DNA of 64,000 nucleotides, from positions 1-64,000 of the IMG/VR virus record IMGVR_UViG_3300017989_000062, one strand, 5' to 3'. The stretch is from a virus. Below are positions 1 to 64,000 of this stretch, in pieces. Each line of letters starts with the position of its first letter. Position 1 is the stretch's first letter. The position numbers and the translations under genes are program-made. The notes under the pieces were generated by a model. The model was not told the DNA's origin, did no database searches, and saw only the letters and a list, made by a program, of their open reading frames with translations.

Positions 1-231
1 TAATCTTAACTTTGTAATGCAAGGATGTTTAATTTTACCAGTTCTAAAACCAGACCCGGTTAAGTAGTTCATTGTTATCTTGATCTTGTCATTACTTGTT
101 TTATGTATAGGACCAAGATATTTCCTGAGTTGAGCGCAGCACCATTCTGGTTTCTTACTCCACTGTCCGAGCAATTTTTTTCTAACTGCTTGCCACTCTT
201 TGTCCTTTACAAGCTCTGACATTTTGCTCAT
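1..231 (-). CDS. hypothetical protein, 3' part cut by window edge
   Basis: Open for 77 codons from the ATG at 231 to the left edge, so the C-terminus is missing. The start overlaps the stop of the upstream gene as TAATG, typical of translational coupling. The product is basic with a WCCAQLRKYLGP segment; I recognise no family. It is the most downstream gene seen in the leftward unit. Confidence 0.7.
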   Translation of the reverse strand, partial: MSKMSELVKDKEWQAVRKKLLGQWSKKPEWCCAQLRKYLGPIHKTSNDKIKITMNYLTGSGFRTGKIKHPCITKLRL

Positions 232-935
232 TATTTTACCTCGGCTGTGACCTTTTTGTAATAATCTTGCGGTTCTACAATAACTCTACCTGAACCATTA
301 CATTCCCCACATGTAAAGTATTGTCGTAAAGCAAAAACTTTTCCACTTCCCCGACAAGTAGGACATTGTCTCTTCACTTGGAAGACCTTTTTAACAGGAA
401 TGGTTAGTTTAACTTCTTTCTCACTATCCCATGAATGTTCTTCACCACCCATCCCCATTGTCACTTTCTCTGTGATATGGGTTCTGACTACAACCTGTTT
501 TTTGTCAGCGATGTATTTTTCAAAATGACACCACTGTTTTCCTTCGAGTTTCTTATGTGTTACCTCACATTGAGACCACCCACAGAGTTTTTCAAATAAA
601 CACCAGTTGGTTGGCTTAGGTTTTGGTTTATCATATTTGAAGACTAACTCAATCTTACTTCTCCAATCATGGTGTTTATCACAGATCATTTTACTACTCA
701 AGAATTCTTCACACCCTTCCATTTTTCCAAGAGCATCAAGAAGTTGAATGATAATTCCATTTGCAGTCTGACTTGAAAGAATAAACTTTCTGGTTCCTTT
801 TTTGTCCTCTACGTCAAAGTGAATATTACTAGATTGAATTTCGTCCAACTCTACTGTTTGATCTCTTCCAAGATACAAATTCCTTATCCAAAAATTGTCA
901 GTTTCATTTTCTCTTATACCGTATTTTTCACTCAT
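231..935 (-). CDS. protein with DnaJ-type zinc-binding motif
   Basis: A 234-residue protein. Near the C-terminus (about 190-220) it has CPTCRGSGK followed by CGECNGSGR, two CxxCxGxG half-motifs that form one DnaJ-type zinc centre. The N-terminal 180 residues are not recognised. There is no J domain, so it is not a full DnaJ. A second phage protein (47190-47603) carries the same kind of motif. A GGAGA site lies about 10 nt upstream of the ATG. Role unknown; a protein- or RNA-binding zinc module is plausible. Confidence 0.8.
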   Translation of the reverse strand: MSEKYGIRENETDNFWIRNLYLGRDQTVELDEIQSSNIHFDVEDKKGTRKFILSSQTANGIIIQLLDALGKMEGCEEFLSSKMICDKHHDWRSKIELVFKYDKPKPKPTNWCLFEKLCGWSQCEVTHKKLEGKQWCHFEKYIADKKQVVVRTHITEKVTMGMGGEEHSWDSEKEVKLTIPVKKVFQVKRQCPTCRGSGKVFALRQYFTCGECNGSGRVIVEPQDYYKKVTAEVK

Positions 936-950
936 TTCGCCAGTTCTCCT

Positions 951-1139
951 TTACCACCCCCAAAACCATTCAATGATCCAAATACCAGCGAGAAAAATCC
1001 ATGGAAGAAATCTCATGAATTTATCTCCTGTTCTATTCCAAATCAGTTTGATTGTATCATGATATTCTTTATTTTCATCACAACCTTCTCGACACGTTGG
1101 TGAAATAATACACCATTTACATGGATCCCTAAATCTCAT
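951..1139 (-). CDS. small Cys-rich membrane protein
   Basis: A 62-residue protein with an N-terminal CxxC..C...C segment (residues 7-20) and a C-terminal hydrophobic, Trp-rich helix (about 44-62) that looks like a membrane anchor. AAAGGA precedes the ATG at good spacing, supporting expression. It lies between a tRNA-Ser gene and the DnaJ-zinc gene. No family recognised. Confidence 0.6.
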   Translation of the reverse strand: MRFRDPCKWCIISPTCREGCDENKEYHDTIKLIWNRTGDKFMRFLPWIFLAGIWIIEWFWGW

Positions 1140-1152
1140 TTGAATCCTTTCG

Positions 1153-1241
1153 TGGCGGTGAGGACAGGATTTGAACCTGCAAGAGCTGTTAACTCAATCA
1201 GTTTAGCAAACTGACGCCTTTACCGACTCGGCCACCTCACC
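1153..1241 (-). tRNA. tRNA-Ser(GCU)
   Basis: An 89-nt class II tRNA with a long variable arm. The acceptor stem GGTGAGG pairs with CCTCACC, followed by G and an encoded CCA. The anticodon loop reads TTGCTAA, anticodon GCT, decoding AGC/AGU. The T-arm is canonical. Confidence 0.95.
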
Positions 1242-1380
1242 TGTATGTTAAAAAAAATGCCATTATAACTAACAACCATAAAAACATTTCAGGCCTCACA
1301 CCAGCAACCATTGTATTTCTAATTGCCAGCCACCATAACCGCATGAACTTCCAATAATACAACTCAAGTAATTTAAACAT
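1237..1380 (-). CDS. possible 47-aa membrane peptide
   Basis: An ATG at 1380 opens 47 codons rich in Trp, Leu and Ile (MFKLLELYYWKF... MFLWLLVIMAFFL), likely one or two membrane segments. The TGA stop lies inside the 5' end of tRNA-Ser(GCU). No clear Shine-Dalgarno site is present; the upstream 18 nt are the 3' arm of the inverted repeat around hsp20. It may be chance, but two other genes here also end inside RNA genes. Confidence 0.35.
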   Translation of the reverse strand: MFKLLELYYWKFMRLWWLAIRNTMVAGVRPEMFLWLLVIMAFFLTYR

Positions 1381-1381
1381 A

Positions 1382-1399
1382 GGGACTCACGGTCAGTCA
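1382..1399. repeat. inverted-repeat arm downstream of hsp20
   Basis: An 18-nt sequence just after the hsp20 stop that is the reverse complement of 1956-1973 with one difference. At the RNA level the difference is a G-U pair, so the 5' and 3' ends of the hsp20 message could form an 18-bp stem around the whole gene. Confidence 0.75.
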
Positions 1400-1407
1400 G
1401 ATAGATG

Positions 1408-1935
1408 TTAATTGATGTCGATTGTGAGAGAACCTTTTCTTACCTCAACCTTTTCTTTCTCGAAGGTGAGTGTTAATATACCGTTCTCAAATACTGCTGC
1501 AACACCGTTGGTGTTGATTTTCTCAGGGAATTTGATAACTCTCTTAAAAGTCCTTTGAGAGACTTCTTGCATGAGATATCGTCCCTTTTCCTCTTGTTGA
1601 TCTTCTTTCGTTGCTTGCAAGAATAATACATTATCCTTGAGTTCAACATGGATGTCATCTTTTGAGAAACCAGCAAGAGCGAATTCAGCAATGTACTGAG
1701 TGTCAGTTTCTCGAATGTTGCCTTTGGGTAAAGTTGATCTTGGCTGCATACGTTTAAATATCTTCTTTGTCACTGGTGGTGTTACCCAACCATCATCAAA
1801 GAAACTTCCAAATGCATCACCAAATGTTTCGAACAGTCCTTCGAACTGGTCGAAGAGATCATCAAAACGATCAAAAGCAACGAGTCCATCCATTGGATCT
1901 GACTTCTTTACTAGATCTTTTGTTTCTTTACTCAT
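1408..1935 (-). CDS. Hsp20 / alpha-crystallin small heat-shock protein
   Basis: A 175-residue small heat-shock protein, an ATP-independent holdase that binds unfolding proteins. The alpha-crystallin domain covers about residues 75-165 (IRETDTQYIAEFALAGFSKDD... VRKGSLTIDIN), with an I-x-I-type end for oligomer contacts. The N-terminal part is Phe/Asp-rich, as in class A sHsps. I chose the ATG at 1935 because AGGAGG lies 8 nt upstream; a longer frame runs back into the tRNA-Asp gene and is not credible. The gene is bracketed by complementary 18-nt sequences. Confidence 0.95.
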   Translation of the reverse strand: MSKETKDLVKKSDPMDGLVAFDRFDDLFDQFEGLFETFGDAFGSFFDDGWVTPPVTKKIFKRMQPRSTLPKGNIRETDTQYIAEFALAGFSKDDIHVELKDNVLFLQATKEDQQEEKGRYLMQEVSQRTFKRVIKFPEKINTNGVAAVFENGILTLTFEKEKVEVRKGSLTIDIN

Positions 1936-1955
1936 GGTCTTTCCTCCTGTTTGAG

Positions 1956-1973
1956 TGACCGACCGTGAGTCCC
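1956..1973. repeat. inverted-repeat arm in hsp20 5' leader
   Basis: Partner of 1382-1399, located directly upstream of the hsp20 ribosome-binding site. The RNA pairing spans 18 bp with one G-U. The sequence ends in GTGAGTCCC. Confidence 0.75.
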
Positions 1974-2017
1974 AAATTTTAGTTATTGTTGATTTAAACA
2001 TTTTTGATTTCTTTCTA

Positions 2018-2094
2018 TGGCGGCTCCGACCGGGTTCGAACCGGCAGTAACGCCGTGACAGGGCATCGTGTTGACCGATTAACACTACGGAGCC
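2018..2094 (-). tRNA. tRNA-Asp(GUC)
   Basis: 77 nt; acceptor GGCTCCG pairs with CGGAGCC; encoded CCA; anticodon loop CTGTCAC gives GUC. The T-loop TTCGAAC is canonical. Confidence 0.95.
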
Positions 2095-2164
2095 TAAAAT
2101 TGGATTTTACTAATAGAGGGGAGTTTTGTCTTCCCTCTTTAACCAAGAAGGAAGTCAGACTATC

Positions 2165-2287
2165 TTAAGATGTGATTCCTTCGTGGGTTGTTGGTTCAAT
2201 ACTATCTGTTGCTGGAACCATATAACCGGTATGTGCGCAGGCGTTCTCACTAAACCATCTCGGTGATTTTAATTTGAGTGCTTGCAT
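2165..2287 (-). CDS. 40-aa hypothetical protein
   Basis: The ATG at 2287 is preceded by GGAGG at good spacing and opens 40 codons (MQALKLKSPRWFSENACAH... THEGITS). The strong ribosome-binding site is the main support. No family or membrane segment is seen. Downstream GAAGGAA...TTCCTTC and AGAGGG...CCCTCT pairs could fold near the message end. Confidence 0.6.
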   Translation of the reverse strand: MQALKLKSPRWFSENACAHTGYMVPATDSIEPTTHEGITS

Positions 2288-2341
2288 TACTACCTCCACA
2301 TACGACTATTATTTATATTATGTTCTTGTTACAAATGAATA

Positions 2342-2662
2342 TTACACTTCTGTTTGTTTCTCGGGTTCGACTAGTTTCCAACCCTTCTTTTTCATATCCT
2401 TTTTGATCTTTGAGTGTGTTTCTGGAATATCCTCACAATACGAAACCCTAATTGAATCGTGAATTAAAATTAACTCAGCTCTGGTATCATATAACAAAGA
2501 TTCAATCCAGAAATGTTCTTTATTTTCTAATAACAAAGATGTGTGAAGAACAGGCATATAAAGAAAGTCATCATATTTCTCAAAATGATATCGAACATCT
2601 TTAGATCCACTGTTCTCGCGAATGTAAACTGTTTTGATTAGTTTTGTAGTTATCAACCCCAT
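2342..2662 (-). CDS. hypothetical protein
   Basis: 106 residues, mixed composition, with no recognised domain. Two ATGs lie six bases apart; I chose the inner one (2662) because AAAGGA is correctly spaced only for it. It sits between a short ORF and the tRNA-Ser(CGA)/tRNA-Leu(CAA) pair. Confidence 0.6.
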   Translation of the reverse strand: MGLITTKLIKTVYIRENSGSKDVRYHFEKYDDFLYMPVLHTSLLLENKEHFWIESLLYDTRAELILIHDSIRVSYCEDIPETHSKIKKDMKKKGWKLVEPEKQTEV

Positions 2663-2677
2663 TGACATTCCTTTCAG

Positions 2678-2764
2678 TGGCGGCGGGAACAGGAATCGAA
2701 CCTGCTACGCTTTTTTAGGACGCCCGACTTTTCGAGAGTCGTTATCCCCATGGATGACCCCGCC
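2678..2764 (-). tRNA. tRNA-Ser(CGA) with minimal D-arm
   Basis: 87 nt with encoded CCA; acceptor GGCGGGG pairs with TCCCGCC; anticodon stem CGACT/AGTCG with loop CTCGAAA gives CGA, reading UCG. It has a long variable arm. The D-region (TCATCCATGGGGATAA) can form only a 4-bp stem with a 4-nt loop, unlike normal tRNA-Ser. It shares this D-region exactly with tRNA-Ser(UGA). Confidence 0.88.
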
Positions 2765-2766
2765 TT

Positions 2767-2852
2767 TGGTGGCTAAGGAGGGAGTCGAACCCTCACGCCC
2801 AATGGACACTAGATTTTGAATCTAGCGCGTCTGCCAGTTCCGCCACTCAGCC
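2767..2852 (-). tRNA. tRNA-Leu(CAA)
   Basis: 86 nt; acceptor GGCTGAG/CTTAGCC, A discriminator and encoded CCA. Anticodon stem CTAGA/TCTAG with loop TTCAAAA gives CAA, reading UUG. Long variable arm as expected for Leu. It lies 2 nt upstream of tRNA-Ser(CGA), so the two are probably processed from one transcript. Confidence 0.95.
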
Positions 2853-3101
2853 TTGTTTTATTCGAATACCTGACCAGTTATAACCGCCTTCGCCCAGCAT
2901 TTTCTTTGCTGTCTCTCGCTCTTCTGGGTCTTTCCAAATAATGTAATGGCCATTGGCATCACAAAGAGCTTGCATTCCTTTTTCAACATTTTCCCAACAC
3001 ATCATACCTGGATGACTGCAATTTACCGTAGAATGGTCTAACGGGATTTCTGTAAAACCTTTACTCTCGATATCGCTTGCAAATGATAACTGACTGCCCA
3101 T
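2847..3101 (-). CDS. hypothetical protein ending inside tRNA-Leu
   Basis: 84 residues with two Cys-containing segments (NCSHPGMMCW and ALCDANG). The TGA stop is formed by the tRNA-Leu(CAA) 5' end, so message and tRNA overlap by 6 nt. A GGGAGA site precedes the ATG. No family recognised. Confidence 0.65.
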   Translation of the reverse strand: MGSQLSFASDIESKGFTEIPLDHSTVNCSHPGMMCWENVEKGMQALCDANGHYIIWKDPEERETAKKMLGEGGYNWSGIRIKQG

Positions 3102-3119
3102 TTATGTTTCTCCCTTCTC

Positions 3120-3377
3120 CTAGTATACTTTCACTCTCGTTAACTTTTCACAAGGAACACAAGTAAGACCAAGACCAGATTGATTGGCTGTACCAGTTTT
3201 CCTGCTTGCAATAGTTGCAAAACATAATCCAGTTCTTGAATCTTTAAAGTAAGTTAATTCCGTTGCCATTTTGATAGCATGGTCTCCATCAATTTTTGAA
3301 GGTTCCACTGAACATCCTGTAAGACTCAAAGACATCACCAAACCCATACACAATACCGCTAACAATACATATTTCAC
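3120..3377 (-). CDS. predicted lipoprotein
   Basis: 85 residues. The N-terminus is a short hydrophobic signal (about 2-20) ending in LTGC, a lipobox whose Cys at about 22 would be lipidated by signal peptidase II processing. The mature part is small with two CxxC-like cysteines near the end (CVPC). The start is GTG, with GAGGT upstream. A phage lipoprotein could act in the envelope, for example in superinfection exclusion, but nothing here shows that. Confidence 0.75.
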   Translation of the reverse strand: MKYVLLAVLCMGLVMSLSLTGCSVEPSKIDGDHAIKMATELTYFKDSRTGLCFATIASRKTGTANQSGLGLTCVPCEKLTRVKVY

Positions 3378-3427
3378 TTTTACCTCGCTTTCATTCTTAC
3401 TTTGGAGAAATTAGGATCTTGATATTC

Positions 3428-3580
3428 TTATGTTACTTCCCAAGATTTCAATTCTTCAACTCTCACCCAACCACATTCAAAACACGTTGTGACTTTTTTG
3501 AATTGGCCGTCAGGTATTGTTTCCGCAATTCCATTACACTTATGACAAGTTGGTTCTACAATCCAATGAGATTGCTCCAT
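3428..3580 (-). CDS. 50-aa zinc-ribbon protein
   Basis: Short ORF with CHKC at residues 12-15 and CFEC at about 33-36, a classic two-knuckle zinc ribbon. The ATG overlaps the upstream stop as TAATG, supporting coupled translation. Target unknown. Confidence 0.65.
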   Translation of the reverse strand: MEQSHWIVEPTCHKCNGIAETIPDGQFKKVTTCFECGWVRVEELKSWEVT

Positions 3581-3780
3581 TATCTTCTGCCTTTCTTTTT
3601 CTGTTTTTGTTGTCCAACGCGAATTTTATTTTTCTGTTCTTCTTCGATTTTTGTATGAGTAGCCATGTTACATTTTCCGAGTCGCCACTTTGCTTTTGGA
3701 TATAAATATACAGAACAATACCCTTCAGCAACTCGGATACAACCCTCGCACTCGTCTACTACCGGTAGTTTTTCTTCCAT
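3580..3780 (-). CDS. small Cys-rich basic protein
   Basis: 66 residues. The pattern CEGC-x8-C-x15-C (residues 11-38) followed by a Lys/Arg/Gln-rich tail suggests a zinc site plus a nucleic-acid-binding tail. GGAGG sits 6 nt before the ATG. The arrangement resembles small phage and prophage proteins of unknown function; assigned from composition only. Confidence 0.7.
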   Translation of the reverse strand: MEEKLPVVDECEGCIRVAEGYCSVYLYPKAKWRLGKCNMATHTKIEEEQKNKIRVGQQKQKKKGRR

Positions 3781-3791
3781 TGGTCCTCCTT

Positions 3792-4169
3792 TTACATCCA
3801 GTGACCAAAATCATTGAGATGAGGAATATCAAACTCATATTCATCACCACCCCACTGATATGGTTTTTCTTTTGTAGTTTCCTCTTGTGTTACTTCTGGA
3901 TTTTGCTTCTTTTGATAAGCTTTTACCCATCTTGAATTAGGATTAGTTGATGTACAACTAACCAGTTCAATCTCATCACGCCAATCAACTGTTTCTTCCC
4001 GTTTCCATTTAAGAGATGCAAAACATCTGAAACATTGATCTGGTAACTCATCCTCCCAAACTTTAACTGGTTTGACAGGGTCATGTTCTAATCTATGCGC
4101 CAAAACTGGCGCTCCACAAACAGTTCATGTATCATCAGGAACAATAGCCTGTAGTATTCGCATGAACAT
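3792..4169 (-). CDS. zinc-ribbon-like protein with in-frame TGA (candidate selenoprotein or readthrough)
   Basis: From the ATG at 4169 (AAGGA 7 nt upstream) the frame reads MFMRILQAIVPDDT, then TGA (4127-4125), then TVCGAPVLAHRLEH and on to a TAA at 3792. If the TGA is read through, the product is 125 residues with x15-x-x-C18 and C46-x-x-C49, so the TGA occupies the place of the first Cys of a CxxC pair. The only start after the TGA is a TTG at 4103 with a poor site. Right after the TGA is a perfect 6-bp GC hairpin. Alternatives: a Cys-to-stop mutation, a sequence error, or UGA read as Trp. Confidence 0.55.
4097..4112 (-). promoter_or_regulatory. SECIS-like hairpin after in-frame TGA
   Basis: On the minus strand GCGCCA, loop GTTT, TGGCGC: a perfect 6-bp stem in AT-rich DNA. 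The apical loop starts 18 nt after the TGA and begins with G. This fits the general layout of bacterial SECIS elements (stem-loop a short distance after UGA with a G early in the loop). It could be chance. Confidence 0.4.
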
Positions 4170-4187
4170 AGATTCGTCCTTTCTAAT

Positions 4188-4248
4188 GGGAAATATATTT
4201 CACATTAACATACAAAATTGGCTATAACGGGAAATATATTTCACATTA
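4188..4248. repeat. 20-bp direct repeat upstream of the TGA-containing gene
   Basis: A 20-bp sequence beginning GGGAAATATATTTCAC and ending ATTA occurs at 4188-4207 and again at 4229-4248, 41 bp apart, in the leader of the gene starting at 4169. Tandem copies immediately upstream of a start suggest an operator or promoter element. Confidence 0.55.
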
Positions 4249-4261
4249 TAGCAATTTCAAA

Positions 4262-4385
4262 AATGGGAGTTAAACTCCCCATTAAGCGAGGTTAAGGGGT
4301 GTTATAACACCCATTTTCACTTTTCGTTAATGGGAGTAAAAAGGGGTGTTAACCCATAAAAAGCGAGCTAACACCCCTTAAAACA
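4262..4385. repeat. inverted-repeat cluster in intergenic DNA
   Basis: Contains the 16-bp perfect palindrome GGGTGTTATAACACCC (4297-4312), a 13-bp inverted repeat (TTAAGGGGTGTTA at 4292-4304 with its complement at 4369-4381), a further GGGGTGTTAACCC copy (about 4343-4355), and an AATGGGAGT/ACTCCC pair (4262-4282). No ORF is present. It could be regulator-binding sites, an origin-like element or a terminator cluster. Confidence 0.6.
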
Positions 4386-4397
4386 CCTGTTATAAAA

Positions 4398-4486
4398 TGG
4401 TGCGACTGAGAGGAATTGAACCTCCACGGACTTGCGTCCACTAGATCCTAAGTCTAGCGCGTATGCCTAGTTTCGCCACAGTCGCA
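4398..4486 (-). tRNA. tRNA-Leu(UAG)
   Basis: 89 nt; acceptor TGCGACT/AGTCGCA with encoded CCA; anticodon stem CTAGA/TCTAG with loop CTTAGGA gives UAG, reading CUN codons. Long variable arm. Confidence 0.95.
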
Positions 4487-4492
4487 TAGTTA

Positions 4493-4579
4493 GGTGCTAG
4501 AATCTACTCATACTACCCTCAAGCAATGTACCGCGCGATATACTGCTGTCTCGTTTAGTCATGTTGCAGCTCTAGCACC
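4493..4579 (-). other. possible structured 3' region closed by 9-bp inverted repeat
   Basis: GGTGCTAGA (4493-4501) is complementary to TCTAGCACC (4571-4579), which overlaps the end of the YqeY-like gene. The enclosed 69 nt contain no convincing gene. It may be an untranslated structure or tRNA-processing spacer. Confidence 0.3.
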
Positions 4580-4982
4580 AAGCTGACATTAAAACTTCTT
4601 TGACGTCATTTCCGTCTGCTTTTCCTTTGAGGTCCTTCATGATTGGACCCATTGCTTGCATCTTGTTTTTAAACTGAGACAGATCGACGTTGTCAGTTAT
4701 ATGTTTGAATATTTCATCTTTTGACATCATTTGAGGTAAATAAAATTCAACGATCTCAAGAAACGTTGTTGGTTTTCCATCTCCGATAACCTGGAGTTCA
4801 TTCTTTCTGAGTTTTCGGAGAATACCAATCATTTCTTCTTCCGTTGCTTCCTCCCCAGCCTTTTTGTTCAGCCTTGGAATCTCTCCGAGTATGACTCGAA
4901 TGGCATCTTTTCGATCTTGGTCATTTGTCATCATTGCAAGTTTCAATGCAACTCTGAGTTGTGTTTCAGTTAAACACATCAT
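4572..4982 (-). CDS. YqeY/GatB C-terminal-like protein
   Basis: 136 residues, all helical in character. The pattern (LRVALKLAMMTNDQDRKDAIRVILGEI... EEATEEEMIGILRKLRKN... MGPIMKDLKGKADGNDVKEVL) matches the YqeY family, related to the tRNA-binding tail of GatB. Family members are thought to act in tRNA-linked processes, though their exact role is unsettled. It begins with an ATGA overlap with the HNH gene and lies among tRNAs, which fits an RNA-related job. Confidence 0.85.
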   Translation of the reverse strand: MMCLTETQLRVALKLAMMTNDQDRKDAIRVILGEIPRLNKKAGEEATEEEMIGILRKLRKNELQVIGDGKPTTFLEIVEFYLPQMMSKDEIFKHITDNVDLSQFKNKMQAMGPIMKDLKGKADGNDVKEVLMSAWC

Positions 4983-5599
4983 CGTCTCCGTCCTTTCTTT
5001 TTCTTTCCCTTGCCGCCTCTACTCGGAATATGGAGTCGAATTGCAATGTCTCCAAGTGTTCTCAAGACTGCCATGTTCTGTTTGTATACTTGAGGGTCAA
5101 GATTCCTACAACAATGTTGATATTCCGGAGAATCAAGCCATTCAATATATTTCATATTGCCTCTTGTCTTGTTACATCGTCGACATGCTGAAACAAGATT
5201 CTCTTCAATACTTGGTCCACCATCTTCCCACAAGACCAGATGGTCAACTGTTAATGGTAAATCATCTCTTCCACAATATCGACATTTGTATCCATCACGT
5301 TTGTATACACGCCATGACACCATTTGATCGATTTGTCTTGCTGATTTACGAAGAATGATTTTAACAAGACCTGTTTCATCTTTACTCAAAACTTCTGTCT
5401 CTTGAAGATCGCTCTGTCGTAAAAAGGCTTTCCAGTCCTCATACGTCAACTCTAACCATACTAAATGGTCTAAGTCTAGTTCGGGAAGAGGAACCAGATA
5501 GGTGTTATCATTATCAGAAAGCATAATACCTGACATTTGAATGTCAGTCCCAAATTTTAATAGATCAAAGTCCTCCATTCGCTTGTGGCTAATGTCCAC
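4979..5599 (-). CDS. HNH endonuclease
   Basis: About 206 residues. The C-terminal half holds the HNH fold: CRYCGRDDLPLTVDHLVLWEDGG, then N and CRRCNKTRGN, with two zinc CxxC pairs and the DH of the beta-beta-alpha metal site. Likely a freestanding homing or nicking endonuclease. The GTG at 5599 is best spaced to AAAGGAG; an ATG at 5605 is too close, and a longer frame enters the tRNA-Leu gene. Four bases overlap the YqeY-like gene. Confidence 0.85.
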   Translation of the reverse strand: MDISHKRMEDFDLLKFGTDIQMSGIMLSDNDNTYLVPLPELDLDHLVWLELTYEDWKAFLRQSDLQETEVLSKDETGLVKIILRKSARQIDQMVSWRVYKRDGYKCRYCGRDDLPLTVDHLVLWEDGGPSIEENLVSACRRCNKTRGNMKYIEWLDSPEYQHCCRNLDPQVYKQNMAVLRTLGDIAIRLHIPSRGGKGKKKKGRRR

Positions 5600-5619
5600 T
5601 TTCATTCTCCTTTCAAAAA

Positions 5620-5707
5620 TGGTGGGCAAGGCGGGAGTTGAACCCGCACAGAGTCAAGCTCCGCAAGATTTTAAGTCTTGTGTGTCTACCAGTTTCACCA
5701 CTCGCCC
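5620..5707 (-). tRNA. tRNA-Leu(UAA)
   Basis: 88 nt; acceptor GGGCGAG/CTTGCCC, A discriminator, encoded CCA; anticodon stem CAAGA/TCTTG, loop CTTAAAA gives UAA (UUA/UUG). Long variable arm. Confidence 0.95.
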
Positions 5708-5796
5708 ATTAAGTTTACTTTTTCTTTAACTCCAGTCCATAATTAAACCACCACGACAATCCTTGTTTAATTTTAATCCAAAACCACAACAGATTA

Positions 5797-6603
5797 TCAA
5801 ATACTTTCACAACCAAAGATTTCTTCATCTTGCTCCCTCATACGTTGGACGAGTTGGTCTTCCATTTCTAACTCTCGAGTGATCTCATCACAAATCTTTT
5901 CAATCTTCTCAACTAGATCAGGTTTAATCAACATGATTGATCCAATAGCTATTTCTCTAACTCCAAGAAATTTAATTAAGTATTTAAGTTCGTCTATATT
6001 TGTGAACGAGCACCCAGACACATTCCAACCCTTTTTAATGAGGTGTTTCAAAAACCACCAATTTTCAAACTGAGCACCTTTTCCAGAAACTGCCCAACCA
6101 TCTCTAAACCAACTTTTCTTCCACACTGAATTCAATCGAATACCTTCAATTCGATCAAGGTCTTCAATTTTCTCGTCGAATTCATAATCACAACTTCCAA
6201 CTTTTAACCAAATTGGATGTCTTGATTCTGGTATTTGATGAATCTGTATCTTACGAAGTTTTGTATTGGGACATGAGATGTTAATTTCAATTCCTTTAAT
6301 CTCAAGTTTATCTAACTCGGAGACTATATAATCAACTTCTTCTTGGGTCCCTGCAATCGAAACAATTGCTCTTTCATTGGGTTTATAAAATTTTTCTTTC
6401 CAAATTTGAAATCCGGGATTGTGTAAAGCTACTTGGTTATATATAGATTTATTCCATCTCCATATTCTCCACGGATGTCCATTTTTGGGGTGAAGTGTTA
6501 TTGTTTTTGTGACAAAGGGAAATTTTGGAAATTCAAATAAATAATGCCACATATACCCTTCACCGTAATATCCCATTGCTCCTGCAGAATATACATATTT
6601 CAC
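5797..6603 (-). CDS. dihydroorotate dehydrogenase-like flavoprotein
   Basis: 268 residues with the TIM-barrel pattern of PyrD-type enzymes, which oxidise dihydroorotate to orotate with FMN. It has GIEINISCPNT (around 118-128), where the motif includes a catalytic-loop residue, then WLKVG, and a late phosphate-binding region (VREIAIGSIMLIKPDL). It is shorter than typical PyrD, and the middle (WKKSWFRDGWAVSGKGAQFENW) is divergent, so the substrate may differ. The GTG start at 6603 has GGGAG 7 nt upstream, 4 nt after the previous gene's stop. No other pyrimidine-synthesis gene is nearby. Confidence 0.7.
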   Translation of the reverse strand: MKYVYSAGAMGYYGEGYMWHYLFEFPKFPFVTKTITLHPKNGHPWRIWRWNKSIYNQVALHNPGFQIWKEKFYKPNERAIVSIAGTQEEVDYIVSELDKLEIKGIEINISCPNTKLRKIQIHQIPESRHPIWLKVGSCDYEFDEKIEDLDRIEGIRLNSVWKKSWFRDGWAVSGKGAQFENWWFLKHLIKKGWNVSGCSFTNIDELKYLIKFLGVREIAIGSIMLIKPDLVEKIEKICDEITRELEMEDQLVQRMREQDEEIFGCESI

Positions 6604-6607
6604 ATGT

Positions 6608-6892
6608 TCACTCCCAGTTAATGTGTACAGGATGGTTCGGACTTCTCCATTGAACTCCTTTAGGAGTTTTACCACATTTTTCACAAACAAAATATTCCGA
6701 ATTTCTTACAGTGATTTTCGATACTGAAAATACAGCACCACAGTGTTTGCAATCTTCTATAAGATATTTTTTCTCTTCTGGTTTGTGTCTTTGACGATCT
6801 ACTCTGAAAATATAACACTCATCGTCAAATTCACCTTCAATCCAACAATGTTCAATCCTAAAACACATCTCTTCAACAACGTCTCTCTGCAT
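6608..6892 (-). CDS. small zinc-ribbon protein
   Basis: 94 residues with CKHC and CEKC separated by 21 residues, a zinc ribbon in the second half. A TGA stop lies 4 nt before the DHODH-like start. AGGAG precedes the ATG at 6892 by 10 nt; a longer frame begins inside tRNA-Leu(GAG) and is unlikely. Function unknown. Confidence 0.65.
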   Translation of the reverse strand: MQRDVVEEMCFRIEHCWIEGEFDDECYIFRVDRQRHKPEEKKYLIEDCKHCGAVFSVSKITVRNSEYFVCEKCGKTPKGVQWRSPNHPVHINWE

Positions 6893-6915
6893 AGGCCAGT
6901 TGCTCCTTTTAGAGA

Positions 6916-7005
6916 TGGTGGCGGAAGTGGGATTCGAACCCACACGAGCTAATGCTCACAAGATCCTCGGTCTTGCGCGGCTGCCATAGTTTACGCCATT
7001 CCGCC
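6916..7005 (-). tRNA. tRNA-Leu(GAG)
   Basis: 90 nt; acceptor GGCGGAA/TTCCGCC, A discriminator, encoded CCA; anticodon stem CAAGA/TCTTG, loop CCGAGGA gives GAG, reading CUC/CUU. Long variable arm. Confidence 0.95.
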
Positions 7006-7011
7006 ACTTCG

Positions 7012-7641
7012 TTAATCTGGAATTACAACATCCATCTTTTCCATAATCTTTTTGAAATATTGTGGGTTGACTCCAAGAGCTAACGAAGCTTTTTTAAGAT
7101 CACCTTTACAAAGCTTAATAGCAATTTCAATATACCGTTTTTTCGTCATATCTTGAAAGGTTGCCCATAACATTCCTTGGTGAAATAAATCGACTAATAC
7201 ATCGTCTAATTTTTCTTCAGTAGATGATTTATTCGTCTCATCTTCGATAACTTCACCATCTTGTACATCTCCATCATATGTGATGAGTTTAGTTTGGACT
7301 TCATTCAATTCTTGTTGAAGTCTTTTAATTTCTTGTTGATCTGCAGTTATCTGAGCAGGTCGCACTTTACATTGACCAGTTAAAAGTGCTTCGTGAAGAC
7401 TATCAACAGTCCTCAGAGCTTCAATCACATTGACTGCCAACTGCCGATTATCAACATGGTTTTGAAGCTGTATGATGTTAACTCCATCCTTCTTAATGGC
7501 GCTTGTAAGGCTAACTCCAAGTGTTTGTGTTAATGACACATCTTTGTCTTGTTCTGCTGGAGTCGTTGATTCCTGAAGAATCTGATACAACGAATCTTTC
7601 AATTCACCTACTTCAGTTGGCACAATGTTTGCCGCCGGCAT
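7012..7641 (-). CDS. coiled-coil protein with Fis-type helix-turn-helix
   Basis: 209 residues. The centre (about 100-130, QQEIKRLQQELNEVQTKL) is a coiled coil. The C-terminus (about 170-205) reads KRYIEIAIKLCKGDLKKASLALGVNPQYFKKIMEKM, a Fis/NtrC-like HTH: helix, GD/N turn, A-x-x-L-G-V, recognition helix. Likely a dimeric DNA-binding regulator. Strong AAAGGAG site. It abuts the tmRNA gene, which lies just upstream. Confidence 0.7.
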   Translation of the reverse strand: MPAANIVPTEVGELKDSLYQILQESTTPAEQDKDVSLTQTLGVSLTSAIKKDGVNIIQLQNHVDNRQLAVNVIEALRTVDSLHEALLTGQCKVRPAQITADQQEIKRLQQELNEVQTKLITYDGDVQDGEVIEDETNKSSTEEKLDDVLVDLFHQGMLWATFQDMTKKRYIEIAIKLCKGDLKKASLALGVNPQYFKKIMEKMDVVIPD

Positions 7642-7669
7642 TTTTTAACTCCTTTCGTTATTCTAAAAG

Positions 7670-8029
7670 TGGTGGAGGTGCCGAGAGTCGAACTCGGGTC
7701 CAACGATGTTCCATATCAGTATCTACGCTCATATCTGCACTACTATTCCAACTTTGGGGGCGTGGTGCAGAACTTCCCAAAGAGGTTTGCTGGTAATCTT
7801 TATCTAAATGGTCCCAGCACCGTATCTAGATGCATCTCTCTAGTCGACGCTCAATTCCAGATAGAGAGAAGTCTCTGGATTGAACGAACCCGCTTTAAGC
7901 AGCGAGTCTAACTTCAGTATAATAATCGTCTGCAGTTATGTTTAAGTAGTCAATTTTTAACGCAGCCTTTTGACCAACTGCGGAGCGCAACCTTTACTTC
8001 TCCATCCCTGTCGATACCTTTTCACCCCC
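7670..8029 (-). ncRNA. ssrA: tmRNA (one-piece transfer-messenger RNA)
   Basis: 360 nt. The 5' end GGGGGTG pairs with the 3' CACCTCC, placing a G-U at the third acceptor pair, the alanine identity element used by AlaRS. The 3' end has a T-arm (GAGTTCGACTC) and A plus encoded CCA. The 5' flank GTATCGACAGGG matches the conserved tmRNA start. The tag frame begins at GCA (7933-7931) and encodes ADDYYTEVRLAA then TAA (7897-7895); the LAA end is a ClpXP-type degron. It rescues stalled ribosomes with SmpB, which is not seen in this window and is presumably host-supplied. Confidence 0.95.
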
Positions 8030-8393
8030 GTTTTAGTTTAAGCCGATACCATAAATCTCCAACTTCTATTTCTTCTTTTTTATGAACTACTTCAAAACAT
8101 AATAATTGTTCTGGTTTAGTTGTCACTAAAGGACTTTCTTTAAATATTTGCCTAAAGTTTCTAACGTTGTTGTGAATATTACTGTCCATAGAAAATTCAA
8201 AAACTTCTTTTAATTCATGACATGTAATTTCAAAATCTAAACACATTTCTTCCCAGAAAGAGGAGTATTTGAGATGATCTATGATATGTTCAGTGCCGTT
8301 ATTCAATTTAGCGCTGATTGTAAGTACAGAATCAAGATCAAAAAACCAATCTCGATAATCTTTAAATGGTTTGATTAAGATTTTGCATTCCAT
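8022..8393 (-). CDS. hypothetical protein ending inside tmRNA
   Basis: 123 residues with no recognised domain; acidic/aromatic mixture. The TGA stop is contributed by the 5' end of the tmRNA (8-nt overlap), so this message and tmRNA probably share a precursor that must be cut. GGAGG lies in the end of the metacaspase gene 6 nt upstream of the ATG. Confidence 0.65.
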   Translation of the reverse strand: MECKILIKPFKDYRDWFFDLDSVLTISAKLNNGTEHIIDHLKYSSFWEEMCLDFEITCHELKEVFEFSMDSNIHNNVRNFRQIFKESPLVTTKPEQLLCFEVVHKKEEIEVGDLWYRLKLKRG

Positions 8394-8394
8394 T

Positions 8395-9354
8395 CTATCC
8401 TCCGAAGAGTTTCAAATTCATATTCTCTATTCTCGTTACTAACTGAGCTATTTGAGTATAACCATAGTTAACTAACCTTTGATTAACTTCTTTCTCTGCT
8501 TCTGCCCAGGTTCTATTTAGATCTTGTCTAATCATCTTACAAAAGTTCCAAGTAAAAGCTCCTTGAACTTTATTATTGAAATAACCTTCATAAGAGTAAT
8601 TATCTTCAGCACAACCAGCAAATAGAATGTGTCTTTGATCAACAATTCCAACAGTCGCTTTTTGACCAAATCGTTTGATTTTAGTTCTCCCAACAAGCTG
8701 AGCTGCCAGATGTTGTGGAGGCGCTAAAAATCTAATTTTACGTTGTTGAAATGTATTAATCCTTGATAATGCTCTTGAAACAGTTCCGCTATGACAAGAA
8801 TCACAAATAAATGTCATTTGCGCTCCTTCTGGAACTTTCTTGAAATAGGAGGCAAGAATGTCATCAGTAAATGGATCGTCAAAATTCAGATCTGTGGGAC
8901 AGATAATTTCATCCATTCCATCTGCTTCATCCGCGTTATTATCAGGAACTTGTGAACCATGACCAGAAAATGACATAACAAGTTCATCACCAGGAATAGC
9001 ATTATCTACAAGATTAGCCAAACCTTTAATAATGTTGGATTTTGTTGCCTCATAATCAAATATCAATTTTATGTTTTGAGTTTGAAAATCAAACTTAGAA
9101 ACTAAAATATTGTCTATGTTTAGAGCATCTTGTACACACCCGCTTAAATCACAATCGAATGCTGGATCATATTTATTTACTCCAATGAGCAACGCTCTTT
9201 TCTCTGGCTGTCGTGTTGGTGTTTCTACAACAGGTTGAGATACAGATACTGTTTCTGGAGGTGCAACAACAACTTCACTCTTCATCATACTAATCGCGTC
9301 ATTTATTTGTTGTTGAGCAGCTTCTAATTTTTGAAGAATGACAGTTTTGTTCAT
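8395..9354 (-). CDS. caspase-fold peptidase (metacaspase-like)
   Basis: 319 residues, peptidase C14 family. The core runs from about residue 52 (KRALLIGVNKY) with the catalytic His at 132 in SGHGSQ and the catalytic Cys at 187 in CDSCHSG, both intact; the DE-rich loop at 138-150 fits a calcium-regulated metacaspase. The first 50 residues form a helical/Pro-rich prodomain. Metacaspases cut after Arg or Lys. No signal peptide, so it is probably cytoplasmic. Good AAGGAG site. Such a gene is unusual in phages; it could process phage proteins or interfere with host death pathways. Confidence 0.9.
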   Translation of the reverse strand: MNKTVILQKLEAAQQQINDAISMMKSEVVVAPPETVSVSQPVVETPTRQPEKRALLIGVNKYDPAFDCDLSGCVQDALNIDNILVSKFDFQTQNIKLIFDYEATKSNIIKGLANLVDNAIPGDELVMSFSGHGSQVPDNNADEADGMDEIICPTDLNFDDPFTDDILASYFKKVPEGAQMTFICDSCHSGTVSRALSRINTFQQRKIRFLAPPQHLAAQLVGRTKIKRFGQKATVGIVDQRHILFAGCAEDNYSYEGYFNNKVQGAFTWNFCKMIRQDLNRTWAEAEKEVNQRLVNYGYTQIAQLVTRIENMNLKLFGG

Positions 9355-9363
9355 TGCTACTCC

Positions 9364-9966
9364 TTATTTTAGGAGATCCACAGGAAATTCAGTTTCTTTT
9401 CCTGGCTCCCTATCATACGCGGCTTGGAGAACTTTTTTGACGTCCTCTATATTTGAGCCGTCTGTTTTTAATACGTGTTTATTAAACCAAACTTTGTTGC
9501 CTTCAGTCATTGGCATTATCCCAAACGCTCGTTTACGCCATTTTAACCAATCCTCCATATAAAGGGGATAGTCATCAACTAGGACCCGTCCATAGACCAG
9601 TCCTTTGTTCTCAGTTATGGTTATAGGGACTCCGCCAATATGTTTCTTACACCATTCAACTTTTTCTAACCAAGCATGAGGTTTTGTGGTAGGTCCTTTT
9701 GTTAACACATTAATGGTGAAACCAATTTGAGCTGCAGCATTCATAATGTCAAAACCGAGTTTCTTTGGTGGTAAATTTCTCCACCAACCTCTTTGCTGCA
9801 TAATCAAATGTTTACGACGCTGCAACCAGATCGGAGCTGTTTTATCATGTACAGTTATTGGTTTCGGGTCTTCAGGTCCTTGAATATCTAATAGATCTTG
9901 TAGCATTCTCCCGTCAAAATCTACAAGAGTATCATCCATGTCAAATAATGCTATTTGTTCTGCCAT
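9364..9966 (-). CDS. HAD-superfamily phosphatase, 5'(3')-nucleotidase-like
   Basis: 200 residues. It starts with the HAD motif I DMDDTLVDF (nucleophile Asp9, acid Asp11); motif II is likely TKG (about 90) and motif III/IV YGRVLVDDYPLYMEDWL (about 128-144). The pattern resembles deoxyribonucleotidase-type HADs that dephosphorylate nucleotides, in line with other nucleotide enzymes in this arm. The exact substrate cannot be read from sequence. Confidence 0.8.
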   Translation of the reverse strand: MAEQIALFDMDDTLVDFDGRMLQDLLDIQGPEDPKPITVHDKTAPIWLQRRKHLIMQQRGWWRNLPPKKLGFDIMNAAAQIGFTINVLTKGPTTKPHAWLEKVEWCKKHIGGVPITITENKGLVYGRVLVDDYPLYMEDWLKWRKRAFGIMPMTEGNKVWFNKHVLKTDGSNIEDVKKVLQAAYDREPGKETEFPVDLLK

Positions 9967-9983
9967 TCAAATTTCCTTTCGTA

Positions 9984-10073
9984 TGGCGGCGGGAACAGGA
10001 TTTGAACCTGTGGGGCTATTACACCCACTGCCTTTCCAAGACAGCACCATAAACCAGACTCGGACACCCCGCC
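9984..10073 (-). tRNA. tRNA-Ser(GGA)
   Basis: 90 nt; acceptor GGCGGGG with TCCCGCC, encoded CCA; anticodon stem CTGTC/GGCAG with loop TTGGAAA gives GGA (UCC/UCU). Long variable arm and a normal D-arm, unlike the CGA and UGA serine tRNAs. Confidence 0.93.
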
Positions 10074-10232
10074 TTATTCTATTAACTCAATGTCATATTC
10101 ATGCCAATCCAATAATCTCAATGGCTTAGAAGCAATGACGGATAATATCAACGTATCTTTCCCAGGTCTCAAAATTTTTTCTTTTCCTGTTTCTTTCTCG
10201 GTGATTTTGACTCGCACATTGTCAATATTCAT
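10074..10232 (-). CDS. 52-aa hypothetical protein
   Basis: An ATG at 10232 behind AGGTGA opens 52 codons (MNIDNVRVKITEKETGKEK... EYDIELIE). The TAA stop ends exactly at the first base of tRNA-Ser(GGA). It looks like a small beta-strand protein; no family recognised. Confidence 0.55.
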   Translation of the reverse strand: MNIDNVRVKITEKETGKEKILRPGKDTLILSVIASKPLRLLDWHEYDIELIE

Positions 10233-10252
10233 TGTTCACCTATTCAATAAAA

Positions 10253-10339
10253 TGGCGGAGAAGACAGGAATCGAACCTGCTACGCTTTTTCAGGGCGCCC
10301 GAGTTTTCAAGACTCGTTATCCCCATGGATGACCTCTCC
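10253..10339 (-). tRNA. tRNA-Ser(UGA) with minimal D-arm
   Basis: 87 nt; acceptor GGAGAGG/TCTTCTCC end with encoded CCA; anticodon stem CGAGT/ACTCG, loop CTTGAAA gives UGA, reading UCN. The D-region is the same shortened ATCC-ATGG-GGAT hairpin as in tRNA-Ser(CGA); the two genes are close paralogues. Confidence 0.88.
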
Positions 10340-10346
10340 TTATGCA

Positions 10347-10856
10347 TTAGAATACCCCTAACTCTTTCAGAATGTCGTCGATTCCAAAACGTTTCATTCT
10401 CAACATTAAGAATTCCATAATAGTTGGTTGAATTGGACGTCTTGGCAATCTCATCTTAGCTTGTCTTGGTGTTCTGTTTCCCTTGTCATTGTTACAAGGT
10501 TTACAAGCAGCCACGCAGTTTTCCCAAGAAGATATTCCACCTTGTCCTCTTGGTGTTACGTGATCAATAGTTAACTTTTGTTTCTTAGTACCACAATATT
10601 GACAAGTGAAATTATCTCGATAGAGAACATTTCTTTTACTGAAAGGAACTTTACTTCGGTAGATTGTCCGGACTAAATGAACCAGGCGGAGAACTTTTGG
10701 AACGGTTCTCTCCCACGCATTTTCAAGACTTTTGATAATCTTTTTTGAAGCTTTGACAATTTCAACTTTACCTTTTTCAATAAGGCACATCGCCTTTTGC
10801 CAACTGATTGTGTTCAAGAAACTGTAGTCTGCATTTAATAAAATTACTCTATTCAT
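10347..10856 (-). CDS. HNH endonuclease
   Basis: 169 residues. It has N-terminal LLNADYSFLNTISWQKAMCLIEKGKVEI, typical of a common bacterial/phage HNH family, then CQYCGTKKQKLTIDHVTPRGQGG (about 87-109) and CKPCNNDKGNRTP. All zinc and HNH residues are present. GGAGG lies 6 nt before the ATG at 10856, inside the end of the preceding HNH gene. Likely a freestanding endonuclease. Confidence 0.9.
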   Translation of the reverse strand: MNRVILLNADYSFLNTISWQKAMCLIEKGKVEIVKASKKIIKSLENAWERTVPKVLRLVHLVRTIYRSKVPFSKRNVLYRDNFTCQYCGTKKQKLTIDHVTPRGQGGISSWENCVAACKPCNNDKGNRTPRQAKMRLPRRPIQPTIMEFLMLRMKRFGIDDILKELGVF

Positions 10857-10857
10857 A

Positions 10858-11568
10858 TCAGACCTCCACATGTTTCCACGATCTACCTGTTTTGATATCG
10901 TAAACCGTGGCTGCAGAAACATTATAGTCTCTTGCGATTGTTTTTAATCCTTCAAAATTAGAAAGCCGGTTCTTAATTTGTATAACTTGATCCTCAGTCA
11001 ATTTAGCACTAGAATTCTTCTCACCAAATTTTACACTATTCGTTCCGGGTTGAAATCCGCTTACTTCAATATGATTCCATGAACCACCAGAACTAATACT
11101 TGCGATAGCAGTTCCAGAAACACCATATTCTTTACACAAAACTGAATGTAGTTCACCATCTCGTAATCTTTCTTTTATTTTTCTAACATCATTTCTTGTT
11201 AATTTTCTACTATTAGTTCCTCTTTCCTTAGCAGTTTGAAAAGCTCGTTCTCGTTCAAGTTTCATTTCTTGTTTTGTTAGGAGAGACCGATGTATTTTCA
11301 TATGTTTTGATCTGGTAACTACTTCAAGATTTTCTAACTGGTTATCACTAGGAATTTGATTCTTATGATGTACAATTTCATTTGTTGAAAGTTTTCTTTT
11401 TAGTTGAGTTTCAACTACTGCTCTATGAACAGGTTTTTCTTTTCTTTCATTCCCCATGTAATATTGATAACCATTTTTGTCTGTTACGATTTTATGACAC
11501 TTTCGTTTGTGCATTGTAAACCCGCTTTGTGATGTGCAGATTCTTCCACATTTTTTACAAACGAACAT
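10858..11568 (-). CDS. homing endonuclease, HNH_3 type with zinc finger and HTH repeats
   Basis: 236 residues in three parts: a C2H2-like zinc finger (CKKCGRICTSQSGFTMHKRKCH, 4-25), an HNH_3 core (VHHKNQIPSDNQLENLEVV then SKHMKIH, about 65-93), and two repeats at about 122-172 and 185-236 of the form KLT-x-V-x-x-IK... GVSGTAIASI... GxSWxHIEV, which are NUMOD-like DNA-binding HTH units. A modular mobile homing enzyme. Its leader contains the structured RNA at 11595-11700. Confidence 0.85.
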   Translation of the reverse strand: MFVCKKCGRICTSQSGFTMHKRKCHKIVTDKNGYQYYMGNERKEKPVHRAVVETQLKRKLSTNEIVHHKNQIPSDNQLENLEVVTRSKHMKIHRSLLTKQEMKLERERAFQTAKERGTNSRKLTRNDVRKIKERLRDGELHSVLCKEYGVSGTAIASISSGGSWNHIEVSGFQPGTNSVKFGEKNSSAKLTEDQVIQIKNRLSNFEGLKTIARDYNVSAATVYDIKTGRSWKHVEV

Positions 11569-11594
11569 ACCAATACCTTTCTTTTAAAAGATTC

Positions 11595-11700
11595 GGGGAC
11601 AGTGGGAGTTCCTGCAAATCCATGGGTGGATATTTAACGGCTCTGCCAGCAGTTACTCCACTGCCCATTCAACTGATGTCCGAAGACATACACTGCCCCC
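11595..11700 (-). ncRNA. structured RNA of unknown class
   Basis: 106 nt closed by a 10-bp stem: GGGGGCAGTG (11700-11691) with CACTGTCCCC (11604-11595). Inside are a hairpin ATGTC-TTCG-GACAT with a UUCG tetraloop, GCAGT/ACTGC around GGAGTA, and ATCC/GGAT. A second internal GGGCAGTGG can also pair with the 3' strand, so two mutually exclusive folds are possible. It sits 7 nt after the tRNA-Gln CCA end and 27 nt before the HNH start. Confidence 0.5.
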
Positions 11701-11707
11701 AAAATTG

Positions 11708-11784
11708 TGGAAGGCGGGGTGGGAGTCGAACCCACAAATGTCCGAGGGTCAAAACCTCGCGCCCTACCGTTGAGCTACCCGCCT
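11708..11784 (-). tRNA. tRNA-Gln(UUG)
   Basis: 77 nt; acceptor AGGCGGG/CCCGCCT, U discriminator, encoded CCA; D-stem GCTC/GGGC; anticodon stem CGAGG/CCTCG with loop TTTTGAC gives UUG. Canonical T-arm. Confidence 0.93.
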
Positions 11785-11785
11785 A

Positions 11786-12010
11786 TTAATATTCTATGAA
11801 AAGACTTCGACTGAAGTTTGTTTTGGAAGGATCTGGAGATACTACGTTGATAGGACACTCCGTAAACTCAGTAAAAGATTCTCGCTCAAGAGATCGTGGA
11901 GCACAATCACATTGAAACATTGATTGAAACTCAGCAATAGCTTGGCAACCTTCCAAACAATCTGGAAACTCCTTTTTATGTCTATCACATTCCCTACACG
12001 GACTCTTCAT
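11786..12010 (-). CDS. small Cys-rich hypothetical protein
   Basis: 74 residues. The N-terminal CRECDRHKKEFPDCLEGC gives a C-x2-C-x8-C-x3-C cluster, likely zinc-binding, with CDC further on. GGAGG is 7 nt before the ATG at 12010. The stop falls one base upstream of tRNA-Gln. No known function. Confidence 0.65.
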   Translation of the reverse strand: MKSPCRECDRHKKEFPDCLEGCQAIAEFQSMFQCDCAPRSLERESFTEFTECPINVVSPDPSKTNFSRSLFIEY

Positions 12011-12038
12011 AGGCAATCCTCCCCTTATGAAGTGAAGT

Positions 12039-12115
12039 TGGCTCCGAGGGCGGGACTCGAACCCGCATGAGACACTGGTTAACAGCCAGCCGCTTCACCG
12101 TTGAGCCACCTCGGA
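12039..12115 (-). tRNA. tRNA-Asn(GUU)
   Basis: 77 nt; acceptor TCCGAGG/CCTCGGA, G discriminator, encoded CCA; anticodon stem GCTGG/CCAGT with loop CTGTTAA gives GUU. Confidence 0.95.
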
Positions 12116-12174
12116 ACATGGGTTAATCCGTTGGAAGTTTCAAAATATATGTTAAGTTACCTTCTCTTTTACTG

Positions 12175-12252
12175 TGGTAGTGCGAGGAGGATTTGAACCT
12201 TCCGTTAATCGATTATAAGTCGACCGTTCTGACCAGACTGAACTACCGCACC
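12175..12252 (-). tRNA. tRNA-Ile(UAU)
   Basis: 78 nt; acceptor GGTGCGG/TCGCACT with wobble pairs, A discriminator, encoded CCA; anticodon stem GTCGA/TCGAT, loop CTTATAA gives UAU, reading AUA directly. Most bacteria read AUA with a CAU tRNA modified to lysidine, so this is notable. One T-stem mismatch is present. Confidence 0.88.
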
Positions 12253-12258
12253 ATAGAA

Positions 12259-12330
12259 TGGCAGGCCTGCGAGGAATCGAACCCCGTCCTACTGTTTTGG
12301 AGACAGTTTGGTAACCATTACCTCAGACCC
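12259..12330 (-). tRNA. tRNA-Trp(CCA) with short D-arm
   Basis: 72 nt; acceptor GGGTCTG/CAGGCCT, encoded CCA; anticodon stem ACTGT/ACAGT, loop CTCCAAA gives CCA. The T-arm is normal. The D-region (AGGTAATGGTTACCA) is about 4 nt shorter than usual and position 8 is not U. Confidence 0.85.
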
Positions 12331-12367
12331 GCAAGAATGTATCCTTGTTTATTTGTTCTTCCTTAAA

Positions 12368-12622
12368 TCAAATATCGCCATTTTCTTCAATTTTCTTATC
12401 TTCATATGGTGCTACCTTTCGCCTATACAACTCCAATTTCGCTGCTTCTAACGATGAGATACAAACTGCATAGTTCTGGTATGATTCTCCATGACACTCA
12501 ATAAAATGTTTACACATCATAGAAAAACAATAATTTAGATCCCCACCATTAGAAACAAACGTGGCCAGCATGTTTAAAGCTGGATCAAGATTTACTCGTT
12601 TTGTTTGTTCAATGTATGGCAT
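12368..12622 (-). CDS. conserved phage protein (DUF6899-like)
   Basis: 84 residues. The pattern MPYIEQTKR... LDPALNMLATFV... GDLNYCFSMMCKHFIE... YQNYAVCISSLEAAKLELYRRKVAPYEDKKIEENGDI matches a small family common in phages and prophages whose function is unknown; the ELYRRK-x-APYEDKK-x-x-ENGD tail is its most constant part. It is followed by a tRNA cluster and preceded by the NADAR gene. Confidence 0.75.
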   Translation of the reverse strand: MPYIEQTKRVNLDPALNMLATFVSNGGDLNYCFSMMCKHFIECHGESYQNYAVCISSLEAAKLELYRRKVAPYEDKKIEENGDI

Positions 12623-13068
12623 TACTCGTCTTCCTCTTGGAGTTTAGTTCGGACTTCCATTAACAATTTCCCAAGCATATTTTCACCATGCACATTCTCA
12701 CACTTTATACATGTACAGTTGCCAAAAATGTTGTCATGCCACCAGTTTCCTTCTTCCAAATAGCGATTCTCAGTTGCGAGTAAACGATCTTTGTATTTTT
12801 CTATTTGAAACTTCTGATGAAGGAGTTCTCGCATTACGTCGAATTTAAGACCTTCTTGCCACCCATGTCTCAAAGGAACTTTTTGTCCAAGCTCCTTTGC
12901 TTTACCTGGAGTGTCCGCATGTTGTATTTGGCGTCGCAGGTCTAGTTCTAAGGTTTTTGCTGCCTGATAAGCATGTTCAACTGTAGAATATTTTTCTCCT
13001 TCATATTCCACAACCGTTGGATGATAATTACTAAGGAACGCATTCTCACCTCTAAAACTATTAATCAT
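12622..13068 (-). CDS. NADAR-domain (YbiA-like) protein
   Basis: 148 residues covering one NADAR fold: NAFLSNYHPTVVEYEGEKYSTVEHAYQAAK, a middle GKAKELGQKVPLR-x-GW, VMRELLHQKF, a LEEGNWWHDNIFG segment and a C-terminal GENMLGKLLMEVR. Members act on N-glycosidic bonds; some remove ADP-ribose from DNA guanine and counter DarT1-type toxins. An insert with CTCIKC is unusual. The ATG overlaps the previous stop. Possible anti-defence or NAD/nucleotide salvage role. Confidence 0.85.
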   Translation of the reverse strand: MINSFRGENAFLSNYHPTVVEYEGEKYSTVEHAYQAAKTLELDLRRQIQHADTPGKAKELGQKVPLRHGWQEGLKFDVMRELLHQKFQIEKYKDRLLATENRYLEEGNWWHDNIFGNCTCIKCENVHGENMLGKLLMEVRTKLQEEDE

Positions 13069-13351
13069 TATCTTTGTCCTTATGGGCGTTCCATTCAAAA
13101 TAATAATCACCTTTGTTATAATACTCTTCATAAGAATGTTCACCCCGCAACTCATACTCAGCCGCATCTCCAGAACCATCAGAAACTAGAATACGATCTG
13201 GATATCTAAAATCTTGAGTACACTGACTTACTTCAATAACTTCCATTTTATCAGCAAACGTATGATTTTCTTCACATTCCTTTGCTTCACTTTCTGTTGG
13301 ATGAAGAGTTTCACATTTATCACATTCCCACAATTCTTTTCTCGTTGCCAT
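13061..13351 (-). CDS. zinc-finger-like hypothetical protein
   Basis: 96 residues. It starts MATRKELWECDKCETLHPTESEAKECEENH, a CxxC...C...H knuckle, followed by an acidic aromatic region. AAAGGA precedes the ATG at 13351. It overlaps the upstream gene by 32 nt in another frame and the NADAR start by 8 nt. Confidence 0.6.
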   Translation of the reverse strand: MATRKELWECDKCETLHPTESEAKECEENHTFADKMEVIEVSQCTQDFRYPDRILVSDGSGDAAEYELRGEHSYEEYYNKGDYYFEWNAHKDKDND

Positions 13352-13673
13352 TGTTAGATTCCTTTTCAGCCATAAAACGATCTTGGGCAATACAATAATA
13401 CAGATCTTTTTCTAATCTCTGCAGAATGTCAGAAACATATTCTAGAGGAGATGTATATTTGCTTTGTGGAGCATCTAAATATGCACCTGCTAGAGCATAA
13501 GCAAATGGGTACATATCTGGTTGATTTCTTGAAGCTACACACTTTGAACATACTGCAATGTTTATTAATCCAAAATACACACCGCCCTTGTCAAATGTTT
13601 GACCACAATAACAACATATAATATTTTCTTCTGTATCATGCATCCCCATAGTTTGTAGTTGAGACATTCTCAT
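13320..13673 (-). CDS. zinc-ribbon hypothetical protein
   Basis: 117 residues with CCYCGQTF (about 20-27) and CSKC (about 42-45), a CxxC-CxxC ribbon like that in ClpX-type zinc domains, followed by a helical region. Its start follows AGGTG, 8 nt after the previous stop. Function unknown. Confidence 0.65.
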   Translation of the reverse strand: MRMSQLQTMGMHDTEENIICCYCGQTFDKGGVYFGLINIAVCSKCVASRNQPDMYPFAYALAGAYLDAPQSKYTSPLEYVSDILQRLEKDLYYCIAQDRFMAEKESNNGNEKRIVGM

Positions 13674-13681
13674 AAATACAC

Positions 13682-14272
13682 CTAAATTTGTGTCATCATC
13701 AAAAGAGCTGCTGTATATTCAGATCTACATTGCGCATGGTTCATGAAATCACCAGAAAGACTTTGAATATACGCCTTATCAACATATATTGTCACAGCAA
13801 TTCCTTCAACACAATTCTTCTTTTTCGAATCATAATATGTTGAAAGTGTCTCAGAAATAATTCCAGTTAAATTTCTCATCGCTTGAAGATTATTTTCAAT
13901 TAGTCCAGCAGCTTGATAAGCGTCCAGTGCTCCATTAACAACTTGGTCAATATCACTTACATCTTCATCGCAGATCATTGAAATATAAATCGGCCAGTTT
14001 GTTACAGCTGTTGCATTGAATTTTCGAATAAACATTGGACTATAATTTTTTGAGATGAGATTTGTATTACATTCATCATCATTTATTCCCATTCGTTGAC
14101 CAGCCAGTTGTCTAATAGTTATCAATTTCTCTGCAATTTGTCTTGGATTAGGCATAAAACAATCTTCCAACATTGCTTCAAATTCCAAATCTGATTCGGA
14201 CATTCCATCTACATCAGTTACTGTTACCATAGGTGTTTCTCTACCACATTTACAACTTTCTGGTCCTGCCAT
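13682..14272 (-). CDS. hypothetical protein
   Basis: 196 residues with GPESCKCGRE near the N-terminus and a mainly helical remainder; no recognised family. Strong AGAGGAG site. It is the first gene after the promoter-like motif at 14367-14377 and the leader hairpin at 14320-14345. Confidence 0.7.
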   Translation of the reverse strand: MAGPESCKCGRETPMVTVTDVDGMSESDLEFEAMLEDCFMPNPRQIAEKLITIRQLAGQRMGINDDECNTNLISKNYSPMFIRKFNATAVTNWPIYISMICDEDVSDIDQVVNGALDAYQAAGLIENNLQAMRNLTGIISETLSTYYDSKKKNCVEGIAVTIYVDKAYIQSLSGDFMNHAQCRSEYTAALLMMTQI

Positions 14273-14319
14273 TTCTATTCTCCTCTAAACAAAAAAGTTT
14301 TTAAAAGTTAAACATATGC

Positions 14320-14345
14320 CCAGCCTACTAATAAAAGTAGGCTGG
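14320..14345 (-). promoter_or_regulatory. leader hairpin or attenuator
   Basis: A perfect 9-bp stem CCAGCCTAC/GTAGGCTGG with an 8-nt loop. It lies between the leftward promoter-like motif and the gene starting at 14272. No U-run follows directly, so a 5' leader hairpin fits better than a terminator for the gene ending at 14379. Confidence 0.5.
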
Positions 14346-14366
14346 ACAAAGAGGTGGTTCAATAAA

Positions 14367-14377
14367 TAATATATATA
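14367..14377 (-). promoter_or_regulatory. promoter-like motif TATATATATTA
   Basis: On the minus strand TATATATATTA followed by TTTATTGAAC, 95 nt before the start of the gene at 14272. It is the only leftward copy found; five rightward copies precede other transcription units. Confidence 0.45.
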
Positions 14378-14378
14378 G

Positions 14379-14816
14379 TTATTCGGAGTATTCAAGAGTC
14401 GAAACTATATAATCAAAACATGATTTAATACTATAAAAGAATTTGGTTGTGTGATATTTTAACCAAACATCCTTTTCAAATTGACTATCCTTCTCTACAA
14501 TCAAATAAACAGGTGTTTGATTATTCCAAGCATGAAGTATCTCCATGATTGTTCCAGCTGAATACCTTCTAACATAAGCAACAACAATATCACAAGTATC
14601 GATTGCGGCCTTGTCAAGCTCAACAATCTTCTTAATCTCGTCATCGCCAAATGGAATTGTTTTTAAATCATCAACCTTACTGATATCAACGTTTAAAACT
14701 CCAGCCTCAATTTCTTTCAATGGATCAAAAATGTTTAGGACTTCAGAATATTCCCTTGCAACCTGAGCGCGATAGTCTTTTTCATAAACACTTCCTGCAA
14801 CATATACTTTTAACAT
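14379..14816 (-). CDS. nucleoside 2-deoxyribosyltransferase-like protein
   Basis: 145 residues. MLKVYVAGSV at the start, and later CDIVVAYVRRYSAGTIMEILHAWNNQTPVYLIVE with the Gly-Thr-x-x-Glu pattern, match the NDT/YtoQ-like Rossmann fold that transfers or hydrolyses deoxyribose from bases. The Glu in GTIMEI is the expected nucleophile. AAGGAG upstream. It belongs with the nucleotide-pool genes. Confidence 0.8.
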   Translation of the reverse strand: MLKVYVAGSVYEKDYRAQVAREYSEVLNIFDPLKEIEAGVLNVDISKVDDLKTIPFGDDEIKKIVELDKAAIDTCDIVVAYVRRYSAGTIMEILHAWNNQTPVYLIVEKDSQFEKDVWLKYHTTKFFYSIKSCFDYIVSTLEYSE

Positions 14817-14827
14817 GACTATTCTCC

Positions 14828-15349
14828 TTACAAATTACCGTTACTTTCTCGAATTTCTTTAAATGACTTCTTTTGCCTGTTTTTATCCTTTGTTTTAATA
14901 TACTTCATAAGCCTTATAGCACTTTCTTTTAACTCCTTCATTTTTTCTGGTGTAGGTTCTGATTCCAACATCACATCTTCAAATTCAAAGCCAAGATCCT
15001 CAGCCTCAACAGTGTCAAACAAGTCCTTACAACGATCATCCTTATCTGGATGATGCTTTTCATACCACATTAATGACATACAATACCATGCAGCCATTGC
15101 TAAATGATGACAGCCACTTTCTTTGTCAAGACTTTCTCCGCGAAACCACCGCCAGGAATGACGCATCATGGCACCAAAACAACGACTCCATGACATTCCT
15201 TTTCTCCAATTATGATCCGCATATTTTGTCGCTCCATAGGTATACACTTTTACAAGTTGATCTAAAGAGTCTCCTGGTATTAAATCATATCTAGCTTTAC
15301 CATAGTCATATTTTTTACCTGGTTCATTTTGTCTTTCTTTTATCTCCAT
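14828..15349 (-). CDS. dATP/dGTP diphosphohydrolase-like protein
   Basis: 173 residues. KYDYGKARYDLIPGDSLDQLVKVYTYGATKYADHNWRKG, then MRHSWRWFRGESLDKESGCHHLAMAAWYCMSL, is the conserved core of a phage family (DUF5664, dATP/dGTP diphosphohydrolase N-terminal domain) with helical, metal-binding E/H/D residues. Related enzymes cleave dNTPs to dNMP and adjust phage nucleotide pools, sometimes to favour modified bases. GGAGG 6 nt before the ATG. Confidence 0.8.
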   Translation of the reverse strand: MEIKERQNEPGKKYDYGKARYDLIPGDSLDQLVKVYTYGATKYADHNWRKGMSWSRCFGAMMRHSWRWFRGESLDKESGCHHLAMAAWYCMSLMWYEKHHPDKDDRCKDLFDTVEAEDLGFEFEDVMLESEPTPEKMKELKESAIRLMKYIKTKDKNRQKKSFKEIRESNGNL

Positions 15350-15350
15350 T

Positions 15351-16205
15351 CTAACCTCCTGTACATATTATTTTCGCTAATTCTGTAGTCGAGCATTCGT
15401 CAACATGACCATATTTATAATGACATTGAAAGCAACAGGCCACTCCATTATCAGGATCTAGGGAGAAAAATGGTTCTAATTTCTGAGGCCTTATATGATG
15501 GACTATTGTTGCTTTCTTACCACAATATTCACATTTATTATTTTCTCTTATTAATAATGTCCTTCGCCATATATTGTATTCTTGGTCTGTATACATTTTT
15601 CTAGAATTATTAATCATACTCATCGGATGTAAATTATATAAAGGACATTCTACTTTACATTCTTCAGAGCAGTAAAAATTAGACTCACCAGAGCCATCGG
15701 GGTGTTCTAAAGATCTAATTCTTTCAGTAATCTGTCCTCTTGTTAGTTCAAACCATCCACCTTTTTCTTTCGAATGTTTACAGTTATGATTTTTACAATG
15801 ACCATATAACTTTTTTGTTTTTATATCCTCTCTTAATTCTTCTGCTTTCGCAAACGTGGGATAACGTTTTTGTAATTGCTTTAGATTTTGGTGATTCCAT
15901 GGAATTCTGCCTCTTAATTTTCTAGATATTTTTTGTCGTGTTTCTTTTGTATGAGATGGTGTTTGTGTGATACCTTTTCTTTGAGAAGACATTTTTCTTT
16001 TTGTTTTTTTAGTATGTTTCTTTCCGGTGCTTGATGCCCGCATTTTTTGTAAAGCTTCGTCTGAATATACACCAGTCATTCCTTTGTTCCACGGCAATTT
16101 CTCCCTTATTGCTTGACATTTAGATATATTATCACTACAACACCATTTACCGTTCTTGAATTGGTGGGTTGCTGTTTTGCCGCAATAACTGCAAATTTCA
16201 CCCAT
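15351..16205 (-). CDS. HNH homing endonuclease with NUMOD3 motifs (paralogue 1 of 3)
   Basis: 284 residues. N-terminal zinc CSYCGKTATHQFKNGKWCCS, NUMOD3-type DNA-binding repeats (PWNKGMTGVYSDEALQKM, HTKETRQKISRKLRGRIPWN), a middle Cys cluster (HCKNHNCKHSKEKGGWFE and YCSEECKVEC), and a C-terminal HNH: CEYCGKKATIVHHIRPQKLEPFF with CFQCHYKYGH. It shares this layout with 34894-35760 and 56771-57721. It starts by TAATG overlap with the YkgJ-like gene. Confidence 0.9.
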   Translation of the reverse strand: MGEICSYCGKTATHQFKNGKWCCSDNISKCQAIREKLPWNKGMTGVYSDEALQKMRASSTGKKHTKKTKRKMSSQRKGITQTPSHTKETRQKISRKLRGRIPWNHQNLKQLQKRYPTFAKAEELREDIKTKKLYGHCKNHNCKHSKEKGGWFELTRGQITERIRSLEHPDGSGESNFYCSEECKVECPLYNLHPMSMINNSRKMYTDQEYNIWRRTLLIRENNKCEYCGKKATIVHHIRPQKLEPFFSLDPDNGVACCFQCHYKYGHVDECSTTELAKIICTGG

Positions 16206-16885
16206 TAAAAACTACCTCCGAGAAAAAATTCACCAAATTCAGCGCTTATCGGCCACATAGTTAGTGGGACGATTTGCATTTCTTTATGTATTCTCTTTTC
16301 TTCATCTTGTAGTATATCCAATGCAACATAATCAGACACAATTCTAACAGGTTCTGGCTCAATACCCTGACCACATTTAATCTTACTCCGAGCTGCTCTA
16401 CAAATCATTGGTCTCACTGGATAAATACTACATTTTTTCCTTTTGTTTAAGTACGGACACGGATTGCCAAAATTATCTTTTTCAATCTTCTTCTTAACGG
16501 CATCCATGTTATTATTCGAGGCAAAAAGTTGCTCTGTTTGTTTATGAAATTTTAGAGCTTTCTTTTTGACTCTGTTTAATAAAAGACGTCGGGGTTTACG
16601 AGGAAGGGTTGTAATATATGCAACAATGTTTTCCATCTCAATTGTTATACAAGGAACAAGTTGATGACAACAGGTTGCACACCCAGAACCACATGCTACT
16701 TCATTATAATCCAACCATTTTTTACTATAGATATCTGCTTGACTATGTACTGCTCGAACAAGCGGTAAATCTCCAACAGATCTGACTGGCTGGATTATTT
16801 TAAGAAATTCTTCTTTGGCTCGATCACATATCTCAAAATGTTCAGGTGTCATATCCTCTTTTAAAAGCGGAATTTCTTGTAACAT
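16205..16885 (-). CDS. YkgJ-family cysteine-cluster protein
   Basis: 226 residues. CGSGCATCCHQ (about 65-75) plus CPYLNKRKKCSIYPVRPMICRAARSKIKC (about 142-170) form the conserved zinc/iron-binding Cys set of the YkgJ/FliB-like family. Some relatives methylate lysine using radical chemistry, but most are uncharacterised. No strong ribosome-binding site is seen; translation may be coupled to the upstream gene, whose stop overlaps its start. Confidence 0.8.
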   Translation of the reverse strand: MLQEIPLLKEDMTPEHFEICDRAKEEFLKIIQPVRSVGDLPLVRAVHSQADIYSKKWLDYNEVACGSGCATCCHQLVPCITIEMENIVAYITTLPRKPRRLLLNRVKKKALKFHKQTEQLFASNNNMDAVKKKIEKDNFGNPCPYLNKRKKCSIYPVRPMICRAARSKIKCGQGIEPEPVRIVSDYVALDILQDEEKRIHKEMQIVPLTMWPISAEFGEFFLGGSF

Positions 16886-17226
16886 TAGAACATCAACTTA
16901 TACAAGATACGTAGAAAAATAAGAGAACCAAATGCAAGACCGAGAATCCATCCTACAAAATTAAGCGGATAAGCATAGGCATATTCACGAACTTTTTTTG
17001 TCCACTCTTTCCAAACTCCAAACCAATCCAAATCTTCTGGTACTTCTCTGTGATCTCTTGTGTACATTTTTGAATTCCTTTCTTTCTCTTTTCTCTCGAT
17101 TTCTCTAGCTGTTTTCGAAAAACTAAAAGCGTCTGGTCTTCCATAACTACTACGAGATTCCCAACCGCCATCCCCTACTACTTTTAACAATAATAAATTT
17201 CTAGTTAAATTTCCTGGTCCCATCAT
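16885..17226 (-). CDS. small single-pass membrane protein
   Basis: Up to 113 residues. The C-terminal 30 residues (YPLNFVGWILGLAFGSLIFLRILYKLMF) form one membrane helix. Start is uncertain: ATG at 17226 follows AGGTGA, while ATG at 17067 has AAAGGA at ideal spacing and would give 60 residues (MYTRDHREVPEDLDW...). Function unknown. Confidence 0.55.
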   Translation of the reverse strand: MMGPGNLTRNLLLLKVVGDGGWESRSSYGRPDAFSFSKTAREIERKEKERNSKMYTRDHREVPEDLDWFGVWKEWTKKVREYAYAYPLNFVGWILGLAFGSLIFLRILYKLMF

Positions 17227-17230
17227 TCAC

Positions 17231-17836
17231 CTACTTGGTCAATGGTTGCTCGTTAACTCTATGCCATTGAGGAATTGACCTTTCTGTAAAAGTTGTTCCT
17301 TGATAATTTCGAAATTGTCGATCACCAAAAACTCTGAATTTTAAGTTGCTGGACATCATTAAATATTCAGCTGATACATCATAATATTCAACTTTAGTTA
17401 CAACAATTGCTTTAACACCAGCATTAAGAATTTCTACAAGACATGGAGAACAAGGAATACCACAATCCATATACATAATAGTATCTCTTGTCTCAATACC
17501 ATTCCTTGCTGCATTAATCAAACAATTTCTTTCAGCATGACCAGCAACACACCATTCAAGACCTTCTCCAGATTTGAATCCAATTATTTGTCTTGGACAT
17601 TTGCCTGATTCAAATGCAGCCTGAGGATCAACTCCATTCTCTATTAAACAATCCATCAACGACCCGTCATTTAAACATCGGTCTTGACACGTCATAACAC
17701 CACGAGGCGGACCATTATATCCTGTTGAAACAATACTCTTGTCTCTGACGAGTATGGCGCCAATTTGACGCGATCTACATTTAGTGTTCTTCCCTACCGC
17801 TTTACATAATTCGTGAAAATATTCATCCCAGCTCAT
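17231..17836 (-). CDS. dCMP deaminase
   Basis: 201 residues. Zinc-dependent cytidine/deoxycytidylate deaminase fold: GAILVRDKSIVSTGYNGPPRG, the catalytic HAE at 100-102 and PCSPC at 128-132, which complete the zinc ligands. Deaminates dCMP to dUMP, feeding dTTP synthesis. Insert CPRQIIGFKSGEG resembles the extra zinc-site insert of T4-type enzymes. The start overlaps the upstream small gene as ATGAG. Confidence 0.93.
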   Translation of the reverse strand: MSWDEYFHELCKAVGKNTKCRSRQIGAILVRDKSIVSTGYNGPPRGVMTCQDRCLNDGSLMDCLIENGVDPQAAFESGKCPRQIIGFKSGEGLEWCVAGHAERNCLINAARNGIETRDTIMYMDCGIPCSPCLVEILNAGVKAIVVTKVEYYDVSAEYLMMSSNLKFRVFGDRQFRNYQGTTFTERSIPQWHRVNEQPLTK

Positions 17837-17988
17837 CTTGGTCCACTTCCTTTTTTATTCGGTTTTTTCACTTCTTCTGATATCTGTACTAATGCATCTC
17901 TGATATCAATCAGAACTTCTAAAACTATTTCGTTGTATGTATCAATTTGAGTTTCAAATTTTTCTAAGATTTCTTTTTTTGTTCTCAT
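17833..17988 (-). CDS. 51-aa hypothetical protein
   Basis: MRTKKEILEKFETQIDTYN... ISEEVKKPNKKGSGPR: one long amphipathic, coiled-coil-like helix with a basic tail. GGGGTGAT precedes the ATG at 17988, and the stop overlaps the dCMP deaminase start. Function unknown. Confidence 0.65.
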   Translation of the reverse strand: MRTKKEILEKFETQIDTYNEIVLEVLIDIRDALVQISEEVKKPNKKGSGPR

Positions 17989-17989
17989 A

Positions 17990-18175
17990 TCACCCCATCG
18001 GAATCTTTTGTAGAATATCTATAATCCACACAGTAAACATTCCAAATATAAAGTAGTCACTAGGTGTAGTTAAAAAACGTCGTTTCTTTTCACAATCATA
18101 TCGAAATACAATACAAGCTGCACCGGCAAATGCCCAAAGATATTCTTTACCAAGTATAACTACCCAATCATACAT
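17990..18175 (-). CDS. small membrane protein
   Basis: 61 residues with two hydrophobic stretches (WVVILGKEYLWAFAGAACIVF and YFIFGMFTVWIIDIL), probably two membrane helices. TAATG overlap with the upstream gene. Unknown function. Confidence 0.6.
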   Translation of the reverse strand: MYDWVVILGKEYLWAFAGAACIVFRYDCEKKRRFLTTPSDYFIFGMFTVWIIDILQKIPMG

Positions 18176-18429
18176 TATCCTTTTTTCTCGCTTTCGTCGT
18201 CTGAGTCTTCATCTTCAGATTCATCTGTTATATAAGCGTCGCCATCAGCATCTAAATGATCAGGCGGCCAACCTTGTGTTGTAATGTTAATTGTTCTTAA
18301 AACACGACTCAAAAGAATAAAAAACTTATTGACCAAAATTGTAATTGGCCAAGCCATTGCCGGTAACACAATAATCATAAAACAAAAACCAATGTAAACA
18401 TGTCGATCAAGATACGTGAAAAGATCCAT
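18175..18429 (-). CDS. membrane protein with acidic tail
   Basis: 84 residues. Two hydrophobic helices (about 10-30 and 32-46) followed by a soluble tail that ends in a run of Asp, Glu and Ser (DESEDEDSDDESEKK). Two consecutive membrane-protein genes suggest a small envelope-acting pair. Confidence 0.6.
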   Translation of the reverse strand: MDLFTYLDRHVYIGFCFMIIVLPAMAWPITILVNKFFILLSRVLRTINITTQGWPPDHLDADGDAYITDESEDEDSDDESEKKG

Positions 18430-18767
18430 TAGCGATTGTCTCCATCACCTTTAATCACATTCCTTTCAATTCGACTTTTTAGTTTTTCTATGTTCGTTAT
18501 GGCTATGTCTTCGAGGTTAATATCAAGTTCCGTTGCCAACATTGCTATATACCACATTACATCACCCAACTCTTTTTTGAGTTCGGTTCTGCGACTACCA
18601 TCAACAACACCGTTATTATCACGAATAATCTTTTTGATCTTTTCTGCAACTTCTCCTGTTTCTCCTGCTAAACCTAATGTTGGGTAAACAAAGTTTCTCC
18701 CAATATCAGGATATTTTGCAGTTAGAATACAAGCTTTCTGATATTCTGTAAAGTTCAACTTAACCAC
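18429..18767 (-). CDS. MazG-type nucleoside triphosphate pyrophosphohydrolase
   Basis: 112 residues matching the MazG fold: LGLAGETGEVAEKIKK (about 32-47) supplies the ExxE half and KKELGDVMWYIAMLATEL (about 64-81) the ExxD half of the metal site. Hydrolyses (d)NTPs or alarmone-like nucleotides to monophosphates. Starts by an 8-nt overlap with the next upstream gene. Confidence 0.92.
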   Translation of the reverse strand: MVKLNFTEYQKACILTAKYPDIGRNFVYPTLGLAGETGEVAEKIKKIIRDNNGVVDGSRRTELKKELGDVMWYIAMLATELDINLEDIAITNIEKLKSRIERNVIKGDGDNR

Positions 18768-19293
18768 CTTCCGTATATTCTGGGTTTAACCAAAATGTCA
18801 CTCTTGGTTGCGACGCATGTTGAAATGAATGCTTTGCCAAAAACAACTGACACCCTTTTTTCCATATTCTTCGTTTTGTTACTCGATCAGTATGATATGT
18901 AAGATATGGAAATACTGAATCATTAAATCTTCCCATCTTAGGATCATTATTAAATAACTTTTCTCTTCTGCACCATAACAACCCACGAACCAGTTCTTCA
19001 AAATCATGGTTGTTAAATAGATATTCTTCATTGTGGTCATCAAAAACAATTAGAGGACCGATTCGAGGTTCCTCATAACTAACTGTTTCAATTACCCAAT
19101 AGTTATGTTGCCAGTCCATACCATTGACCCAAATCTCTGCATAATATTGATCAGTTGGATCTCCAAATCTAATGCTAGATGGGTATGGCCAATTTTCAGA
19201 AGCTAAATGAAATTGTTCAGTAGCTCTTTTTACTAACTCAACACCTGCTAAAAAATGAGTTTTTTCTTTAGATGTTGTGTTACAGTAAATCAT
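18760..19293 (-). CDS. hypothetical protein
   Basis: 177 residues rich in Trp, Tyr and His; no family recognised. GGAGAT is 6 nt before the ATG. It is placed between the QueC-like gene and MazG, so a nucleotide-related role is possible but unsupported by motifs. Confidence 0.65.
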   Translation of the reverse strand: MIYCNTTSKEKTHFLAGVELVKRATEQFHLASENWPYPSSIRFGDPTDQYYAEIWVNGMDWQHNYWVIETVSYEEPRIGPLIVFDDHNEEYLFNNHDFEELVRGLLWCRREKLFNNDPKMGRFNDSVFPYLTYHTDRVTKRRIWKKGCQLFLAKHSFQHASQPRVTFWLNPEYTEGG

Positions 19294-19844
19294 TATAGAT
19301 CTCCATATCCGCTAAAATATTCCTCTTCTTTTATTCCAAATCCTTTTAATAAGGTTATTGCTAATTCTTTTGAAATACCAAGTAATGGAGCTTCTACTTT
19401 AATTTCTTTCGGTCCGCCATATTTTAACATTTCATTTACACGCACGAAATATTCTTGATAACAATCAGGAAATAATCCAAGACGATCTGACCAATCACTC
19501 CCAATCCAAATAGTATCAATATTCATGCTTTCAGCAATGCTAAATGCGATACTAATGAACATCGTATTACGACCTGGCACGTACATCTCATGAACTTGTC
19601 CAGTCTCGTTCTTCTCACCACTTCCAGTCAAACCACTGTTTACACCAAGATTCTCGATTGATACAACTCGATGTGGAATCTGCAATTTGTTCAACTGAGC
19701 CGAAGCAGATTCTAATTCTTGACCGTGGAGTTGACCATAATTAACAAGCACTCCATAGGGTTTCTTACCTGCTTTAATTGCCATTTCAACCATTAACCTA
19801 CTATCAGCTCCACCACTAAACAGAATAACTAAATTTTCAGACAT
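19293..19844 (-). CDS. queC: QueC-like 7-cyano-7-deazaguanine synthase, lacking zinc tail
   Basis: 183 residues. ATP-PP loop SGGADS at 10-15, then VLVNYGQLHGQELESA, VPGRNTMFIS (89-98) and DCYQEYF match QueC, which converts carboxy-deazaguanine to preQ0. The protein ends at EEEYFSGYGDL, just where bacterial QueC carries a CxxCxxC-type zinc site, so this motif is absent. In phages preQ0 is often used to modify DNA guanine. It is the first gene of the leftward unit; AAAGGAG upstream. Confidence 0.85.
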   Translation of the reverse strand: MSENLVILFSGGADSRLMVEMAIKAGKKPYGVLVNYGQLHGQELESASAQLNKLQIPHRVVSIENLGVNSGLTGSGEKNETGQVHEMYVPGRNTMFISIAFSIAESMNIDTIWIGSDWSDRLGLFPDCYQEYFVRVNEMLKYGGPKEIKVEAPLLGISKELAITLLKGFGIKEEEYFSGYGDL

Positions 19845-19937
19845 TCTAAATTCTCCTTTTAACCTAACGTTTGATTTATTATTTGTTCTTATTCAAAAAG
19901 AAAAATACTCATTTTCAATTTGGGATAGAAACAATTG

Positions 19938-19948
19938 TTATATATATT
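19938..19948 (+). promoter_or_regulatory. promoter-like motif TATATATATTA
   Basis: Precedes the rightward gene at 20016 by about 70 nt, in the divergent gap after queC. Same 11-mer as at 20431, 23450, 24101 and 43297. Confidence 0.5.
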
Positions 19949-20015
19949 ATTAACCAGAGAAAGGATATTGTTTTTTCGGTTTGTTAAATAATTCAACGTG
20001 AAAGGAGTACTAATC

Positions 20016-20303
20016 ATGGACGAAAAAAAGATGGAAGGTATGTTCAAAAAGATCAATGATCGTTTGGATGACATGGACAAGAAAATCAAAAACGGTGGCA
20101 AGACGGCCAAGAAAGCCAAACCGGCCAAGAAAGCCAAAACCAAAAGCGACAAACGTTTCCTCGGCGGTTTCAGGGATTCTGTTTCCGACAAGTTTGCCAA
20201 ATGGTGGAAGCCTGTTCTCAAGTACGGTGCTGCTGCCGGTGTCGGTCTTGCCGCTGGTAAAGGGTATGATTACATGAACAGTGAGACGGGGGAAGAGGCC
20301 TAA
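20016..20303 (+). CDS. Lys-rich small protein with glycine-zipper segment
   Basis: 95 residues. N-terminal charged helix, then an Ala/Lys-Pro repeat (KKAKPAKKAK), then a hydrophobic Gly/Ala stretch (YGAAAGVGLAAGKGY) that may insert in membranes. Codons are unusually GC-rich (GCC, GTC, AAG) against the AT-rich surroundings. AAAGGAG precedes the ATG at 20016; own terminator follows. Possibly highly expressed; function unknown. Confidence 0.75.
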   Translation: MDEKKMEGMFKKINDRLDDMDKKIKNGGKTAKKAKPAKKAKTKSDKRFLGGFRDSVSDKFAKWWKPVLKYGAAAGVGLAAGKGYDYMNSETGEEA

Positions 20304-20330
20304 CAGCCATGCCCTGTCAATGAATAAAAA

Positions 20331-20364
20331 ATTGGGAGTCTGCGCAGCAGAGTCTCAATTTTTC
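20331..20364 (+). terminator. rho-independent terminator
   Basis: 13-nt arms (ATTGGGAGTCTGC / GCAGAGTCTCAAT, one mismatch, one G-U) around GCA, followed by TTTTT. Confidence 0.88.
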
Positions 20365-20430
20365 GGTTTAATTTTTTTTGTCATTTATAAAACTTATTAT
20401 ATAAGTAGTTTAATATATAGTTTCTAACTG

Positions 20431-20441
20431 TATATATATTA
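20431..20441 (+). promoter_or_regulatory. promoter-like motif TATATATATTA
   Basis: 49 nt before the ATG at 20490; continues CTCATTAGAAAAG. Located just after the previous terminator, as expected for a promoter of the next unit. Confidence 0.55.
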
Positions 20442-20489
20442 CTCATTAGAAAAGTCTGTTTGCAAATAATTAGATGGAAGGAGGGTGTG

Positions 20490-21467
20490 ATGGGAATAAC
20501 AAATCGAGTAATTGAGATTATGGATTCGCCGCATGCTGACGAGTTCGCTGAACGATTCACGTTTTACTTTATGACAACAACTGGTTGGAATGCATGGGTA
20601 TCAACCAAAACTGCCATGGAAACCGTTATGGAAGAAGGTGTTCACGCAGATCAGGTGGAGTTTAAGAAAGTTGGTTATGAGCCAACCTTTGTAAACACTC
20701 CAATTGATCCAGGCAATGAAGCTGTAATTCAGTTTGGTCCATTGTCTCTTTCAATCGAGCAAACAAAAATCAAGTATCGTAGTTGGGATTACATTGATCA
20801 GTTGCTTTATGATATAGATAAGGCTGATGCTGTAAGCACGATGAAAGACTACATTAAACCCGAGATGTTGATAAAACATTATGTAGAGAATCTTTTGGCG
20901 GAAGGATTTCATTTATCTTTTGATCATTTCACTAAATGGGCTGGTCCATGGATCGATAAGTTGCTGGGTAATCAAGATATCCGTTTGGATCCGGCATCAG
21001 TTGCAACGAAATCTCAAAAACGACAAGCAAGACAAGAAAGGAATGAGCAACTAAAAACCCTTAAGAAAGAGCTAAAGACAACAAAACGAACGTTGCGAAC
21101 CAAAAGGGTATTAAATGATAGAATTGAATTCAATCGTTTAAAGAGAAAGGAAAGAAACCTACGAACCAAAATAGAGCGAGCTGAAATTCTTGCGTTAGGA
21201 GGTAAAGAAGCAAGACAAGAACTCAAGGAGAAGCTCAAAAAAGAACGAAAGGAAATTGTCACAAAGTTAAGTTCCCCTGCCATACAAAACCAGCCTGTTG
21301 AATTAACCAAACTTCAAAATCGGAGGAATCATATAGACAATAAACTTGATATGCTTCAACGAGCTCAATCTTTCATCATGCAAGAAAAAACAAGGTTTAA
21401 CTCCAAGAAAGTCATAGATTTACTACGCCGAGCTGCCATTGGAAAATTGAAACAAATAAGGCTTTAG
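20490..21467 (+). CDS. coiled-coil protein, function unknown
   Basis: 325 residues. The first 170 residues are globular and unrecognised (TTTGWNAWVSTKTAMETVMEE...). From about 175 to 300 the protein is a long, highly charged coiled coil rich in Lys, Arg, Glu and Leu. GGAGGG is 6 nt before the ATG at 20490. Possibly structural or nucleic-acid binding. Confidence 0.75.
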   Translation: MGITNRVIEIMDSPHADEFAERFTFYFMTTTGWNAWVSTKTAMETVMEEGVHADQVEFKKVGYEPTFVNTPIDPGNEAVIQFGPLSLSIEQTKIKYRSWDYIDQLLYDIDKADAVSTMKDYIKPEMLIKHYVENLLAEGFHLSFDHFTKWAGPWIDKLLGNQDIRLDPASVATKSQKRQARQERNEQLKTLKKELKTTKRTLRTKRVLNDRIEFNRLKRKERNLRTKIERAEILALGGKEARQELKEKLKKERKEIVTKLSSPAIQNQPVELTKLQNRRNHIDNKLDMLQRAQSFIMQEKTRFNSKKVIDLLRRAAIGKLKQIRL

Positions 21468-21479
21468 AAAGGAGGACAT

Positions 21480-21683
21480 ATGGGTGCCTTATTATGGTAT
21501 GCTGGTGTCGGTATATTTGTGTGGTTCTGTCATCGAGTTAATGATTATGAAGAAACTGATACCGATAACGTTGATAATGAATTTGAAACCCTTCGTAAAA
21601 CTACACTCTCTGAAAAAGAGAAACGAATGAGACGAATTCGGAAAGAACGTGAAGGTAAAATTTACGAAGTCAGAAATGACTAA
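21480..21683 (+). CDS. small membrane-anchored protein
   Basis: 67 residues: one N-terminal hydrophobic helix (LLWYAGVGIFVWFCH) and a charged cytoplasmic tail. Strong AAAGGAGG site. Last gene before the terminator at 21694. Confidence 0.65.
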   Translation: MGALLWYAGVGIFVWFCHRVNDYEETDTDNVDNEFETLRKTTLSEKEKRMRRIRKEREGKIYEVRND

Positions 21684-21693
21684 TTTCAAAAAG

Positions 21694-21721
21694 ATTGGGC
21701 AGTTTAGGCTTCCCAATTTTT
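21694..21721 (+). terminator. rho-independent terminator
   Basis: ATTGGG/CCCAAT stem with a 12-nt loop and TTTTT. It overlaps the 3' end of the convergent glycosyltransferase gene. Confidence 0.75.
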
Positions 21722-22714
21722 GGCGTTTAATTCACAAATATTTTTTATTGTTATTAATTCTCTTGTTGCATCAATATGCTTTTGAAATTCATCATAATTT
21801 TCGATTGCCTCTTTTATTTTTTCCTCAACATCATTATCGTTAAATTGTCGAACTGCATTAGTTTTATAGTAATCTAGCAATCTAGTTGTATCTCTTAAAA
21901 GAAGCGGAGTTCCGCTTGCTAATATCTCAGTCACAATTCTAGGACATCCATCTCTTTGATTAGAACAAACCAGACCAAATTTGCTTTGATTTAATCTCTT
22001 ATTAAGTTTAGATCGATTTAACAAACCTAGAAATTCAATATTCGTTACGCCATATTTTTTACAAAGTTGTTTTCCAACTTCGGGTTTATTTCCAGTATGT
22101 ATAATTTTTAATCCTTTTAAATATTCAGATTCAGAAATCTTTCTAATAAAGAACTCCTGACCCTTATATCTGTTTTGTGTAAAATTGGCTGGCCAGCATA
22201 TATCATACTTCTGAGGACAATCAATTGGGAAGAAAATTTTATCATTAGCTGTCTTATAAAACGGAATAGAATTTGGAATTATTTTTAAATCTCGATTATC
22301 TTCAACTAATATTTTATTGTAAAAACCACCATATTGTGGCGTAACTCTTTGCCCAGTGCCGCAGTATAATTTCTGTCCAATGTTATGAATTTTCTTTGTT
22401 ACATTACAATACTCTTTGAATCCGCCTCGAAAAAATGAAACATCGGGTTTATCATATAAAGCACATAAATCAAATGTAGGAACAAATCTTTGAATGAACT
22501 CCTTACCGCCGTAAGGGTAAATAGTAGTAATCTTTTTCTCTGGCGGTTCTAATCTCCATATTACAACTTCATCAAAATGCCCTTCTTCAAGATAATAAAT
22601 TCCCATTTGAAGATAGAAGTCATGACACCCAAATCGAAACTTTGATGAACCTTGAAGGTGATGATAATATTCTAAATTTCTAATGTTACTTCTAAAAATC
22701 CACAATCTCTTCAT
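21704..22714 (-). CDS. GT-B glycosyltransferase
   Basis: 336 residues. The C-terminal half has the family 1/4-like donor-site pattern: YKGQEFFIRKI, LKIIHTGNKPEVGKQL, NIEFLGLLNRSKLNKRLNQSKFGLVCSNQRDGCPRIVTEILASGTPLLLRD. Probably transfers a sugar from a nucleotide donor; acceptor unknown. It joins the glycan island at 26-37 kb functionally. GGAGT upstream. Confidence 0.75.
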   Translation of the reverse strand: MKRLWIFRSNIRNLEYYHHLQGSSKFRFGCHDFYLQMGIYYLEEGHFDEVVIWRLEPPEKKITTIYPYGGKEFIQRFVPTFDLCALYDKPDVSFFRGGFKEYCNVTKKIHNIGQKLYCGTGQRVTPQYGGFYNKILVEDNRDLKIIPNSIPFYKTANDKIFFPIDCPQKYDICWPANFTQNRYKGQEFFIRKISESEYLKGLKIIHTGNKPEVGKQLCKKYGVTNIEFLGLLNRSKLNKRLNQSKFGLVCSNQRDGCPRIVTEILASGTPLLLRDTTRLLDYYKTNAVRQFNDNDVEEKIKEAIENYDEFQKHIDATRELITIKNICELNAKNWEA

Positions 22715-23413
22715 TTAATTCTTACTCCGTTGTATTGTAGCATGATGGGGATCAAATGACAAAACTCTTCCGTGGTCAATTGTCATACATTTCAAACCAA
22801 TTTGAGATAAACTATATTCTGTTGTAAAAGCTCCTTTGAATTTATTTGGAGATAAATCTAAGTTCGGAATACCTCTAGTTCGTTTGTGTTCAATTGTATA
22901 TTTTTTTGCTAAATCAGATTCCATAAGAAATTTTTTAAACAAAAATCTGATGGAATCAATACTTGTTTTACGACCCAATGTGCAAGCTATATGAAAACCT
23001 TCCTTTCCTGTAAACCTTATTTTAGCGGTTCTAATGATTGGTATAGATGTTATAGCAAATTCAAACGTTTCAAGAGCAGCAACTTGAGCTTTTCTGAAGT
23101 TATCACAATCAATATCAATTATGGCTTTATCTTCTGCTTGACGCATTGTTGAATATATTGTTATTACTCTACCATGAATAATATCATCATAATTAGATGG
23201 ATTGAGTCTGATGGTTCGATTTTTTATGTTTCTAACAATAACGGATTTGTTTTCTTCAACCATGACTGCTAACATTATATCACGATCCATAGTTTCACGG
23301 AGTATGTTGGTTTTAAATCTTTGATAATATTCCCAAACATCTATTTCTCGCAAACCTTTGGGATAGAATTTATTCTTTAATATAACAGTTTGAGGATGTT
23401 CAGGATAACCCAT
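22715..23413 (-). CDS. LigD POL-like primase-polymerase (AEP superfamily)
   Basis: 232 residues. The N-terminus (VILKNKFYPKGLREIDVWEYYQRF) follows the LigD-POL start. Catalytic signatures of archaeo-eukaryotic primases are present: D100-x-D102 (IIDIDCDN), TGKEGFH ending at His141 (the sxH motif) and Asp186 in NLDLSPNKFKG, with the TTEYSLSQIGLKCMTI tail. Bacterial LigD POL fills gaps with NTPs or dNTPs in non-homologous end joining. Here it stands alone, shorter than usual, with no ligase domain. Good AAAGGAG site. Confidence 0.8.
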   Translation of the reverse strand: MGYPEHPQTVILKNKFYPKGLREIDVWEYYQRFKTNILRETMDRDIMLAVMVEENKSVIVRNIKNRTIRLNPSNYDDIIHGRVITIYSTMRQAEDKAIIDIDCDNFRKAQVAALETFEFAITSIPIIRTAKIRFTGKEGFHIACTLGRKTSIDSIRFLFKKFLMESDLAKKYTIEHKRTRGIPNLDLSPNKFKGAFTTEYSLSQIGLKCMTIDHGRVLSFDPHHATIQRSKN

Positions 23414-23449
23414 ATGTAAAACTCCTTTTTCCTTTTTTATTTGTTCTTC

Positions 23450-23460
23450 TATATATATTA
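23450..23460 (+). promoter_or_regulatory. promoter-like motif TATATATATTA
   Basis: 39 nt before the ATG at 23499; continues CTCAACAG, so it shares TATATTACTCA with the 20431 copy. Confidence 0.55.
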
Positions 23461-23498
23461 CTCAACAGATGGAGAATTGTTTAGAAAGGAGTAAAGAA

Positions 23499-23933
23499 AT
23501 GCTTAGATTAAGAATGATACCAACACTTGATCAGTGTCTTGAACTTAATGGTGGAGCAACACAAACTATTTTCCCAAAAACGGAGAAAAAACTTGGTGAA
23601 GGTGATTATATTAAAGCTCTCAAATATGTTGCTAGCAGAAAAAATATGAACCGATATAAGAGTGTAATGGATTTCTTATTTTGTGAGATGTTTCCCACCC
23701 CATGGAAATTCAAAGCTTTTAGGTTCTATAATGATCAAGGACCTCAGTTGAAAGATGATCCTGAAATGTCTGATGCCTTGATTAAGATGTTTGACTCAAT
23801 ACTATGTAATGTGGTTCTTGAAATATGTAAAGATGCGTTAAACAAGGATCGCAGGAAAGAATGGGGTTGGTCAAATAAAAGAAGAGTTACTTGGGAACAG
23901 ATGAGAACTGTTTCATTACAACAAGCTGCATAA
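23499..23933 (+). CDS. hypothetical protein
   Basis: 144 residues, helical, with no recognised family (ALKYVASRKNMNRYKSVMDFLFCEMFPTPWKF...). I chose the ATG at 23499 because AAAGGAG is ideally placed; an ATG 30 nt earlier lacks a site. A large structured RNA follows its stop. Confidence 0.7.
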   Translation: MLRLRMIPTLDQCLELNGGATQTIFPKTEKKLGEGDYIKALKYVASRKNMNRYKSVMDFLFCEMFPTPWKFKAFRFYNDQGPQLKDDPEMSDALIKMFDSILCNVVLEICKDALNKDRRKEWGWSNKRRVTWEQMRTVSLQQAA

Positions 23934-23938
23934 CATTT

Positions 23939-24067
23939 GCTGGACCAGTGAGCCTCGTATAATACCTACCAATCTATTCTCCGTTCTGGAGACCAATCAT
24001 TAACAATGGCTATTGCTAACGATTGGCGGGAAACAGCTTAACGTCCTCACTGGTCCGGCTGTTTTTT
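23939..24067 (+). ncRNA. structured RNA / elaborate 3' terminator
   Basis: A 14-bp closing stem (GCTGGACCAGTGAG at 23939-23952 with CTCACTGGTCCGGC at 24046-24059, one G-U) followed by a run of six T. Inside are CTCC-GTTCT-GGAG and a longer hairpin CCAATC...GATTGG with an inner CAAT-GGCT-ATTG. The large, ordered interior goes beyond a simple terminator; it may be a stable 3'-derived small RNA. Confidence 0.65.
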
Positions 24068-24100
24068 GTTGAATTATTCCGTCCGTAAAAACGGCATCAC

Positions 24101-24111
24101 TATATATATTA
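24101..24111 (+). promoter_or_regulatory. promoter-like motif TATATATATTA
   Basis: Lies after the structured RNA and before the leader hairpin and the gene at 24220. Continues ATAACTAATAGAGAAAGG. Confidence 0.5.
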
Positions 24112-24151
24112 ATAACTAATAGAGAAAGGAATAATTGGTTTGATTAGATAC

Positions 24152-24173
24152 AGTTCTAACGGATGTTAGAACT
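24152..24173 (+). promoter_or_regulatory. leader hairpin
   Basis: Perfect 9-bp stem AGTTCTAAC-GGAT-GTTAGAACT between the motif at 24101 and the start at 24220. Could stabilise the 5' end or act as an operator. Confidence 0.5.
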
Positions 24174-24219
24174 AAATATATAAACTAAGTATTAATACTT
24201 TTAGAAAGGAGAGCAGGTT

Positions 24220-24522
24220 ATGAACTTACAAATTGACACCGACTATGGCAAGAAGTTTGAGCCTGCTGTAGTTGTACAAGAACTTGGTGACGAGTTTAAT
24301 CTTGAGGATGAGAAAGAGATTGGTTTCTGTCGGACATGTAACCAACCTCGTCAGTTTTATACTGGATCTAGGAACAAGGGTTTTGATAATGTTCCTCTGT
24401 GGCAATGTACAAAATGTAAGAAACCAACAGAAACACTTTTCTCGATTGATGAAATTACTCGCTATGACCAGTTGAGTGAACTCGAGAAGGATGGTTGGTC
24501 TACAGCAGCGACTCGCTGGTAA
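24220..24522 (+). CDS. zinc-ribbon protein
   Basis: 100 residues. CRTCNQPRQF (about 37-46) and CTKCKKP (about 63-69) form a two-knuckle zinc ribbon, flanked by acidic segments. AAAGGAG precedes the ATG. Role unknown; transcription or RNA binding is plausible. Confidence 0.7.
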   Translation: MNLQIDTDYGKKFEPAVVVQELGDEFNLEDEKEIGFCRTCNQPRQFYTGSRNKGFDNVPLWQCTKCKKPTETLFSIDEITRYDQLSELEKDGWSTAATRW

Positions 24523-24532
24523 GGAGTGTAAA

Positions 24533-24709
24533 ATGCATATTCCATCACAACTTTCACCCCACGTCATTGCTTGGGGTGAAGAACAAACAAGACGACTAGA
24601 GGAAGATGTTCGTGTATTAGAAGAGTTCGTAGACGATCGCAATCGACGTCTGTATGTCTATCACTGTCAATTAAAGAAACAAGGAAAATCAATTTTCGAT
24701 TATGTTTAA
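24533..24709 (+). CDS. 58-aa hypothetical protein
   Basis: MHIPSQLSPHVIAWGEEQTRR... then a charged helix. AAGGAG is well placed for the ATG at 24533. Short, soluble, unrecognised. Confidence 0.6.
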   Translation: MHIPSQLSPHVIAWGEEQTRRLEEDVRVLEEFVDDRNRRLYVYHCQLKKQGKSIFDYV

Positions 24710-24739
24710 CACGTGTATTTCGCACATAATAAATACCTG

Positions 24740-24805
24740 GTCTGCTTTGGGCAGGCGGGGGAGCTGTAAAGCTTCCTTCAGTGGTATGGTGTCCAGTAAG
24801 GACAA
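24740..24805 (+). promoter_or_regulatory. structured 5' leader with three hairpins
   Basis: CTGC-TTTG-GGCAG, then GGAGCT-GTAA-AGCTTCC with a GNRA tetraloop (about 24760-24776), then TGTCC-AGTAA-GGACA (24790-24802) directly before the AGGAG site. The order suggests translational control or message protection of the secreted-protein gene. Confidence 0.5.
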
Positions 24806-24818
24806 AAGGAGCTGAAAA

Positions 24819-25817
24819 ATGAAAAAGTTTAGCATCGCAGCAATCGTATTGACTATCGCCCTGTTTACTTTTAACTCAAACGTTAACGCCGGTGGTAAAG
24901 GCCAGAACTATCTTGTCCAAGGTCATGTGTATGTGTCTGTAGAGAAGTCCCCTCACAAGTTGGGAACTCCTTGGGGTTACCAGTCTACTGAATCCTTTGC
25001 TCATGACATCGCCGTCGGTTATACCGATGAGGTTGGTATTGAGCGTTACTGTGGATACTTTGCCGACGAGACTGAGCTTCGGTTTTGGGCTGACAGCAAG
25101 AACCGGAAGAAACGTCATTATACCGGTAAGGGTAATTGTCAGACCGATAGTAACCAGTTTGTGATCAATGGCACGAAGTTTGAAATCAGGACCGAAGCTG
25201 ATATCCCGGTTGAGCCGGAGCCAGTTGACGAGCCTGTGGATGAGCCTACTGACGATCTTATCGACGAAGAGTCTGCTCCTGAGTCGGCTGTTGCTTCTCT
25301 GTCCTATGTGATTGATGATGCCAAGACTGAAGCTATTGACGAGCCGGATCCGGCCAACTGCGCCGACTATGATACCGACTACGAAGAGCTGAATCTTAGT
25401 CTTCTGCAGCAGTTTCACAACAGGTCCACTGGAATCAAGCAGATCAGGATTAAGGGTACAGGTCAGTTTGACTGGACGCTTACCCGTGATGCTGATGCCA
25501 CGGTCGTGTTGACCTTGAACGATGAGTGTGATCGTACGTTTGAGGCCACTGACGAAATCGGTTACTTTGACCTGCCCAGTAAGGGTTACATTGGTCGTCG
25601 ACTGACGTCTTATGACTTTCCTGAAGGCGTGACTTACCTTGGTAAGTTGCGAATCACGGAAGAGAGTGGACGTCCGACTCATTACCTTTATCTCAACGCC
25701 GTTGACCAGTTTGACCTGGTTGGAACGAGTGTTGACGTGAAGATCAAAATCTACCAGGACGGTGAATTGGTCCAGGCTTATCATGCCGTGAAGACCATGT
25801 CCCAGAAAGTAAAATAA
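24819..25817 (+). CDS. secreted protein with acidic Pro-rich linker
   Basis: 332 residues. Signal peptide MKKFSIAAIVLTIALFTFNSNVNA with cleavage after about residue 24. The mature protein has an N-terminal domain (25-125), a Pro/Asp/Glu/Val linker with EPVDEP repeats (about 130-150) and a C-terminal beta-rich domain (190-330). Codons are distinctly GC-rich, like 20016-20303. Predicted periplasmic or extracellular; no catalytic motif recognised. Confidence 0.8.
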   Translation: MKKFSIAAIVLTIALFTFNSNVNAGGKGQNYLVQGHVYVSVEKSPHKLGTPWGYQSTESFAHDIAVGYTDEVGIERYCGYFADETELRFWADSKNRKKRHYTGKGNCQTDSNQFVINGTKFEIRTEADIPVEPEPVDEPVDEPTDDLIDEESAPESAVASLSYVIDDAKTEAIDEPDPANCADYDTDYEELNLSLLQQFHNRSTGIKQIRIKGTGQFDWTLTRDADATVVLTLNDECDRTFEATDEIGYFDLPSKGYIGRRLTSYDFPEGVTYLGKLRITEESGRPTHYLYLNAVDQFDLVGTSVDVKIKIYQDGELVQAYHAVKTMSQKVK

Positions 25818-25842
25818 TATTAGCAGCGCGGAGGTGAATCAG

Positions 25843-25977
25843 ATGACTGACGCTCACACCATATACATATCACTGGGTATCGCAGCAACATGCTGCCTGG
25901 CCATATTCGATGTACAGATGTGGGTGCGCCGATGTCTCGATCGCATTGACGCAGTCGCTAATCGTGAAGTTCACTAG
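25843..25977 (+). CDS. 44-aa membrane peptide
   Basis: MTDAHTIYISLGIAATCCLAIFDVQMW... : one hydrophobic helix and a basic tail. GGAGGTG precedes the ATG; codons are GC-rich like the upstream gene, so they are probably co-transcribed up to the terminator at 25998. Confidence 0.65.
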   Translation: MTDAHTIYISLGIAATCCLAIFDVQMWVRRCLDRIDAVANREVH

Positions 25978-25997
25978 GTGAGGTAACTCGCCATAAC

Positions 25998-26033
25998 AAT
26001 AGACGACTCCTACTCGGGGTCGTCTATTTTTTT
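25998..26033 (+). terminator. rho-independent terminator
   Basis: ATAGACGACTCC pairs with GGGGTCGTCTAT around TACTC, followed by seven T. It overlaps the 3' end of the convergent epimerase gene. Confidence 0.9.
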
Positions 26034-26993
26034 CCTGCGCTCTTCCATAAACCAATCTATAGTATTACTAAGACCATCCCCAAGTTTTACTTTTGGTTCC
26101 CAATCAAGAATTTCTTTAGCTTTAGAATTATCAGCCCAGTTAGTTTTAAGATCTCCAACTTGTTCTTCCATATTAAATGTTTGTGGACTAAACCCAAAGT
26201 TTCTCAAACGATCTCTCAAAAATTTAATAACCTCATTAACAGAAGTTTCAACACCAGTACATAATTGAAAGACACCGGACTCATCCGCAGTTACGGCAGC
26301 TTTAATACCTTCCATTAAATCTTCAGTATAAATAAAATCTCTAGTCTGTTTACCATCTCCATAAATAGGAAATGATTTATTCTCAAACGCGTACTTAATA
26401 AACTTCGCGACCAGACTAGTTTTATGAGTTGATAATGGACCGTAAACATTACTAAATCTAAGAGATACTGTATTCATTCCATAAGCGTGATAATAAGCAT
26501 GTCCTAACATTTCTCCACATATTTTTGTTGCCCCATAAGGAGAAATCGGTTCAGGTAAAATTGTCTCTGTTATAGGTGGTTCTGTATCTCCAACACATGC
26601 TCCGCTTGAAGCCATAACAACTGTTCCAACACCGCATTCTCTAGCTGCTTCTAAAACATTATGAGTCCCTATTACATTGTTTTCAAACCACACTTTTGGT
26701 TTCTCGACAGATTCTCTTACTCCAGACATTGCAGCAAGGTGAACAATAACATCAGACCCCTCAGCAGCTTTCAACACATTACCATATCCTGTTATTGAAT
26801 TAACTACAACCTCCACATCAGAAAAAACATTACTATTACCAGGTAGATGATAATCACATACTTTGGAAAGATCTTTAAATGTTCCAACAGTTAGATTATC
26901 TATTACACGAATCTGATGACCACCTTCTTCTAAAAGATTTTTAATCAATGATGTCCCTATGAAACCACAACCTCCAGTTATTAACCACTTCAC
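26010..26993 (-). CDS. NAD-dependent nucleotide-sugar epimerase/dehydratase
   Basis: 327 residues, extended SDR fold. GGCGFIGTSL (7-16) is the NAD-binding GxxGxxG motif; YGATK at about 153-157 supplies the catalytic Tyr and Lys; RFSNVYGP follows. Closest in pattern to UDP-glucose 4-epimerase or dTDP-glucose dehydratase relatives. GTG start overlapping the sulfotransferase stop (GTGA). Last gene of the glycan operon. Confidence 0.88.
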   Translation of the reverse strand: MKWLITGGCGFIGTSLIKNLLEEGGHQIRVIDNLTVGTFKDLSKVCDYHLPGNSNVFSDVEVVVNSITGYGNVLKAAEGSDVIVHLAAMSGVRESVEKPKVWFENNVIGTHNVLEAARECGVGTVVMASSGACVGDTEPPITETILPEPISPYGATKICGEMLGHAYYHAYGMNTVSLRFSNVYGPLSTHKTSLVAKFIKYAFENKSFPIYGDGKQTRDFIYTEDLMEGIKAAVTADESGVFQLCTGVETSVNEVIKFLRDRLRNFGFSPQTFNMEEQVGDLKTNWADNSKAKEILDWEPKVKLGDGLSNTIDWFMEERRKKIDDPE

Positions 26994-27679
26994 TTCGTCA
27001 CCTCATATTCTGGTCCAGGTATTGTATTCAATACCTCAAATGCGTTAGCCAAATTCTTCTCGTACTTGATTCCCTCTTGGATATATACAAATGCTCGATC
27101 TTTGATTATTCCTGATGGTTTCTTTGTCCTCCCTAATCTGTAGTTGCCTTTATTGATTGTTTTTTGTACAATTTTGCTATTGTGTTCAAGTTTACAAAAC
27201 TCGTATATTTTTTGTACAGTGGATGCGGGCATCCATACTAACTCTTCAAATTTAATCTGCATACAATTATCATAATCCGATAAATAATTTACTACTCTTG
27301 GAACCACATGGATATGAGTTTTAACTGCATTATCAAAATCAATTTCAAAAGTTTTCTTACTGGATAAACCAACATCTAATGGGTGTCTAATAATATGTAA
27401 CACTCTTGCTTCCGATTTAAACATCTTAAACCAACGCCTTACATACTCTTCAATATGCATCCCAACACCACGACGTATTCTTCTTGTGTAATAAGGAACT
27501 TTCTCACCCCATGTTCCTTCTGGATCTCCGAGACCAGCCAACATATTTTTTTGTTGACCTTTATTAAATTTTAAAAAGAATTTTTCATGAAACATTTTTT
27601 GAACATCTGGATGATTTTCCACTACATTGCGTAATAATGTTGTACCACTTCGTTGAAAACCGACCACTAAAATTTTCAT
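26990..27679 (-). CDS. sulfotransferase
   Basis: 229 residues. VGFQRSGTTLLRNVVENHP (6-24) is the 5'-PSB loop that binds the PAPS donor, and HIIRHPLDVGLSSKKTF (about 95-111) matches the 3'-phosphate-binding RxPxD...S segment. Transfers sulfate from PAPS to a hydroxyl or amine, probably on a sugar given the neighbours. ATGA overlap with the upstream methyltransferase. Confidence 0.85.
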   Translation of the reverse strand: MKILVVGFQRSGTTLLRNVVENHPDVQKMFHEKFFLKFNKGQQKNMLAGLGDPEGTWGEKVPYYTRRIRRGVGMHIEEYVRRWFKMFKSEARVLHIIRHPLDVGLSSKKTFEIDFDNAVKTHIHVVPRVVNYLSDYDNCMQIKFEELVWMPASTVQKIYEFCKLEHNSKIVQKTINKGNYRLGRTKKPSGIIKDRAFVYIQEGIKYEKNLANAFEVLNTIPGPEYEVTK

Positions 27680-28284
27680 TCTTTCTCCACAATAACATAA
27701 AGACGTCTAGCCATCCATTCTTGAGGAACTAATTTGAGAAAACCCGCATCGTGATTTTCTGGAGAATGATATAATGTTTCAACAACCTTCAACTTTGATC
27801 TTTTCAGAATGTTTTCTAAAGTAAATATATCATACCAGCAAACATGATCTGGATTGATTTTAACTTTGTTTCTTACAAACATTGCATACCATCTTGATGA
27901 TCTCATGTTTGGTGTGGTAATTAATAACTGTCCACCATCGGCCAAAATAAAGTATAAGTTATTGAGAAAAGATGTAATATTTCCAACATGTTCAACAACA
28001 TCTGTGCAAATTATTTTTTCAAATTTACCAAATTTGTTGACGATGTCAACACCAGAAGAGGGCATTGTCATATCATAGTGATAGAGATTCTTTGCTCCTC
28101 GTTGTTGAGCTAATGCTAATAACTTTCGATTAATATCTACACCAATTATTTGAGTGGCTGCTTCTTTAAAGACGTTGTGTCGTTTTAATAGATTTTGAGC
28201 TGTTGTGGCACAACATCCTACATCTAAAACTCGTTTGCCTTTAACTCTATCACAAATATCATTTACGTATGATTTAACGATCAT
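27676..28284 (-). CDS. class I SAM-dependent methyltransferase
   Basis: 202 residues. VLDVGCCATTAQNLL (about 20-34) is motif I; IIGVDINRKLL, KFEKIICTDVVEHV and LLITTPN follow in the usual Rossmann order. The EHV segment and a C-terminal extension resemble small-molecule or sugar methyltransferases. Likely modifies a glycan in this operon. Confidence 0.88.
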   Translation of the reverse strand: MIVKSYVNDICDRVKGKRVLDVGCCATTAQNLLKRHNVFKEAATQIIGVDINRKLLALAQQRGAKNLYHYDMTMPSSGVDIVNKFGKFEKIICTDVVEHVGNITSFLNNLYFILADGGQLLITTPNMRSSRWYAMFVRNKVKINPDHVCWYDIFTLENILKRSKLKVVETLYHSPENHDAGFLKLVPQEWMARRLYVIVEKE

Positions 28285-28824
28285 TTATTTCTCCTTGTAA
28301 ATATACCACAATCCTTTTTCAATAATTGCATTTGGTAGAAGTTCATCAACTGCTTTTGTCACACCAAACCCAGGTTTAATATCATCTTTTCCGTAATCAT
28401 GTCCAGCAATCAATCCTCCAAAGTTTACTTTCTGAGACCATAGAAGAATGTCTTGTTTAACATACTCATAAGCATGATTTGCATCTATAAAAACAAAATC
28501 TAATGTCATATCATGCACAAATTTAGTTGCCTGTTCACTAGTCATTCTGAGTGTCTGTACTCGATCCGGATAAGGGATTTCAACAACTCTTTGATATTCT
28601 TGAAAAACATCTTCAAAATCAACATTCAAATATCGACCACCTGGTTTTAATATCTTTGTAAAATCAGGATAGTGTTTCCATAAATCCACACAATATAATC
28701 TTTGTAAATCAGGTAATTTTTTTAGTAGTTGTGAAGCACACTCACCTCTAAAAACACCAATTTCTGCTCCGATTAGATGTGGTTTATCTTTAAGAAGTTG
28801 TACAAGCATATCCCATTGTTTCAT
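28285..28824 (-). CDS. class I methyltransferase (Methyltransf_24 type)
   Basis: 179 residues. LIGAEIGVFRGECASQLL (17-34), YCVDLW, and DFVFIDANHAYEYVKQDILLW (about 118-138) followed by GGLIAGHDY match the Methyltransf_24 family often found next to glycosyltransferases. Acceptor unknown. Start overlaps the upstream stop. Confidence 0.85.
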   Translation of the reverse strand: MKQWDMLVQLLKDKPHLIGAEIGVFRGECASQLLKKLPDLQRLYCVDLWKHYPDFTKILKPGGRYLNVDFEDVFQEYQRVVEIPYPDRVQTLRMTSEQATKFVHDMTLDFVFIDANHAYEYVKQDILLWSQKVNFGGLIAGHDYGKDDIKPGFGVTKAVDELLPNAIIEKGLWYIYKEK

Positions 28825-30029
28825 TCTACTGGCTCCTCAGACCCATATTCATCAATTTCTAGTCCATCTTTCCAAATAGATGTACATATTATTTTTTCTT
28901 TATCACATCGATGTTGATATTTATGTGCTATGTCAGTAATTTCACTCATTAACCAGGCGTCCAACATAATTGGTTCCCACCCAAGTGATTTAAGTCCTTC
29001 GTTTTTAAAGGCTAAATCATTTCGATTATCTTCCAATCTTGGGTTTTTATAATATCGAATCTCTGCTCCTGATAGTTCTTGAACTGTAAGAGCCAATTTT
29101 TTGATATTCATACACTCGGCAGTTTGATTTAATACCCTAACTCGTTCACCAGTTTGAGGTGGATTTTTAATAGCTAATTCTATACATCTAACTGTATCTT
29201 GAATATGAATGAACGCTCTTGTTTGGCCTCCGGTTCCATATATCGTTAACGGGTGCCCAACAACTGCTTGCATTAAAAAACGATTTAAAACTGTCCCGTA
29301 ATCACCACAGTAATCAAATCTGTTGATAAGGTGTTCATGATACTTGGTTTGTTCAGTTTGTGTTCCATATACTATTCCTTGATGTAGATCAGTTATTCTT
29401 ACCCCATCATTTTTGTTATAGTAAGAGAAGAACAGGGCATCTTGACATTTTGTGAGATGATAAATAGAACCAGGATTAGCTGGATACATAATTTCTAATT
29501 CTTTCTCTACTCCATCTACATCAACTTTTACTGGAAGATATCCCTCAGGAATTTTCATTCCTACTGATGAATATCCATAATATCCAGTAGTCCCAAGATG
29601 TACTAAATGAATGTCTAAGCGGGAATCAACAATTGTATTGAGAACATTGTGAGTGGCATTTAGATTATTGTTGACTGTATATCTCTTATGAAAGGGGGAC
29701 TTCATTGAATAAGGAGCTGCTCGTTGCTCAGCAAAATGAACGATTGCAATAGGCTCCAATTCTTCAATAAGCGTCAGAAGTCTATGATAATGATTAGAGA
29801 CGTCAAAGTCATGAAATCGTATTCGTTTTCCAGTTCGTGCCCACCAAATATCTGAACGATCTTTTATGGGTTTAATCGGCGTAAGAGATTCAACTCCAAG
29901 CTCAACATCAATTTTTCGGCGAGAGAGATTGTCAACAATAGTAACGTCATAACCAGCTTCAGATAAATGTAAAGCTGTCGGCCAACCACAAAAACCATCT
30001 CCACCGAGAATTAGAATATTTTCAACCAT
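28821..30029 (-). CDS. sqdB: UDP-sulfoquinovose synthase (SQD1/SqdB-like)
   Basis: 402 residues. ILGGDGFCGWPTALHLSEAGYDV (6-28) carries the NAD motif typical of SQD1; LGTTGYYGY supplies the Thr; YHLTK gives the Tyr-x3-Lys pair; VYGTQTEQT... GTVLNRFLMQAVVGHPLTIYGTGGQTRAFIHIQDTV parallels plant and bacterial SQD1 almost position by position. These enzymes make UDP-sulfoquinovose from UDP-glucose and sulfite. Full length, so probably active. Rare in phages. Confidence 0.9.
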   Translation of the reverse strand: MVENILILGGDGFCGWPTALHLSEAGYDVTIVDNLSRRKIDVELGVESLTPIKPIKDRSDIWWARTGKRIRFHDFDVSNHYHRLLTLIEELEPIAIVHFAEQRAAPYSMKSPFHKRYTVNNNLNATHNVLNTIVDSRLDIHLVHLGTTGYYGYSSVGMKIPEGYLPVKVDVDGVEKELEIMYPANPGSIYHLTKCQDALFFSYYNKNDGVRITDLHQGIVYGTQTEQTKYHEHLINRFDYCGDYGTVLNRFLMQAVVGHPLTIYGTGGQTRAFIHIQDTVRCIELAIKNPPQTGERVRVLNQTAECMNIKKLALTVQELSGAEIRYYKNPRLEDNRNDLAFKNEGLKSLGWEPIMLDAWLMSEITDIAHKYQHRCDKEKIICTSIWKDGLEIDEYGSEEPVE

Positions 30030-30263
30030 TTATATTTCCTCTTTTAACGTTCCAAAAATATCAATCTTAACTGCTTTATATGTTTCAAGATAATATAGAT
30101 ACCGAAGCTCTTCTGTCGATTCCATTTGAGGAAACATAGCACTTGGACTTTTTTCTGCTCTAGCTTCATCTCGTTTCTTTTTAAAATAAGCAATTCTCTC
30201 ATTCAAATAATTTCTTATATCTTCAGAACTTAAATCACCAGTTTCTGTACAAACATTTTTCAT
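30030..30263 (-). CDS. hypothetical protein
   Basis: 77 residues, charged and helical (YFKKKRDEARAEKSPSAM...), with no family recognised. AAAGGAAG precedes the ATG. It is embedded in the glycan operon with overlaps on the upstream side. Confidence 0.6.
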   Translation of the reverse strand: MKNVCTETGDLSSEDIRNYLNERIAYFKKKRDEARAEKSPSAMFPQMESTEELRYLYYLETYKAVKIDIFGTLKEEI

Positions 30264-31042
30264 TTGAACTTCCTTTCAAAGTCTTCTCTATACACTCGAA
30301 GATTTTCTGTTTTTCCCTTCGGTGTATTAGCACTCCAAATCTTGTCAGTTGGTCTCATATGTGGAGAGGAATATTCTTGTGGAATATCACCCCATCTTAA
30401 TTTTTTCTTAAAATCACAATAGGCTAAATAGAAAGATGTCTGACCATATCCGATTGGTTTACTCTTGATATCAATAGCATCAATATGTTGTATCCAACGG
30501 TGCATAAATTCAAAAACAGGTTGAGTAAGTCGAAAACCAATAACACTACCCAACACTTTTCTGTTGTCTTTTGAATCTAAACGAAATCTAATACACACAT
30601 CATGTTTTTTAATCATACTAAATAGATTAACCAATTCACAACGAATATACATATCAATATCAAGGTGTAACATATATTTTGCTTTTGGATATAATTGCAT
30701 CACTTGATATATAGAATTTCTATAACGATCTTCAACTGAGATAAACTGTTTCCAAATTCTTGTTCCCTGATTCTTAATATGATCAGTCTCAATTTCATGT
30801 TTAAATTTCAAAAGTTTTTTGATTGGAATTCCTGACTTTCGACACATTTCATGAAGATCTAATTTCTCATTAATAATATCCAAATTCTTATATAATGATT
30901 GTAGTTCTGAAATTTGATCCAATGATAAATCTCTGGTGGTTAAAACAAATTTAGTTTTCTCACCATGAAAGTGTTTAAATGTTTGTAGTAAAAATTTCCC
31001 CCACTCAAAAAAACCATCCGTCATATAAGAATGAATGAGCAT
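30260..31042 (-). CDS. GT-A-like glycosyltransferase
   Basis: 260 residues. A DxD-type metal site is seen at YMLHLDIDMYIRCELVNLF (about 127-145), followed by GSVIGFRLTQPVFEFMHRWI and GYGQTSFYLAY, in the order of GT-A retaining transferases. The ATG at 31042 overlaps the upstream stop (TAATG) after GGAGG. Confidence 0.7.
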   Translation of the reverse strand: MLIHSYMTDGFFEWGKFLLQTFKHFHGEKTKFVLTTRDLSLDQISELQSLYKNLDIINEKLDLHEMCRKSGIPIKKLLKFKHEIETDHIKNQGTRIWKQFISVEDRYRNSIYQVMQLYPKAKYMLHLDIDMYIRCELVNLFSMIKKHDVCIRFRLDSKDNRKVLGSVIGFRLTQPVFEFMHRWIQHIDAIDIKSKPIGYGQTSFYLAYCDFKKKLRWGDIPQEYSSPHMRPTDKIWSANTPKGKTENLRVYREDFERKFK

Positions 31043-31944
31043 TAGTCCTCCAGTAATTGTGGCTGGTAAATAGTGTCCCACTGATATTTGTTGTGTTTAG
31101 GAAGTGTTTTAATTTCAATTGTCTTTTGTGTTTGTAAGTCAATTACAGCCATTCTACATGAACTATTTTCTCCATATGCATAACTAGCGAAAATGAATGC
31201 TTTGTCATCAACAATAACCATACCTCTCCACCATCCTGGTTTTCCAATATTGATTTTCTTGTCAATTTTTACAGGCCACTTTCTTTCCATTAATTCATAA
31301 AGGACATATATCTGATGTTCTCTAGTTCCTGATAAGTAAAAATCACCATCATAAAAATTTCCATCATGGCAATTATGATTTTCTAAAACAGTCTGACCTG
31401 TATTTAATTCAACAACTCGACCTGTTTTCTTTCCTCGAGTTTCATTTTCAAAGCATGTAGTAAACATATAACTACCCTCAATTGCTAAACAATTAGGATG
31501 GGCAACATGAGGTCTTAGTTTATACTCTTTACTCCAATCATAGTTGAGGTCAATATCTCTTTTTGTCATACCTCGAATCCGATCAAATACAAAGATATTG
31601 ACAGATCCGTCAAGCTTGAGAGGATCGTTGATAATTTCGATGGCATCAAGACCAGTATTGACAATATAGAGCTGATGGTTATCAACAACCAGATAATGTA
31701 AATCGTTAAAAGTACTCTTAGAAAGGGAGGCCTCATATTTCCATTTTTTCCAATTGAAATAATGTAAGTCCTGCCAATCCGTGGCGATCAAATAATCTTT
31801 ATATAGAACACCACCTCTCCATCCAGACCTGCGCCATTTTTTATGATGTACATATTGCTCAATAATCTTATTTTCCAATGGATCATAGAGAATAACTCCG
31901 CCCGCGTTTTGAATAATACTCTCAACTGGAATGATAAATTTCAT
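31042..31944 (-). CDS. beta-propeller-like protein
   Basis: 300 residues with repeating aromatic strands (GGVLYKDYLIATDWQDLHYFNW, LHYLVVDNHQLYIVNTG, HPNCLAIEGSYMFTTCF, GNFYDGDFYLSGTREHQIYVL, WWRGMVIVDDKAFIFASYAYGE) that look like propeller blades. No catalytic motif recognised. In a glycan operon it may bind or process sugar; this is inference. Confidence 0.6.
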   Translation of the reverse strand: MKFIIPVESIIQNAGGVILYDPLENKIIEQYVHHKKWRRSGWRGGVLYKDYLIATDWQDLHYFNWKKWKYEASLSKSTFNDLHYLVVDNHQLYIVNTGLDAIEIINDPLKLDGSVNIFVFDRIRGMTKRDIDLNYDWSKEYKLRPHVAHPNCLAIEGSYMFTTCFENETRGKKTGRVVELNTGQTVLENHNCHDGNFYDGDFYLSGTREHQIYVLYELMERKWPVKIDKKINIGKPGWWRGMVIVDDKAFIFASYAYGENSSCRMAVIDLQTQKTIEIKTLPKHNKYQWDTIYQPQLLED

Positions 31945-32933
31945 ACAAATTCCTTTAAGAGATCAACGAATCTTTGCATATTCATTTCACGGCTTCCGAG
32001 ACTCAAAATTTTATCTCTTGCAGCTAATCCTAATGTATTTCGAATCTCGTCCATTATAACTAACTCTTCTACACCGTTTATAAAAGATGTAAGATTATTT
32101 TCGGTAACGATACCAGTTTCGTTGTTAATAAGATAATCTTGCATTCCGCTCATTGGAGCATTAGTTCCAACCACACAGCACTCTGTTAACATCGCTTCAG
32201 CAGGAACAATGTGGAGACCCTCAAGTTTTGTTGGTGATAATAATATGCTCATTTGATTGTATAAATCATTTTTTCTTTTGATATCTGGTTCTTTAACAAA
32301 TATATCAACAAGATCATTATTGGGAACCCCATCAGTACCAAACATAAATAACTTAACATATGGATAATTTTTCTTTATAAATCTTGCAGTCTCAAAGATC
32401 CATTCAGTTCTTTTACCTGCTCTTTTAGAACCCTTATTAAAAATACCTCCAAGTACAACATTCTTTGAATCTCTAATATTTTCTGGATATAATTCATCGA
32501 AATCATAACCGGGTCTGATTATATGTGATGATATTCCATGTTGTTTTAGTTTTTCTTGTAAGCAAATAGAGTTTACAATTTTAATAAATCGACTATCAGA
32601 AAGTATTTTAACTATTTTCTCTTCTGGAGCGTTCCAAATTTCCCAACCCCTAACCCATACAAACTTCTTACCACAACGTTCTGGAAGATCGAGTGTCTGA
32701 TTCCATGTATTATATCCAGTTGCTATAACAACATCACCGCTAGGAAAATGTCCAATTTTATGTATTTTTTTAAATCCTGCTTCCAACGGTGTCCATAGAT
32801 GACGATTACCTATTGTATCCACTATTATAACGTCATGACCAAGTTGATGAAGAATATTAGCAGATCGAACCAGCGTAGCAGATCCGCCATTATTACCCAA
32901 TCCACAATTAATCGAGTTTAATAGAATCCTCAT
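31941..32933 (-). CDS. GT4-family glycosyltransferase
   Basis: 330 residues, GT-B fold. NNGGSATLVRSANILHQLGHDV near the N-terminus, NVVLGGIFNKGSKRAGKRTEWIFETA and VKLFMFGTD mid-protein, and SILLSPTKLEGLHIVPAEAMLTECCVVGTNAPMSGMQDYL as the donor-binding ExxxxE region. Likely transfers hexose from UDP- or GDP-sugar. Confidence 0.85.
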   Translation of the reverse strand: MRILLNSINCGLGNNGGSATLVRSANILHQLGHDVIIVDTIGNRHLWTPLEAGFKKIHKIGHFPSGDVVIATGYNTWNQTLDLPERCGKKFVWVRGWEIWNAPEEKIVKILSDSRFIKIVNSICLQEKLKQHGISSHIIRPGYDFDELYPENIRDSKNVVLGGIFNKGSKRAGKRTEWIFETARFIKKNYPYVKLFMFGTDGVPNNDLVDIFVKEPDIKRKNDLYNQMSILLSPTKLEGLHIVPAEAMLTECCVVGTNAPMSGMQDYLINNETGIVTENNLTSFINGVEELVIMDEIRNTLGLAARDKILSLGSREMNMQRFVDLLKEFV

Positions 32934-33174
32934 GTATTTCCTCTTTCAAAGTAACGGGTTCAACGGGAATCAATTTTTTCAATCTTTTTATTTCCTCTGC
33001 TTGATTAAAATTTTCTGAGTGGAGTTTTGTTATTTCTCGATATGCTCCTCTAAACAATGTTCCAATTTCACCAAGATCTAATTCTCCACCATATGATCCT
33101 GCCATACGATATCTTTCAAGAACTACTAACAAATGTTCTACACGTCTACCAAATGTCTCTAGCCATACATTCAT
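32908..33174 (-). CDS. hypothetical helical protein
   Basis: 88 residues with a C-terminal coiled-coil stretch (TKLHSENFNQAEEIKRLKKLI). It overlaps the GT4 start by 26 nt. The N-terminal WLETFGRRVEHLLVVLERYRMAGSYG is unrecognised. Confidence 0.6.
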   Translation of the reverse strand: MNVWLETFGRRVEHLLVVLERYRMAGSYGGELDLGEIGTLFRGAYREITKLHSENFNQAEEIKRLKKLIPVEPVTLKEEIHEDSIKLD

Positions 33175-33175
33175 T

Positions 33176-34075
33176 TTACTTTTCCTTTTTTTTAAGAGTT
33201 CGTTTCATTTCTCTAACAATAGTCTCTGGAGGTAAGTTATACTTTTTATCCAGTAAAAATTGAGTCGGTGTGTTCTTTACATTATATTTAGTTGCATGGG
33301 CATGTTGTTCATGACCCCATTGCAATGTGGGTGTTCTTATTAAGTTCGAGAGGTTAGGAATACCGCTTTGACTTCCAACTGTTAAAATACTTCTTCTTAA
33401 TGCCTCAATCGTTAAACCAACAAGAGAAGTATCTTCTTGAATTGGAATATCATTTATATCAAAAAATCTTTTCTGAGGATCTGAAATATATTCTGGTGCT
33501 CTGCCACATAAAATAAAGTTAAATTTTTGTAAATAAACATCTGTAGAAATTAGATCATATAACTGTAACCAATGAGGCCAATTTCTCTTTTTACCTTGTT
33601 TTCTAAATCTTGGAGCTAATGTAACAAGAGGTTTATCTATTGGAATTATAGAATCAAAAACTTCTCTGTTTTTCAATCTAGGAGTGAAATTAAATCTCAT
33701 TTGATGTATGTTATATTGTGCTTTCTCTGTGTATTGCCTCTTCATTATAGTAGGAAATATATGATCAACAATTTCATATTTAGAAGCATATTTTAGTTTT
33801 ATTTTTTGTGCTAATTTTTGATAATGTAAGTCTGGAAATCCAGTAAGCTTAAAACAATCTGCCTGTAAATTTTTGAAATCCCCTTCTATAACCAACGGCT
33901 CTAAAATATCAGCTGAATTTCCATACAAATCAAATCTCTCAGGTCGAGTATACACAACTAACTTAACCCGATTTTTGTATTTGTTATGTTTCACCCATAA
34001 AATATGGGGAGCAAACCGTAACACCTCCCACCCAAATTCTCCAACCATTGGACCAGCAAGTATAATTTTTTCCAT
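33176..34075 (-). CDS. GT-B-like glycosyltransferase, divergent
   Basis: 299 residues. MEKIILAGPMVGEFGWEVLRFAPHI, then VTLAPRFRKQGKKRNWPHWLQL, FNFILCGRAPEYI and LRRSILTVGSQSGIPNLSNLIRTPTLQWG follow the two-domain GT-B plan seen in heptosyl- and fucosyl-transferase-like families. Specificity not determinable. Starts after GGGGAT, one base from the upstream stop. Confidence 0.65.
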   Translation of the reverse strand: MEKIILAGPMVGEFGWEVLRFAPHILWVKHNKYKNRVKLVVYTRPERFDLYGNSADILEPLVIEGDFKNLQADCFKLTGFPDLHYQKLAQKIKLKYASKYEIVDHIFPTIMKRQYTEKAQYNIHQMRFNFTPRLKNREVFDSIIPIDKPLVTLAPRFRKQGKKRNWPHWLQLYDLISTDVYLQKFNFILCGRAPEYISDPQKRFFDINDIPIQEDTSLVGLTIEALRRSILTVGSQSGIPNLSNLIRTPTLQWGHEQHAHATKYNVKNTPTQFLLDKKYNLPPETIVREMKRTLKKKEK

Positions 34076-34891
34076 TTACATCCCCGTTAATTTCTTCATT
34101 CTTTTATAAAATTCAGTAAAACTCATTTTATCTATTTGTTTGTCTCGATCTTCATATTTAATTTTTTGCATTTTATTTTTATCTTTACCATATCCAATAA
34201 CATTACAAATTGAGCCAGCATAACTTCCTGAATCAACAACAAGCTTTGCATGTTTTAAAACCATAATATATTTCTTACCATGTTTATTAAGAAGTTTCCA
34301 GTAATTTTGATCGTGTTTTTTGTTTAACCCAACCAGAGGTTTAATTTCAAGATATCCAATATCTCTATAAAAATCTGGTTTGACTGCCCAAAAACCACTG
34401 CCTCCCAATTGTCCAACACCAACGTCATAGCCAGCAATTTTCTCTTTGAGATGATCTATAAACTTTACCCCACCATGCGGATGCCTTCCAATCACTTTAA
34501 CATTACTCATTCCTTTTTCTTTAATCTCTTTCCATGCTTGAGAAATTATTTCATCCCAACCAGGCATTACTAACATATCATTATCAAGAAAAAGTAAGAA
34601 TTCATATTGATTTTTTTGAGGATCTTCTTCATGAAGTCTTCCGAACTGGTTTAATGCAACCGCCTTTGAAAAAGCATTAAATGTAGACTCTTTTGTATTA
34701 AAGGTGACTTGAGTAACCATCCTATTTGCATATAAATTCCAGAAGTATTCAAAATGTTTTTGCTGATTATAATTTGTTAGATTATCATATATGTATAAAT
34801 GAAAATCTGTTGTTGTGTGTTCATATAAAGCTTCAATACATTTTTTTGTCACCGCCAGTCTATTGCGGACACAAATTGCGATCTTAATCAT
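34076..34891 (-). CDS. GT2-family glycosyltransferase
   Basis: 271 residues, GT-A fold. IKIAICVRNRLAVTKKCIEALYEHT is the usual GT2 entry; FLLFLDNDMLVMPGWDEII (about 93-111) holds the DxD motif; GQLGGSGFWAVKPDFYRDIGYLE follows. Probably an inverting transferase. The ATG at 34891 is better spaced to AAGGAT than a TTG 6 nt earlier. Confidence 0.85.
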   Translation of the reverse strand: MIKIAICVRNRLAVTKKCIEALYEHTTTDFHLYIYDNLTNYNQQKHFEYFWNLYANRMVTQVTFNTKESTFNAFSKAVALNQFGRLHEEDPQKNQYEFLLFLDNDMLVMPGWDEIISQAWKEIKEKGMSNVKVIGRHPHGGVKFIDHLKEKIAGYDVGVGQLGGSGFWAVKPDFYRDIGYLEIKPLVGLNKKHDQNYWKLLNKHGKKYIMVLKHAKLVVDSGSYAGSICNVIGYGKDKNKMQKIKYEDRDKQIDKMSFTEFYKRMKKLTGM

Positions 34892-34893
34892 AT

Positions 34894-35760
34894 TCAATAT
34901 CCTTTACAAATAATTTTAGCTATTTGTCCTGTTGAACATTCATCTTTATGACCATATTTATAATGACATTTTTCACAGCATGCTATACCATAATCTGGAT
35001 CAAGAACAAAAAATGGTTCTAATTTTTGCGGTCTTGAATGATGAACAATTGTTGCTTTACTACCACAGTATTCACATTTATAATTAGCTTGTTTTAATAC
35101 AACATGTCGAAATGTTTGAAATTCTGAAGATGTATAAGACAAACTTGTTTTGGGTTGTATTAATTGGTTGTCAGTTTTTCCATATAAAACACACTCGTTT
35201 TTACATTCTTGAGAGCAATATAAATATAGACCATCTATATTATCTCGCTCAATTCTATAAATTCTAGTAAAAAATGATTCCCTGGTTGGAGTAAACCAAC
35301 CTCCTTTTTCCTTAGAATTTTTACAATTATGATTTTTACAATGTGTTTGAATTTCTTTTTTATTATCAGGATTATATCTTATTTCTTCAATTTTAGAAAA
35401 TAATGGATATTTTTGTTGAATGTCTTCTATAGATAACGTTTTTGCTTGACTCCACTTAGCTCGCATTTCAGGTGTAAATTTTATTTTATTTTTACTAACT
35501 TCTGAAAATTTTTTTAAAGTTTTTTCAGAATATATTCCTGTTTTTCCTTTGTTCCATGGAGTCTTTCCTTTTTTAGCTTGACTCATTTTTTTAATTGTTT
35601 CTTTTGAATGTTTTTTTCCAAATAAAGGGTGATTTTCACCTGTACGTTTTTTTCTCATAGTTGGACATTGATTATGATGTTTGCTACAACACCAAGATTT
35701 ATCTTTAAATTGGTGTTTTGCTTTTTTACCACAATATTTACAAACGGGTGTCAACTTCAT
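34894..35760 (-). CDS. HNH homing endonuclease with NUMOD3 motifs (paralogue 2 of 3)
   Basis: 288 residues with the same order as paralogue 1: CKYCGKKAKHQFKDKSWCCS, NUMOD3 repeats (LFGKKHSKETIKKMSQAKKGK, PWNKGKTGIYSEKTLKKFSE), the HCKNHNCKNSKEKGGWFTP cluster, YCSQECKNEC, and HNH CEYCGSKATIVHHSRPQKLEPFF with CEKCHYKYGH. Inserted between two glycosyltransferase genes and overlapping both, with no intron seen. Confidence 0.9.
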   Translation of the reverse strand: MKLTPVCKYCGKKAKHQFKDKSWCCSKHHNQCPTMRKKRTGENHPLFGKKHSKETIKKMSQAKKGKTPWNKGKTGIYSEKTLKKFSEVSKNKIKFTPEMRAKWSQAKTLSIEDIQQKYPLFSKIEEIRYNPDNKKEIQTHCKNHNCKNSKEKGGWFTPTRESFFTRIYRIERDNIDGLYLYCSQECKNECVLYGKTDNQLIQPKTSLSYTSSEFQTFRHVVLKQANYKCEYCGSKATIVHHSRPQKLEPFFVLDPDYGIACCEKCHYKYGHKDECSTGQIAKIICKGY

Positions 35761-37003
35761 TTAACAATCCCCTTATTTTGTCTAAACATTCATCTACATT
35801 TATCAAATCATAACATATCGGATGTCCATGCTCAGAATATTTACAAGGATTTGCACCATGTGTAAAACACGGCGCACACTGTGCAGGACTTTGAATCCAA
35901 TCTACATTTTTATATGTAGTTAATCTAACATTTCCTGTAAATGCTCCGTAGACACCAAAGGCAGGAATTCCCATACTCGTAGCTAAATGAATAAACGAAC
36001 TATCAGGAGATATGGAACATTTCGCTAATGATGTAAGAGCAATTGAAAAATCAAGGGTGGGTGAGTGAGAAGCAAAACTAAAAACTTTGGGTTGTATTTC
36101 TTGAGGCAATGTAGCAATAAAGTCATCTAAATTTTTAACCATTGTTGGTGCATCTGTAATAACAATAGTGTGTCCTTCCTGAACAAGAGGAATCAACAAA
36201 TTTCTCCAAAACTGTGGTCTTGGAGTTCTTAGTGGTGATGATGCTCGTAATTGAACTATCATGAAGTCATCAATTTTATGATCCTTTAACCAATATTTAC
36301 AAGCTTCAACTTTATCTGGTTTCGGTTCTTGTTGTGGTATGAGAAGTTTGTTGGGTAAATCTAACCCCAACCACCTTGAAAATAGATTGTATGCATTCTC
36401 TGTCTTCGCTTCTTCACAACGCTCAATCACACCTTCAAATACAGCATGATAATCTGCTTTTATTAATGCGCTGAATGAAAACGGTAGAGTTAAAAGTTCA
36501 TCAATACAGTCCCATGTTTCAACCATAGCATGATACTGAGGTCCACATGCGAAAATAATGTGACAGGTAGGATATTTTTCTTTGAGATAACGGAGGTTTG
36601 GTTGAATAAACATGAGGTCACCAATACCTCCTGTTCTAGTAACAAGAATAGTTTTATCCGTTAAATCATATCCAATATATGGACGATATATGTTTGCAAA
36701 TTTAACAGAACATGGTTTAAGAACTTTATGTTTTCTTATTGGATCAAACCATAATTGTTGATAAACACCAACATTCATAACATATTTTTGCTTCTTTACA
36801 AGAAATTGTTTTTCAAAAAAGTTTTGTGTGAAAGAGGCATTTCTAACTGCCTCTGCTATTACAATGTTGGGTGGATCCGCGCGCAATTCATCTATATATT
36901 TAACATGTTTTAATTTTTTGTGTAAATTCCCAAACTGACGCATTACTAAACCAGGAATTGGCTTGCCTCTATACTGCGGTTTATGATATTCAAAACCTTC
37001 CAT
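35738..37003 (-). CDS. GT9 (heptosyltransferase-like) glycosyltransferase
   Basis: 421 residues. ILVTRTGGIGDLMFIQPNLRYLKEKYP (about 100-126) is the GT9 start, preceded by a 95-residue extra domain. Later FMIVQLRASSPLRTPRPQFW, HTIVITDA and LAKCSISPDSSFIHLATSMGIPAFGVYGAF match the acceptor/donor regions of ADP-heptose:LPS transferases. C-terminal CAPCFTHGANPCKYSEHGHPIC is a Cys cluster. First gene of the glycan operon. Confidence 0.88.
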   Translation of the reverse strand: MEGFEYHKPQYRGKPIPGLVMRQFGNLHKKLKHVKYIDELRADPPNIVIAEAVRNASFTQNFFEKQFLVKKQKYVMNVGVYQQLWFDPIRKHKVLKPCSVKFANIYRPYIGYDLTDKTILVTRTGGIGDLMFIQPNLRYLKEKYPTCHIIFACGPQYHAMVETWDCIDELLTLPFSFSALIKADYHAVFEGVIERCEEAKTENAYNLFSRWLGLDLPNKLLIPQQEPKPDKVEACKYWLKDHKIDDFMIVQLRASSPLRTPRPQFWRNLLIPLVQEGHTIVITDAPTMVKNLDDFIATLPQEIQPKVFSFASHSPTLDFSIALTSLAKCSISPDSSFIHLATSMGIPAFGVYGAFTGNVRLTTYKNVDWIQSPAQCAPCFTHGANPCKYSEHGHPICYDLINVDECLDKIRGLLNEVDTRL

Positions 37004-37021
37004 TGTTCACAACCTTTCGGA

Positions 37022-37273
37022 CTATTTTTTATTTTTTTCAGCTGCCCAGCCTTTCTTTACCCCTGTAAAAAATTCTTTCTTTTCTTCATCATTCATTTGA
37101 CCAATAGACTTTCCAGTAGCTTGTAATTTTGCTACAAAGAATTTTTGATAATCATTAAGCTCAAGAACAGTGTCTATCTTCCTATCTATAAAGTGGTTAA
37201 ACTCTAACCAAAGTTTATATTCTCCGTCTGCAAAAGCATCGACTAAATCTTCAGCAACTTTTATTTTACTCAT
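37022..37273 (-). CDS. hypothetical protein
   Basis: 83 residues, helical and charged. GGAGGG precedes the ATG at 37273; a longer frame overlaps the NUDIX gene and is not needed. No family recognised. Confidence 0.65.
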   Translation of the reverse strand: MSKIKVAEDLVDAFADGEYKLWLEFNHFIDRKIDTVLELNDYQKFFVAKLQATGKSIGQMNDEEKKEFFTGVKKGWAAEKNKK

Positions 37274-37286
37274 ATGAAACCCTCCA

Positions 37287-37835
37287 TCAACTAGTATTAT
37301 GTTCTCTGATCTTCTCATCAGATAATTCTGAATCAGGATAATCAACGATTTTTTCGTTAGTATTTAATACTTTAACAATTGTTTTCTTTAATTCCGGTTG
37401 AACCATCAATTCAACCTCACCAATACTTGAGACCCATTGATAATTGTCATGTTCTTTACTTAGTTTGATAGTTTGTTTTTGATTTTTCAAATGACATAGA
37501 AAATTATATTGAGTAGATTGTCTGGTTCCTCTATCAGCAAGATATGAAAATTTATCAATGAGTTTAATAGGTTCTACATCAAGACCAGTCTCTTCTTTTA
37601 TCTCTCGTTTTAAACAAGGAATTAATTTCTCATTTGGACCATTATCACATTTTCCTCGTGGACATTCAAAATGTAATGGCCAATGATCATCAGCAGCTCG
37701 TTGAATTAGAAGTAATAGAATTTCACCGTTTTCTCCTTGTTTCACAATTAATCCGCACGCGACGTTAATTCTTTTTTTGATTTTTGCCTCATCGGATATT
37801 GTCAATTCTTTAATGTATTTGTCTAGTATATTCAT
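37287..37835 (-). CDS. NUDIX hydrolase
   Basis: 182 residues. The NUDIX box is visible as CPRGKCDNGPNEKLIPCLKREIKEETGL (about 60-87), with the REIKEETG metal helix intact. Hydrolyses a nucleoside diphosphate linked to another group, such as nucleotide sugars, dinucleotides, NAD or RNA caps. It sits beside the glycan operon, so a nucleotide-sugar substrate is possible. Confidence 0.88.
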   Translation of the reverse strand: MNILDKYIKELTISDEAKIKKRINVACGLIVKQGENGEILLLLIQRAADDHWPLHFECPRGKCDNGPNEKLIPCLKREIKEETGLDVEPIKLIDKFSYLADRGTRQSTQYNFLCHLKNQKQTIKLSKEHDNYQWVSSIGEVELMVQPELKKTIVKVLNTNEKIVDYPDSELSDEKIREHNTS

Positions 37836-37847
37836 AATTTTAATCCT

Positions 37848-39323
37848 TTATGCAATTTGTTTGATCGTATAGAATTCAACAAAATCACCTTCTTCTAAAT
37901 CGAACACAACATGATGATCTTCAACAATTAAATCAAAATCATCCTCAGTTCGTTGTTCATAAACTTGATTTCCTCTATATACGTACATTCCTTTTGGGTC
38001 TTTATAAAATCTATTATCGTTTGTTCGTGAATAACTTGGTTGCATATCTTTAACATACGGACCAGTTTGTGATACAATAAACGAACCATCGACATCTTTC
38101 TTAAATCTTGTTGTTGGAACCTTTTTGGAAACATATAGTCCGTTTGGTTGTTTTTCTTTTATCGTTGTATATAATCTGTCAATATATGTTGATTTGTCAT
38201 CACCTGTAAAAATAACCAATGTATTACCATTATTATAAAATTGATAGTGATCCCCATAAGACATAGTCCCATATTTTGTCACAACGACAAAGTTATCTAA
38301 CTCACTTGTTGTGTCAACTGTAAAAGGTAATTCAATATGTATATCAGATGTAGAGTCAGCTTCTAAAGTTGTTATTCGATGAAAGAATCTATTGTTTACT
38401 TCATACTCTTTTGAATCTGCTGATACTATATGTCTTTTCTCCCCGATGTCTTGCGCAAATTCTTCATAAGCTGAATATGATGAACCATATTTCAGATTCA
38501 TAATTGGAGGTGGTGCATTAAGAGGGCGTAAGGCATCAGCTCTAAATGTCATAAATGAGGGAAACTCAACTTCATATTCAAGAGTCGCGTTGAGTTTCCA
38601 TTCAGGTAATCTATCCGTTCCACCATATCTAGCTGAACCATCAGATAAGGACATAAGTTTGAAAATTGGTTTTATTCTACATGGAAACACTCTTTCATTT
38701 TTAGCTGTTGTTTTAATTAATCTAGTTGATGCTCCATTGCTTTCCCAATCAATTTGATAATTCTCTCCTGTTACTTCATTTTGATATACATAGTTCCAGG
38801 CATCATCATCAAATATAATAAAACTATTAAACCATGTTGGATAAATATATCTTTCCATTCCTCCAAAAATCTGAAGCATTAGAACTCTCATATCACAATA
38901 TTCATAAAATGACTGAAGTAACATAATGAGTTCTATGTCGCCCTTGTATCTTGCAAAACAAACATTTACTTCAACATTACCATCATTAAAAATTGGTTCA
39001 AAAAGTAAATTTGCAAGACCTGGTGCTAAATTAGGAAATCTCCAAAGTTGTTTACCACCTGCAGAAGCATCCGCTGTATTGAATTCTCCAGTTGGATTTA
39101 AAATAAGAGCAGGGACATTAGGCATATCTGCTTCACGTCCCTGCTTATTTTCTTTAGTAATATATTCTACAGCTTTTTCATATGTGCCAACGACGGTCCA
39201 GTCGAATCTTGGATACAAATAATCAGCAAAATAATCCAGAACATCTTTGAAAAAATTTCCAAATACATTATGAATAAAGTGATAGTGATAACGATGTTCT
39301 GTCTTGTTAGCGTCAGAAGACAT
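37848..39323 (-). CDS. large unrecognised protein, possibly virion-associated
   Basis: 491 residues, beta-rich and aromatic, without signal peptide or transmembrane helix. The N-terminal YHYHFIHNVFGNFFKDVLDYFADYLY and the later stretches have no motif I can name. Size, composition and position in a run of similar proteins suggest a structural protein. GGAGG upstream. Confidence 0.55.
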   Translation of the reverse strand: MSSDANKTEHRYHYHFIHNVFGNFFKDVLDYFADYLYPRFDWTVVGTYEKAVEYITKENKQGREADMPNVPALILNPTGEFNTADASAGGKQLWRFPNLAPGLANLLFEPIFNDGNVEVNVCFARYKGDIELIMLLQSFYEYCDMRVLMLQIFGGMERYIYPTWFNSFIIFDDDAWNYVYQNEVTGENYQIDWESNGASTRLIKTTAKNERVFPCRIKPIFKLMSLSDGSARYGGTDRLPEWKLNATLEYEVEFPSFMTFRADALRPLNAPPPIMNLKYGSSYSAYEEFAQDIGEKRHIVSADSKEYEVNNRFFHRITTLEADSTSDIHIELPFTVDTTSELDNFVVVTKYGTMSYGDHYQFYNNGNTLVIFTGDDKSTYIDRLYTTIKEKQPNGLYVSKKVPTTRFKKDVDGSFIVSQTGPYVKDMQPSYSRTNDNRFYKDPKGMYVYRGNQVYEQRTEDDFDLIVEDHHVVFDLEEGDFVEFYTIKQIA

Positions 39324-39325
39324 AT

Positions 39326-39955
39326 TTATTCCTCCGAGTCGCCATTTAACTTAATAACCTCTTTTTCTTCTGATGGAATTATTGCTTTGGGTTCATGTAA
39401 TCTTTTTGATTCTAACTTTTCTTTATAGAAGTCATCCAGTAAGGCGATTCCTGGTGTAGTTGCTATTTGCATAGCTGTAGTTCTAACAATCTTCTTTTGT
39501 AATTTCCTTACAATGTTTTGTCTTTCAGCAATCAAAAACAAAAACTCATTTGTATAAGCTGTTAGACACAAACCATATATTGTTAAAGTGTCGTAAAGAG
39601 TTCTATCATCCAGTTCAATTTTTGCTACACTAATTGTTTCATTTGAAACAATATTAACATCATGAAAATACTCCGGACGTATTGTTTGAAATTGATTCAA
39701 TATATCCAGGTTGTTACTACGATAATTATGTAACTCCAAAAACGTTTCTGAAAACCTTGAACTTTCAAGATTCTTAAACATCGTAATTTTTGGTGTTCGT
39801 TCAATTACTTTGTTTCTTGGAAAATCTGGATCAACTGAAAACAATAAAAAACTAGATCTTTTATTAAAAAATACTCCAATGTTGTAATAACCATCAAGAA
39901 ATGGCACTCTCAACTGATAGCATCTATCTAGAGCTTTTCCTAGTGTCAAAGCCAT
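39326..39955 (-). CDS. hypothetical protein
   Basis: 209 residues; LGKALDRCYQLRVPFLDGYYNIGVFFNKRSSFLLFSVD at the start and a C-terminal charged tail. Strong AAAGGAG site, 2 nt from the next gene. Unrecognised; the tight spacing groups it with its two large neighbours. Confidence 0.6.
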   Translation of the reverse strand: MALTLGKALDRCYQLRVPFLDGYYNIGVFFNKRSSFLLFSVDPDFPRNKVIERTPKITMFKNLESSRFSETFLELHNYRSNNLDILNQFQTIRPEYFHDVNIVSNETISVAKIELDDRTLYDTLTIYGLCLTAYTNEFLFLIAERQNIVRKLQKKIVRTTAMQIATTPGIALLDDFYKEKLESKRLHEPKAIIPSEEKEVIKLNGDSEE

Positions 39956-39970
39956 TAGTAATTCTCCTTT

Positions 39971-41866
39971 CTATAATACTAGATTCATATCTCCAAAATC
40001 AAAATTATCTTCACCACCTACTTGATCTTCATTTACTGCTCCTTTAATCTTCAATAAGATCAAATCCTTGGTCATAATACATTGCTCTAAATTAGATCGA
40101 AATGTTGAATATGCTTCTTTTTTGTTGTCACTTTCATTCCATACATATAAAGCTTTGACAACATCATCACCAAGTTCTTCCATTTGAATTGTTGTGTAGT
40201 CAAAATTTCCATCAAGCGTTGATACATATTCAAGAAATTTCTCTTTTACACTTTCTGGAATTTGCTTAATGTAATCAACTTCACTAAGAACTCTATGAAT
40301 GTTTGAATTATATTTTACGGTTTTCTTTTTATGATCAACCTTCTTATGAGTTGGGTTTTCCGAAACTTCTTCCCCAAGTCTCATTTTAACTGTTTTGTCA
40401 ACAATTGTATTTATAATTTGTTCTATAGTGTGTTTATTCTCGTATGGTATCAATAAAGTCCCTTTTTCAAAACCAAAATCATGACCTTCTTTTACATCAG
40501 GAACTTGAGAAAGAACTGGTCCGATTTTATCAAGAAATTTTTCAATATCACTAATGTGTATATCTTCAGGAAGATTAAAAAATCCTTTATCCTTATAATA
40601 TTGATATCGAGTCATAACACAATTCTTAACAACATCAGGTTTACATTTTACCAAGAAACTGAAAACAAACGGATCTAGAAAACAACGAATCGCTGTATAC
40701 ACAATTGATAAATTTTTATTAGCATCAGCGTCTCTTGATTCTCTTGTTTCCCTAACTCTATGAACATAAGCAATTAGTGTCAAAAGATCATATGCTAGTT
40801 CAATATTGTTTACTGATGGAGGTGTTGAAGGGTTATATCTCAAAATACCAACAGCGCTTGGAATTACTAATTGTTGTTGAATGTAACCTCTTAAAGCAGT
40901 CCAGAAATTTACTTTTGATAAATAAGCAAGTGACTTGTGTTCAATATCTGAAAGTCCAGGAAGTAATTCATCAAACGACAAATTCATTCTAACACTGATA
41001 TTTGAAATAAATGCTTCTGTTGGCCACTTTGGATCATGATAAATTGTTTCGATTAAATTAATGAAATTTTCAACTTTGTTATCAAGAATCTTCTCAAAGA
41101 AAACACTTTTGATCTCTTGAACAACTGGTTTATCCGACACACCAGTTTCAAACTCCATTGACATATGCTCTACTTCTGGAATTGTTGGAGATACTTCTTG
41201 TTCAAACTGACTAAAATCTTTCAACATCTCCATTGAGTCTTTTGAAGTTTCTTGTTCAGACGTATCTGGCTCTACTGTCACTTGATTGTTTACGGTAGGG
41301 TTGCTCAAATAACTTGGTAATTTTTGAATGCTTGTTTTGATTCCATTGAGTAATTCTGTATGTAAATTATTTTGATAATCTCTTTGAAGATCTGTATATA
41401 TTGTCCAGAAATTATTTTGAAATACATTCAGAACTTTACATAATATTGTAAATTTTGGAAACGGAATCGCAATTTTACCTTGATCTGATTCATTAATTAT
41501 TAGTGACAAAACTACTATTTGATTTCCATCATCACCAACGCTTGCTACTACATGTAACTGGATGTTATACCCACGTTTTGTTATAGCGTTATTTTCTCCT
41601 TGTTGGCAAACAAGATCTGGGTTTTTGAAATTTGCTTTAACAAGAGATTGAAGTAAATCATCAACACCTGCAAAATCTAAACTGAAATTTCTATTTCTTC
41701 CATCTAGATTTCTAAGACGTAGATAAAGTTTTGGTGGGTTGAATGTTTTACCATCAGCAGTTGACGTAGTAATGTCCACTGAAAGTGAACCACCTGTGTT
41801 GTAGATCTTATCTTCGTGATAAAATAATTGACGATTAATCCATGTTCTATTCTCGTCATAACTCAT
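39971..41866 (-). CDS. large unrecognised protein
   Basis: 631 residues. N-terminal half beta-rich (MSYDENRTWINRQLFYHEDKIYNTGG... KLYLRLRNLDGRNRNFSLDFAG), an acidic linker near 205-240 and a helical C-terminal half with a Lys patch (THKKVDHKKKTVKYN). No known domain. It starts an apparent three-gene unit downstream of the structured gap at 41867-42244. AAAGGAG upstream. Confidence 0.6.
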   Translation of the reverse strand: MSYDENRTWINRQLFYHEDKIYNTGGSLSVDITTSTADGKTFNPPKLYLRLRNLDGRNRNFSLDFAGVDDLLQSLVKANFKNPDLVCQQGENNAITKRGYNIQLHVVASVGDDGNQIVVLSLIINESDQGKIAIPFPKFTILCKVLNVFQNNFWTIYTDLQRDYQNNLHTELLNGIKTSIQKLPSYLSNPTVNNQVTVEPDTSEQETSKDSMEMLKDFSQFEQEVSPTIPEVEHMSMEFETGVSDKPVVQEIKSVFFEKILDNKVENFINLIETIYHDPKWPTEAFISNISVRMNLSFDELLPGLSDIEHKSLAYLSKVNFWTALRGYIQQQLVIPSAVGILRYNPSTPPSVNNIELAYDLLTLIAYVHRVRETRESRDADANKNLSIVYTAIRCFLDPFVFSFLVKCKPDVVKNCVMTRYQYYKDKGFFNLPEDIHISDIEKFLDKIGPVLSQVPDVKEGHDFGFEKGTLLIPYENKHTIEQIINTIVDKTVKMRLGEEVSENPTHKKVDHKKKTVKYNSNIHRVLSEVDYIKQIPESVKEKFLEYVSTLDGNFDYTTIQMEELGDDVVKALYVWNESDNKKEAYSTFRSNLEQCIMTKDLILLKIKGAVNEDQVGGEDNFDFGDMNLVL

Positions 41867-41951
41867 CTTTGAAAATCTCCTTTCTTAATGAATAGTTCTA
41901 TTTTAAATATGTTACTTAGACAAATAAAATTTTCTTTTTAAGAAGACGGAA

Positions 41952-42006
41952 ACCCTACGCCAAGGCGCCCAAGCGCCGGATGGAGTAGTGGTGGACGTAA
42001 GGGTTG
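41952..42006. ncRNA. GC-rich structured element
   Basis: In a 378-bp gap without ORFs. AACCCT-ACG-CC pairs with GG-CGT-AGGGTT with two single-base bulges, enclosing GGCGC-CCAA-GCGCC. The GC content is far above the surroundings. Either strand could fold. It may be a leader RNA of the gene at 41866 or a terminator of the gene ending at 42245. The rest of the gap is AT-rich and also holds the palindrome at 42097. Confidence 0.45.
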
Positions 42007-42096
42007 GAGTAGTATATTTCTTCTTTTCTTTTTTAACATAGTTATAAAACTTTCTTATATATTAAATAACGTCATATATGATGTAATAGTCTATAT

Positions 42097-42120
42097 GTCT
42101 ATAGTCTTTAGACTATAGAC
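42097..42120. repeat. 24-bp near-perfect palindrome
   Basis: GTCTATAGTCT-TT-AGACTATAGAC, 11-bp arms with a 2-nt centre, between two leftward genes. Likely an operator or a hairpin; no T-run follows. Confidence 0.6.
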
Positions 42121-42244
42121 TATGGCAAAATTAATTGGTTAATTTTATTGAATAAAGAGTTAATTTTAAGATCACAAGAAATTCAAATATTTAAAAAGGA
42201 AATTAAATATAACTTTTTCAAATTCAATATCAAAAAAGTAAACA

Positions 42245-43213
42245 TTATATTTTCACATCTCCAACAAATGGTTTTAAAATTGAAATCTTTCCTTCTGCAT
42301 AATCTTTAATTTTTTGATCAATTTTATCTCGAGCCTTCTTACCTGGATCAATTATCTGTATAGCTTTCTCTTTCTCTTGATTTTCGTAATCCTTTTTCAA
42401 ACGTTTGTTTTCTTGAACATTACAACGTCTACATTGGACCCAAATATTACCACAAGATTCTTGTAATCTGCGTATTGAAATTAAACCACTGTTTTCAAGA
42501 ATTTTTAACCATTCTTTAAATTGTTTATTCCAACCAGGAGTAGTTAAGTTTAGTTTTTTTCTAACATCATGTAAATCAATTTTTGGATATATTATATGAT
42601 TTAGATGTAGAAGATATTTTCTAAAAAATAAAGACGGGTATTTTGGCAGGTTGTATAATTTATCAAAAATATAATCTGGTAAGACTGAGACGGCACCAGC
42701 ATAAACGTTATGAAGAAATAAACTCCCAAGAATAGATTCAAATTTTAGAGTATATGTTTTATCTATTAAAGATAAGTTACAAATAAAATCATTTTCAATA
42801 TCTATAAAATGTTGAAACTTATATTTTTCATTAACTAAAGTCATGATTCTATATTTACCAGTAAACTGATAATTTGAAATTAAAGTTAATGTTCTTTGAA
42901 TTTCTTTAGAATTCAAATGTTTAGTAGCTGGAAATAAAGCAAAGTCTCTGAGTGTTAACACAACTCCTTTTTTATAAATATTTTGTAAAACTTCAGATGA
43001 TTCAAAATTAGTAACATATTCTGGATTACAAAGGTATGGTAATTTTGTAGATATGTCTTTACATTTATTACCGTTGGTAGATGCCCACTTTTTAAATTTA
43101 TCCCTTGTTTTTGTAGCAACCAGATCCATAACCTTGTAACAATTCAGAGTCCATTCCTTCGACGGTGTAAAACAATTGTTGATTCCTCTTTCAATAATAA
43201 CCTCAGTGTACAT
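42245..43213 (-). CDS. hypothetical protein, basic, possible DNA-binding
   Basis: 322 residues, Lys-rich. The segment RKKLNLTTPGWNKQFKEWLKILENSGLISIRR (about 220-251) looks like a winged-helix, followed by CGNIWVQCRRCNVQ, a possible zinc knuckle. It is the first leftward gene at the divergent junction with the replication arm, so a regulatory or initiator role is conceivable but unproven. AAAGGAG upstream. Confidence 0.55.
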   Translation of the reverse strand: MYTEVIIERGINNCFTPSKEWTLNCYKVMDLVATKTRDKFKKWASTNGNKCKDISTKLPYLCNPEYVTNFESSEVLQNIYKKGVVLTLRDFALFPATKHLNSKEIQRTLTLISNYQFTGKYRIMTLVNEKYKFQHFIDIENDFICNLSLIDKTYTLKFESILGSLFLHNVYAGAVSVLPDYIFDKLYNLPKYPSLFFRKYLLHLNHIIYPKIDLHDVRKKLNLTTPGWNKQFKEWLKILENSGLISIRRLQESCGNIWVQCRRCNVQENKRLKKDYENQEKEKAIQIIDPGKKARDKIDQKIKDYAEGKISILKPFVGDVKI

Positions 43214-43296
43214 TCAAAAACTCCTTTCATAATATTCAATATTACTCCATTATTATGTTACGCGTTCATAAAAAAATATCTTATGGAACACAACGC

Positions 43297-43307
43297 TATA
43301 TATATTA
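43297..43307 (+). promoter_or_regulatory. promoter-like motif TATATATATTA
   Basis: 65 nt before the ATG at 43372, in the divergent gap that opens the rightward replication arm. Continues TTTACTAAGAAA. Confidence 0.55.
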
Positions 43308-43371
43308 TTTACTAAGAAATTTGTTAGGAAGTATTTCTACACACTATGAACAAAATCTAAAAGGAGGCGCA

Positions 43372-43533
43372 ATGGAAGAATTAGTTTATGAGCTTTTTGG
43401 TTGGACTTCAGATGATTGGGCAGATGTAAAAGAAAACGTATTTTGTTCCTGTATCCTCCTTATCCTAGTGTGTATATTTATTATACCTTGGATTTGGGGG
43501 TGGTTGTCTATACTTAAACTAATCTTTTTGTAA
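43372..43533 (+). CDS. small membrane protein
   Basis: 53 residues: acidic N-terminus (MEELVYELFGWTSDDW) and a long hydrophobic helix (VFCSCILLILVCIFIIPWIWGWL). AAAAGGAGG precedes the ATG at 43372. First gene of the rightward arm. Confidence 0.65.
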   Translation: MEELVYELFGWTSDDWADVKENVFCSCILLILVCIFIIPWIWGWLSILKLIFL

Positions 43534-43543
43534 GGAGAATATT

Positions 43544-43756
43544 ATGAAATGGTTACTGGCTATCGTGATTACATTATTCATTATTTACGGTGAATTGGGA
43601 GCAGATTCACTAAGTGTAAAGTTCGAGCTTGGAATTAATGATGAATATTGCACGGAGCTAGAATCTGAAATTGAAAAACTCGAACTTCAAACAATGTATC
43701 ATGAAGGGTTATTAAAAATATATGTAGATTATTTTGAGGAAATACAAAAATATTAG
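43544..43756 (+). CDS. small protein with N-terminal signal/anchor
   Basis: 70 residues. MKWLLAIVITLFIIYGELGA is a signal peptide or anchor; the rest is an acidic helix. AAGGAG upstream. Confidence 0.65.
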   Translation: MKWLLAIVITLFIIYGELGADSLSVKFELGINDEYCTELESEIEKLELQTMYHEGLLKIYVDYFEEIQKY

Positions 43757-43763
43757 TTGCTTT

Positions 43764-43796
43764 TTTCTGTTTAGGGAACAAAATATAAAACAGAAA
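43764..43796 (+). promoter_or_regulatory. hairpin overlapping the ribosome-binding site of the next gene
   Basis: TTTCTGTTT (43764-43772) pairs perfectly with AAACAGAAA (43788-43796). The 3' arm overlaps the AGAAAGGAG site used by the gene at 43810, so folding would hide part of it. Confidence 0.5.
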
Positions 43797-43809
43797 GGAG
43801 TATGTTATA

Positions 43810-44049
43810 ATGGCTTACGAGTGTCCACAGTGTGGGATGTTTCACCCACCACTACCAAAAGGGGAAAGATGCCCAATGGCTAAAACAAGTCAAGATGGGC
43901 AAGAAGTAAATTTCGAACTTCTATTTGTACCACTAAGAAACATTGTTGAAAGCCAAATTAGTAATAAGAAAATTAAAAATCAAAAGAAGCTATTTGGCGC
44001 TGTGGTTGTTGAGATCACAAAGTTTCTGGAATCATATAAGGAGGATTAA
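43810..44049 (+). CDS. small protein with N-terminal CxxC
   Basis: 79 residues. MAYECPQCGMFHPPLPKGERCPMAK is a zinc-ribbon-like start with three cysteines; the C-terminus is helical. It ends 2 nt before the helicase start and supplies that gene's ribosome-binding site. Confidence 0.65.
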   Translation: MAYECPQCGMFHPPLPKGERCPMAKTSQDGQEVNFELLFVPLRNIVESQISNKKIKNQKKLFGAVVVEITKFLESYKED

Positions 44050-44051
44050 AC

Positions 44052-45293
44052 TTGGGTTTAAGCGAAGAACAAGAAAGGATATGCGATCAAGTTGTTTATG
44101 ATAAAAAATTGTTTTCATATGGACCCAAACAGAAACAACGTCAATCAATAACAATAGCAGGTTATGCAGGAACCGGAAAAACATATTTGATCGCAGAGAT
44201 AGCCAAACGAATTCGCGCACTCAAAACAAAACGGTTTAAAATAGCCTTCTGTTGTTTTACTGGTAAGGCTTCTTCTGTTTTGAGAAAACGTCTGATGGAA
44301 GCAGATGCTATCAAAAACACAGACTATGCTGGAACTATTCATGGTCTAATTTATAAACCTCGTTATGGGACAAATGAAAACGGTCAACAGGTTATAGTTG
44401 GTTGGAATTTGATTAACGATATTGAACAAGATTTGATTATTGTTGATGAAGTTTCTATGGTCAATCGTGAATTGTGGAATGACTTGAAATCATTTGGTGT
44501 CCCAATAATTGCTGTTGGAGATCATGGACAACTTCCACCTATTGGAGATAACTTCAACATTTTAAATAAACCTCATCATGTGTTAACAGAAATCCATCGT
44601 CAAGCTGCTGATAATCCAATAATTAAATTGTCAATGGATATCAGAAATAATGGCAGTATTCCATTTGGACAACATTCTGGAAATGGAAGTAAAGTATATA
44701 AATTTAGTTGGAAGCATCGAAGCACACAAGATTTATTCAATAGTATTCAATGGACAAATGATTACATTATTTTGTGTGGTTTTAATGCAACTAGAGTTAA
44801 TCTCAACAATATGATTCGAGCAAAGTATAAATATACATTACCTGAACCATATCCAGATGAAAGATTAATTTGTCTAAAAAATAATCATTCAACAAAAGTT
44901 ATGAATGGACAATTGGGGACAACAGTTTGGTTTTCTCGTCGTGCTCCACAAGTTTATGAAATGACTTTATCAATGGATGATTTAGACGGTGATTATTATA
45001 CAACTTTAATACATAACTATTGTTTTGGAAAAGAATCATATGATGGTAGTTATGAGGAAGTAAAAAAGAAAAAACAAAGAACTATCCTTAAACGAACAGG
45101 ATATGACACCATGGATCTTTTTGATTATGGTTATTGTATATCTGTTCATAGAAGTCAAGGATCTGAATGGCCGAATGTAGTTTTGTTTGAGCAACGCTCT
45201 AAGCATTGGGATTATGACTATTACAAACGATGGTTATATACTGCAATAACTAGAGCAAAACAAAACTTATTTATTATTTCAGATTTTTGGTAA
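44052..45293 (+). CDS. SF1 DNA helicase, Dda/RecD-like
   Basis: 413 residues. Walker A GYAGTGKT (37-44), CFTGKASSVLRKRL (Ia), DLIIVDEVSMVNRELW (Walker B/II), PIIAVGDHGQLPPIG (III), VHRSQGSEWPNVVLFE (V) and RWLYTAITRAKQNLFII (VI) follow SF1B order. T4 Dda-type helicases unwind 5'-3' and help replication initiation and protein displacement. TTG start behind AAGGAGG. Confidence 0.92.
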   Translation: MGLSEEQERICDQVVYDKKLFSYGPKQKQRQSITIAGYAGTGKTYLIAEIAKRIRALKTKRFKIAFCCFTGKASSVLRKRLMEADAIKNTDYAGTIHGLIYKPRYGTNENGQQVIVGWNLINDIEQDLIIVDEVSMVNRELWNDLKSFGVPIIAVGDHGQLPPIGDNFNILNKPHHVLTEIHRQAADNPIIKLSMDIRNNGSIPFGQHSGNGSKVYKFSWKHRSTQDLFNSIQWTNDYIILCGFNATRVNLNNMIRAKYKYTLPEPYPDERLICLKNNHSTKVMNGQLGTTVWFSRRAPQVYEMTLSMDDLDGDYYTTLIHNYCFGKESYDGSYEEVKKKKQRTILKRTGYDTMDLFDYGYCISVHRSQGSEWPNVVLFEQRSKHWDYDYYKRWLYTAITRAKQNLFIISDFW

Positions 45294-45302
45294 GGAGGAG
45301 TT

Positions 45303-45440
45303 ATGTGGACAATCTTGATATGGGGATTAGCCATTTTCGTTGCTGGTCATGCTTTATACAGAATGGGTGAAGCCGCAGTACAAGGAGAGTCCAGTAGAGG
45401 AAGTTTGGTGAAAGGAGATTTGACTGTTGAGCGACACTAG
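45303..45440 (+). CDS. 45-aa membrane peptide
   Basis: MWTILIWGLAIFVAGHALYRMG: one membrane helix and a short tail. AAGGAGG precedes the ATG by 6 nt. Overlaps the next gene by 14 nt. Confidence 0.6.
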   Translation: MWTILIWGLAIFVAGHALYRMGEAAVQGESSRGSLVKGDLTVERH

Positions 45441-45705
45441 AGTGTTTATTTGTATCTTCATCAGTTCAGCTTTGGTTGGGTTGGGAGTTTTCGTCTTCGG
45501 TATGGAGTATATTGAATTTTTAAAATATGCTTGGCCAATTTGTATTGTCGTAAACTACATTGTTTTATATGTTCTGAAGAGATTGAATTCACATTATTTT
45601 GGTACATTCTTTGTAGTAATCTTCGGACCCATTACTTTACTTTCAATGTTTTTTATTGGTCTATCATTGAGGATATTTCCCATTGTTACGGTGAAATGTC
45701 GGTGA
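45427..45705 (+). CDS. multi-pass membrane protein
   Basis: 92 residues, almost entirely hydrophobic with three helices (about 6-28, 33-52, 58-82). TTG start after AAAGGAG. Followed by a terminator. A holin-like size and topology is possible, but nothing specific shows it. Confidence 0.6.
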   Translation: MSDTRVFICIFISSALVGLGVFVFGMEYIEFLKYAWPICIVVNYIVLYVLKRLNSHYFGTFFVVIFGPITLLSMFFIGLSLRIFPIVTVKCR

Positions 45706-45710
45706 TAGAG

Positions 45711-45737
45711 AGGGAGGTTTTTTAAACTCCCTTTTTT
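45711..45737 (+). terminator. rho-independent terminator
   Basis: AGGGAG plus TTT pairs with AAA plus CTCCCT, followed by six T. Confidence 0.85.
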
Positions 45738-45781
45738 GTTTATTTTTTTGTTTAAAGTAACAAATAAATAGGATGGTGTAT

Positions 45782-46180
45782 ATGACAAATTTGACAAAAA
45801 AGATTTCTAAATTAATGAGATCATGGAATGTTGATATACATGAGCAATATGAAAAAGATGGAGTTGATATAATATGCACCAACATGATGATTCTCTCATG
45901 TTTCTCTGAAGAAGGAGTTGTAAAACTGTTATTTCATGTTGCAGCAAAACCTGATGAATCAGCTCAGGTTGTGTTAGCATTAAAAGAGCTTAAAGAGATT
46001 AACGAGGTAATTATCACAGATTTATTTGTTTATGTTGATAATCTAACAAATATTGTTACAGGGGATGATGCAATTCATGCTTTTGAACATTCTATTAAGT
46101 CAAATATCATTGGAGAATTTATAAGCGATCAAGAACAGTTACATTTTTTAGCAACATGTCATGATTTACCTGAATGTTAG
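45782..46180 (+). CDS. hypothetical protein
   Basis: 132 residues, mixed alpha/beta, no recognised family. The ATG at 45782 is best spaced to AGGA; another ATG lies 9 nt upstream. It precedes the clamp loader gene. Confidence 0.6.
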   Translation: MTNLTKKISKLMRSWNVDIHEQYEKDGVDIICTNMMILSCFSEEGVVKLLFHVAAKPDESAQVVLALKELKEINEVIITDLFVYVDNLTNIVTGDDAIHAFEHSIKSNIIGEFISDQEQLHFLATCHDLPEC

Positions 46181-46201
46181 AATGATAGAAAGGAGAAGTT
46201 T

Positions 46202-47188
46202 GTGAAGATAGAGCAATCATTATGGGTGGAGAAATATAGACCAAAAAAGTTTGAAGATTTAGTTTTACCAGAAGACTATAAAGAACAGCTCTACCGATAT
46301 ATTAAAACAAAAGAAATTCCAAATTTGTTATTTAGCGGTCCTCCTGGTGGTGGGAAAACCACCCTTGCAAGAATTATTGCTTCTAAACAAGGTGTGTTAG
46401 GTAATCCACGAGATAATGTGTTGGAGATTAATGGATCTTCAAAAGAAACTCGTGGTATTGATTTTGTTGATAAGGTTATTGAACCGTTTTTGAAGATACC
46501 ACCAGCAGGCCAAGATCGATGGAGACTTGTATTTATTGATGAGGGAGATCAATTAACAGATCCTGCATTTAAAGCGTTGCGTGGTGTTATTGAGAAGTAT
46601 CAGGTTAAGCATGGACGCTTTATGATCACATGTAACTATCTTTCAAAGATTCCAGGTCCAGTCCAAAGTAGGTTTACACCTTATATTTTTAAACAAATTC
46701 CAGTGAATTTTGTAATTGATTTTTGTAAGAATGTATTGAATACAGAAGGTGTAAATTTTGAAGAGAATGATTTAAAATTTGTGGTGGATGGGTTATATCC
46801 CGACGTCAGACGCATTATTGACCACTTACAACAATGTTCAATTAAGAACCGATTAAAGGTTAATCGAAAATCAGTTCTCACCTCAGAACGTGTTTTAGTG
46901 AGTTCGATGGTTGAGATTTGCAGTCATGTTATGAATGGTCAGATGCATAAGATTAACAAACTTGTTGGAGTAATCACCAATCTTTTAAATGAACATGATT
47001 TGGAATTTAGAAGTGTTTATACACAGTTGTTTTTCAATAAAGATATTAACGTTGCAGCAAAGATTGTGATTAACCAAGCTGCTAATAGTCATAAAGATTG
47101 TCTTGTACCAAGCATGCATTTTATGGCTATGGTTTTAAAAGTTATACAAGCACTTGGTCAATATAAACAAGCTTCGAAGGGAAAGTAA
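46202..47188 (+). CDS. clamp loader large subunit (T4 gp44/RFC small-subunit-like)
   Basis: 328 residues, AAA+ ATPase. WVEKYRPKKFEDLVLP is the RFC signature, Walker A GPPGGGKT at 46-53, Walker B LVFIDEGD and sensor I ITCNYLSKIPGPVQSR with the SRF-type arginine finger. Loads the sliding clamp (49483-50256) on primer ends. GTG start behind AAAGGAG. A separate small subunit (gp62-like) is not recognised, though 47614-47844 is a candidate by position. Confidence 0.93.
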   Translation: MKIEQSLWVEKYRPKKFEDLVLPEDYKEQLYRYIKTKEIPNLLFSGPPGGGKTTLARIIASKQGVLGNPRDNVLEINGSSKETRGIDFVDKVIEPFLKIPPAGQDRWRLVFIDEGDQLTDPAFKALRGVIEKYQVKHGRFMITCNYLSKIPGPVQSRFTPYIFKQIPVNFVIDFCKNVLNTEGVNFEENDLKFVVDGLYPDVRRIIDHLQQCSIKNRLKVNRKSVLTSERVLVSSMVEICSHVMNGQMHKINKLVGVITNLLNEHDLEFRSVYTQLFFNKDINVAAKIVINQAANSHKDCLVPSMHFMAMVLKVIQALGQYKQASKGK

Positions 47189-47189
47189 G

Positions 47190-47603
47190 ATGGGAAATAT
47201 ATTAACAAGAAGTGAAAAACAAAAAGCTGATAAATTACATCACTTTCTTAAGAACTATTCTACAATCATGGAAATACAATCTGTAAAATGTAAAGCGTGT
47301 AATGGTTCTGGATTATCCGGAACTACTAAACTTAATAATGGACAAGGTTTTTCTTGGAATGGGGAATATTGTCCAGTTTGTAGAGGCACAGGATATATTG
47401 ATTTTCGAGATAATAACGAGTTTGCTATTTGCAGTAGTTGTAACGGAACAGGTGGTTCAGGTGCTGGTTGCCCTAAATGTAATGGAAGAGGTGTTGTAGA
47501 TTGGGTTGAAGCGATGAGAATGGGAGTTAAAACTGGCATTACTAATGAAGTAGAGGATAAAGAAATGGAGGAAAGTTTAGCTACAATTTTTCCTCAAGAA
47601 TAA
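47190..47603 (+). CDS. DnaJ-type zinc-finger protein
   Basis: 137 residues. Four CxxCxGxG-like repeats (CKACNGSG, CPVCRGTG, CSSCNGTG, CPKCNGRG) at about 35-108 give the full cysteine-rich DnaJ module with two zinc centres, but no J domain. Possibly binds proteins or helps fold replisome parts. ATG one base after the clamp loader stop, AAGGGAAAG upstream. Confidence 0.85.
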   Translation: MGNILTRSEKQKADKLHHFLKNYSTIMEIQSVKCKACNGSGLSGTTKLNNGQGFSWNGEYCPVCRGTGYIDFRDNNEFAICSSCNGTGGSGAGCPKCNGRGVVDWVEAMRMGVKTGITNEVEDKEMEESLATIFPQE

Positions 47604-47613
47604 TGAGGTACTC

Positions 47614-47844
47614 ATGACAAGACTTCCGCTCTATATACAACACGTTTTAAACCCATTACATGTTTATTGTAGACTTCGTGATTTGAATATTAGAAAAACT
47701 TCAGCATTAGAAATTGCGACAGTATATGATAAAATGTTCTTTCAAGTTTTAAAAACAGTAACAACAATAAATAATTTTAATGGTGAATTAAAAGACGTTA
47801 AATGTAACAATAATAAAAAGGGAAATGGTGAACTTGATTGTTAG
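47614..47844 (+). CDS. hypothetical protein (positional candidate clamp-loader small subunit)
   Basis: 76 residues: helical, ending in an Asn/Lys-rich tail. GAGGT precedes the ATG. It lies in the place where T4-like phages keep gp62, but is much shorter and has no recognised motif. Overlaps the primase start by 7 nt. Confidence 0.55.
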   Translation: MTRLPLYIQHVLNPLHVYCRLRDLNIRKTSALEIATVYDKMFFQVLKTVTTINNFNGELKDVKCNNNKKGNGELDC

Positions 47845-48818
47845 GTATTTACGAAGATAACTTTGTCGAATATTTACGAGAACATCTCGGTGATCCAATA
47901 AAGACGACTCCGAAGAATATAGTGTGTCGTTGCCCGTGGTGTGAGACTGGTGAAGACAAAAGTCATTATCATTTGTGGATTGGTTTAGATTCACCTATTT
48001 TTCATTGTTTTCATGCTGGCTGTGAACAAAAAGGAACTATTACAAAACTTGTAAGATTTATCAATGGTGCAGACCCAGATAAGTTTGTAAATAAAGAACG
48101 TGTTAAAGCTAGCATAAAAAACAAACTTAAATTTGAACGTAACATAGTTAAACCTCAAGAAATAAAAATCCCGCCTCTAAATACTTCTCTATTTCAATAT
48201 AAATATCGTTATATTCAACAACGTTTAAAATTTGCCAATATAAGTATATCAAATATAAAGGGATTAATTTTTGATGTAAATTCATTCATTGAACTTAATC
48301 AACTGCCAATCGACCCTACTTTATTTAGAATTAGGGATTTTTTACATTCTAATTTTGTTGGATTTTTGACAGAGAATAAATCTGTTGTCATTTTGAGAAA
48401 TATTGATCCAAAATCATCCTTCCGATATTATAAACTTAGAGTTCAAGATTCTAAGTTTCTTGATTATTATAAGTTACCTGGTAATAAGAGATTTTCTACA
48501 CATATAGTTCTTGCAGAGGGAATATTTGATATATACTCCGAACATATTTTTGATATAACAGGTATGAAAAGTGAGAGCTGTTTATATGCAGCAGGTCTTT
48601 CAACATCATATCATGCTCTAGTTAAAAGCATTGCTTTACATGAGTCAATCTTTAGAGCAAATGTACATATTTTATCAGACCGAAATGTTGATTTAGACTA
48701 CTATAAAAAAATCAAAAAATATAACGGTCATATAATTGATACAATGACTGTTTATTATAATCGGTTGGGTAAAGATTTTAATGATACGCCAATTGATGTA
48801 GAAAAGTTTATAATATAG
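47838..48818 (+). CDS. DNA primase (CHC2 zinc finger and Toprim)
   Basis: 326 residues. N-terminal zinc module CRCPWCETGEDKSHYHLW... FHCFHAGCEQKG (about 28-65) binds template; the Toprim domain has LAEGIFDIYS (Glu, about 225-234) and HILSDRNVDLDYY (Asp pair, about 280-292). Makes RNA primers for lagging-strand synthesis together with a helicase. TTG start, weak ribosome-binding site, overlapping the preceding gene. Confidence 0.9.
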   Translation: MLGIYEDNFVEYLREHLGDPIKTTPKNIVCRCPWCETGEDKSHYHLWIGLDSPIFHCFHAGCEQKGTITKLVRFINGADPDKFVNKERVKASIKNKLKFERNIVKPQEIKIPPLNTSLFQYKYRYIQQRLKFANISISNIKGLIFDVNSFIELNQLPIDPTLFRIRDFLHSNFVGFLTENKSVVILRNIDPKSSFRYYKLRVQDSKFLDYYKLPGNKRFSTHIVLAEGIFDIYSEHIFDITGMKSESCLYAAGLSTSYHALVKSIALHESIFRANVHILSDRNVDLDYYKKIKKYNGHIIDTMTVYYNRLGKDFNDTPIDVEKFII

Positions 48819-48834
48819 GAGAGGAATTAATGAA

Positions 48835-49368
48835 ATGATACAAGACAGGATGAAAGAAATTTTCCATACAATAATTAATACAGATCTAAAGTATTCTGGT
48901 GATCTTGAAGATATTGATTATTTTAATTTGTATTGTAAGGCAGCGACCGATGACCATGTATATAAGTTGTTGGGTGCAAATTTTTTTATGTTGAATTACA
49001 AACATGAAGGTGATAAATCAGTTCTAATGGTATTTTCAATTCCAATAAACTCAGATTCTGGAACGAAGCATATTGCTGAACGAGTAATGGAGATTATTGA
49101 AAATACTGAACGGTGTTTTGTTACATTAGATTATTCAAGTTCAATAGAAAACAAAGATGACAAGTTTGTTTATGTAACATTGGTAAAGAAATATGATAAA
49201 GATTTTATACAATCATTGTCTAGAGAAACCGTAAAAAAGCCACTAAAAAAGAAAGCGAAGAAAGCGAAGAAGAAGGAGGTTAAAATTGAACCCGAGAAGA
49301 GCAAGGATGATTCAACAGTTGGTGTTGAAAAAGGATCCGAATCTGTTAGCAACGATAATCAATCTTAA
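48835..49368 (+). CDS. hypothetical protein with Lys-rich tail
   Basis: 177 residues. Globular part about 1-125, then a KKPLKKKAKKAKKKEVK run and an acidic tail. The basic run suggests nucleic-acid contact. GGAGAGG upstream. Its last 83 nt overlap the next gene in another frame. Confidence 0.6.
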   Translation: MIQDRMKEIFHTIINTDLKYSGDLEDIDYFNLYCKAATDDHVYKLLGANFFMLNYKHEGDKSVLMVFSIPINSDSGTKHIAERVMEIIENTERCFVTLDYSSSIENKDDKFVYVTLVKKYDKDFIQSLSRETVKKPLKKKAKKAKKKEVKIEPEKSKDDSTVGVEKGSESVSNDNQS

Positions 49369-49480
49369 AGGTGAAGGAACGTTTAGAAGAATGAGTGGTA
49401 TTGGTGTTTTTAAATGTGCGAAGAAGCTTTGGAAACAATATGGAATCAAAGATAATTGGGGTAATAGAAAGGAGAATTAG
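49286..49480 (+). CDS. small basic protein, out-of-frame overlap
   Basis: 64 residues, Lys/Arg-rich (MNPRRARMIQQLVLKKDPN... FRRMSGIGVFKCAKKLWKQYG). TTG start 4 nt after GAAGGAGG, which is a strong site. It overlaps the previous gene by 83 nt. Unrecognised; a small nucleic-acid-binding role is possible. Confidence 0.55.
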   Translation: MNPRRARMIQQLVLKKDPNLLATIINLKGEGTFRRMSGIGVFKCAKKLWKQYGIKDNWGNRKEN

Positions 49481-49482
49481 GA

Positions 49483-50256
49483 ATGGAACAAACGATTAAT
49501 TTAGATGCTGAAAAATTTGAGGAATTTTTGAGATGTGTTTCTATTTTACGAGACCATTGTAATGATGCTGATATTCGTGAAGGATATATTCGTCAGCGAG
49601 CAAATGAAAACACATCTGTATTTGAGTTGAATTTAACACCTTTGGTTGGTGATATAACAATTCCAGTATCCGGTTTGAAACAAAAAGCAGATTTGTTAAA
49701 GATGTTTTCAGAACAAGAAGTTGAGATCACTGTCAATGTTCCGGAGGCAGAAGGAGAAAATGGGTGGTATTCTTTTTCTGATCAGTATTCTATGCTTAAA
49801 TTTGAGATGCCGGATCCTGATTATATGGATAATAAGTTTATCAGCTCAGAAGAAATGGCTGGAATCTTTGCTTTAAATGATGAAGATAGAATTTTAAGTG
49901 CTGATATTTCTAGTTTCATATCTGACAGGATGAAAATTGTTGCCAGCGGTTTTAATGTTAACACTGTCCAAGTTGAAGTGGTTGGTGAAGAAGCGTCAAT
50001 TTTTACCAAGACTCAATCTGGTGATCAATATGCCAAGTTTCTTGAAGGACTTGTTACTGATAAGGTTTTGAATTGTTCTTCACATATGGTTATTACACCA
50101 TTTATTATTGACCATGATGGAGATATTGCATTTACAATGTATAATGTTCAACCCAATGTATCAGCAAATAAATATTCAACAACCATTGCTGATATTGAAG
50201 TAAACCTCTATACACGTTCTTCTTTGGTTGATACAGGAGAAGACTCGGAGGAATAA
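49483..50256 (+). CDS. sliding clamp (T4 gp45/PCNA-like)
   Basis: 257 residues with the alternating strand/helix pattern of clamp domains (KFEEFLRCVSILRDH..., ELNLTPLVGDITIPVSGLKQKADLLKMF, and ILSADISSFISDRMKIVASGF). A processivity clamp for phage DNA polymerase, and probably late transcription as in T4. Identification rests partly on position beside clamp loader, primase and exonuclease. GAAAGGAG upstream. Confidence 0.75.
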   Translation: MEQTINLDAEKFEEFLRCVSILRDHCNDADIREGYIRQRANENTSVFELNLTPLVGDITIPVSGLKQKADLLKMFSEQEVEITVNVPEAEGENGWYSFSDQYSMLKFEMPDPDYMDNKFISSEEMAGIFALNDEDRILSADISSFISDRMKIVASGFNVNTVQVEVVGEEASIFTKTQSGDQYAKFLEGLVTDKVLNCSSHMVITPFIIDHDGDIAFTMYNVQPNVSANKYSTTIADIEVNLYTRSSLVDTGEDSEE

Positions 50257-50447
50257 TGCCGTATTTTAAATGTAATGACTGCCACCACGAATGGGAGGGT
50301 AGTAATGATATGAGAAAGTGTGACTGGTGTGGTGGCCAGTCACACATTTTAGAGGAGGTGACTCCATTTGAGAAATTTGTTAGATACCTTAAAAAAAATT
50401 CCGGAGAATTTTTTGCAAAAATTGAACAAAGAAACAACCACAGTTGA
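50256..50447 (+). CDS. 63-aa zinc-ribbon protein
   Basis: CNDCHHEW and CDWCGGQ (residues 6-27), a regulatory-protein-like zinc ribbon (FmdB type), followed by a helical tail. TAATG overlap with the clamp gene. The last 80 nt overlap the next gene. Confidence 0.65.
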   Translation: MPYFKCNDCHHEWEGSNDMRKCDWCGGQSHILEEVTPFEKFVRYLKKNSGEFFAKIEQRNNHS

Positions 50448-50802
50448 TGTAGAAATGAGCAAAGACAACCAAAAGGTAACTATTAAAACAAGAAAAACTT
50501 TCTGGGGTGATTGGCGAGATTGGTTTTTTGAAGAGGAAGAGAAGCCAAAAGTACACCATACAATAGTTAAATTATATCTAGACACATTATGTGTCGGTAC
50601 TGCTCAAGTGCCGATTAATTTTCAAGAGATACATTTTGAAGCTGAGATCCCTATTGAAACATCCATGCTCTGTGAACAGGTTTCTATTGAAATTCCTGAA
50701 ATGGGAATTAAACGATCTCAAGATCTTGACATTAGTAAAAGTGTACAACCTGGTGATACAATTCGTCTCACACATGATTTTATATTGGATACGGAGAACT
50801 AA
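50368..50802 (+). CDS. hypothetical protein
   Basis: 144 residues, mostly beta, Glu/Lys-rich (KPKVHHTIVKLYLDTLCVGTAQVPINFQ...). TTG start 7 nt after GAGGAGG, overlapping the zinc-ribbon gene out of frame. The end overlaps the exonuclease start (TAATG). Unrecognised. Confidence 0.6.
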   Translation: MRNLLDTLKKIPENFLQKLNKETTTVDVEMSKDNQKVTIKTRKTFWGDWRDWFFEEEEKPKVHHTIVKLYLDTLCVGTAQVPINFQEIHFEAEIPIETSMLCEQVSIEIPEMGIKRSQDLDISKSVQPGDTIRLTHDFILDTEN

Positions 50803-51941
50803 TGCATCCCTCATCAATACTAAGTTATTACCCAACATATTCTCTGTTAGATGAAATAGTTTCCTATGGCGATTATGATACGTTAAACATATATATTGAT
50901 CTGAAGAACAATCTTCAAACTTTGTATATGGAGCATTCAATTTTAAATATAATTGAGAGCACAATACGATCTAATACAACGGATAGTGCAATTTTTTCGT
51001 CAATTATATCATTTCTAGCATTTCATAAATTATATTCTATCAAACGACAACTCAAACTTAATATATTTATATTTTTTGAATCCGGAACTTCAATTTATCA
51101 TACAAACATAAGAAAGAAATATAAGATCTCAAGACGCACTGACGACTTATATGGACTGGATAGAGAAAAACGAGAGTTGTTTTTTGACGTTTATCAAAAG
51201 AATTTACAGTTGGCCGAGAGAGCTTGTAATAAACTTCCAAATGTGAAGCTGATTAGATTACATCATCTCGAAGCTGACTTTATTCCGTATTATTTGTTGA
51301 GTAGAAATTTAGTTGATAAGAGTGATAAAACAGCTCACGTAGTATATTCAAATGATCATGATCTGCTACAATGTTTAACAACTGGAGATCATGTGTATCT
51401 TTTTCAAAAGGCTTTTAAATCCAAAAAGATTGTTCGAAAAGGACAAGGGATGAAAGGTTGTTTGAAACTAGAGACAAATTATCCAGATGAATACATACCA
51501 CTTGCTATGTCGATAATGGGAGATCCTGGAGATGATGTTGATGGAGTAAAAGGAGTCGGTCCAAAGAGAACGGCTGATATACTCGGGGATGTTGTCAAGA
51601 TGGTTGGCGGAATGGATCAGTTGCATACTAATATTTCAACCAATCAACCAATTTTTGGACCAACGGATAGTCCAATCTCGAACAAATATCTAAATAGTGT
51701 TATTCAGGAAGAACGAACTAATTCATTGATTTCAGATAATATGAAATTAGTTTCGTTTGAATTGATATCAAGACAATTAGATGTTCCAAGTGATATCGAG
51801 ATGGTGAAAAGACGAAACCAAGTGAATAAAATAATCCAAGATTGTAGTATAGCAGGTTGCCAAGCAATCAAGGATGCTTTAATTAAAATGAATGTTTCAA
51901 TTATAGAGGAGGATCTTGATACAATATACTTCGGAACGTAA
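50802..51941 (+). CDS. 5'-3' exonuclease / flap nuclease (FEN, T4 RNase H-like)
   Basis: 379 residues. Acidic metal-binding set seen in LEADFIPYYL, VYSNDHDLLQCL (about 187-198) and IMGDPGDDVDGVKGVGPKRTADIL, where the last part is the helix-hairpin-helix that binds duplex DNA. Removes RNA primers and flaps on the lagging strand. An N-terminal insertion (YDTLNIYIDLKNNLQ...) replaces the usual start. Confidence 0.88.
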   Translation: MHPSSILSYYPTYSLLDEIVSYGDYDTLNIYIDLKNNLQTLYMEHSILNIIESTIRSNTTDSAIFSSIISFLAFHKLYSIKRQLKLNIFIFFESGTSIYHTNIRKKYKISRRTDDLYGLDREKRELFFDVYQKNLQLAERACNKLPNVKLIRLHHLEADFIPYYLLSRNLVDKSDKTAHVVYSNDHDLLQCLTTGDHVYLFQKAFKSKKIVRKGQGMKGCLKLETNYPDEYIPLAMSIMGDPGDDVDGVKGVGPKRTADILGDVVKMVGGMDQLHTNISTNQPIFGPTDSPISNKYLNSVIQEERTNSLISDNMKLVSFELISRQLDVPSDIEMVKRRNQVNKIIQDCSIAGCQAIKDALIKMNVSIIEEDLDTIYFGT

Positions 51942-51952
51942 GAGGGGTATAT

Positions 51953-52675
51953 ATGTTAAATCAAAGTCGGGTCCTAAATTACATTAAAGACCATTTGGGG
52001 TTTCCATTTCAACAACTGGAGCTGACTGATGAGAACCTTATTGAATTTGTTGAGACTTATACGTTGAGGGAGTTTTCATATTATATTCCTGATGTTAAGA
52101 AGATGAACCTCAATCTGCTCCTTGACATTAACAAAGTTCCTGGTAGACAAAATGAATATTATTTAGAAGAACCAGAAGGTCTTGAAATTTTAAGTGTAAT
52201 AGAAGTTTATCCGGGTTTAGAAGCATATTTGATACATGGGCATCCGCCTCTAGGTGCAATGAGTCATGGTGGTTTAAGTGATTGGGCATTGAGTGTTGGC
52301 ATGGCTATGGATGTAAAGATGCATTCTTCTTACGATATAACCTACGAATTTATGCACCCCAACATCCTCCGAATTTCCCCAGTCAATCCTCAGAATAGCA
52401 CTAATGTTACTGTTGAATATGAAAGACAACAACCACCTGACTTCAGGGGTATTCCAAATGATTTACAGTTGTATTTTTGTAAGTATGCACTTGCTGATAT
52501 TATGATTAAGCTGGGAAGGATACGTAAAAAATATGCTGATGGTCAAATGCATACTCCCTTTGGAGATATTCCAATATCTGCTGATATTCTAGAGGAAGGA
52601 AAAGAACTTAAAGATAAAATTGAGGATAGGTTAAAAGAAACTTATCTGCCGAATGTGACAATAGAATTTGGGTAA
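51953..52675 (+). CDS. possible head-tail connector/neck protein
   Basis: 240 residues. The start LNYIKDHLGFPFQQLELTDENLIEFVETYTLREFSYYIPD and the end DLQLYFCKYALADIMIKLGRIRKKYADGQMHTPFGDIPIS resemble large-phage neck or adaptor proteins in pattern (helix bundle around a beta core). This is a guess from pattern; no catalytic motifs. It sits oddly inside the replication arm. Confidence 0.45.
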   Translation: MLNQSRVLNYIKDHLGFPFQQLELTDENLIEFVETYTLREFSYYIPDVKKMNLNLLLDINKVPGRQNEYYLEEPEGLEILSVIEVYPGLEAYLIHGHPPLGAMSHGGLSDWALSVGMAMDVKMHSSYDITYEFMHPNILRISPVNPQNSTNVTVEYERQQPPDFRGIPNDLQLYFCKYALADIMIKLGRIRKKYADGQMHTPFGDIPISADILEEGKELKDKIEDRLKETYLPNVTIEFG

Positions 52676-52690
52676 TTTATTAAATTTATT

Positions 52691-53524
52691 ATGAAAAATA
52701 TATGTAAAATTTGTAATTTTGAAAGCAAATCACTTTCGGGTCTTTGTCGACATGTTATATTTACACACAAGATATCTACTAAAAAATATTATGACCAATA
52801 TTTCAAGAAAGATAAAGAAAATATTTGTAATAATCCAGATTGTAAAAAACACACAAGATTTGTTGGATTAACAAACGGATATAATAAATATTGTAGTCAT
52901 GGGTGTGCATCTTCTAATCCGAAACGCAGAAAGCAGATTGGAAAATCAAATAAGAAAAATTGGAGCCAAAATCCTGCTCGAGTAAAGGAACTTATTAAAC
53001 GCAATAAAAAAATGTGGAAAGATGATGACCTTAGAAATCAGATGTTAAGAAGTTTGAGAAAAACAGGTTCAACAAAATCGTTTAAAGAAAAACAAAAAAT
53101 TAACGCTTTAAAATTTTCAAATGATCCTGCATGGAGACAGAAAGTTAGTATTGGCACTAAAAAAGGTCAAGCAAAAAATCCACATTTCAAAGAAAAAAGA
53201 AGACAATATATGCTTAATGGTGGAGCAGCGTATTGTAATAGATTTATAAAAAACCCATCAAAACCACAAGTAGAATTGTTTCAAATAATTAAGAAACTAT
53301 ATCCAGATGCTATATTAAACTATCAGTGTATGAATTTTAGTATTGATATTGCTATACCAACCTTAAAAGTAGCTATTGAATATGATGGAAGCTACTGGCA
53401 TCAAAATAAGAATAAAGATTTAATTCGACAACAAATAATTGAGAAAAGAGGATGGAAATTTTTAAGATACGTTGATATCGTGCCTTCAATAACGAAAATA
53501 AGAAAGGATATTGAAATTATATGA
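52691..53524 (+). CDS. homing endonuclease with C-terminal Vsr/EDxHD-like nuclease fold
   Basis: 277 residues. N-terminal C2H2-like finger (CKICNFESKSLSGLCRHVIFTH, 4-25), Cys cluster CNNPDCKKHTR... YCSHGC, several NUMOD-like helical repeats, and C-terminal NYQCMNFSIDIAIPTLKVAIEYDGSYWHQN... RGWKFLRYVD, a PD-(D/E)XK/Vsr-type nuclease core. Weak start (AAATTTATT). Probably mobile; it follows the neck-like gene and overlaps the RuvC-like start. Confidence 0.75.
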   Translation: MKNICKICNFESKSLSGLCRHVIFTHKISTKKYYDQYFKKDKENICNNPDCKKHTRFVGLTNGYNKYCSHGCASSNPKRRKQIGKSNKKNWSQNPARVKELIKRNKKMWKDDDLRNQMLRSLRKTGSTKSFKEKQKINALKFSNDPAWRQKVSIGTKKGQAKNPHFKEKRRQYMLNGGAAYCNRFIKNPSKPQVELFQIIKKLYPDAILNYQCMNFSIDIAIPTLKVAIEYDGSYWHQNKNKDLIRQQIIEKRGWKFLRYVDIVPSITKIRKDIEII

Positions 53525-54021
53525 ATTATAAGAGAAACGGAACCAGAGAGTATTTTGTTGGAGTAGACCCATCATTAACTGGAAATGCAATAGTTATTAT
53601 TGATGAACGGGGTGAATATATTGAAGGAAAATTAATAGCCTCCCATAAAGATTGTTATCTAAATGGAGAGCAAAGAGTGTGGGATGTGTTTAATCAAGTT
53701 AAATATATTGCGAATGTTGTACGACTTGATTCTGTATATATTGAAGGTTTGTCTTATATGTCGGTTAGTCCAACTTTGTTTGAAAGATGTGCTTTACTAT
53801 ATTCAATACTTATGTTTTTACTTGAAAGAGAAGTTAAATATAAAATAATACCACCCATGACACTCAAAAAATTTGTAACAGGCCACGGTCATGCAAAAAA
53901 AGATCAAATGATGACTGCTATTAAAGATCGTTGGGGTATGGAATTTACTGATGATAATTTAGCAGATGCATATGGTCTTGCTCGGATGGCATTAACTAAT
54001 AGGGGGAAAAGTGTTTATTGA
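53521..54021 (+). CDS. RuvC-like Holliday junction resolvase
   Basis: 166 residues, RNase H fold. VGVDPSLTGNAIVIID (14-29) gives the first catalytic Asp, VYIEGLSYM (about 73-81) the Glu, and DDNLADAYGLARMAL (about 141-155) the last Asp pair. Resolves junctions made during recombination or replication. Confidence 0.88.
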   Translation: MNYKRNGTREYFVGVDPSLTGNAIVIIDERGEYIEGKLIASHKDCYLNGEQRVWDVFNQVKYIANVVRLDSVYIEGLSYMSVSPTLFERCALLYSILMFLLEREVKYKIIPPMTLKKFVTGHGHAKKDQMMTAIKDRWGMEFTDDNLADAYGLARMALTNRGKSVY

Positions 54022-54229
54022 TAATTATTTATCATATATTCAAACAGAGCTTTCTTATGTTGGAAATCTAGGTTTTGAGGAAATGGTGCGATTTTATCAA
54101 AAAGCAACTCCAAAGCAAGCTAGACTGATGGACAAAATTGCAAAGACAGGAAATTGGAAAGCTGCAAAAATTTTGATTAAAAGGGTGTTGCATGTTTCTT
54201 TACATAAAGTAACAAAGGGTGTTATATGA
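54011..54229 (+). CDS. 72-aa helical protein
   Basis: FIDNYLSYIQTELSYVGNLG... ARLMDKIAKTGNWKAAKILIKRVL. GTG start with GGGGG 5 nt upstream, overlapping the RuvC end by 11 nt. Unrecognised. Confidence 0.6.
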   Translation: MFIDNYLSYIQTELSYVGNLGFEEMVRFYQKATPKQARLMDKIAKTGNWKAAKILIKRVLHVSLHKVTKGVI

Positions 54230-54642
54230 AACTTGATGGAATGAAAACTCAATTTGTTGTTCATGATCACCAAGCGTTAAGAGCAGGTAAACATCAAGAT
54301 TTGAGATTTCGAGTTGCTAAAGATAAATGGGATTCGTTTGCTGTACCAAAAGGTGTTCCGTTAACCCCAGGCACGAAAGTGTTAGCAATAAAAACTCATT
54401 CACATTCTGATAAGGAAGCTCTTTTTGTTGGAGAAATCCCGAAGGGAGAATATGGTGGCGGAACGTTAAAAGTATTCGATGAGGGAGTTTGTATTATTGA
54501 AAAATATGCACCTGCTCATATAGCTATTACACTGCGGGGTAAGAAACTTAAAGGATTATATCATATGGTAAATACTGGAGTAGCAAGGGGTGGAAAATAT
54601 AAACAACAACATTATATGTTGTTTAAAGGAAAATTATCATGA
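54226..54642 (+). CDS. LigD-type 3'-phosphoesterase domain protein
   Basis: 138 residues covering the whole PE domain. FVVHDHQALRAGKHQDLRFRV (10-30) keeps the catalytic His15, His23, Asp25 and Arg27; FAVPKGVPLTPGTKVLAIKTHSHSDKEALFVGEIPKGEYGGGTLKVFDEG is the conserved core. PE domains trim 3'-ribonucleotides or 3'-phosphates before ligation in bacterial NHEJ. It is fused to nothing here. Overlaps neighbours by 4 nt on both sides. Confidence 0.93.
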   Translation: MKLDGMKTQFVVHDHQALRAGKHQDLRFRVAKDKWDSFAVPKGVPLTPGTKVLAIKTHSHSDKEALFVGEIPKGEYGGGTLKVFDEGVCIIEKYAPAHIAITLRGKKLKGLYHMVNTGVARGGKYKQQHYMLFKGKLS

Positions 54643-54965
54643 ATCAAATAAATGAAATGAAACAATCCTTAATGGAACTGTTTATTGAATTACAATCTGT
54701 AGTACAATTACCATCTCCACAAAAAGAAATGCAAATGTTAAGATTAGCGATTGTGGCTGAATATGATGCTGCAAATTTATATGAAAACATGGCACACTTT
54801 TGCACAAATGAGAATGTTAAAGAAGTGTTATTAGATATAGCTCAAGAAGAAAAGGTGCATATCGGAGAACTAGAGACTTTACTTTCAGAAATCGATGATG
54901 AGCACGACGATTCTATGGAAGAAGGTGAGGAAGAAGTCGAAAAAGAAACGGGCGATATGGAGTAA
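54639..54965 (+). CDS. ferritin-like protein (EncFtn/rubrerythrin type)
   Basis: 108 residues. MLRLAIVAEYDAANLYENMAHF... VKEVLLDIAQEEKVHIGELETLL (about 29-82) carries E-x-x-x-x-x-Y and E-E-x-x-H-x-x-E residues that bind di-iron in encapsulated ferritins and rubrerythrins. The tail is strongly acidic. In encapsulin systems such domains store iron; the role in a phage is unknown. Confidence 0.8.
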   Translation: MNQINEMKQSLMELFIELQSVVQLPSPQKEMQMLRLAIVAEYDAANLYENMAHFCTNENVKEVLLDIAQEEKVHIGELETLLSEIDDEHDDSMEEGEEEVEKETGDME

Positions 54966-55046
54966 AGTATGAATCTGAAATAATTAGAAACTATTCTGAA
55001 TGATAAGAACAAAATACAAATTAGCGAGCTTGAGGAGAATTAATAC

Positions 55047-56774
55047 ATGAAAAGAACCAAAATGACGGACAATGCTATCAAAGTTGCAACAAGTAGATAC
55101 TATATGGAAGGGGAAGATTGGGACTCGTGTTCTCTTAGAGTTGCAAGTGTTGTATCTTCACCAGAAGTTAATCGACAGGAATATATACAAGCCTTCCATG
55201 AAATGATCTATAACATGGATTTTCTACCAGGAGGTAGAATCTTAAGAAATTGTGGGAGACCAAGAGGGTCGTTGTTTAACTGTTATCATCTCCCGGTTGG
55301 TGATAGCATTGAAGAAATAGGTCAGTTGATAAAAGATTCCCTGATCTTATGGTCAGAGGGTGGTGGAGTTGGTGTAAATTTTAGTCCTTTGAGACCTGCT
55401 GGTGATAATATAATGGGTAAAGGTGGGGAGTCTTCAGGACTTGTTAGTTTTATCCAAGCAACAGACGCTGTAGCAGATACAATAGAGAGTGGGGGAAGTC
55501 GACGCGCAGCAGGTCTTGCTCAAGTTGATGTAACACATCCAGAAGTAATGGATTTTATTGATGCAAAATTAGTAGATGGGAGGATTACACATTTTAATAT
55601 ATCTGTATCTGTAAATGGAAAATTTCTTGAAGCAGTAGAGGCAGATAAGGATTGGGAATTTAAATTCAAACAAAGAAGCTATGGTAAGATTAAAGCACGA
55701 ACTATTTGGAATAAAATTGTCTCAAATATGGTTCAATGTGCAGAACCTGGTTTGATTAACTGGGATAATTTTTCTAAGAATAACTCCTACTATTTCGAAC
55801 CTGTGTTGGGGACTAACCCATGCGGAGAAACAACACTTGGACCATACGGTGTTTGTGATTTAGGTTCATTGGTTTTACCAAACTTTATTACAGGTACAGT
55901 CAACACAAACTGGCAAAAACTTGAAAAGACAATCAAGTTAGCAGTTCGTTTTTTGGACAATGTTATTGATGTCAATAAATATACGTTGAAAGAGATTGAT
56001 ATCAATGCTCATAAATCAAGAAGAATAGGAGTAGGTATTCTTGGATTAGCCGAATATTTATTTGCTAAAAAACTACGTTATGGAAGTTTGCGAGCAACTG
56101 CAGAAATTGAAAGATTGATGCAATTTATTAGGAATGCTTGTTATACTGCCTCTATAGAACTCGCCGCTGAAAAAGGTTCCTTTCCAGCATTTGACCCTAT
56201 CCAACATAAGAAAGCCTCATTTGTTAGAAAACTCCCCGCGAGTATTAGAACAGACATCAAGAATTTTGGCATTAGAAATACTACATTGATGGCACTTGCA
56301 CCAAACGGTACGATCTCTCTTTTAACAGAATTTACTGGTAGTGGGGAACCGCTATTTGCTAAAGCATATATGCGCCATGATCGTGTTGGCGACAGAATGT
56401 ATATTCATCCAATCTACGAAAAACTATTACGATCAGGAGAAGATATTCCTGAATGGTATGTGGACGCCTTTGATTTGTCACCTACAGACCATTTCGAGGT
56501 CCAGGTTGCACTCCAAAAATTCACTGACGGGTCCGTTTCAAAGACAATCAATTTACCTCAGGATACAACTGATGATGAATTGAGCGCCTTGTTGTTGGAA
56601 TATATAACTGATTTAAAGGGCGTGACAGTTTATAGGGATGGATGCCGTGATGGACAACCTTTAAATAGAGTGAGTGAAAAAGAAGCAAGAGAATATCTGA
56701 AAAATGATGGAGGCTTTGAAATGATACGTACAGAAAAAGATGTTCAGTGTGCGAATGGTTCTTGTGATTTATGA
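55047..56774 (+). CDS. nrdJ: ribonucleotide reductase, B12-dependent (class II)
   Basis: 575 residues. FLPGGRILRNCGRPRGSLFNCYHLPV, WSEGGGVGVNFSPLRPAG, GGSRRAAGLAQVDVTHPEVMDF, NPCGETTLGPYGVCDLGS, MALAPNGTISLLTEFTGSGEP and the C-terminal CANGSCDL cover the catalytic cysteines and radical loop of class II enzymes. Reduces ribonucleotides with adenosylcobalamin; compact, without an ATP cone. GAGGAG upstream. Its final bases overlap the HNH start. Confidence 0.93.
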   Translation: MKRTKMTDNAIKVATSRYYMEGEDWDSCSLRVASVVSSPEVNRQEYIQAFHEMIYNMDFLPGGRILRNCGRPRGSLFNCYHLPVGDSIEEIGQLIKDSLILWSEGGGVGVNFSPLRPAGDNIMGKGGESSGLVSFIQATDAVADTIESGGSRRAAGLAQVDVTHPEVMDFIDAKLVDGRITHFNISVSVNGKFLEAVEADKDWEFKFKQRSYGKIKARTIWNKIVSNMVQCAEPGLINWDNFSKNNSYYFEPVLGTNPCGETTLGPYGVCDLGSLVLPNFITGTVNTNWQKLEKTIKLAVRFLDNVIDVNKYTLKEIDINAHKSRRIGVGILGLAEYLFAKKLRYGSLRATAEIERLMQFIRNACYTASIELAAEKGSFPAFDPIQHKKASFVRKLPASIRTDIKNFGIRNTTLMALAPNGTISLLTEFTGSGEPLFAKAYMRHDRVGDRMYIHPIYEKLLRSGEDIPEWYVDAFDLSPTDHFEVQVALQKFTDGSVSKTINLPQDTTDDELSALLLEYITDLKGVTVYRDGCRDGQPLNRVSEKEAREYLKNDGGFEMIRTEKDVQCANGSCDL

Positions 56775-57721
56775 AATGTGAGTATGGTTGTGGGCAAGAA
56801 GCCAAATTTCCTCCAAGAAAAGGAATGAGTAAATGGTGTTGTTCTGAACATTATCAAACATGTCCTGCTGTTAAGACGGCGCCTTGGAATAAGGGCAAAA
56901 CTGATGTTTATTCAAAAAAAACTTTGAAAAAAATGTCAGAAAGCCATGTTGGACAAACACCTTGGTGTAAAGATAAAAAATTAACTGAAGAACATAAACG
57001 AAAAATTGGAGAGAAAAGTAAGGGGAGAACACCTTGGAATAAGGGCAAAACTGATGTTTATTCAAAAAAAACTTTGAAAAAAATGTCAGAAAGCCATGTT
57101 GGACAAACACCTTGGTGTAAAGATAAAAAATTAACTGAAGAACATAAAGAAAATTTATCACAATCGAGAAATGAATATTTTGCTTTAGAGTATTATAGAA
57201 AAAAATATCCAACTTTTATGAAAGTTGAAGAATTAGTAGAAGATGAAAATACTAAAAAGTTGAAGGTCAGATGTAAAAATCATAAATGTAAAAATAGTAA
57301 AAAAATGGGTGGTTGGTTTTATCCAACAAGAGAACAGTTGAAGAGAAGAATTGACGCTATTGAACATGATGATGGCAACGATGGTTGTTTTTTGTACTGC
57401 TCTGATGAATGTAAATATACATGTATGATGTATGGCCGAACTATTAATCAGTTGATGCAAGAGCAGAAAGAAATTAATTACACAAATGAGGAATATCAAA
57501 TTTATCGCAAACAAGTTCTGAAACGAGAAAACTATTTATGTGAGTATTGTGGTGAAAAAGCTACAACAATTCATCATTCAAGACCTCAAAAATTAGAACC
57601 GTTTTTCACTCTTGATCCAGATTATGGTATTGCTTGTTGTCAAAATTGTCATTATAAGTATGGACACAAGAAAGATTCAAAATGTTCAACAGGCAAACTG
57701 GCGGCGCAGAAATGTGAATAA
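56771..57721 (+). CDS. HNH homing endonuclease with NUMOD3 motifs (paralogue 3 of 3)
   Basis: 316 residues: CEYGCGQEAKFPPRKGMSKWCC, NUMOD3 repeats, HKCKNSKKMGGWFYP, YCSDECKYTC, and HNH CEYCGEKATTIHHSRPQKLEPFF with CQNCHYKYGH. Unlike the other two copies, it carries an in-frame tandem duplication of 50 codons in the NUMOD3 region. ATGA overlap with the RNR stop places it immediately after an essential gene. Confidence 0.92.
   Translation: MKCEYGCGQEAKFPPRKGMSKWCCSEHYQTCPAVKTAPWNKGKTDVYSKKTLKKMSESHVGQTPWCKDKKLTEEHKRKIGEKSKGRTPWNKGKTDVYSKKTLKKMSESHVGQTPWCKDKKLTEEHKENLSQSRNEYFALEYYRKKYPTFMKVEELVEDENTKKLKVRCKNHKCKNSKKMGGWFYPTREQLKRRIDAIEHDDGNDGCFLYCSDECKYTCMMYGRTINQLMQEQKEINYTNEEYQIYRKQVLKRENYLCEYCGEKATTIHHSRPQKLEPFFTLDPDYGIACCQNCHYKYGHKKDSKCSTGKLAAQKCE
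56882..56998 (+). repeat. 117-bp direct repeat, copy 1
   Basis: Identical to 57032-57148, offset 150 bp (50 codons), inside the HNH gene. Encodes a NUMOD3 unit (PWNKGKTDVYSKKTLKKM...). Confidence 0.95.
57032..57148 (+). repeat. 117-bp direct repeat, copy 2
   Basis: Exact second copy of 56882-56998; lack of any difference suggests a recent duplication or gene conversion. Confidence 0.95.
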
Positions 57722-57741
57722 ATTAGAATTTTAAAAGATAA

Positions 57742-57755
57742 CTCTAGACGCAGAG
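57742..57755. repeat. inverted-repeat arm upstream of OMP gene
   Basis: CTCTAGACGCAGAG in the 5' leader, perfectly complementary to 58365-58378 after the stop of the same gene. The layout copies that around hsp20. Confidence 0.7.
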
Positions 57756-57785
57756 TACATCTTATAACAGGAGGAACGTTTAAGA

Positions 57786-58343
57786 ATGAAACTTATTAAA
57801 ATATTTAGTATTTTTGCAGTTATTGCTGCACTTATGTTTGCAACACCGGTATTGGCCGCAGATGTGCCAGATTCAGGAAATCCCGGTAAAATTGGAGTTG
57901 GTTTTCATACATTGAACACAACCGAGGATAATTACAAAGGTGTAAGTATTCGAGGTTGGACTGACAGTTGGTTTGGAGCAGAAGGTAACTTCTATTATTC
58001 AAACGTTGAAGCAAGAAATGCAGAGGGTGTAACAACTGATGGTGAACTTGGTCTATGGGGTGTTAAGTTGATGGCTGCTCCATTTAGAACAGAACAATCC
58101 AAATTCTATTTTTATGGGGAAGGTCTGTGGGGTAAATATGATGATGTTGCAATTCAAGATGATGCAGATGTAACAACATATGGAGCTGGTTTTGGAGTGG
58201 AGTGGTCTTTTGCTGGACTTCCAGAATTAGGGTTTGATGTTGAAACCGGTTATTACCTAACCGACACAGATGGGAGTGTTGATATTAACAATGAAGATCA
58301 ACAAATCATGGTTGGATTTGGAATGCATTATTACTTTGACTAA
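57786..58343 (+). CDS. outer-membrane beta-barrel protein
   Basis: 185 residues. Signal peptide MKLIKIFSIFAVIAALMFATPVLA (cleaved after 24), then eight or so alternating strands (GVSIRGWTDSWFGAEGNFYYSNVEAR..., KFYFYGEGLWGKYDD, TYGAGFGVEWSF, LGFDVETGYYLTD) and a C-terminal aromatic strand MVGFGMHYYFD, typical of OmpA/OmpX-like barrels sorted by BAM. Phage OMPs can block superinfection. GGAGG upstream. Confidence 0.85.
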   Translation: MKLIKIFSIFAVIAALMFATPVLAADVPDSGNPGKIGVGFHTLNTTEDNYKGVSIRGWTDSWFGAEGNFYYSNVEARNAEGVTTDGELGLWGVKLMAAPFRTEQSKFYFYGEGLWGKYDDVAIQDDADVTTYGAGFGVEWSFAGLPELGFDVETGYYLTDTDGSVDINNEDQQIMVGFGMHYYFD

Positions 58344-58364
58344 ACAATAACCTTTAACAAAAAT

Positions 58365-58378
58365 CTCTGCGTCTAGAG
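58365..58378. repeat. inverted-repeat arm downstream of OMP gene
   Basis: CTCTGCGTCTAGAG, partner of 57742-57755, followed by a run of six T (58382-58387). Confidence 0.7.
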
Positions 58379-58408
58379 GTATTTTTTGCAAATACGAAGG
58401 AGAGAATA

Positions 58409-58819
58409 ATGAATCAAGAAGCACCACCTAATTCAAAAATTGTGAAACTTCAAACATGGTTGAAAGAAGAGCTTTGTAGTTGGGTTGAGTACAAACGATT
58501 AATAGAAGATGTTGAAGGTGAAGGAAGTCCAGAACAAGAAAGGTGGATTTTTGCAATGTATACAGATAAACATGTTTATCGATTCTTAGCAATTGATAAA
58601 TATGGTCATGATGGATATCTTGGTTGTCAAGTGGCTTGTCGTAAACCAAGAGCCGGTGAAAGTTATACAAGAGGCAATGATCTACCAGATGGCAAATTTA
58701 ATAGAGAAACATGGGAGAAAATTAAAAATGCTATCATTGGATGGGAAGTTGTTCCAACAGCATATTATCCCAATCCAGAAATGATTTCAAGTGAATCAAC
58801 ACAATCGGAGGGAGCATAA
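58409..58819 (+). CDS. hypothetical protein
   Basis: 136 residues, mixed fold, rich in Trp and Tyr (YTDKHVYRFLAIDKYGHDGYLGCQVACRKPRAGE). GGAGAG precedes the ATG. Unrecognised; TAATG overlap with the next gene. Confidence 0.65.
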   Translation: MNQEAPPNSKIVKLQTWLKEELCSWVEYKRLIEDVEGEGSPEQERWIFAMYTDKHVYRFLAIDKYGHDGYLGCQVACRKPRAGESYTRGNDLPDGKFNRETWEKIKNAIIGWEVVPTAYYPNPEMISSESTQSEGA

Positions 58820-59028
58820 TGCCATTAATTTTACAAGAAGGAGAAGCTTGTCCTTATGGACAGACATGTCAGTATAATACAGGCGGAACATGTTTTGGAG
58901 CAAGACGAGACAGATTGACCATTTTTACATGTGAGTATGTTCAAGGAAATAAGATTGTTGAAGGCGGAACTCAAAGAAATCCGCACGATGTCACTGGTCG
59001 GATGCAAGTTCTTAATGAACAAATATAA
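58819..59028 (+). CDS. small Cys-containing protein
   Basis: 69 residues with four Cys (CPYGQTCQYNTGGTC... FTCEY), probably a metal-binding knuckle. Start overlaps the previous stop behind GGAGG. Function unknown. Confidence 0.6.
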   Translation: MPLILQEGEACPYGQTCQYNTGGTCFGARRDRLTIFTCEYVQGNKIVEGGTQRNPHDVTGRMQVLNEQI

Positions 59029-59037
59029 GAGGTTAAT

Positions 59038-59433
59038 ATGAATGATGAAATAAGAGATCCAAACGCTGACGTTCTAAATGGATTATTGGTTGAATTTAAA
59101 GAACAACGCGATGCAATTAAAGCGATGATTGTGGATCTTGATAAAATTAAAGCAACAATTGATAATCTTTTTCCTGAAAAATTAGACAAACGATATATGA
59201 GATTTTTTGAAGAAAAAGTCAAATCAACCACTGGTTTGTTTAATGCACTACTAGACATGAGAAAAGAAATTTCAAAGAGTCTTAAAGATGAAGTTGAACT
59301 CAGAAGAAGAATGATTAAAGACGATCTTGGTGATAGTGCAGAATTTGAAGATTTATTTGATATTAGAAAGATCGTCAGAAAAGTTGAAAAATTTCAAAAA
59401 CAAACAGAAGAGCTCAAGAAAGATGCGACTTAG
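59038..59433 (+). CDS. coiled-coil hypothetical protein
   Basis: 131 residues, nearly all charged alpha-helix with heptad-like Leu/Ile. GAGGT upstream. Directly before the recombinase, so possibly an accessory factor, but no motif shows it. Confidence 0.6.
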   Translation: MNDEIRDPNADVLNGLLVEFKEQRDAIKAMIVDLDKIKATIDNLFPEKLDKRYMRFFEEKVKSTTGLFNALLDMRKEISKSLKDEVELRRRMIKDDLGDSAEFEDLFDIRKIVRKVEKFQKQTEELKKDAT

Positions 59434-59442
59434 GAGGATTTA

Positions 59443-60630
59443 ATGAGTATTGGAATTGTAAAAGAAGAAGAAAATGAACTAACTCCAGATACAGCAGCAA
59501 TTGATCCAAAAGAAGTTTTAGATAGTATAAAACTAAGTGATAAAGAACCAACAAAGAAAGAAAAAGAATATAGCAAAGCAAAGACAGAAGTAGATGCTTT
59601 ATATGAGGAATTTAGTGACTTTCTTGAAGTTAAAGCTGATATGTCATTTGATCCTGGAATCAAACTGCTTGTTCCAACTGGTATTGAATTATTAGATGCT
59701 ATTTTAGGTGGTGGTTTCCCGGTTGGAGCTATGAGTATTATTGTTGGGACTCCAGGTAGTGGAAAGAGTATGTTAGCTATTCAAACAATGGCTGCTGGAC
59801 AAAAAAAGTATGAAAAATTTCTAGCATCATTTCTAGATTCAGAAGAGGCTACTTCAACACAACGGTTAGCAAATCTTGGAGTTCGTTTTCCAACAATTAA
59901 ACCTTATTGTGATATTACTGTTGAAAAGGTATTTAAACACCTTGAAACAATGTGTCTGTTTAAAGAACAGAAGAAACTTCAACATGTTCCTTCAGTATCT
60001 GTATGGGATTCAATAGCAAACACCTTGAGTGAAAAAGAACGACAGGTTGAAGATGTAAACTCTGTTATTGGATATAAAGCAAGAATGTTGTCTCTTCTTG
60101 TTCCAAAATATGTTGCACGATGTGCACAGTATAATATATGCTGGCTAGCTGTTAATCAATTAAGAGATCAATTACAACTTACACAATTTGCGCCAGCAAA
60201 AGATCTTCGTTTTATGTCAGCAGGAAAGAGCATGCCTGGTGGAAACATCTTAAAGTTTAATGCGTTCACCCTTCTTGAAATGAAAGCTAAATCAGTTTTA
60301 GATTCTTCGAAGATGGGGTTTGATGGAATCATTGCATCAGTAAAAACAGTTAAGTGTAAATTATTTCCACCAAATATTGAAATAGAATTGGTTGGGGATT
60401 TTATTCGAGGATTTTCTAATTTCTGGACTAATTATAATTTCTTGGTTAAGGAGAAACGTCTTGTATCAGGTGCATGGAATTACTTGAAATCAAAACCTGA
60501 GCAGAAATTTCGAACAAAAGATGCTGAAACGTTGTATAAAGAAGATGTGAATTTTAAAACTGCCTTTGACGAGGCTGTCAATGAGTGTTTGACTACAGAA
60601 ATTGTTGAAAAATTTAACCCTGAGATATAA
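59443..60630 (+). CDS. RecA/UvsX-type recombinase
   Basis: 395 residues. PTGIELLDAILGGGFPVGAMSIIVGTPGSGKS with Walker A at 102-109 and the following ASFLDSEEA; VSVWDSIANTLSE (Walker B), LAVNQLRDQ (L2-like) and GGNILKFNAFTLLEM complete the RecA core. Forms filaments on ssDNA for strand exchange and recombination-dependent replication. An acidic N-terminal extension of 65 residues precedes the core. GGAGG upstream. Confidence 0.92.
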   Translation: MSIGIVKEEENELTPDTAAIDPKEVLDSIKLSDKEPTKKEKEYSKAKTEVDALYEEFSDFLEVKADMSFDPGIKLLVPTGIELLDAILGGGFPVGAMSIIVGTPGSGKSMLAIQTMAAGQKKYEKFLASFLDSEEATSTQRLANLGVRFPTIKPYCDITVEKVFKHLETMCLFKEQKKLQHVPSVSVWDSIANTLSEKERQVEDVNSVIGYKARMLSLLVPKYVARCAQYNICWLAVNQLRDQLQLTQFAPAKDLRFMSAGKSMPGGNILKFNAFTLLEMKAKSVLDSSKMGFDGIIASVKTVKCKLFPPNIEIELVGDFIRGFSNFWTNYNFLVKEKRLVSGAWNYLKSKPEQKFRTKDAETLYKEDVNFKTAFDEAVNECLTTEIVEKFNPEI

Positions 60631-60716
60631 AGAAAGCAACCGACTTCATTCAGATTCAAGAACAAATTATAAACTGAGAAATACGTTACGAACTGAAATT
60701 ATGGAGGAGAATTACT

Positions 60717-61019
60717 ATGCAATCAATGTCTGAAGTATTGAAAAACTATGTAGAAAATACAACCAAGAAACTTGTAGATAATTCAAGTGAGGTTTCTGTT
60801 TCTGTGGTGGTTTCTACAAAGTCGGTTATCATTCAAATTAAAACAGCTAAATCAGATTGTGGAAAAGTTATTGGCAAGAGAGGTAGAACTGTAGAGGCGA
60901 TCAAGATTCTAGTACTGGCTATTAAAAACACACATTATCCTGACGACAACAGAAGAGTCTCAGTCGAAATTATTGAGGACGAATCGTCAGATTTTAGTTA
61001 TAGAAACAAGGAGGAATAA
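60717..61019 (+). CDS. KH-domain RNA-binding protein (KhpA-like)
   Basis: 100 residues. SVVIQIKTAKSDCGKVIGKRGRTVEAIKILVLAI (about 36-70) contains the GxxG-loop (GKRG) of a KH domain; helices and strands flank it in bacterial KhpA order. Likely binds RNA or ssDNA. GGAGGAG upstream. Confidence 0.85.
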   Translation: MQSMSEVLKNYVENTTKKLVDNSSEVSVSVVVSTKSVIIQIKTAKSDCGKVIGKRGRTVEAIKILVLAIKNTHYPDDNRRVSVEIIEDESSDFSYRNKEE

Positions 61020-61024
61020 TTACC

Positions 61025-61576
61025 ATGTTAACCAAAGAGTCCAAAATTAAGGTTCTAGAAAACTTCTATGCGCTTGACTACGTTTTCTTCGGCAGACCTT
61101 TGAATGAAGTAGAAACTTGCTGTGAAGCTCTTGCAGAAGATTATCTTTCAGTCAAAGGCGCTGTAATGTCTGTGATGATTGAAATGTATAAACTAGTGGA
61201 TCATTTTCCAGAACCAGTACAGGAAAAGATAGATAGTTCAACATTAAAAAGTTCTGCAAAAAGTAGAGCCAAAATTGCAAGAGAAATGGCTCACAAACTA
61301 GTTGCAACTCCAAAAGGTCGAGCAGATATCAAGGCTGAATTGAGAGAAGCTATTGAAGAAGATAATACTATCGACGTTAATACAATAGTAGAAGGCAAGA
61401 TTCGAGAAAAAGCTTTCCGTCTTGCTTGTGATAATCTTCTAATTGCGTCAACAATTTCAGAGTCAATCAACTACGAGGAACTCAATGAATGGTCTGGTAG
61501 AATCATTGAAGACTCTTATAAGATCTTGAGAGATAGTCTTGTTGATAGCGCCTTATTAGTTCTTGACCAAATGTAA
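61025..61576 (+). CDS. hypothetical helical protein
   Basis: 183 residues, all-helical (LENFYALDYVFFGRPLNEVETCCEALAEDYLSVKG...). AAGGAGG lies in the previous gene's end. Unrecognised; tightly spaced between the KH and nuclease genes. Confidence 0.65.
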   Translation: MLTKESKIKVLENFYALDYVFFGRPLNEVETCCEALAEDYLSVKGAVMSVMIEMYKLVDHFPEPVQEKIDSSTLKSSAKSRAKIAREMAHKLVATPKGRADIKAELREAIEEDNTIDVNTIVEGKIREKAFRLACDNLLIASTISESINYEELNEWSGRIIEDSYKILRDSLVDSALLVLDQM

Positions 61577-61585
61577 AGCGAGCTT

Positions 61586-62479
61586 ATGGCTGATAATGAA
61601 TATGCGAAACTTGTCGAATATCTAGAAACACACCAGCAACAAGAACGCGTTGTTGAAGAAATTCAACAAAAAGTAACAACAAAGAATACAAAAAAATTGT
61701 TAGAGGAATGTTCAGCAAAAATACATGCGGACATTCCTCTAACTAAATCTACTTTTAACTCGGAAGGCTTCGACGTTCATAAATTTGAATCATTAATGAG
61801 GTCAAAACTGATTGATGATCATAAGCGAGGTCAAACTTATGAGCGTCCCTTCATCTCTGTAACAGAACTTACTTCTTGTCTAAGAAAAAGTTATTACAGC
61901 AGAATGAAGTATCAAATAGATATAAGCAAGCAATATCAATTTTCTTATTTGTATCTAATCAATCACGTTGGAAACACAGTGCACGAAATAGTGCAAAATT
62001 TATATGATCATACTGAGGTTGAAAAAACAATCGTCAGTGATAAATATAAAATCAAAGGACGTGTTGATGGCATCCGGGATAAATTTCTGTTAGAGTATAA
62101 GACAATCGACCGAAACAAATTTAAAAACGCTTACATTGCTGATCATTTTGTACAAGGTAATATATATGCGTTTATTTTAAATTCAGAATATAATTATAAA
62201 ATACATACTGTAACAGTTGTTTATTTCACTCGAGATTTAAAAGGAGTATATCCTTTTGATATCCCGGTTGCCCCCAAAGAAGCTCAGAAATATATTAAAC
62301 GGGCACCTATATTACTATCTAGTATAGAAAGAAAGTCTGTGCCAGAACCGTTGGGTGCTACTACAGAACAATGTAAATGGTGTCCATATAAATCATACTG
62401 TGAAAAAGACACTACAGAATTACTCCAACCTTTTGAAGAAAAGAAAAAGGTGAAAAAGAAATCTGTCTTTTTATTGTAG
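61586..62479 (+). CDS. Cas4/RecB-like PD-(D/E)XK nuclease
   Basis: 297 residues. SVTELTSCLRKSYYSRMKYQ (first Fe-S Cys), GNTVHEIVQNL (His), IKGRVDGIRDKFLLEYKTI (the D...ExK core) and CKWCPYKSYC (last three Fe-S cysteines) make a complete Cas4-type 5'-3' or 3'-5' exonuclease. In phages such enzymes help recombination. No CRISPR genes or arrays are present, so CRISPR adaptation is unlikely here. Confidence 0.9.
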   Translation: MADNEYAKLVEYLETHQQQERVVEEIQQKVTTKNTKKLLEECSAKIHADIPLTKSTFNSEGFDVHKFESLMRSKLIDDHKRGQTYERPFISVTELTSCLRKSYYSRMKYQIDISKQYQFSYLYLINHVGNTVHEIVQNLYDHTEVEKTIVSDKYKIKGRVDGIRDKFLLEYKTIDRNKFKNAYIADHFVQGNIYAFILNSEYNYKIHTVTVVYFTRDLKGVYPFDIPVAPKEAQKYIKRAPILLSSIERKSVPEPLGATTEQCKWCPYKSYCEKDTTELLQPFEEKKKVKKKSVFLL

Positions 62480-62493
62480 GAGGAAATACTAAC

Positions 62494-64000
62494 ATGATAA
62501 TTACATTTCCCATGCTAACGTCAAATAATACATCAAGCACTGCCTTACCAGGTATTTGCAAGATGCTTGAGAAATTCATTATTGTTTATAATCTTGACCG
62601 AGTTTTGAAGCATGCGCGAAAAGTTTCTGATATGGAAAGAGTTGGTTCTACTCTCCGTCTTCGTGAAGCAAAAATCAAAGCAGATATTAAACCAATACCA
62701 ATTAATATATCAACTGGATCTGATACAAAAGATAAACCAGATGTATCCAGTCCTCCAAAAATAGATCAAGCTTTGGCATTAGAACCTACATGGGTAAAGG
62801 TTGAGTTAAAAGATGGATTTGCAGTTCTTGGTGTAAAAGTTGTGCCATTTCCAGTCCTTTCTGATGAAAATGTTATTTCATTAATGATGAAAGATCTTAG
62901 TTTATCATTTTGGAAAAAGACAATGACAAAGTGGCAACGAGCTGCTATGAGACGGGTTTGGACAGTCATTAGAGGTGTTGGGGGACGACTTGGATATAAA
63001 GGTGGTGCACTTACAGGAGATCCAAAAAGAGATGTATTGTTTGCTACTAGTGAACACCGACATAATATTTTTACTTTAATCAATATGATTGATCTTCAAA
63101 ATGCTGAAGATTTTCTAAAGAATGCAGGTGGTATTAAAAAGTTATATTCTTTAGGTTGGAGATCATTTATTGTTACGGATGATATCAAACATCAAGCGAG
63201 TTTTTGTTTAGAGCAATTCAAAGGAATGTGTTCTACAATTCCGTATAGTTTCATCTATTCATCGCTAGGTGCAGGACATCAAAAAGTTTATGAAGATTTA
63301 GAAGATGTTAGAAAATCTGGGAGTTCTTTCTTTAAGATGAAAGGTAATGTCAGAAAGATTTTCGGGGAGTCTGAAGATATGATTTTACCATGTTGTGGTG
63401 AAAAACTCCAAGAAGCTGAAGTTATTACAGAAGATTTTGCAACAATTGCTCAGAGATTTAAAAGCGGCATTCCTTCAATGTTTAGCGGTCTTCGAATGGC
63501 AGATAAGAAAGCTGATAAGAATATGGCATTAAAAGTACTTTCAAAATTGCCAAAAATGGGTTTAGAAAAAATTATAACTATTTGCCAAAAAATGGCTCCT
63601 GAATTTAAGTCTAATTTTGAAATGGCAAATAGAGTTTTTGCAAATTCTATCGAAGGTCCTGCGGATCTAAAACGAAGTTGTGCTTGCATTATAGCTATGG
63701 GTGCTTCTTATAGAAATGAGACTGGAAAAAGTAGACAACAAACTATTGATGGTATAAAGAAATTTGTTGTAGCTGCTAGACAAACATCCACAGCAAAAGA
63801 TTTTGGAGCGGCGACAGGTATTCCATCTCGTCCTGGTGGCACTACTGAGCCTGGAGGTGCGGAGGAGGCAGCAGCCGCAGCCGTTTCATCTATATTTGAG
63901 TGGATTGCTTATGCAGTAAGTGTTGTCAAACAAACTTTTGCAAATACATTAGCGTGGACCAGTGCAGATAAACAACAAGGTGGTGCCATTGGAAAAACTG
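62494..64000 (+). CDS. large protein, 3' end cut by window edge
   Basis: At least 502 codons from the ATG at 62494 (AGGAGG upstream) to the right edge without a stop. Segments such as MRRVWTVIRGVGGRLGYKGG, KKLYSLGWRSFIVTDDIKHQASFCLEQF and an Ala/Gly/Pro-rich stretch near 470 are unrecognised; a Cys pair (ILPCCGEK) is present. A hydrophobic-looking end (IFEWIAYAVSVV) follows. Possibly virion-associated. Confidence 0.7.
   Translation, partial: MIITFPMLTSNNTSSTALPGICKMLEKFIIVYNLDRVLKHARKVSDMERVGSTLRLREAKIKADIKPIPINISTGSDTKDKPDVSSPPKIDQALALEPTWVKVELKDGFAVLGVKVVPFPVLSDENVISLMMKDLSLSFWKKTMTKWQRAAMRRVWTVIRGVGGRLGYKGGALTGDPKRDVLFATSEHRHNIFTLINMIDLQNAEDFLKNAGGIKKLYSLGWRSFIVTDDIKHQASFCLEQFKGMCSTIPYSFIYSSLGAGHQKVYEDLEDVRKSGSSFFKMKGNVRKIFGESEDMILPCCGEKLQEAEVITEDFATIAQRFKSGIPSMFSGLRMADKKADKNMALKVLSKLPKMGLEKIITICQKMAPEFKSNFEMANRVFANSIEGPADLKRSCACIIAMGASYRNETGKSRQQTIDGIKKFVVAARQTSTAKDFGAATGIPSRPGGTTEPGGAEEAAAAAVSSIFEWIAYAVSVVKQTFANTLAWTSADKQQGGAIGKT

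Follow-up and report, generated by a model that had tools for sequence, protein, structure and literature searches.

In a small gene of a phage, the reading frame is interrupted at codon 15 by a TGA, at a site where one would expect a metal- or redox-binding cysteine, which raises the question of whether this codon is a stop, an error or a damaged Cys codon, or whether it is read as selenocysteine (Sec). The window analysed was a stretch of 64,000 nucleotides (positions 1 to 64,000 of the IMG/VR record IMGVR_UViG_3300017989_000062), which forms part of a virus record of 149,482 bp, referred to below as the contig.

Interrupted reading frame and its coding signal

The features of the interrupted gene are as follows.

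4169-3792, minus strand: interrupted ORF of 14 codons, TGA, 110 codons and TAA (from translation and codon-usage scores)
4169-4167, minus strand: ATG start
4127-4125, minus strand: TGA of codon 15, in frame, where a C-x2-C-G knuckle would have its first Cys
3794-3792, minus strand: terminal TAA of the interrupted ORF

A preliminary description of this DNA had noted an ORF that continues through a TGA at codon 15 into 110 more codons, and the coordinates were exact, the strand, which it had left unstated, being minus. With the TGA read as Cys, the protein is MFMRILQAIVPDDT[C]TVCGAPVLAHRLEHDP...DQCFRCF..., with the motif spaced C-x2-C-x27-C-x2-C, and the TGA was seen in the translation at the first Cys of a CxxC/CxxC set, as had been proposed.

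Scored for codon usage with the genes of the phage itself as training set, the frame reached 0.31 bits/codon upstream of the TGA (P 0.018, since 1.8% of wrong-frame windows of 14 codons reach this score) and 0.29 bits/codon downstream of it, real phage genes averaging 0.21, and every other frame of the 4169-3792 stretch had a negative score. By these scores, the in-frame UGA has coding sequence on both sides, as expected of a selenoprotein gene. No further stops or frameshifts were present in the 110 codons after the TGA. The marks of a pseudogene, namely more stops, frameshifts or a coding signature lost past the stop, were not observed, and this is also compatible with a very recent mutation.

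In the 149-kb contig and the related phage sequence that was scanned (G001, G003-G006, G010, G011 and parts of others), codon 15 was the sole in-frame TGA flanked by coding sequence on either side and having Cys at +/-3. The other same-frame coding pairs split by a stop in the whole contig were neighbouring genes or shadow frames, with one exception at 86569, which was a short 13-codon TAA case directly ahead of an annotated start. When all genes were compared for a stop in a relative, nothing but shadow frames and gene ends was obtained among the matches listed. In the related phage G010 (locus L085, position 10577, plus strand), a TAA occurs after 8 codons of a small Cys-rich protein and the frame continues as ...EFPDHAICPVCGTN, which may be a start-site question.

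Promoter and neighbouring genes

The following features surround the gene.

4273-4245, minus strand: sigma-70-like promoter TTAACT-17-TATAAT with an extended TG at the -10
4242-4231, minus strand: perfect palindrome GAAATATATTTC, operator-like copy 1
4201-4190, minus strand: perfect palindrome GAAATATATTTC, operator-like copy 2
3780-3580, minus strand: DUF6811 gene, next in the presumed operon (Pfam PF20657, E 5e-15)

A Shine-Dalgarno sequence, AAAGGA, lies ahead of the ATG at 4169, after the promoter and both palindromes. The two GAAATATATTTC palindromes just downstream of the promoter are perhaps an operator for a regulator, and the longer GTGAAATATATTTC at the palindromes has no other mismatch-free copy in the window. 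Beyond the DUF6811 gene, more small genes follow in the same direction. Elsewhere in the window, a YqeY-like gene (4572-4982, minus strand, E 6e-14) is located inside the phage tRNA cluster, and a phage gene encoding a caspase domain (Peptidase_C14; 8395-9354, minus strand, E 5e-28) adjoins the tmRNA.

Stop-codon usage and tRNAs of the phage

The clamp loader and terminase had 27-34% identity to those of T4-type phages, and a terminase search in GTDB, by which the host was sought, gave no match. Papers that cite metagenome identifiers contained nothing on the habitat of the phage. Among the non-overlapping ORFs with 150 codons or more, 26 of 115 terminate in TGA, so that UGA is an ordinary stop in this phage. 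Twelve tRNAs and a tmRNA were detected by ARAGORN and a tRNA-Leu(GAG) was added by Rfam, while a UCA anticodon was absent from the contig tRNAs detected by either program.

12259-12330, minus strand: tRNA-Trp (CCA) with a short D-arm, 16 nt between the acceptor and anticodon stems
7670-8029, minus strand: phage-encoded tmRNA with the tag ADDYYTEVRLAA (153 bits against Rfam)
6919-7005, minus strand: tRNA-Leu with anticodon GAG (45 bits in Rfam, missed by ARAGORN)

Low-level read-through of the UGA by a near-cognate tRNA, for example the phage tRNA-Trp, would place Trp at codon 15. The bacterial UGA is a leaky stop at which Trp is inserted (PMC7918605), and the short D-arm of the phage tRNA-Trp is in line with this explanation; however, an efficient UGA suppressor would be costly because TGA ends so many of the long ORFs (26/115), no UCA anticodon was found, and Trp makes little sense at a metal or redox Cys position, which leaves read-through very improbable. 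Suppression of the Hirsh type by this tRNA-Trp, which had been put forward as an alternative, was rejected, as TGA is a normal stop, the UCA anticodon is missing and the D-arm appears to be shortened rather than to carry the G24A change. In addition, a phage in which UGA is recoded to or suppressed by Trp would carry a suppressor tRNA or have genes that are generally interrupted by TGA, and neither was found.

No tRNA-Sec was detected in the contig above the Rfam family cut-off, the tRNA-Sec-like matches below this cut-off coinciding with annotated tRNAs, among them those for Ser and Leu, and selB and selD were not found in the contig. Since the contig carries no tRNA-Sec, selB or selD, the Sec machinery would need to be supplied by the host. 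The SelB of bacteria is in part specific to the lineage.

Hairpin downstream of the TGA

4112-4097, minus strand: SECIS-like hairpin GCGCCA-GUUU-UGGCGC, starting 12 nt after the TGA (hairpin -9.5 kcal/mol)
4103-4101, minus strand: TTG, rival restart codon of a 103-aa ORF, spanning the loop and stem of the hairpin
4115-4112, minus strand: GGAG, possible Shine-Dalgarno for the TTG, its final G inside the stem

The hairpin had been reported as GCGCCA-GTTT-TGGCGC at 12 nt after the TGA, and both its position and its stem were confirmed, the loop GTTT lying at 4106-4103 and beginning 18 nt past the TGA. In the bSECIS model, the upper stem is 4-16 bp, the distance from the UGA to the loop is 16-37 nt and the MFE is at or below -7.5 kcal/mol, and the loop has 3-9 nt with a G at its first or second position and then, in most cases, G or U (PMC13188914). 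A check against bacterial SECIS rules had been suggested, and the hairpin after codon 15 passed every one of these published constraints, with a 6-bp upper stem, the loop GUUU, a distance of 18 nt and an MFE of about -12 kcal/mol.

The formal SECIS rules are weak, and stability in the right place is the distinctive feature. The bSECIS model is permissive, being passed by 7.7% of all contig TGAs, 6.9% of TAAs and 6.6% of TAGs, and also by 19% of synonymous recodings. An equally stable hairpin in SECIS geometry was found at 6 of the 6536 contig TGAs (the TGA of codon 15 counted in) and at 1 of 1013 Cys/Trp codons in genes, and when the same peptide was recoded synonymously, only 13 of 4000 versions (0.3%) formed an equal hairpin, because GCG, the codon of both Ala residues in the stem, is rare (11% of phage Ala codons); as the hairpin was noticed before being tested, these P values are partly post hoc. 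The z-score of the whole fold was modest, from -0.8 to -2.2, varying with the length folded. Rfam gave nothing credible on the locus, the miRNA matches falling on the AT-rich palindromes.

The functional protein might instead start at the TTG at 4103, with the 14-codon ORF from the ATG as a leader peptide or relic, for which a start codon and an SD-like GGAG 8 nt upstream are present. This start is improbable: the TTG and the end of its Shine-Dalgarno are buried in the stable hairpin, the 23 codons ahead of this first possible restart score as coding (P 0.009, with 0.9% of wrong-frame 23-codon windows reaching the score), the promoter, the Shine-Dalgarno and the ATG all favour the upstream start, and the product would lose half of the CxxC pair set.

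Residue expected at codon 15

Weak family matches spanned codon 15, one to RUBY_RBDX (rubredoxin-like knuckle) with a non-significant E of 0.13 and one to the nanos zinc finger with a non-significant E of 0.018, which aligned codon 15 with a metal-ligand Cys and went from 0.018 to about 0.5 after removal of the first 15 residues. Because these matches cover codon 15, Cys is the natural residue here and Sec its closest substitute, and the predicted protein suggests a structural zinc-knuckle ligand at position 15. Sec is unusual at structural zinc sites. An AlphaFold single-sequence model was uninformative (pLDDT 38). Metal binding is thought to be the role of some Sec residues (PMC13188914).

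Homologue searches

With the TGA read as Cys, no family match was obtained in Pfam, PHROGs, NCBIfam or PDB. Selenoproteins are usually proven by Cys/Sec exchange among homologues. Searches of phage records (50,697), plasmid records (72,556), IMG/VR (twice) and GTDB gave no homologue with either Cys or Sec, the IMG/VR and GTDB searches requiring an exact 8-residue match, so that distant relatives could escape them. There was no homologue in 23 other virus records either. All matches of a degenerate DNA motif with TGN allowed at codon 15 were unrelated, and neighbour-gene searches led only to loci of 44% identity. The sequences of the relatives G005 and G006 (72-78% DNA identity) and of G003 and G004 (about 99.99%) do not include the locus, nor this arm of the genome. 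For the comparison at codon 15 that had been recommended, these searches thus gave no homologue with Cys, Trp or a stop, nor a second sequence with the UGA conserved.

In the Sargasso Sea selenoproteome study, a TGA needed at least two Cys homologues to pass the filter, and a single sequence was treated as a candidate only, with sequencing error possible (PMC1088965). Since Cys homologues of the phage gene were not found, it is a candidate and no more by this standard (PMC1088965). A search of IMG/VR with a Sec-thioredoxin pattern, made with no positive control, gave two chance matches and no true one, a weak indication that selenoproteins are rare in phages.

Possible recent mutation or sequence error

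As the searches gave no relative of this gene, a broken gene or a sequence error retains some probability. In the first case, a recent Cys-to-stop change (TGT/TGC to TGA) would have hit the zinc-ribbon gene of this strain, leaving it broken and undecayed, and the hairpin would have arisen by chance from GCG codons. Such a change is favoured by the dispensability of small accessory phage genes. Between the contig and the near-identical G003/G004, four substitutions and no indels were observed in about 36 kb, corresponding to about 16 differences per contig with around one possibly nonsense, so that a broken allele or an error is a live rival. Also in its favour, in-frame stops are frequent in the genes of prokaryotes and mobile elements, and most of them do not persist for long (PMC7918605). 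However, Cys to TGA makes up 2.9% of the single-base stop-creating changes expected in phage genes and 14% of phage Cys codons are within CxxC, so that random nonsense lands on a CxxC Cys in about 0.4% of cases across the genome (the product of 2.9% and 14%), or in about 6% for any Cys within this Cys-rich ORF, and the hairpin would in that case be a chance event of 0.1-0.3%. A broken allele or an error calls for two coincidences, one of position (CxxC) and one of the hairpin, which makes it less likely than the raw rate indicates, and a recent Cys-to-stop change is considered rather unlikely.

It is quite improbable that the codon is really TGT or TGC and was altered by an error of base calling or assembly, given the agreement of about 99.99% with two other assemblies, the lack of indels, and the fact that nowhere else in the contig is a frame with strong coding before and after the break clearly interrupted in place. 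In favour of an error, the site is covered by one assembly only, and both other assemblies disagree with the contig at two of its four differences from G003; single-base differences in the contig do exist.

Proposed selenoprotein reading

The small gene is tentatively proposed, from its sequence, as a candidate phage-encoded selenoprotein with Sec inserted by the host machinery. The ribosome would start at the ATG at 4169 and arrive at the UGA of codon 15, the hairpin 12 nt downstream would act as a bacterial SECIS and recruit the host SelB/tRNA-Sec, and Sec would be inserted in some rounds, giving a 125-residue protein with a U-x2-C/C-x2-C set. Sec insertion, the host Sec machinery and any redox or metal-binding role are inferred. 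The frame with its coding signal, the hairpin and its agreement with the SECIS model, the promoter-like sequence and the lack of selB, selD and tRNA-Sec in the phage were observed. For the possible phage selenoprotein of the preliminary description, the bSECIS geometry, the UxxC, the coding on both sides and the non-random hairpin codons speak in favour. A selenoprotein is the single most likely explanation, although all of the non-Sec readings combined are somewhat more likely. These probabilities were not computed; they are judgements in which prior rates and the coincidences were roughly weighed. More doubtful is the full picture of a selenium-gated gene, in which a lytic phage would carry an undescribed selenoprotein family with expression dependent on host selenium and Sec in a zinc-knuckle-like U-x2-C/C-x2-C.

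If the selenoprotein reading is true, phages would be able to use the 21st amino acid, productive hosts would be limited to Sec-decoding bacteria or the gene would sense selenium, and Sec would occur at a zinc-knuckle-like site, for which there is hardly any precedent. If it is not real, the locus is a cautionary case, roughly one in every 13 random TGAs of an AT-rich phage satisfying the formal SECIS rules. No report of a phage-encoded selenoprotein was found in the searchable literature, and a 2026 review of the prokaryotic selenoproteome contains no mention of phages or viruses.

Comparison with known systems

As in phage genetic-code reassignment (code 15 crAss-like phages, PMC9523058), a stop codon lies within a reading frame; unlike in those phages, one stop in one gene is concerned here, TGA is ordinary elsewhere and there is no suppressor tRNA. 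The gene resembles small zinc-ribbon and zinc-knuckle proteins in its C-x2-C-G ... C-x2-C if codon 15 is Cys, but it has TGA at this codon and neither family match was significant. For E. coli fdhF (formate dehydrogenase H), the upper hairpin is less stable and the lower stem is longer, whereas the lower stem of the phage hairpin is weak; the base following UGA is C in fdhF and A in the phage gene, and fdhF belongs to the conserved redox enzymes and has Cys homologues, whereas the phage protein is an orphan. The two nevertheless share the 18-nt spacing and a 4-nt loop beginning with G (GGUC in fdhF, sequence confirmed).
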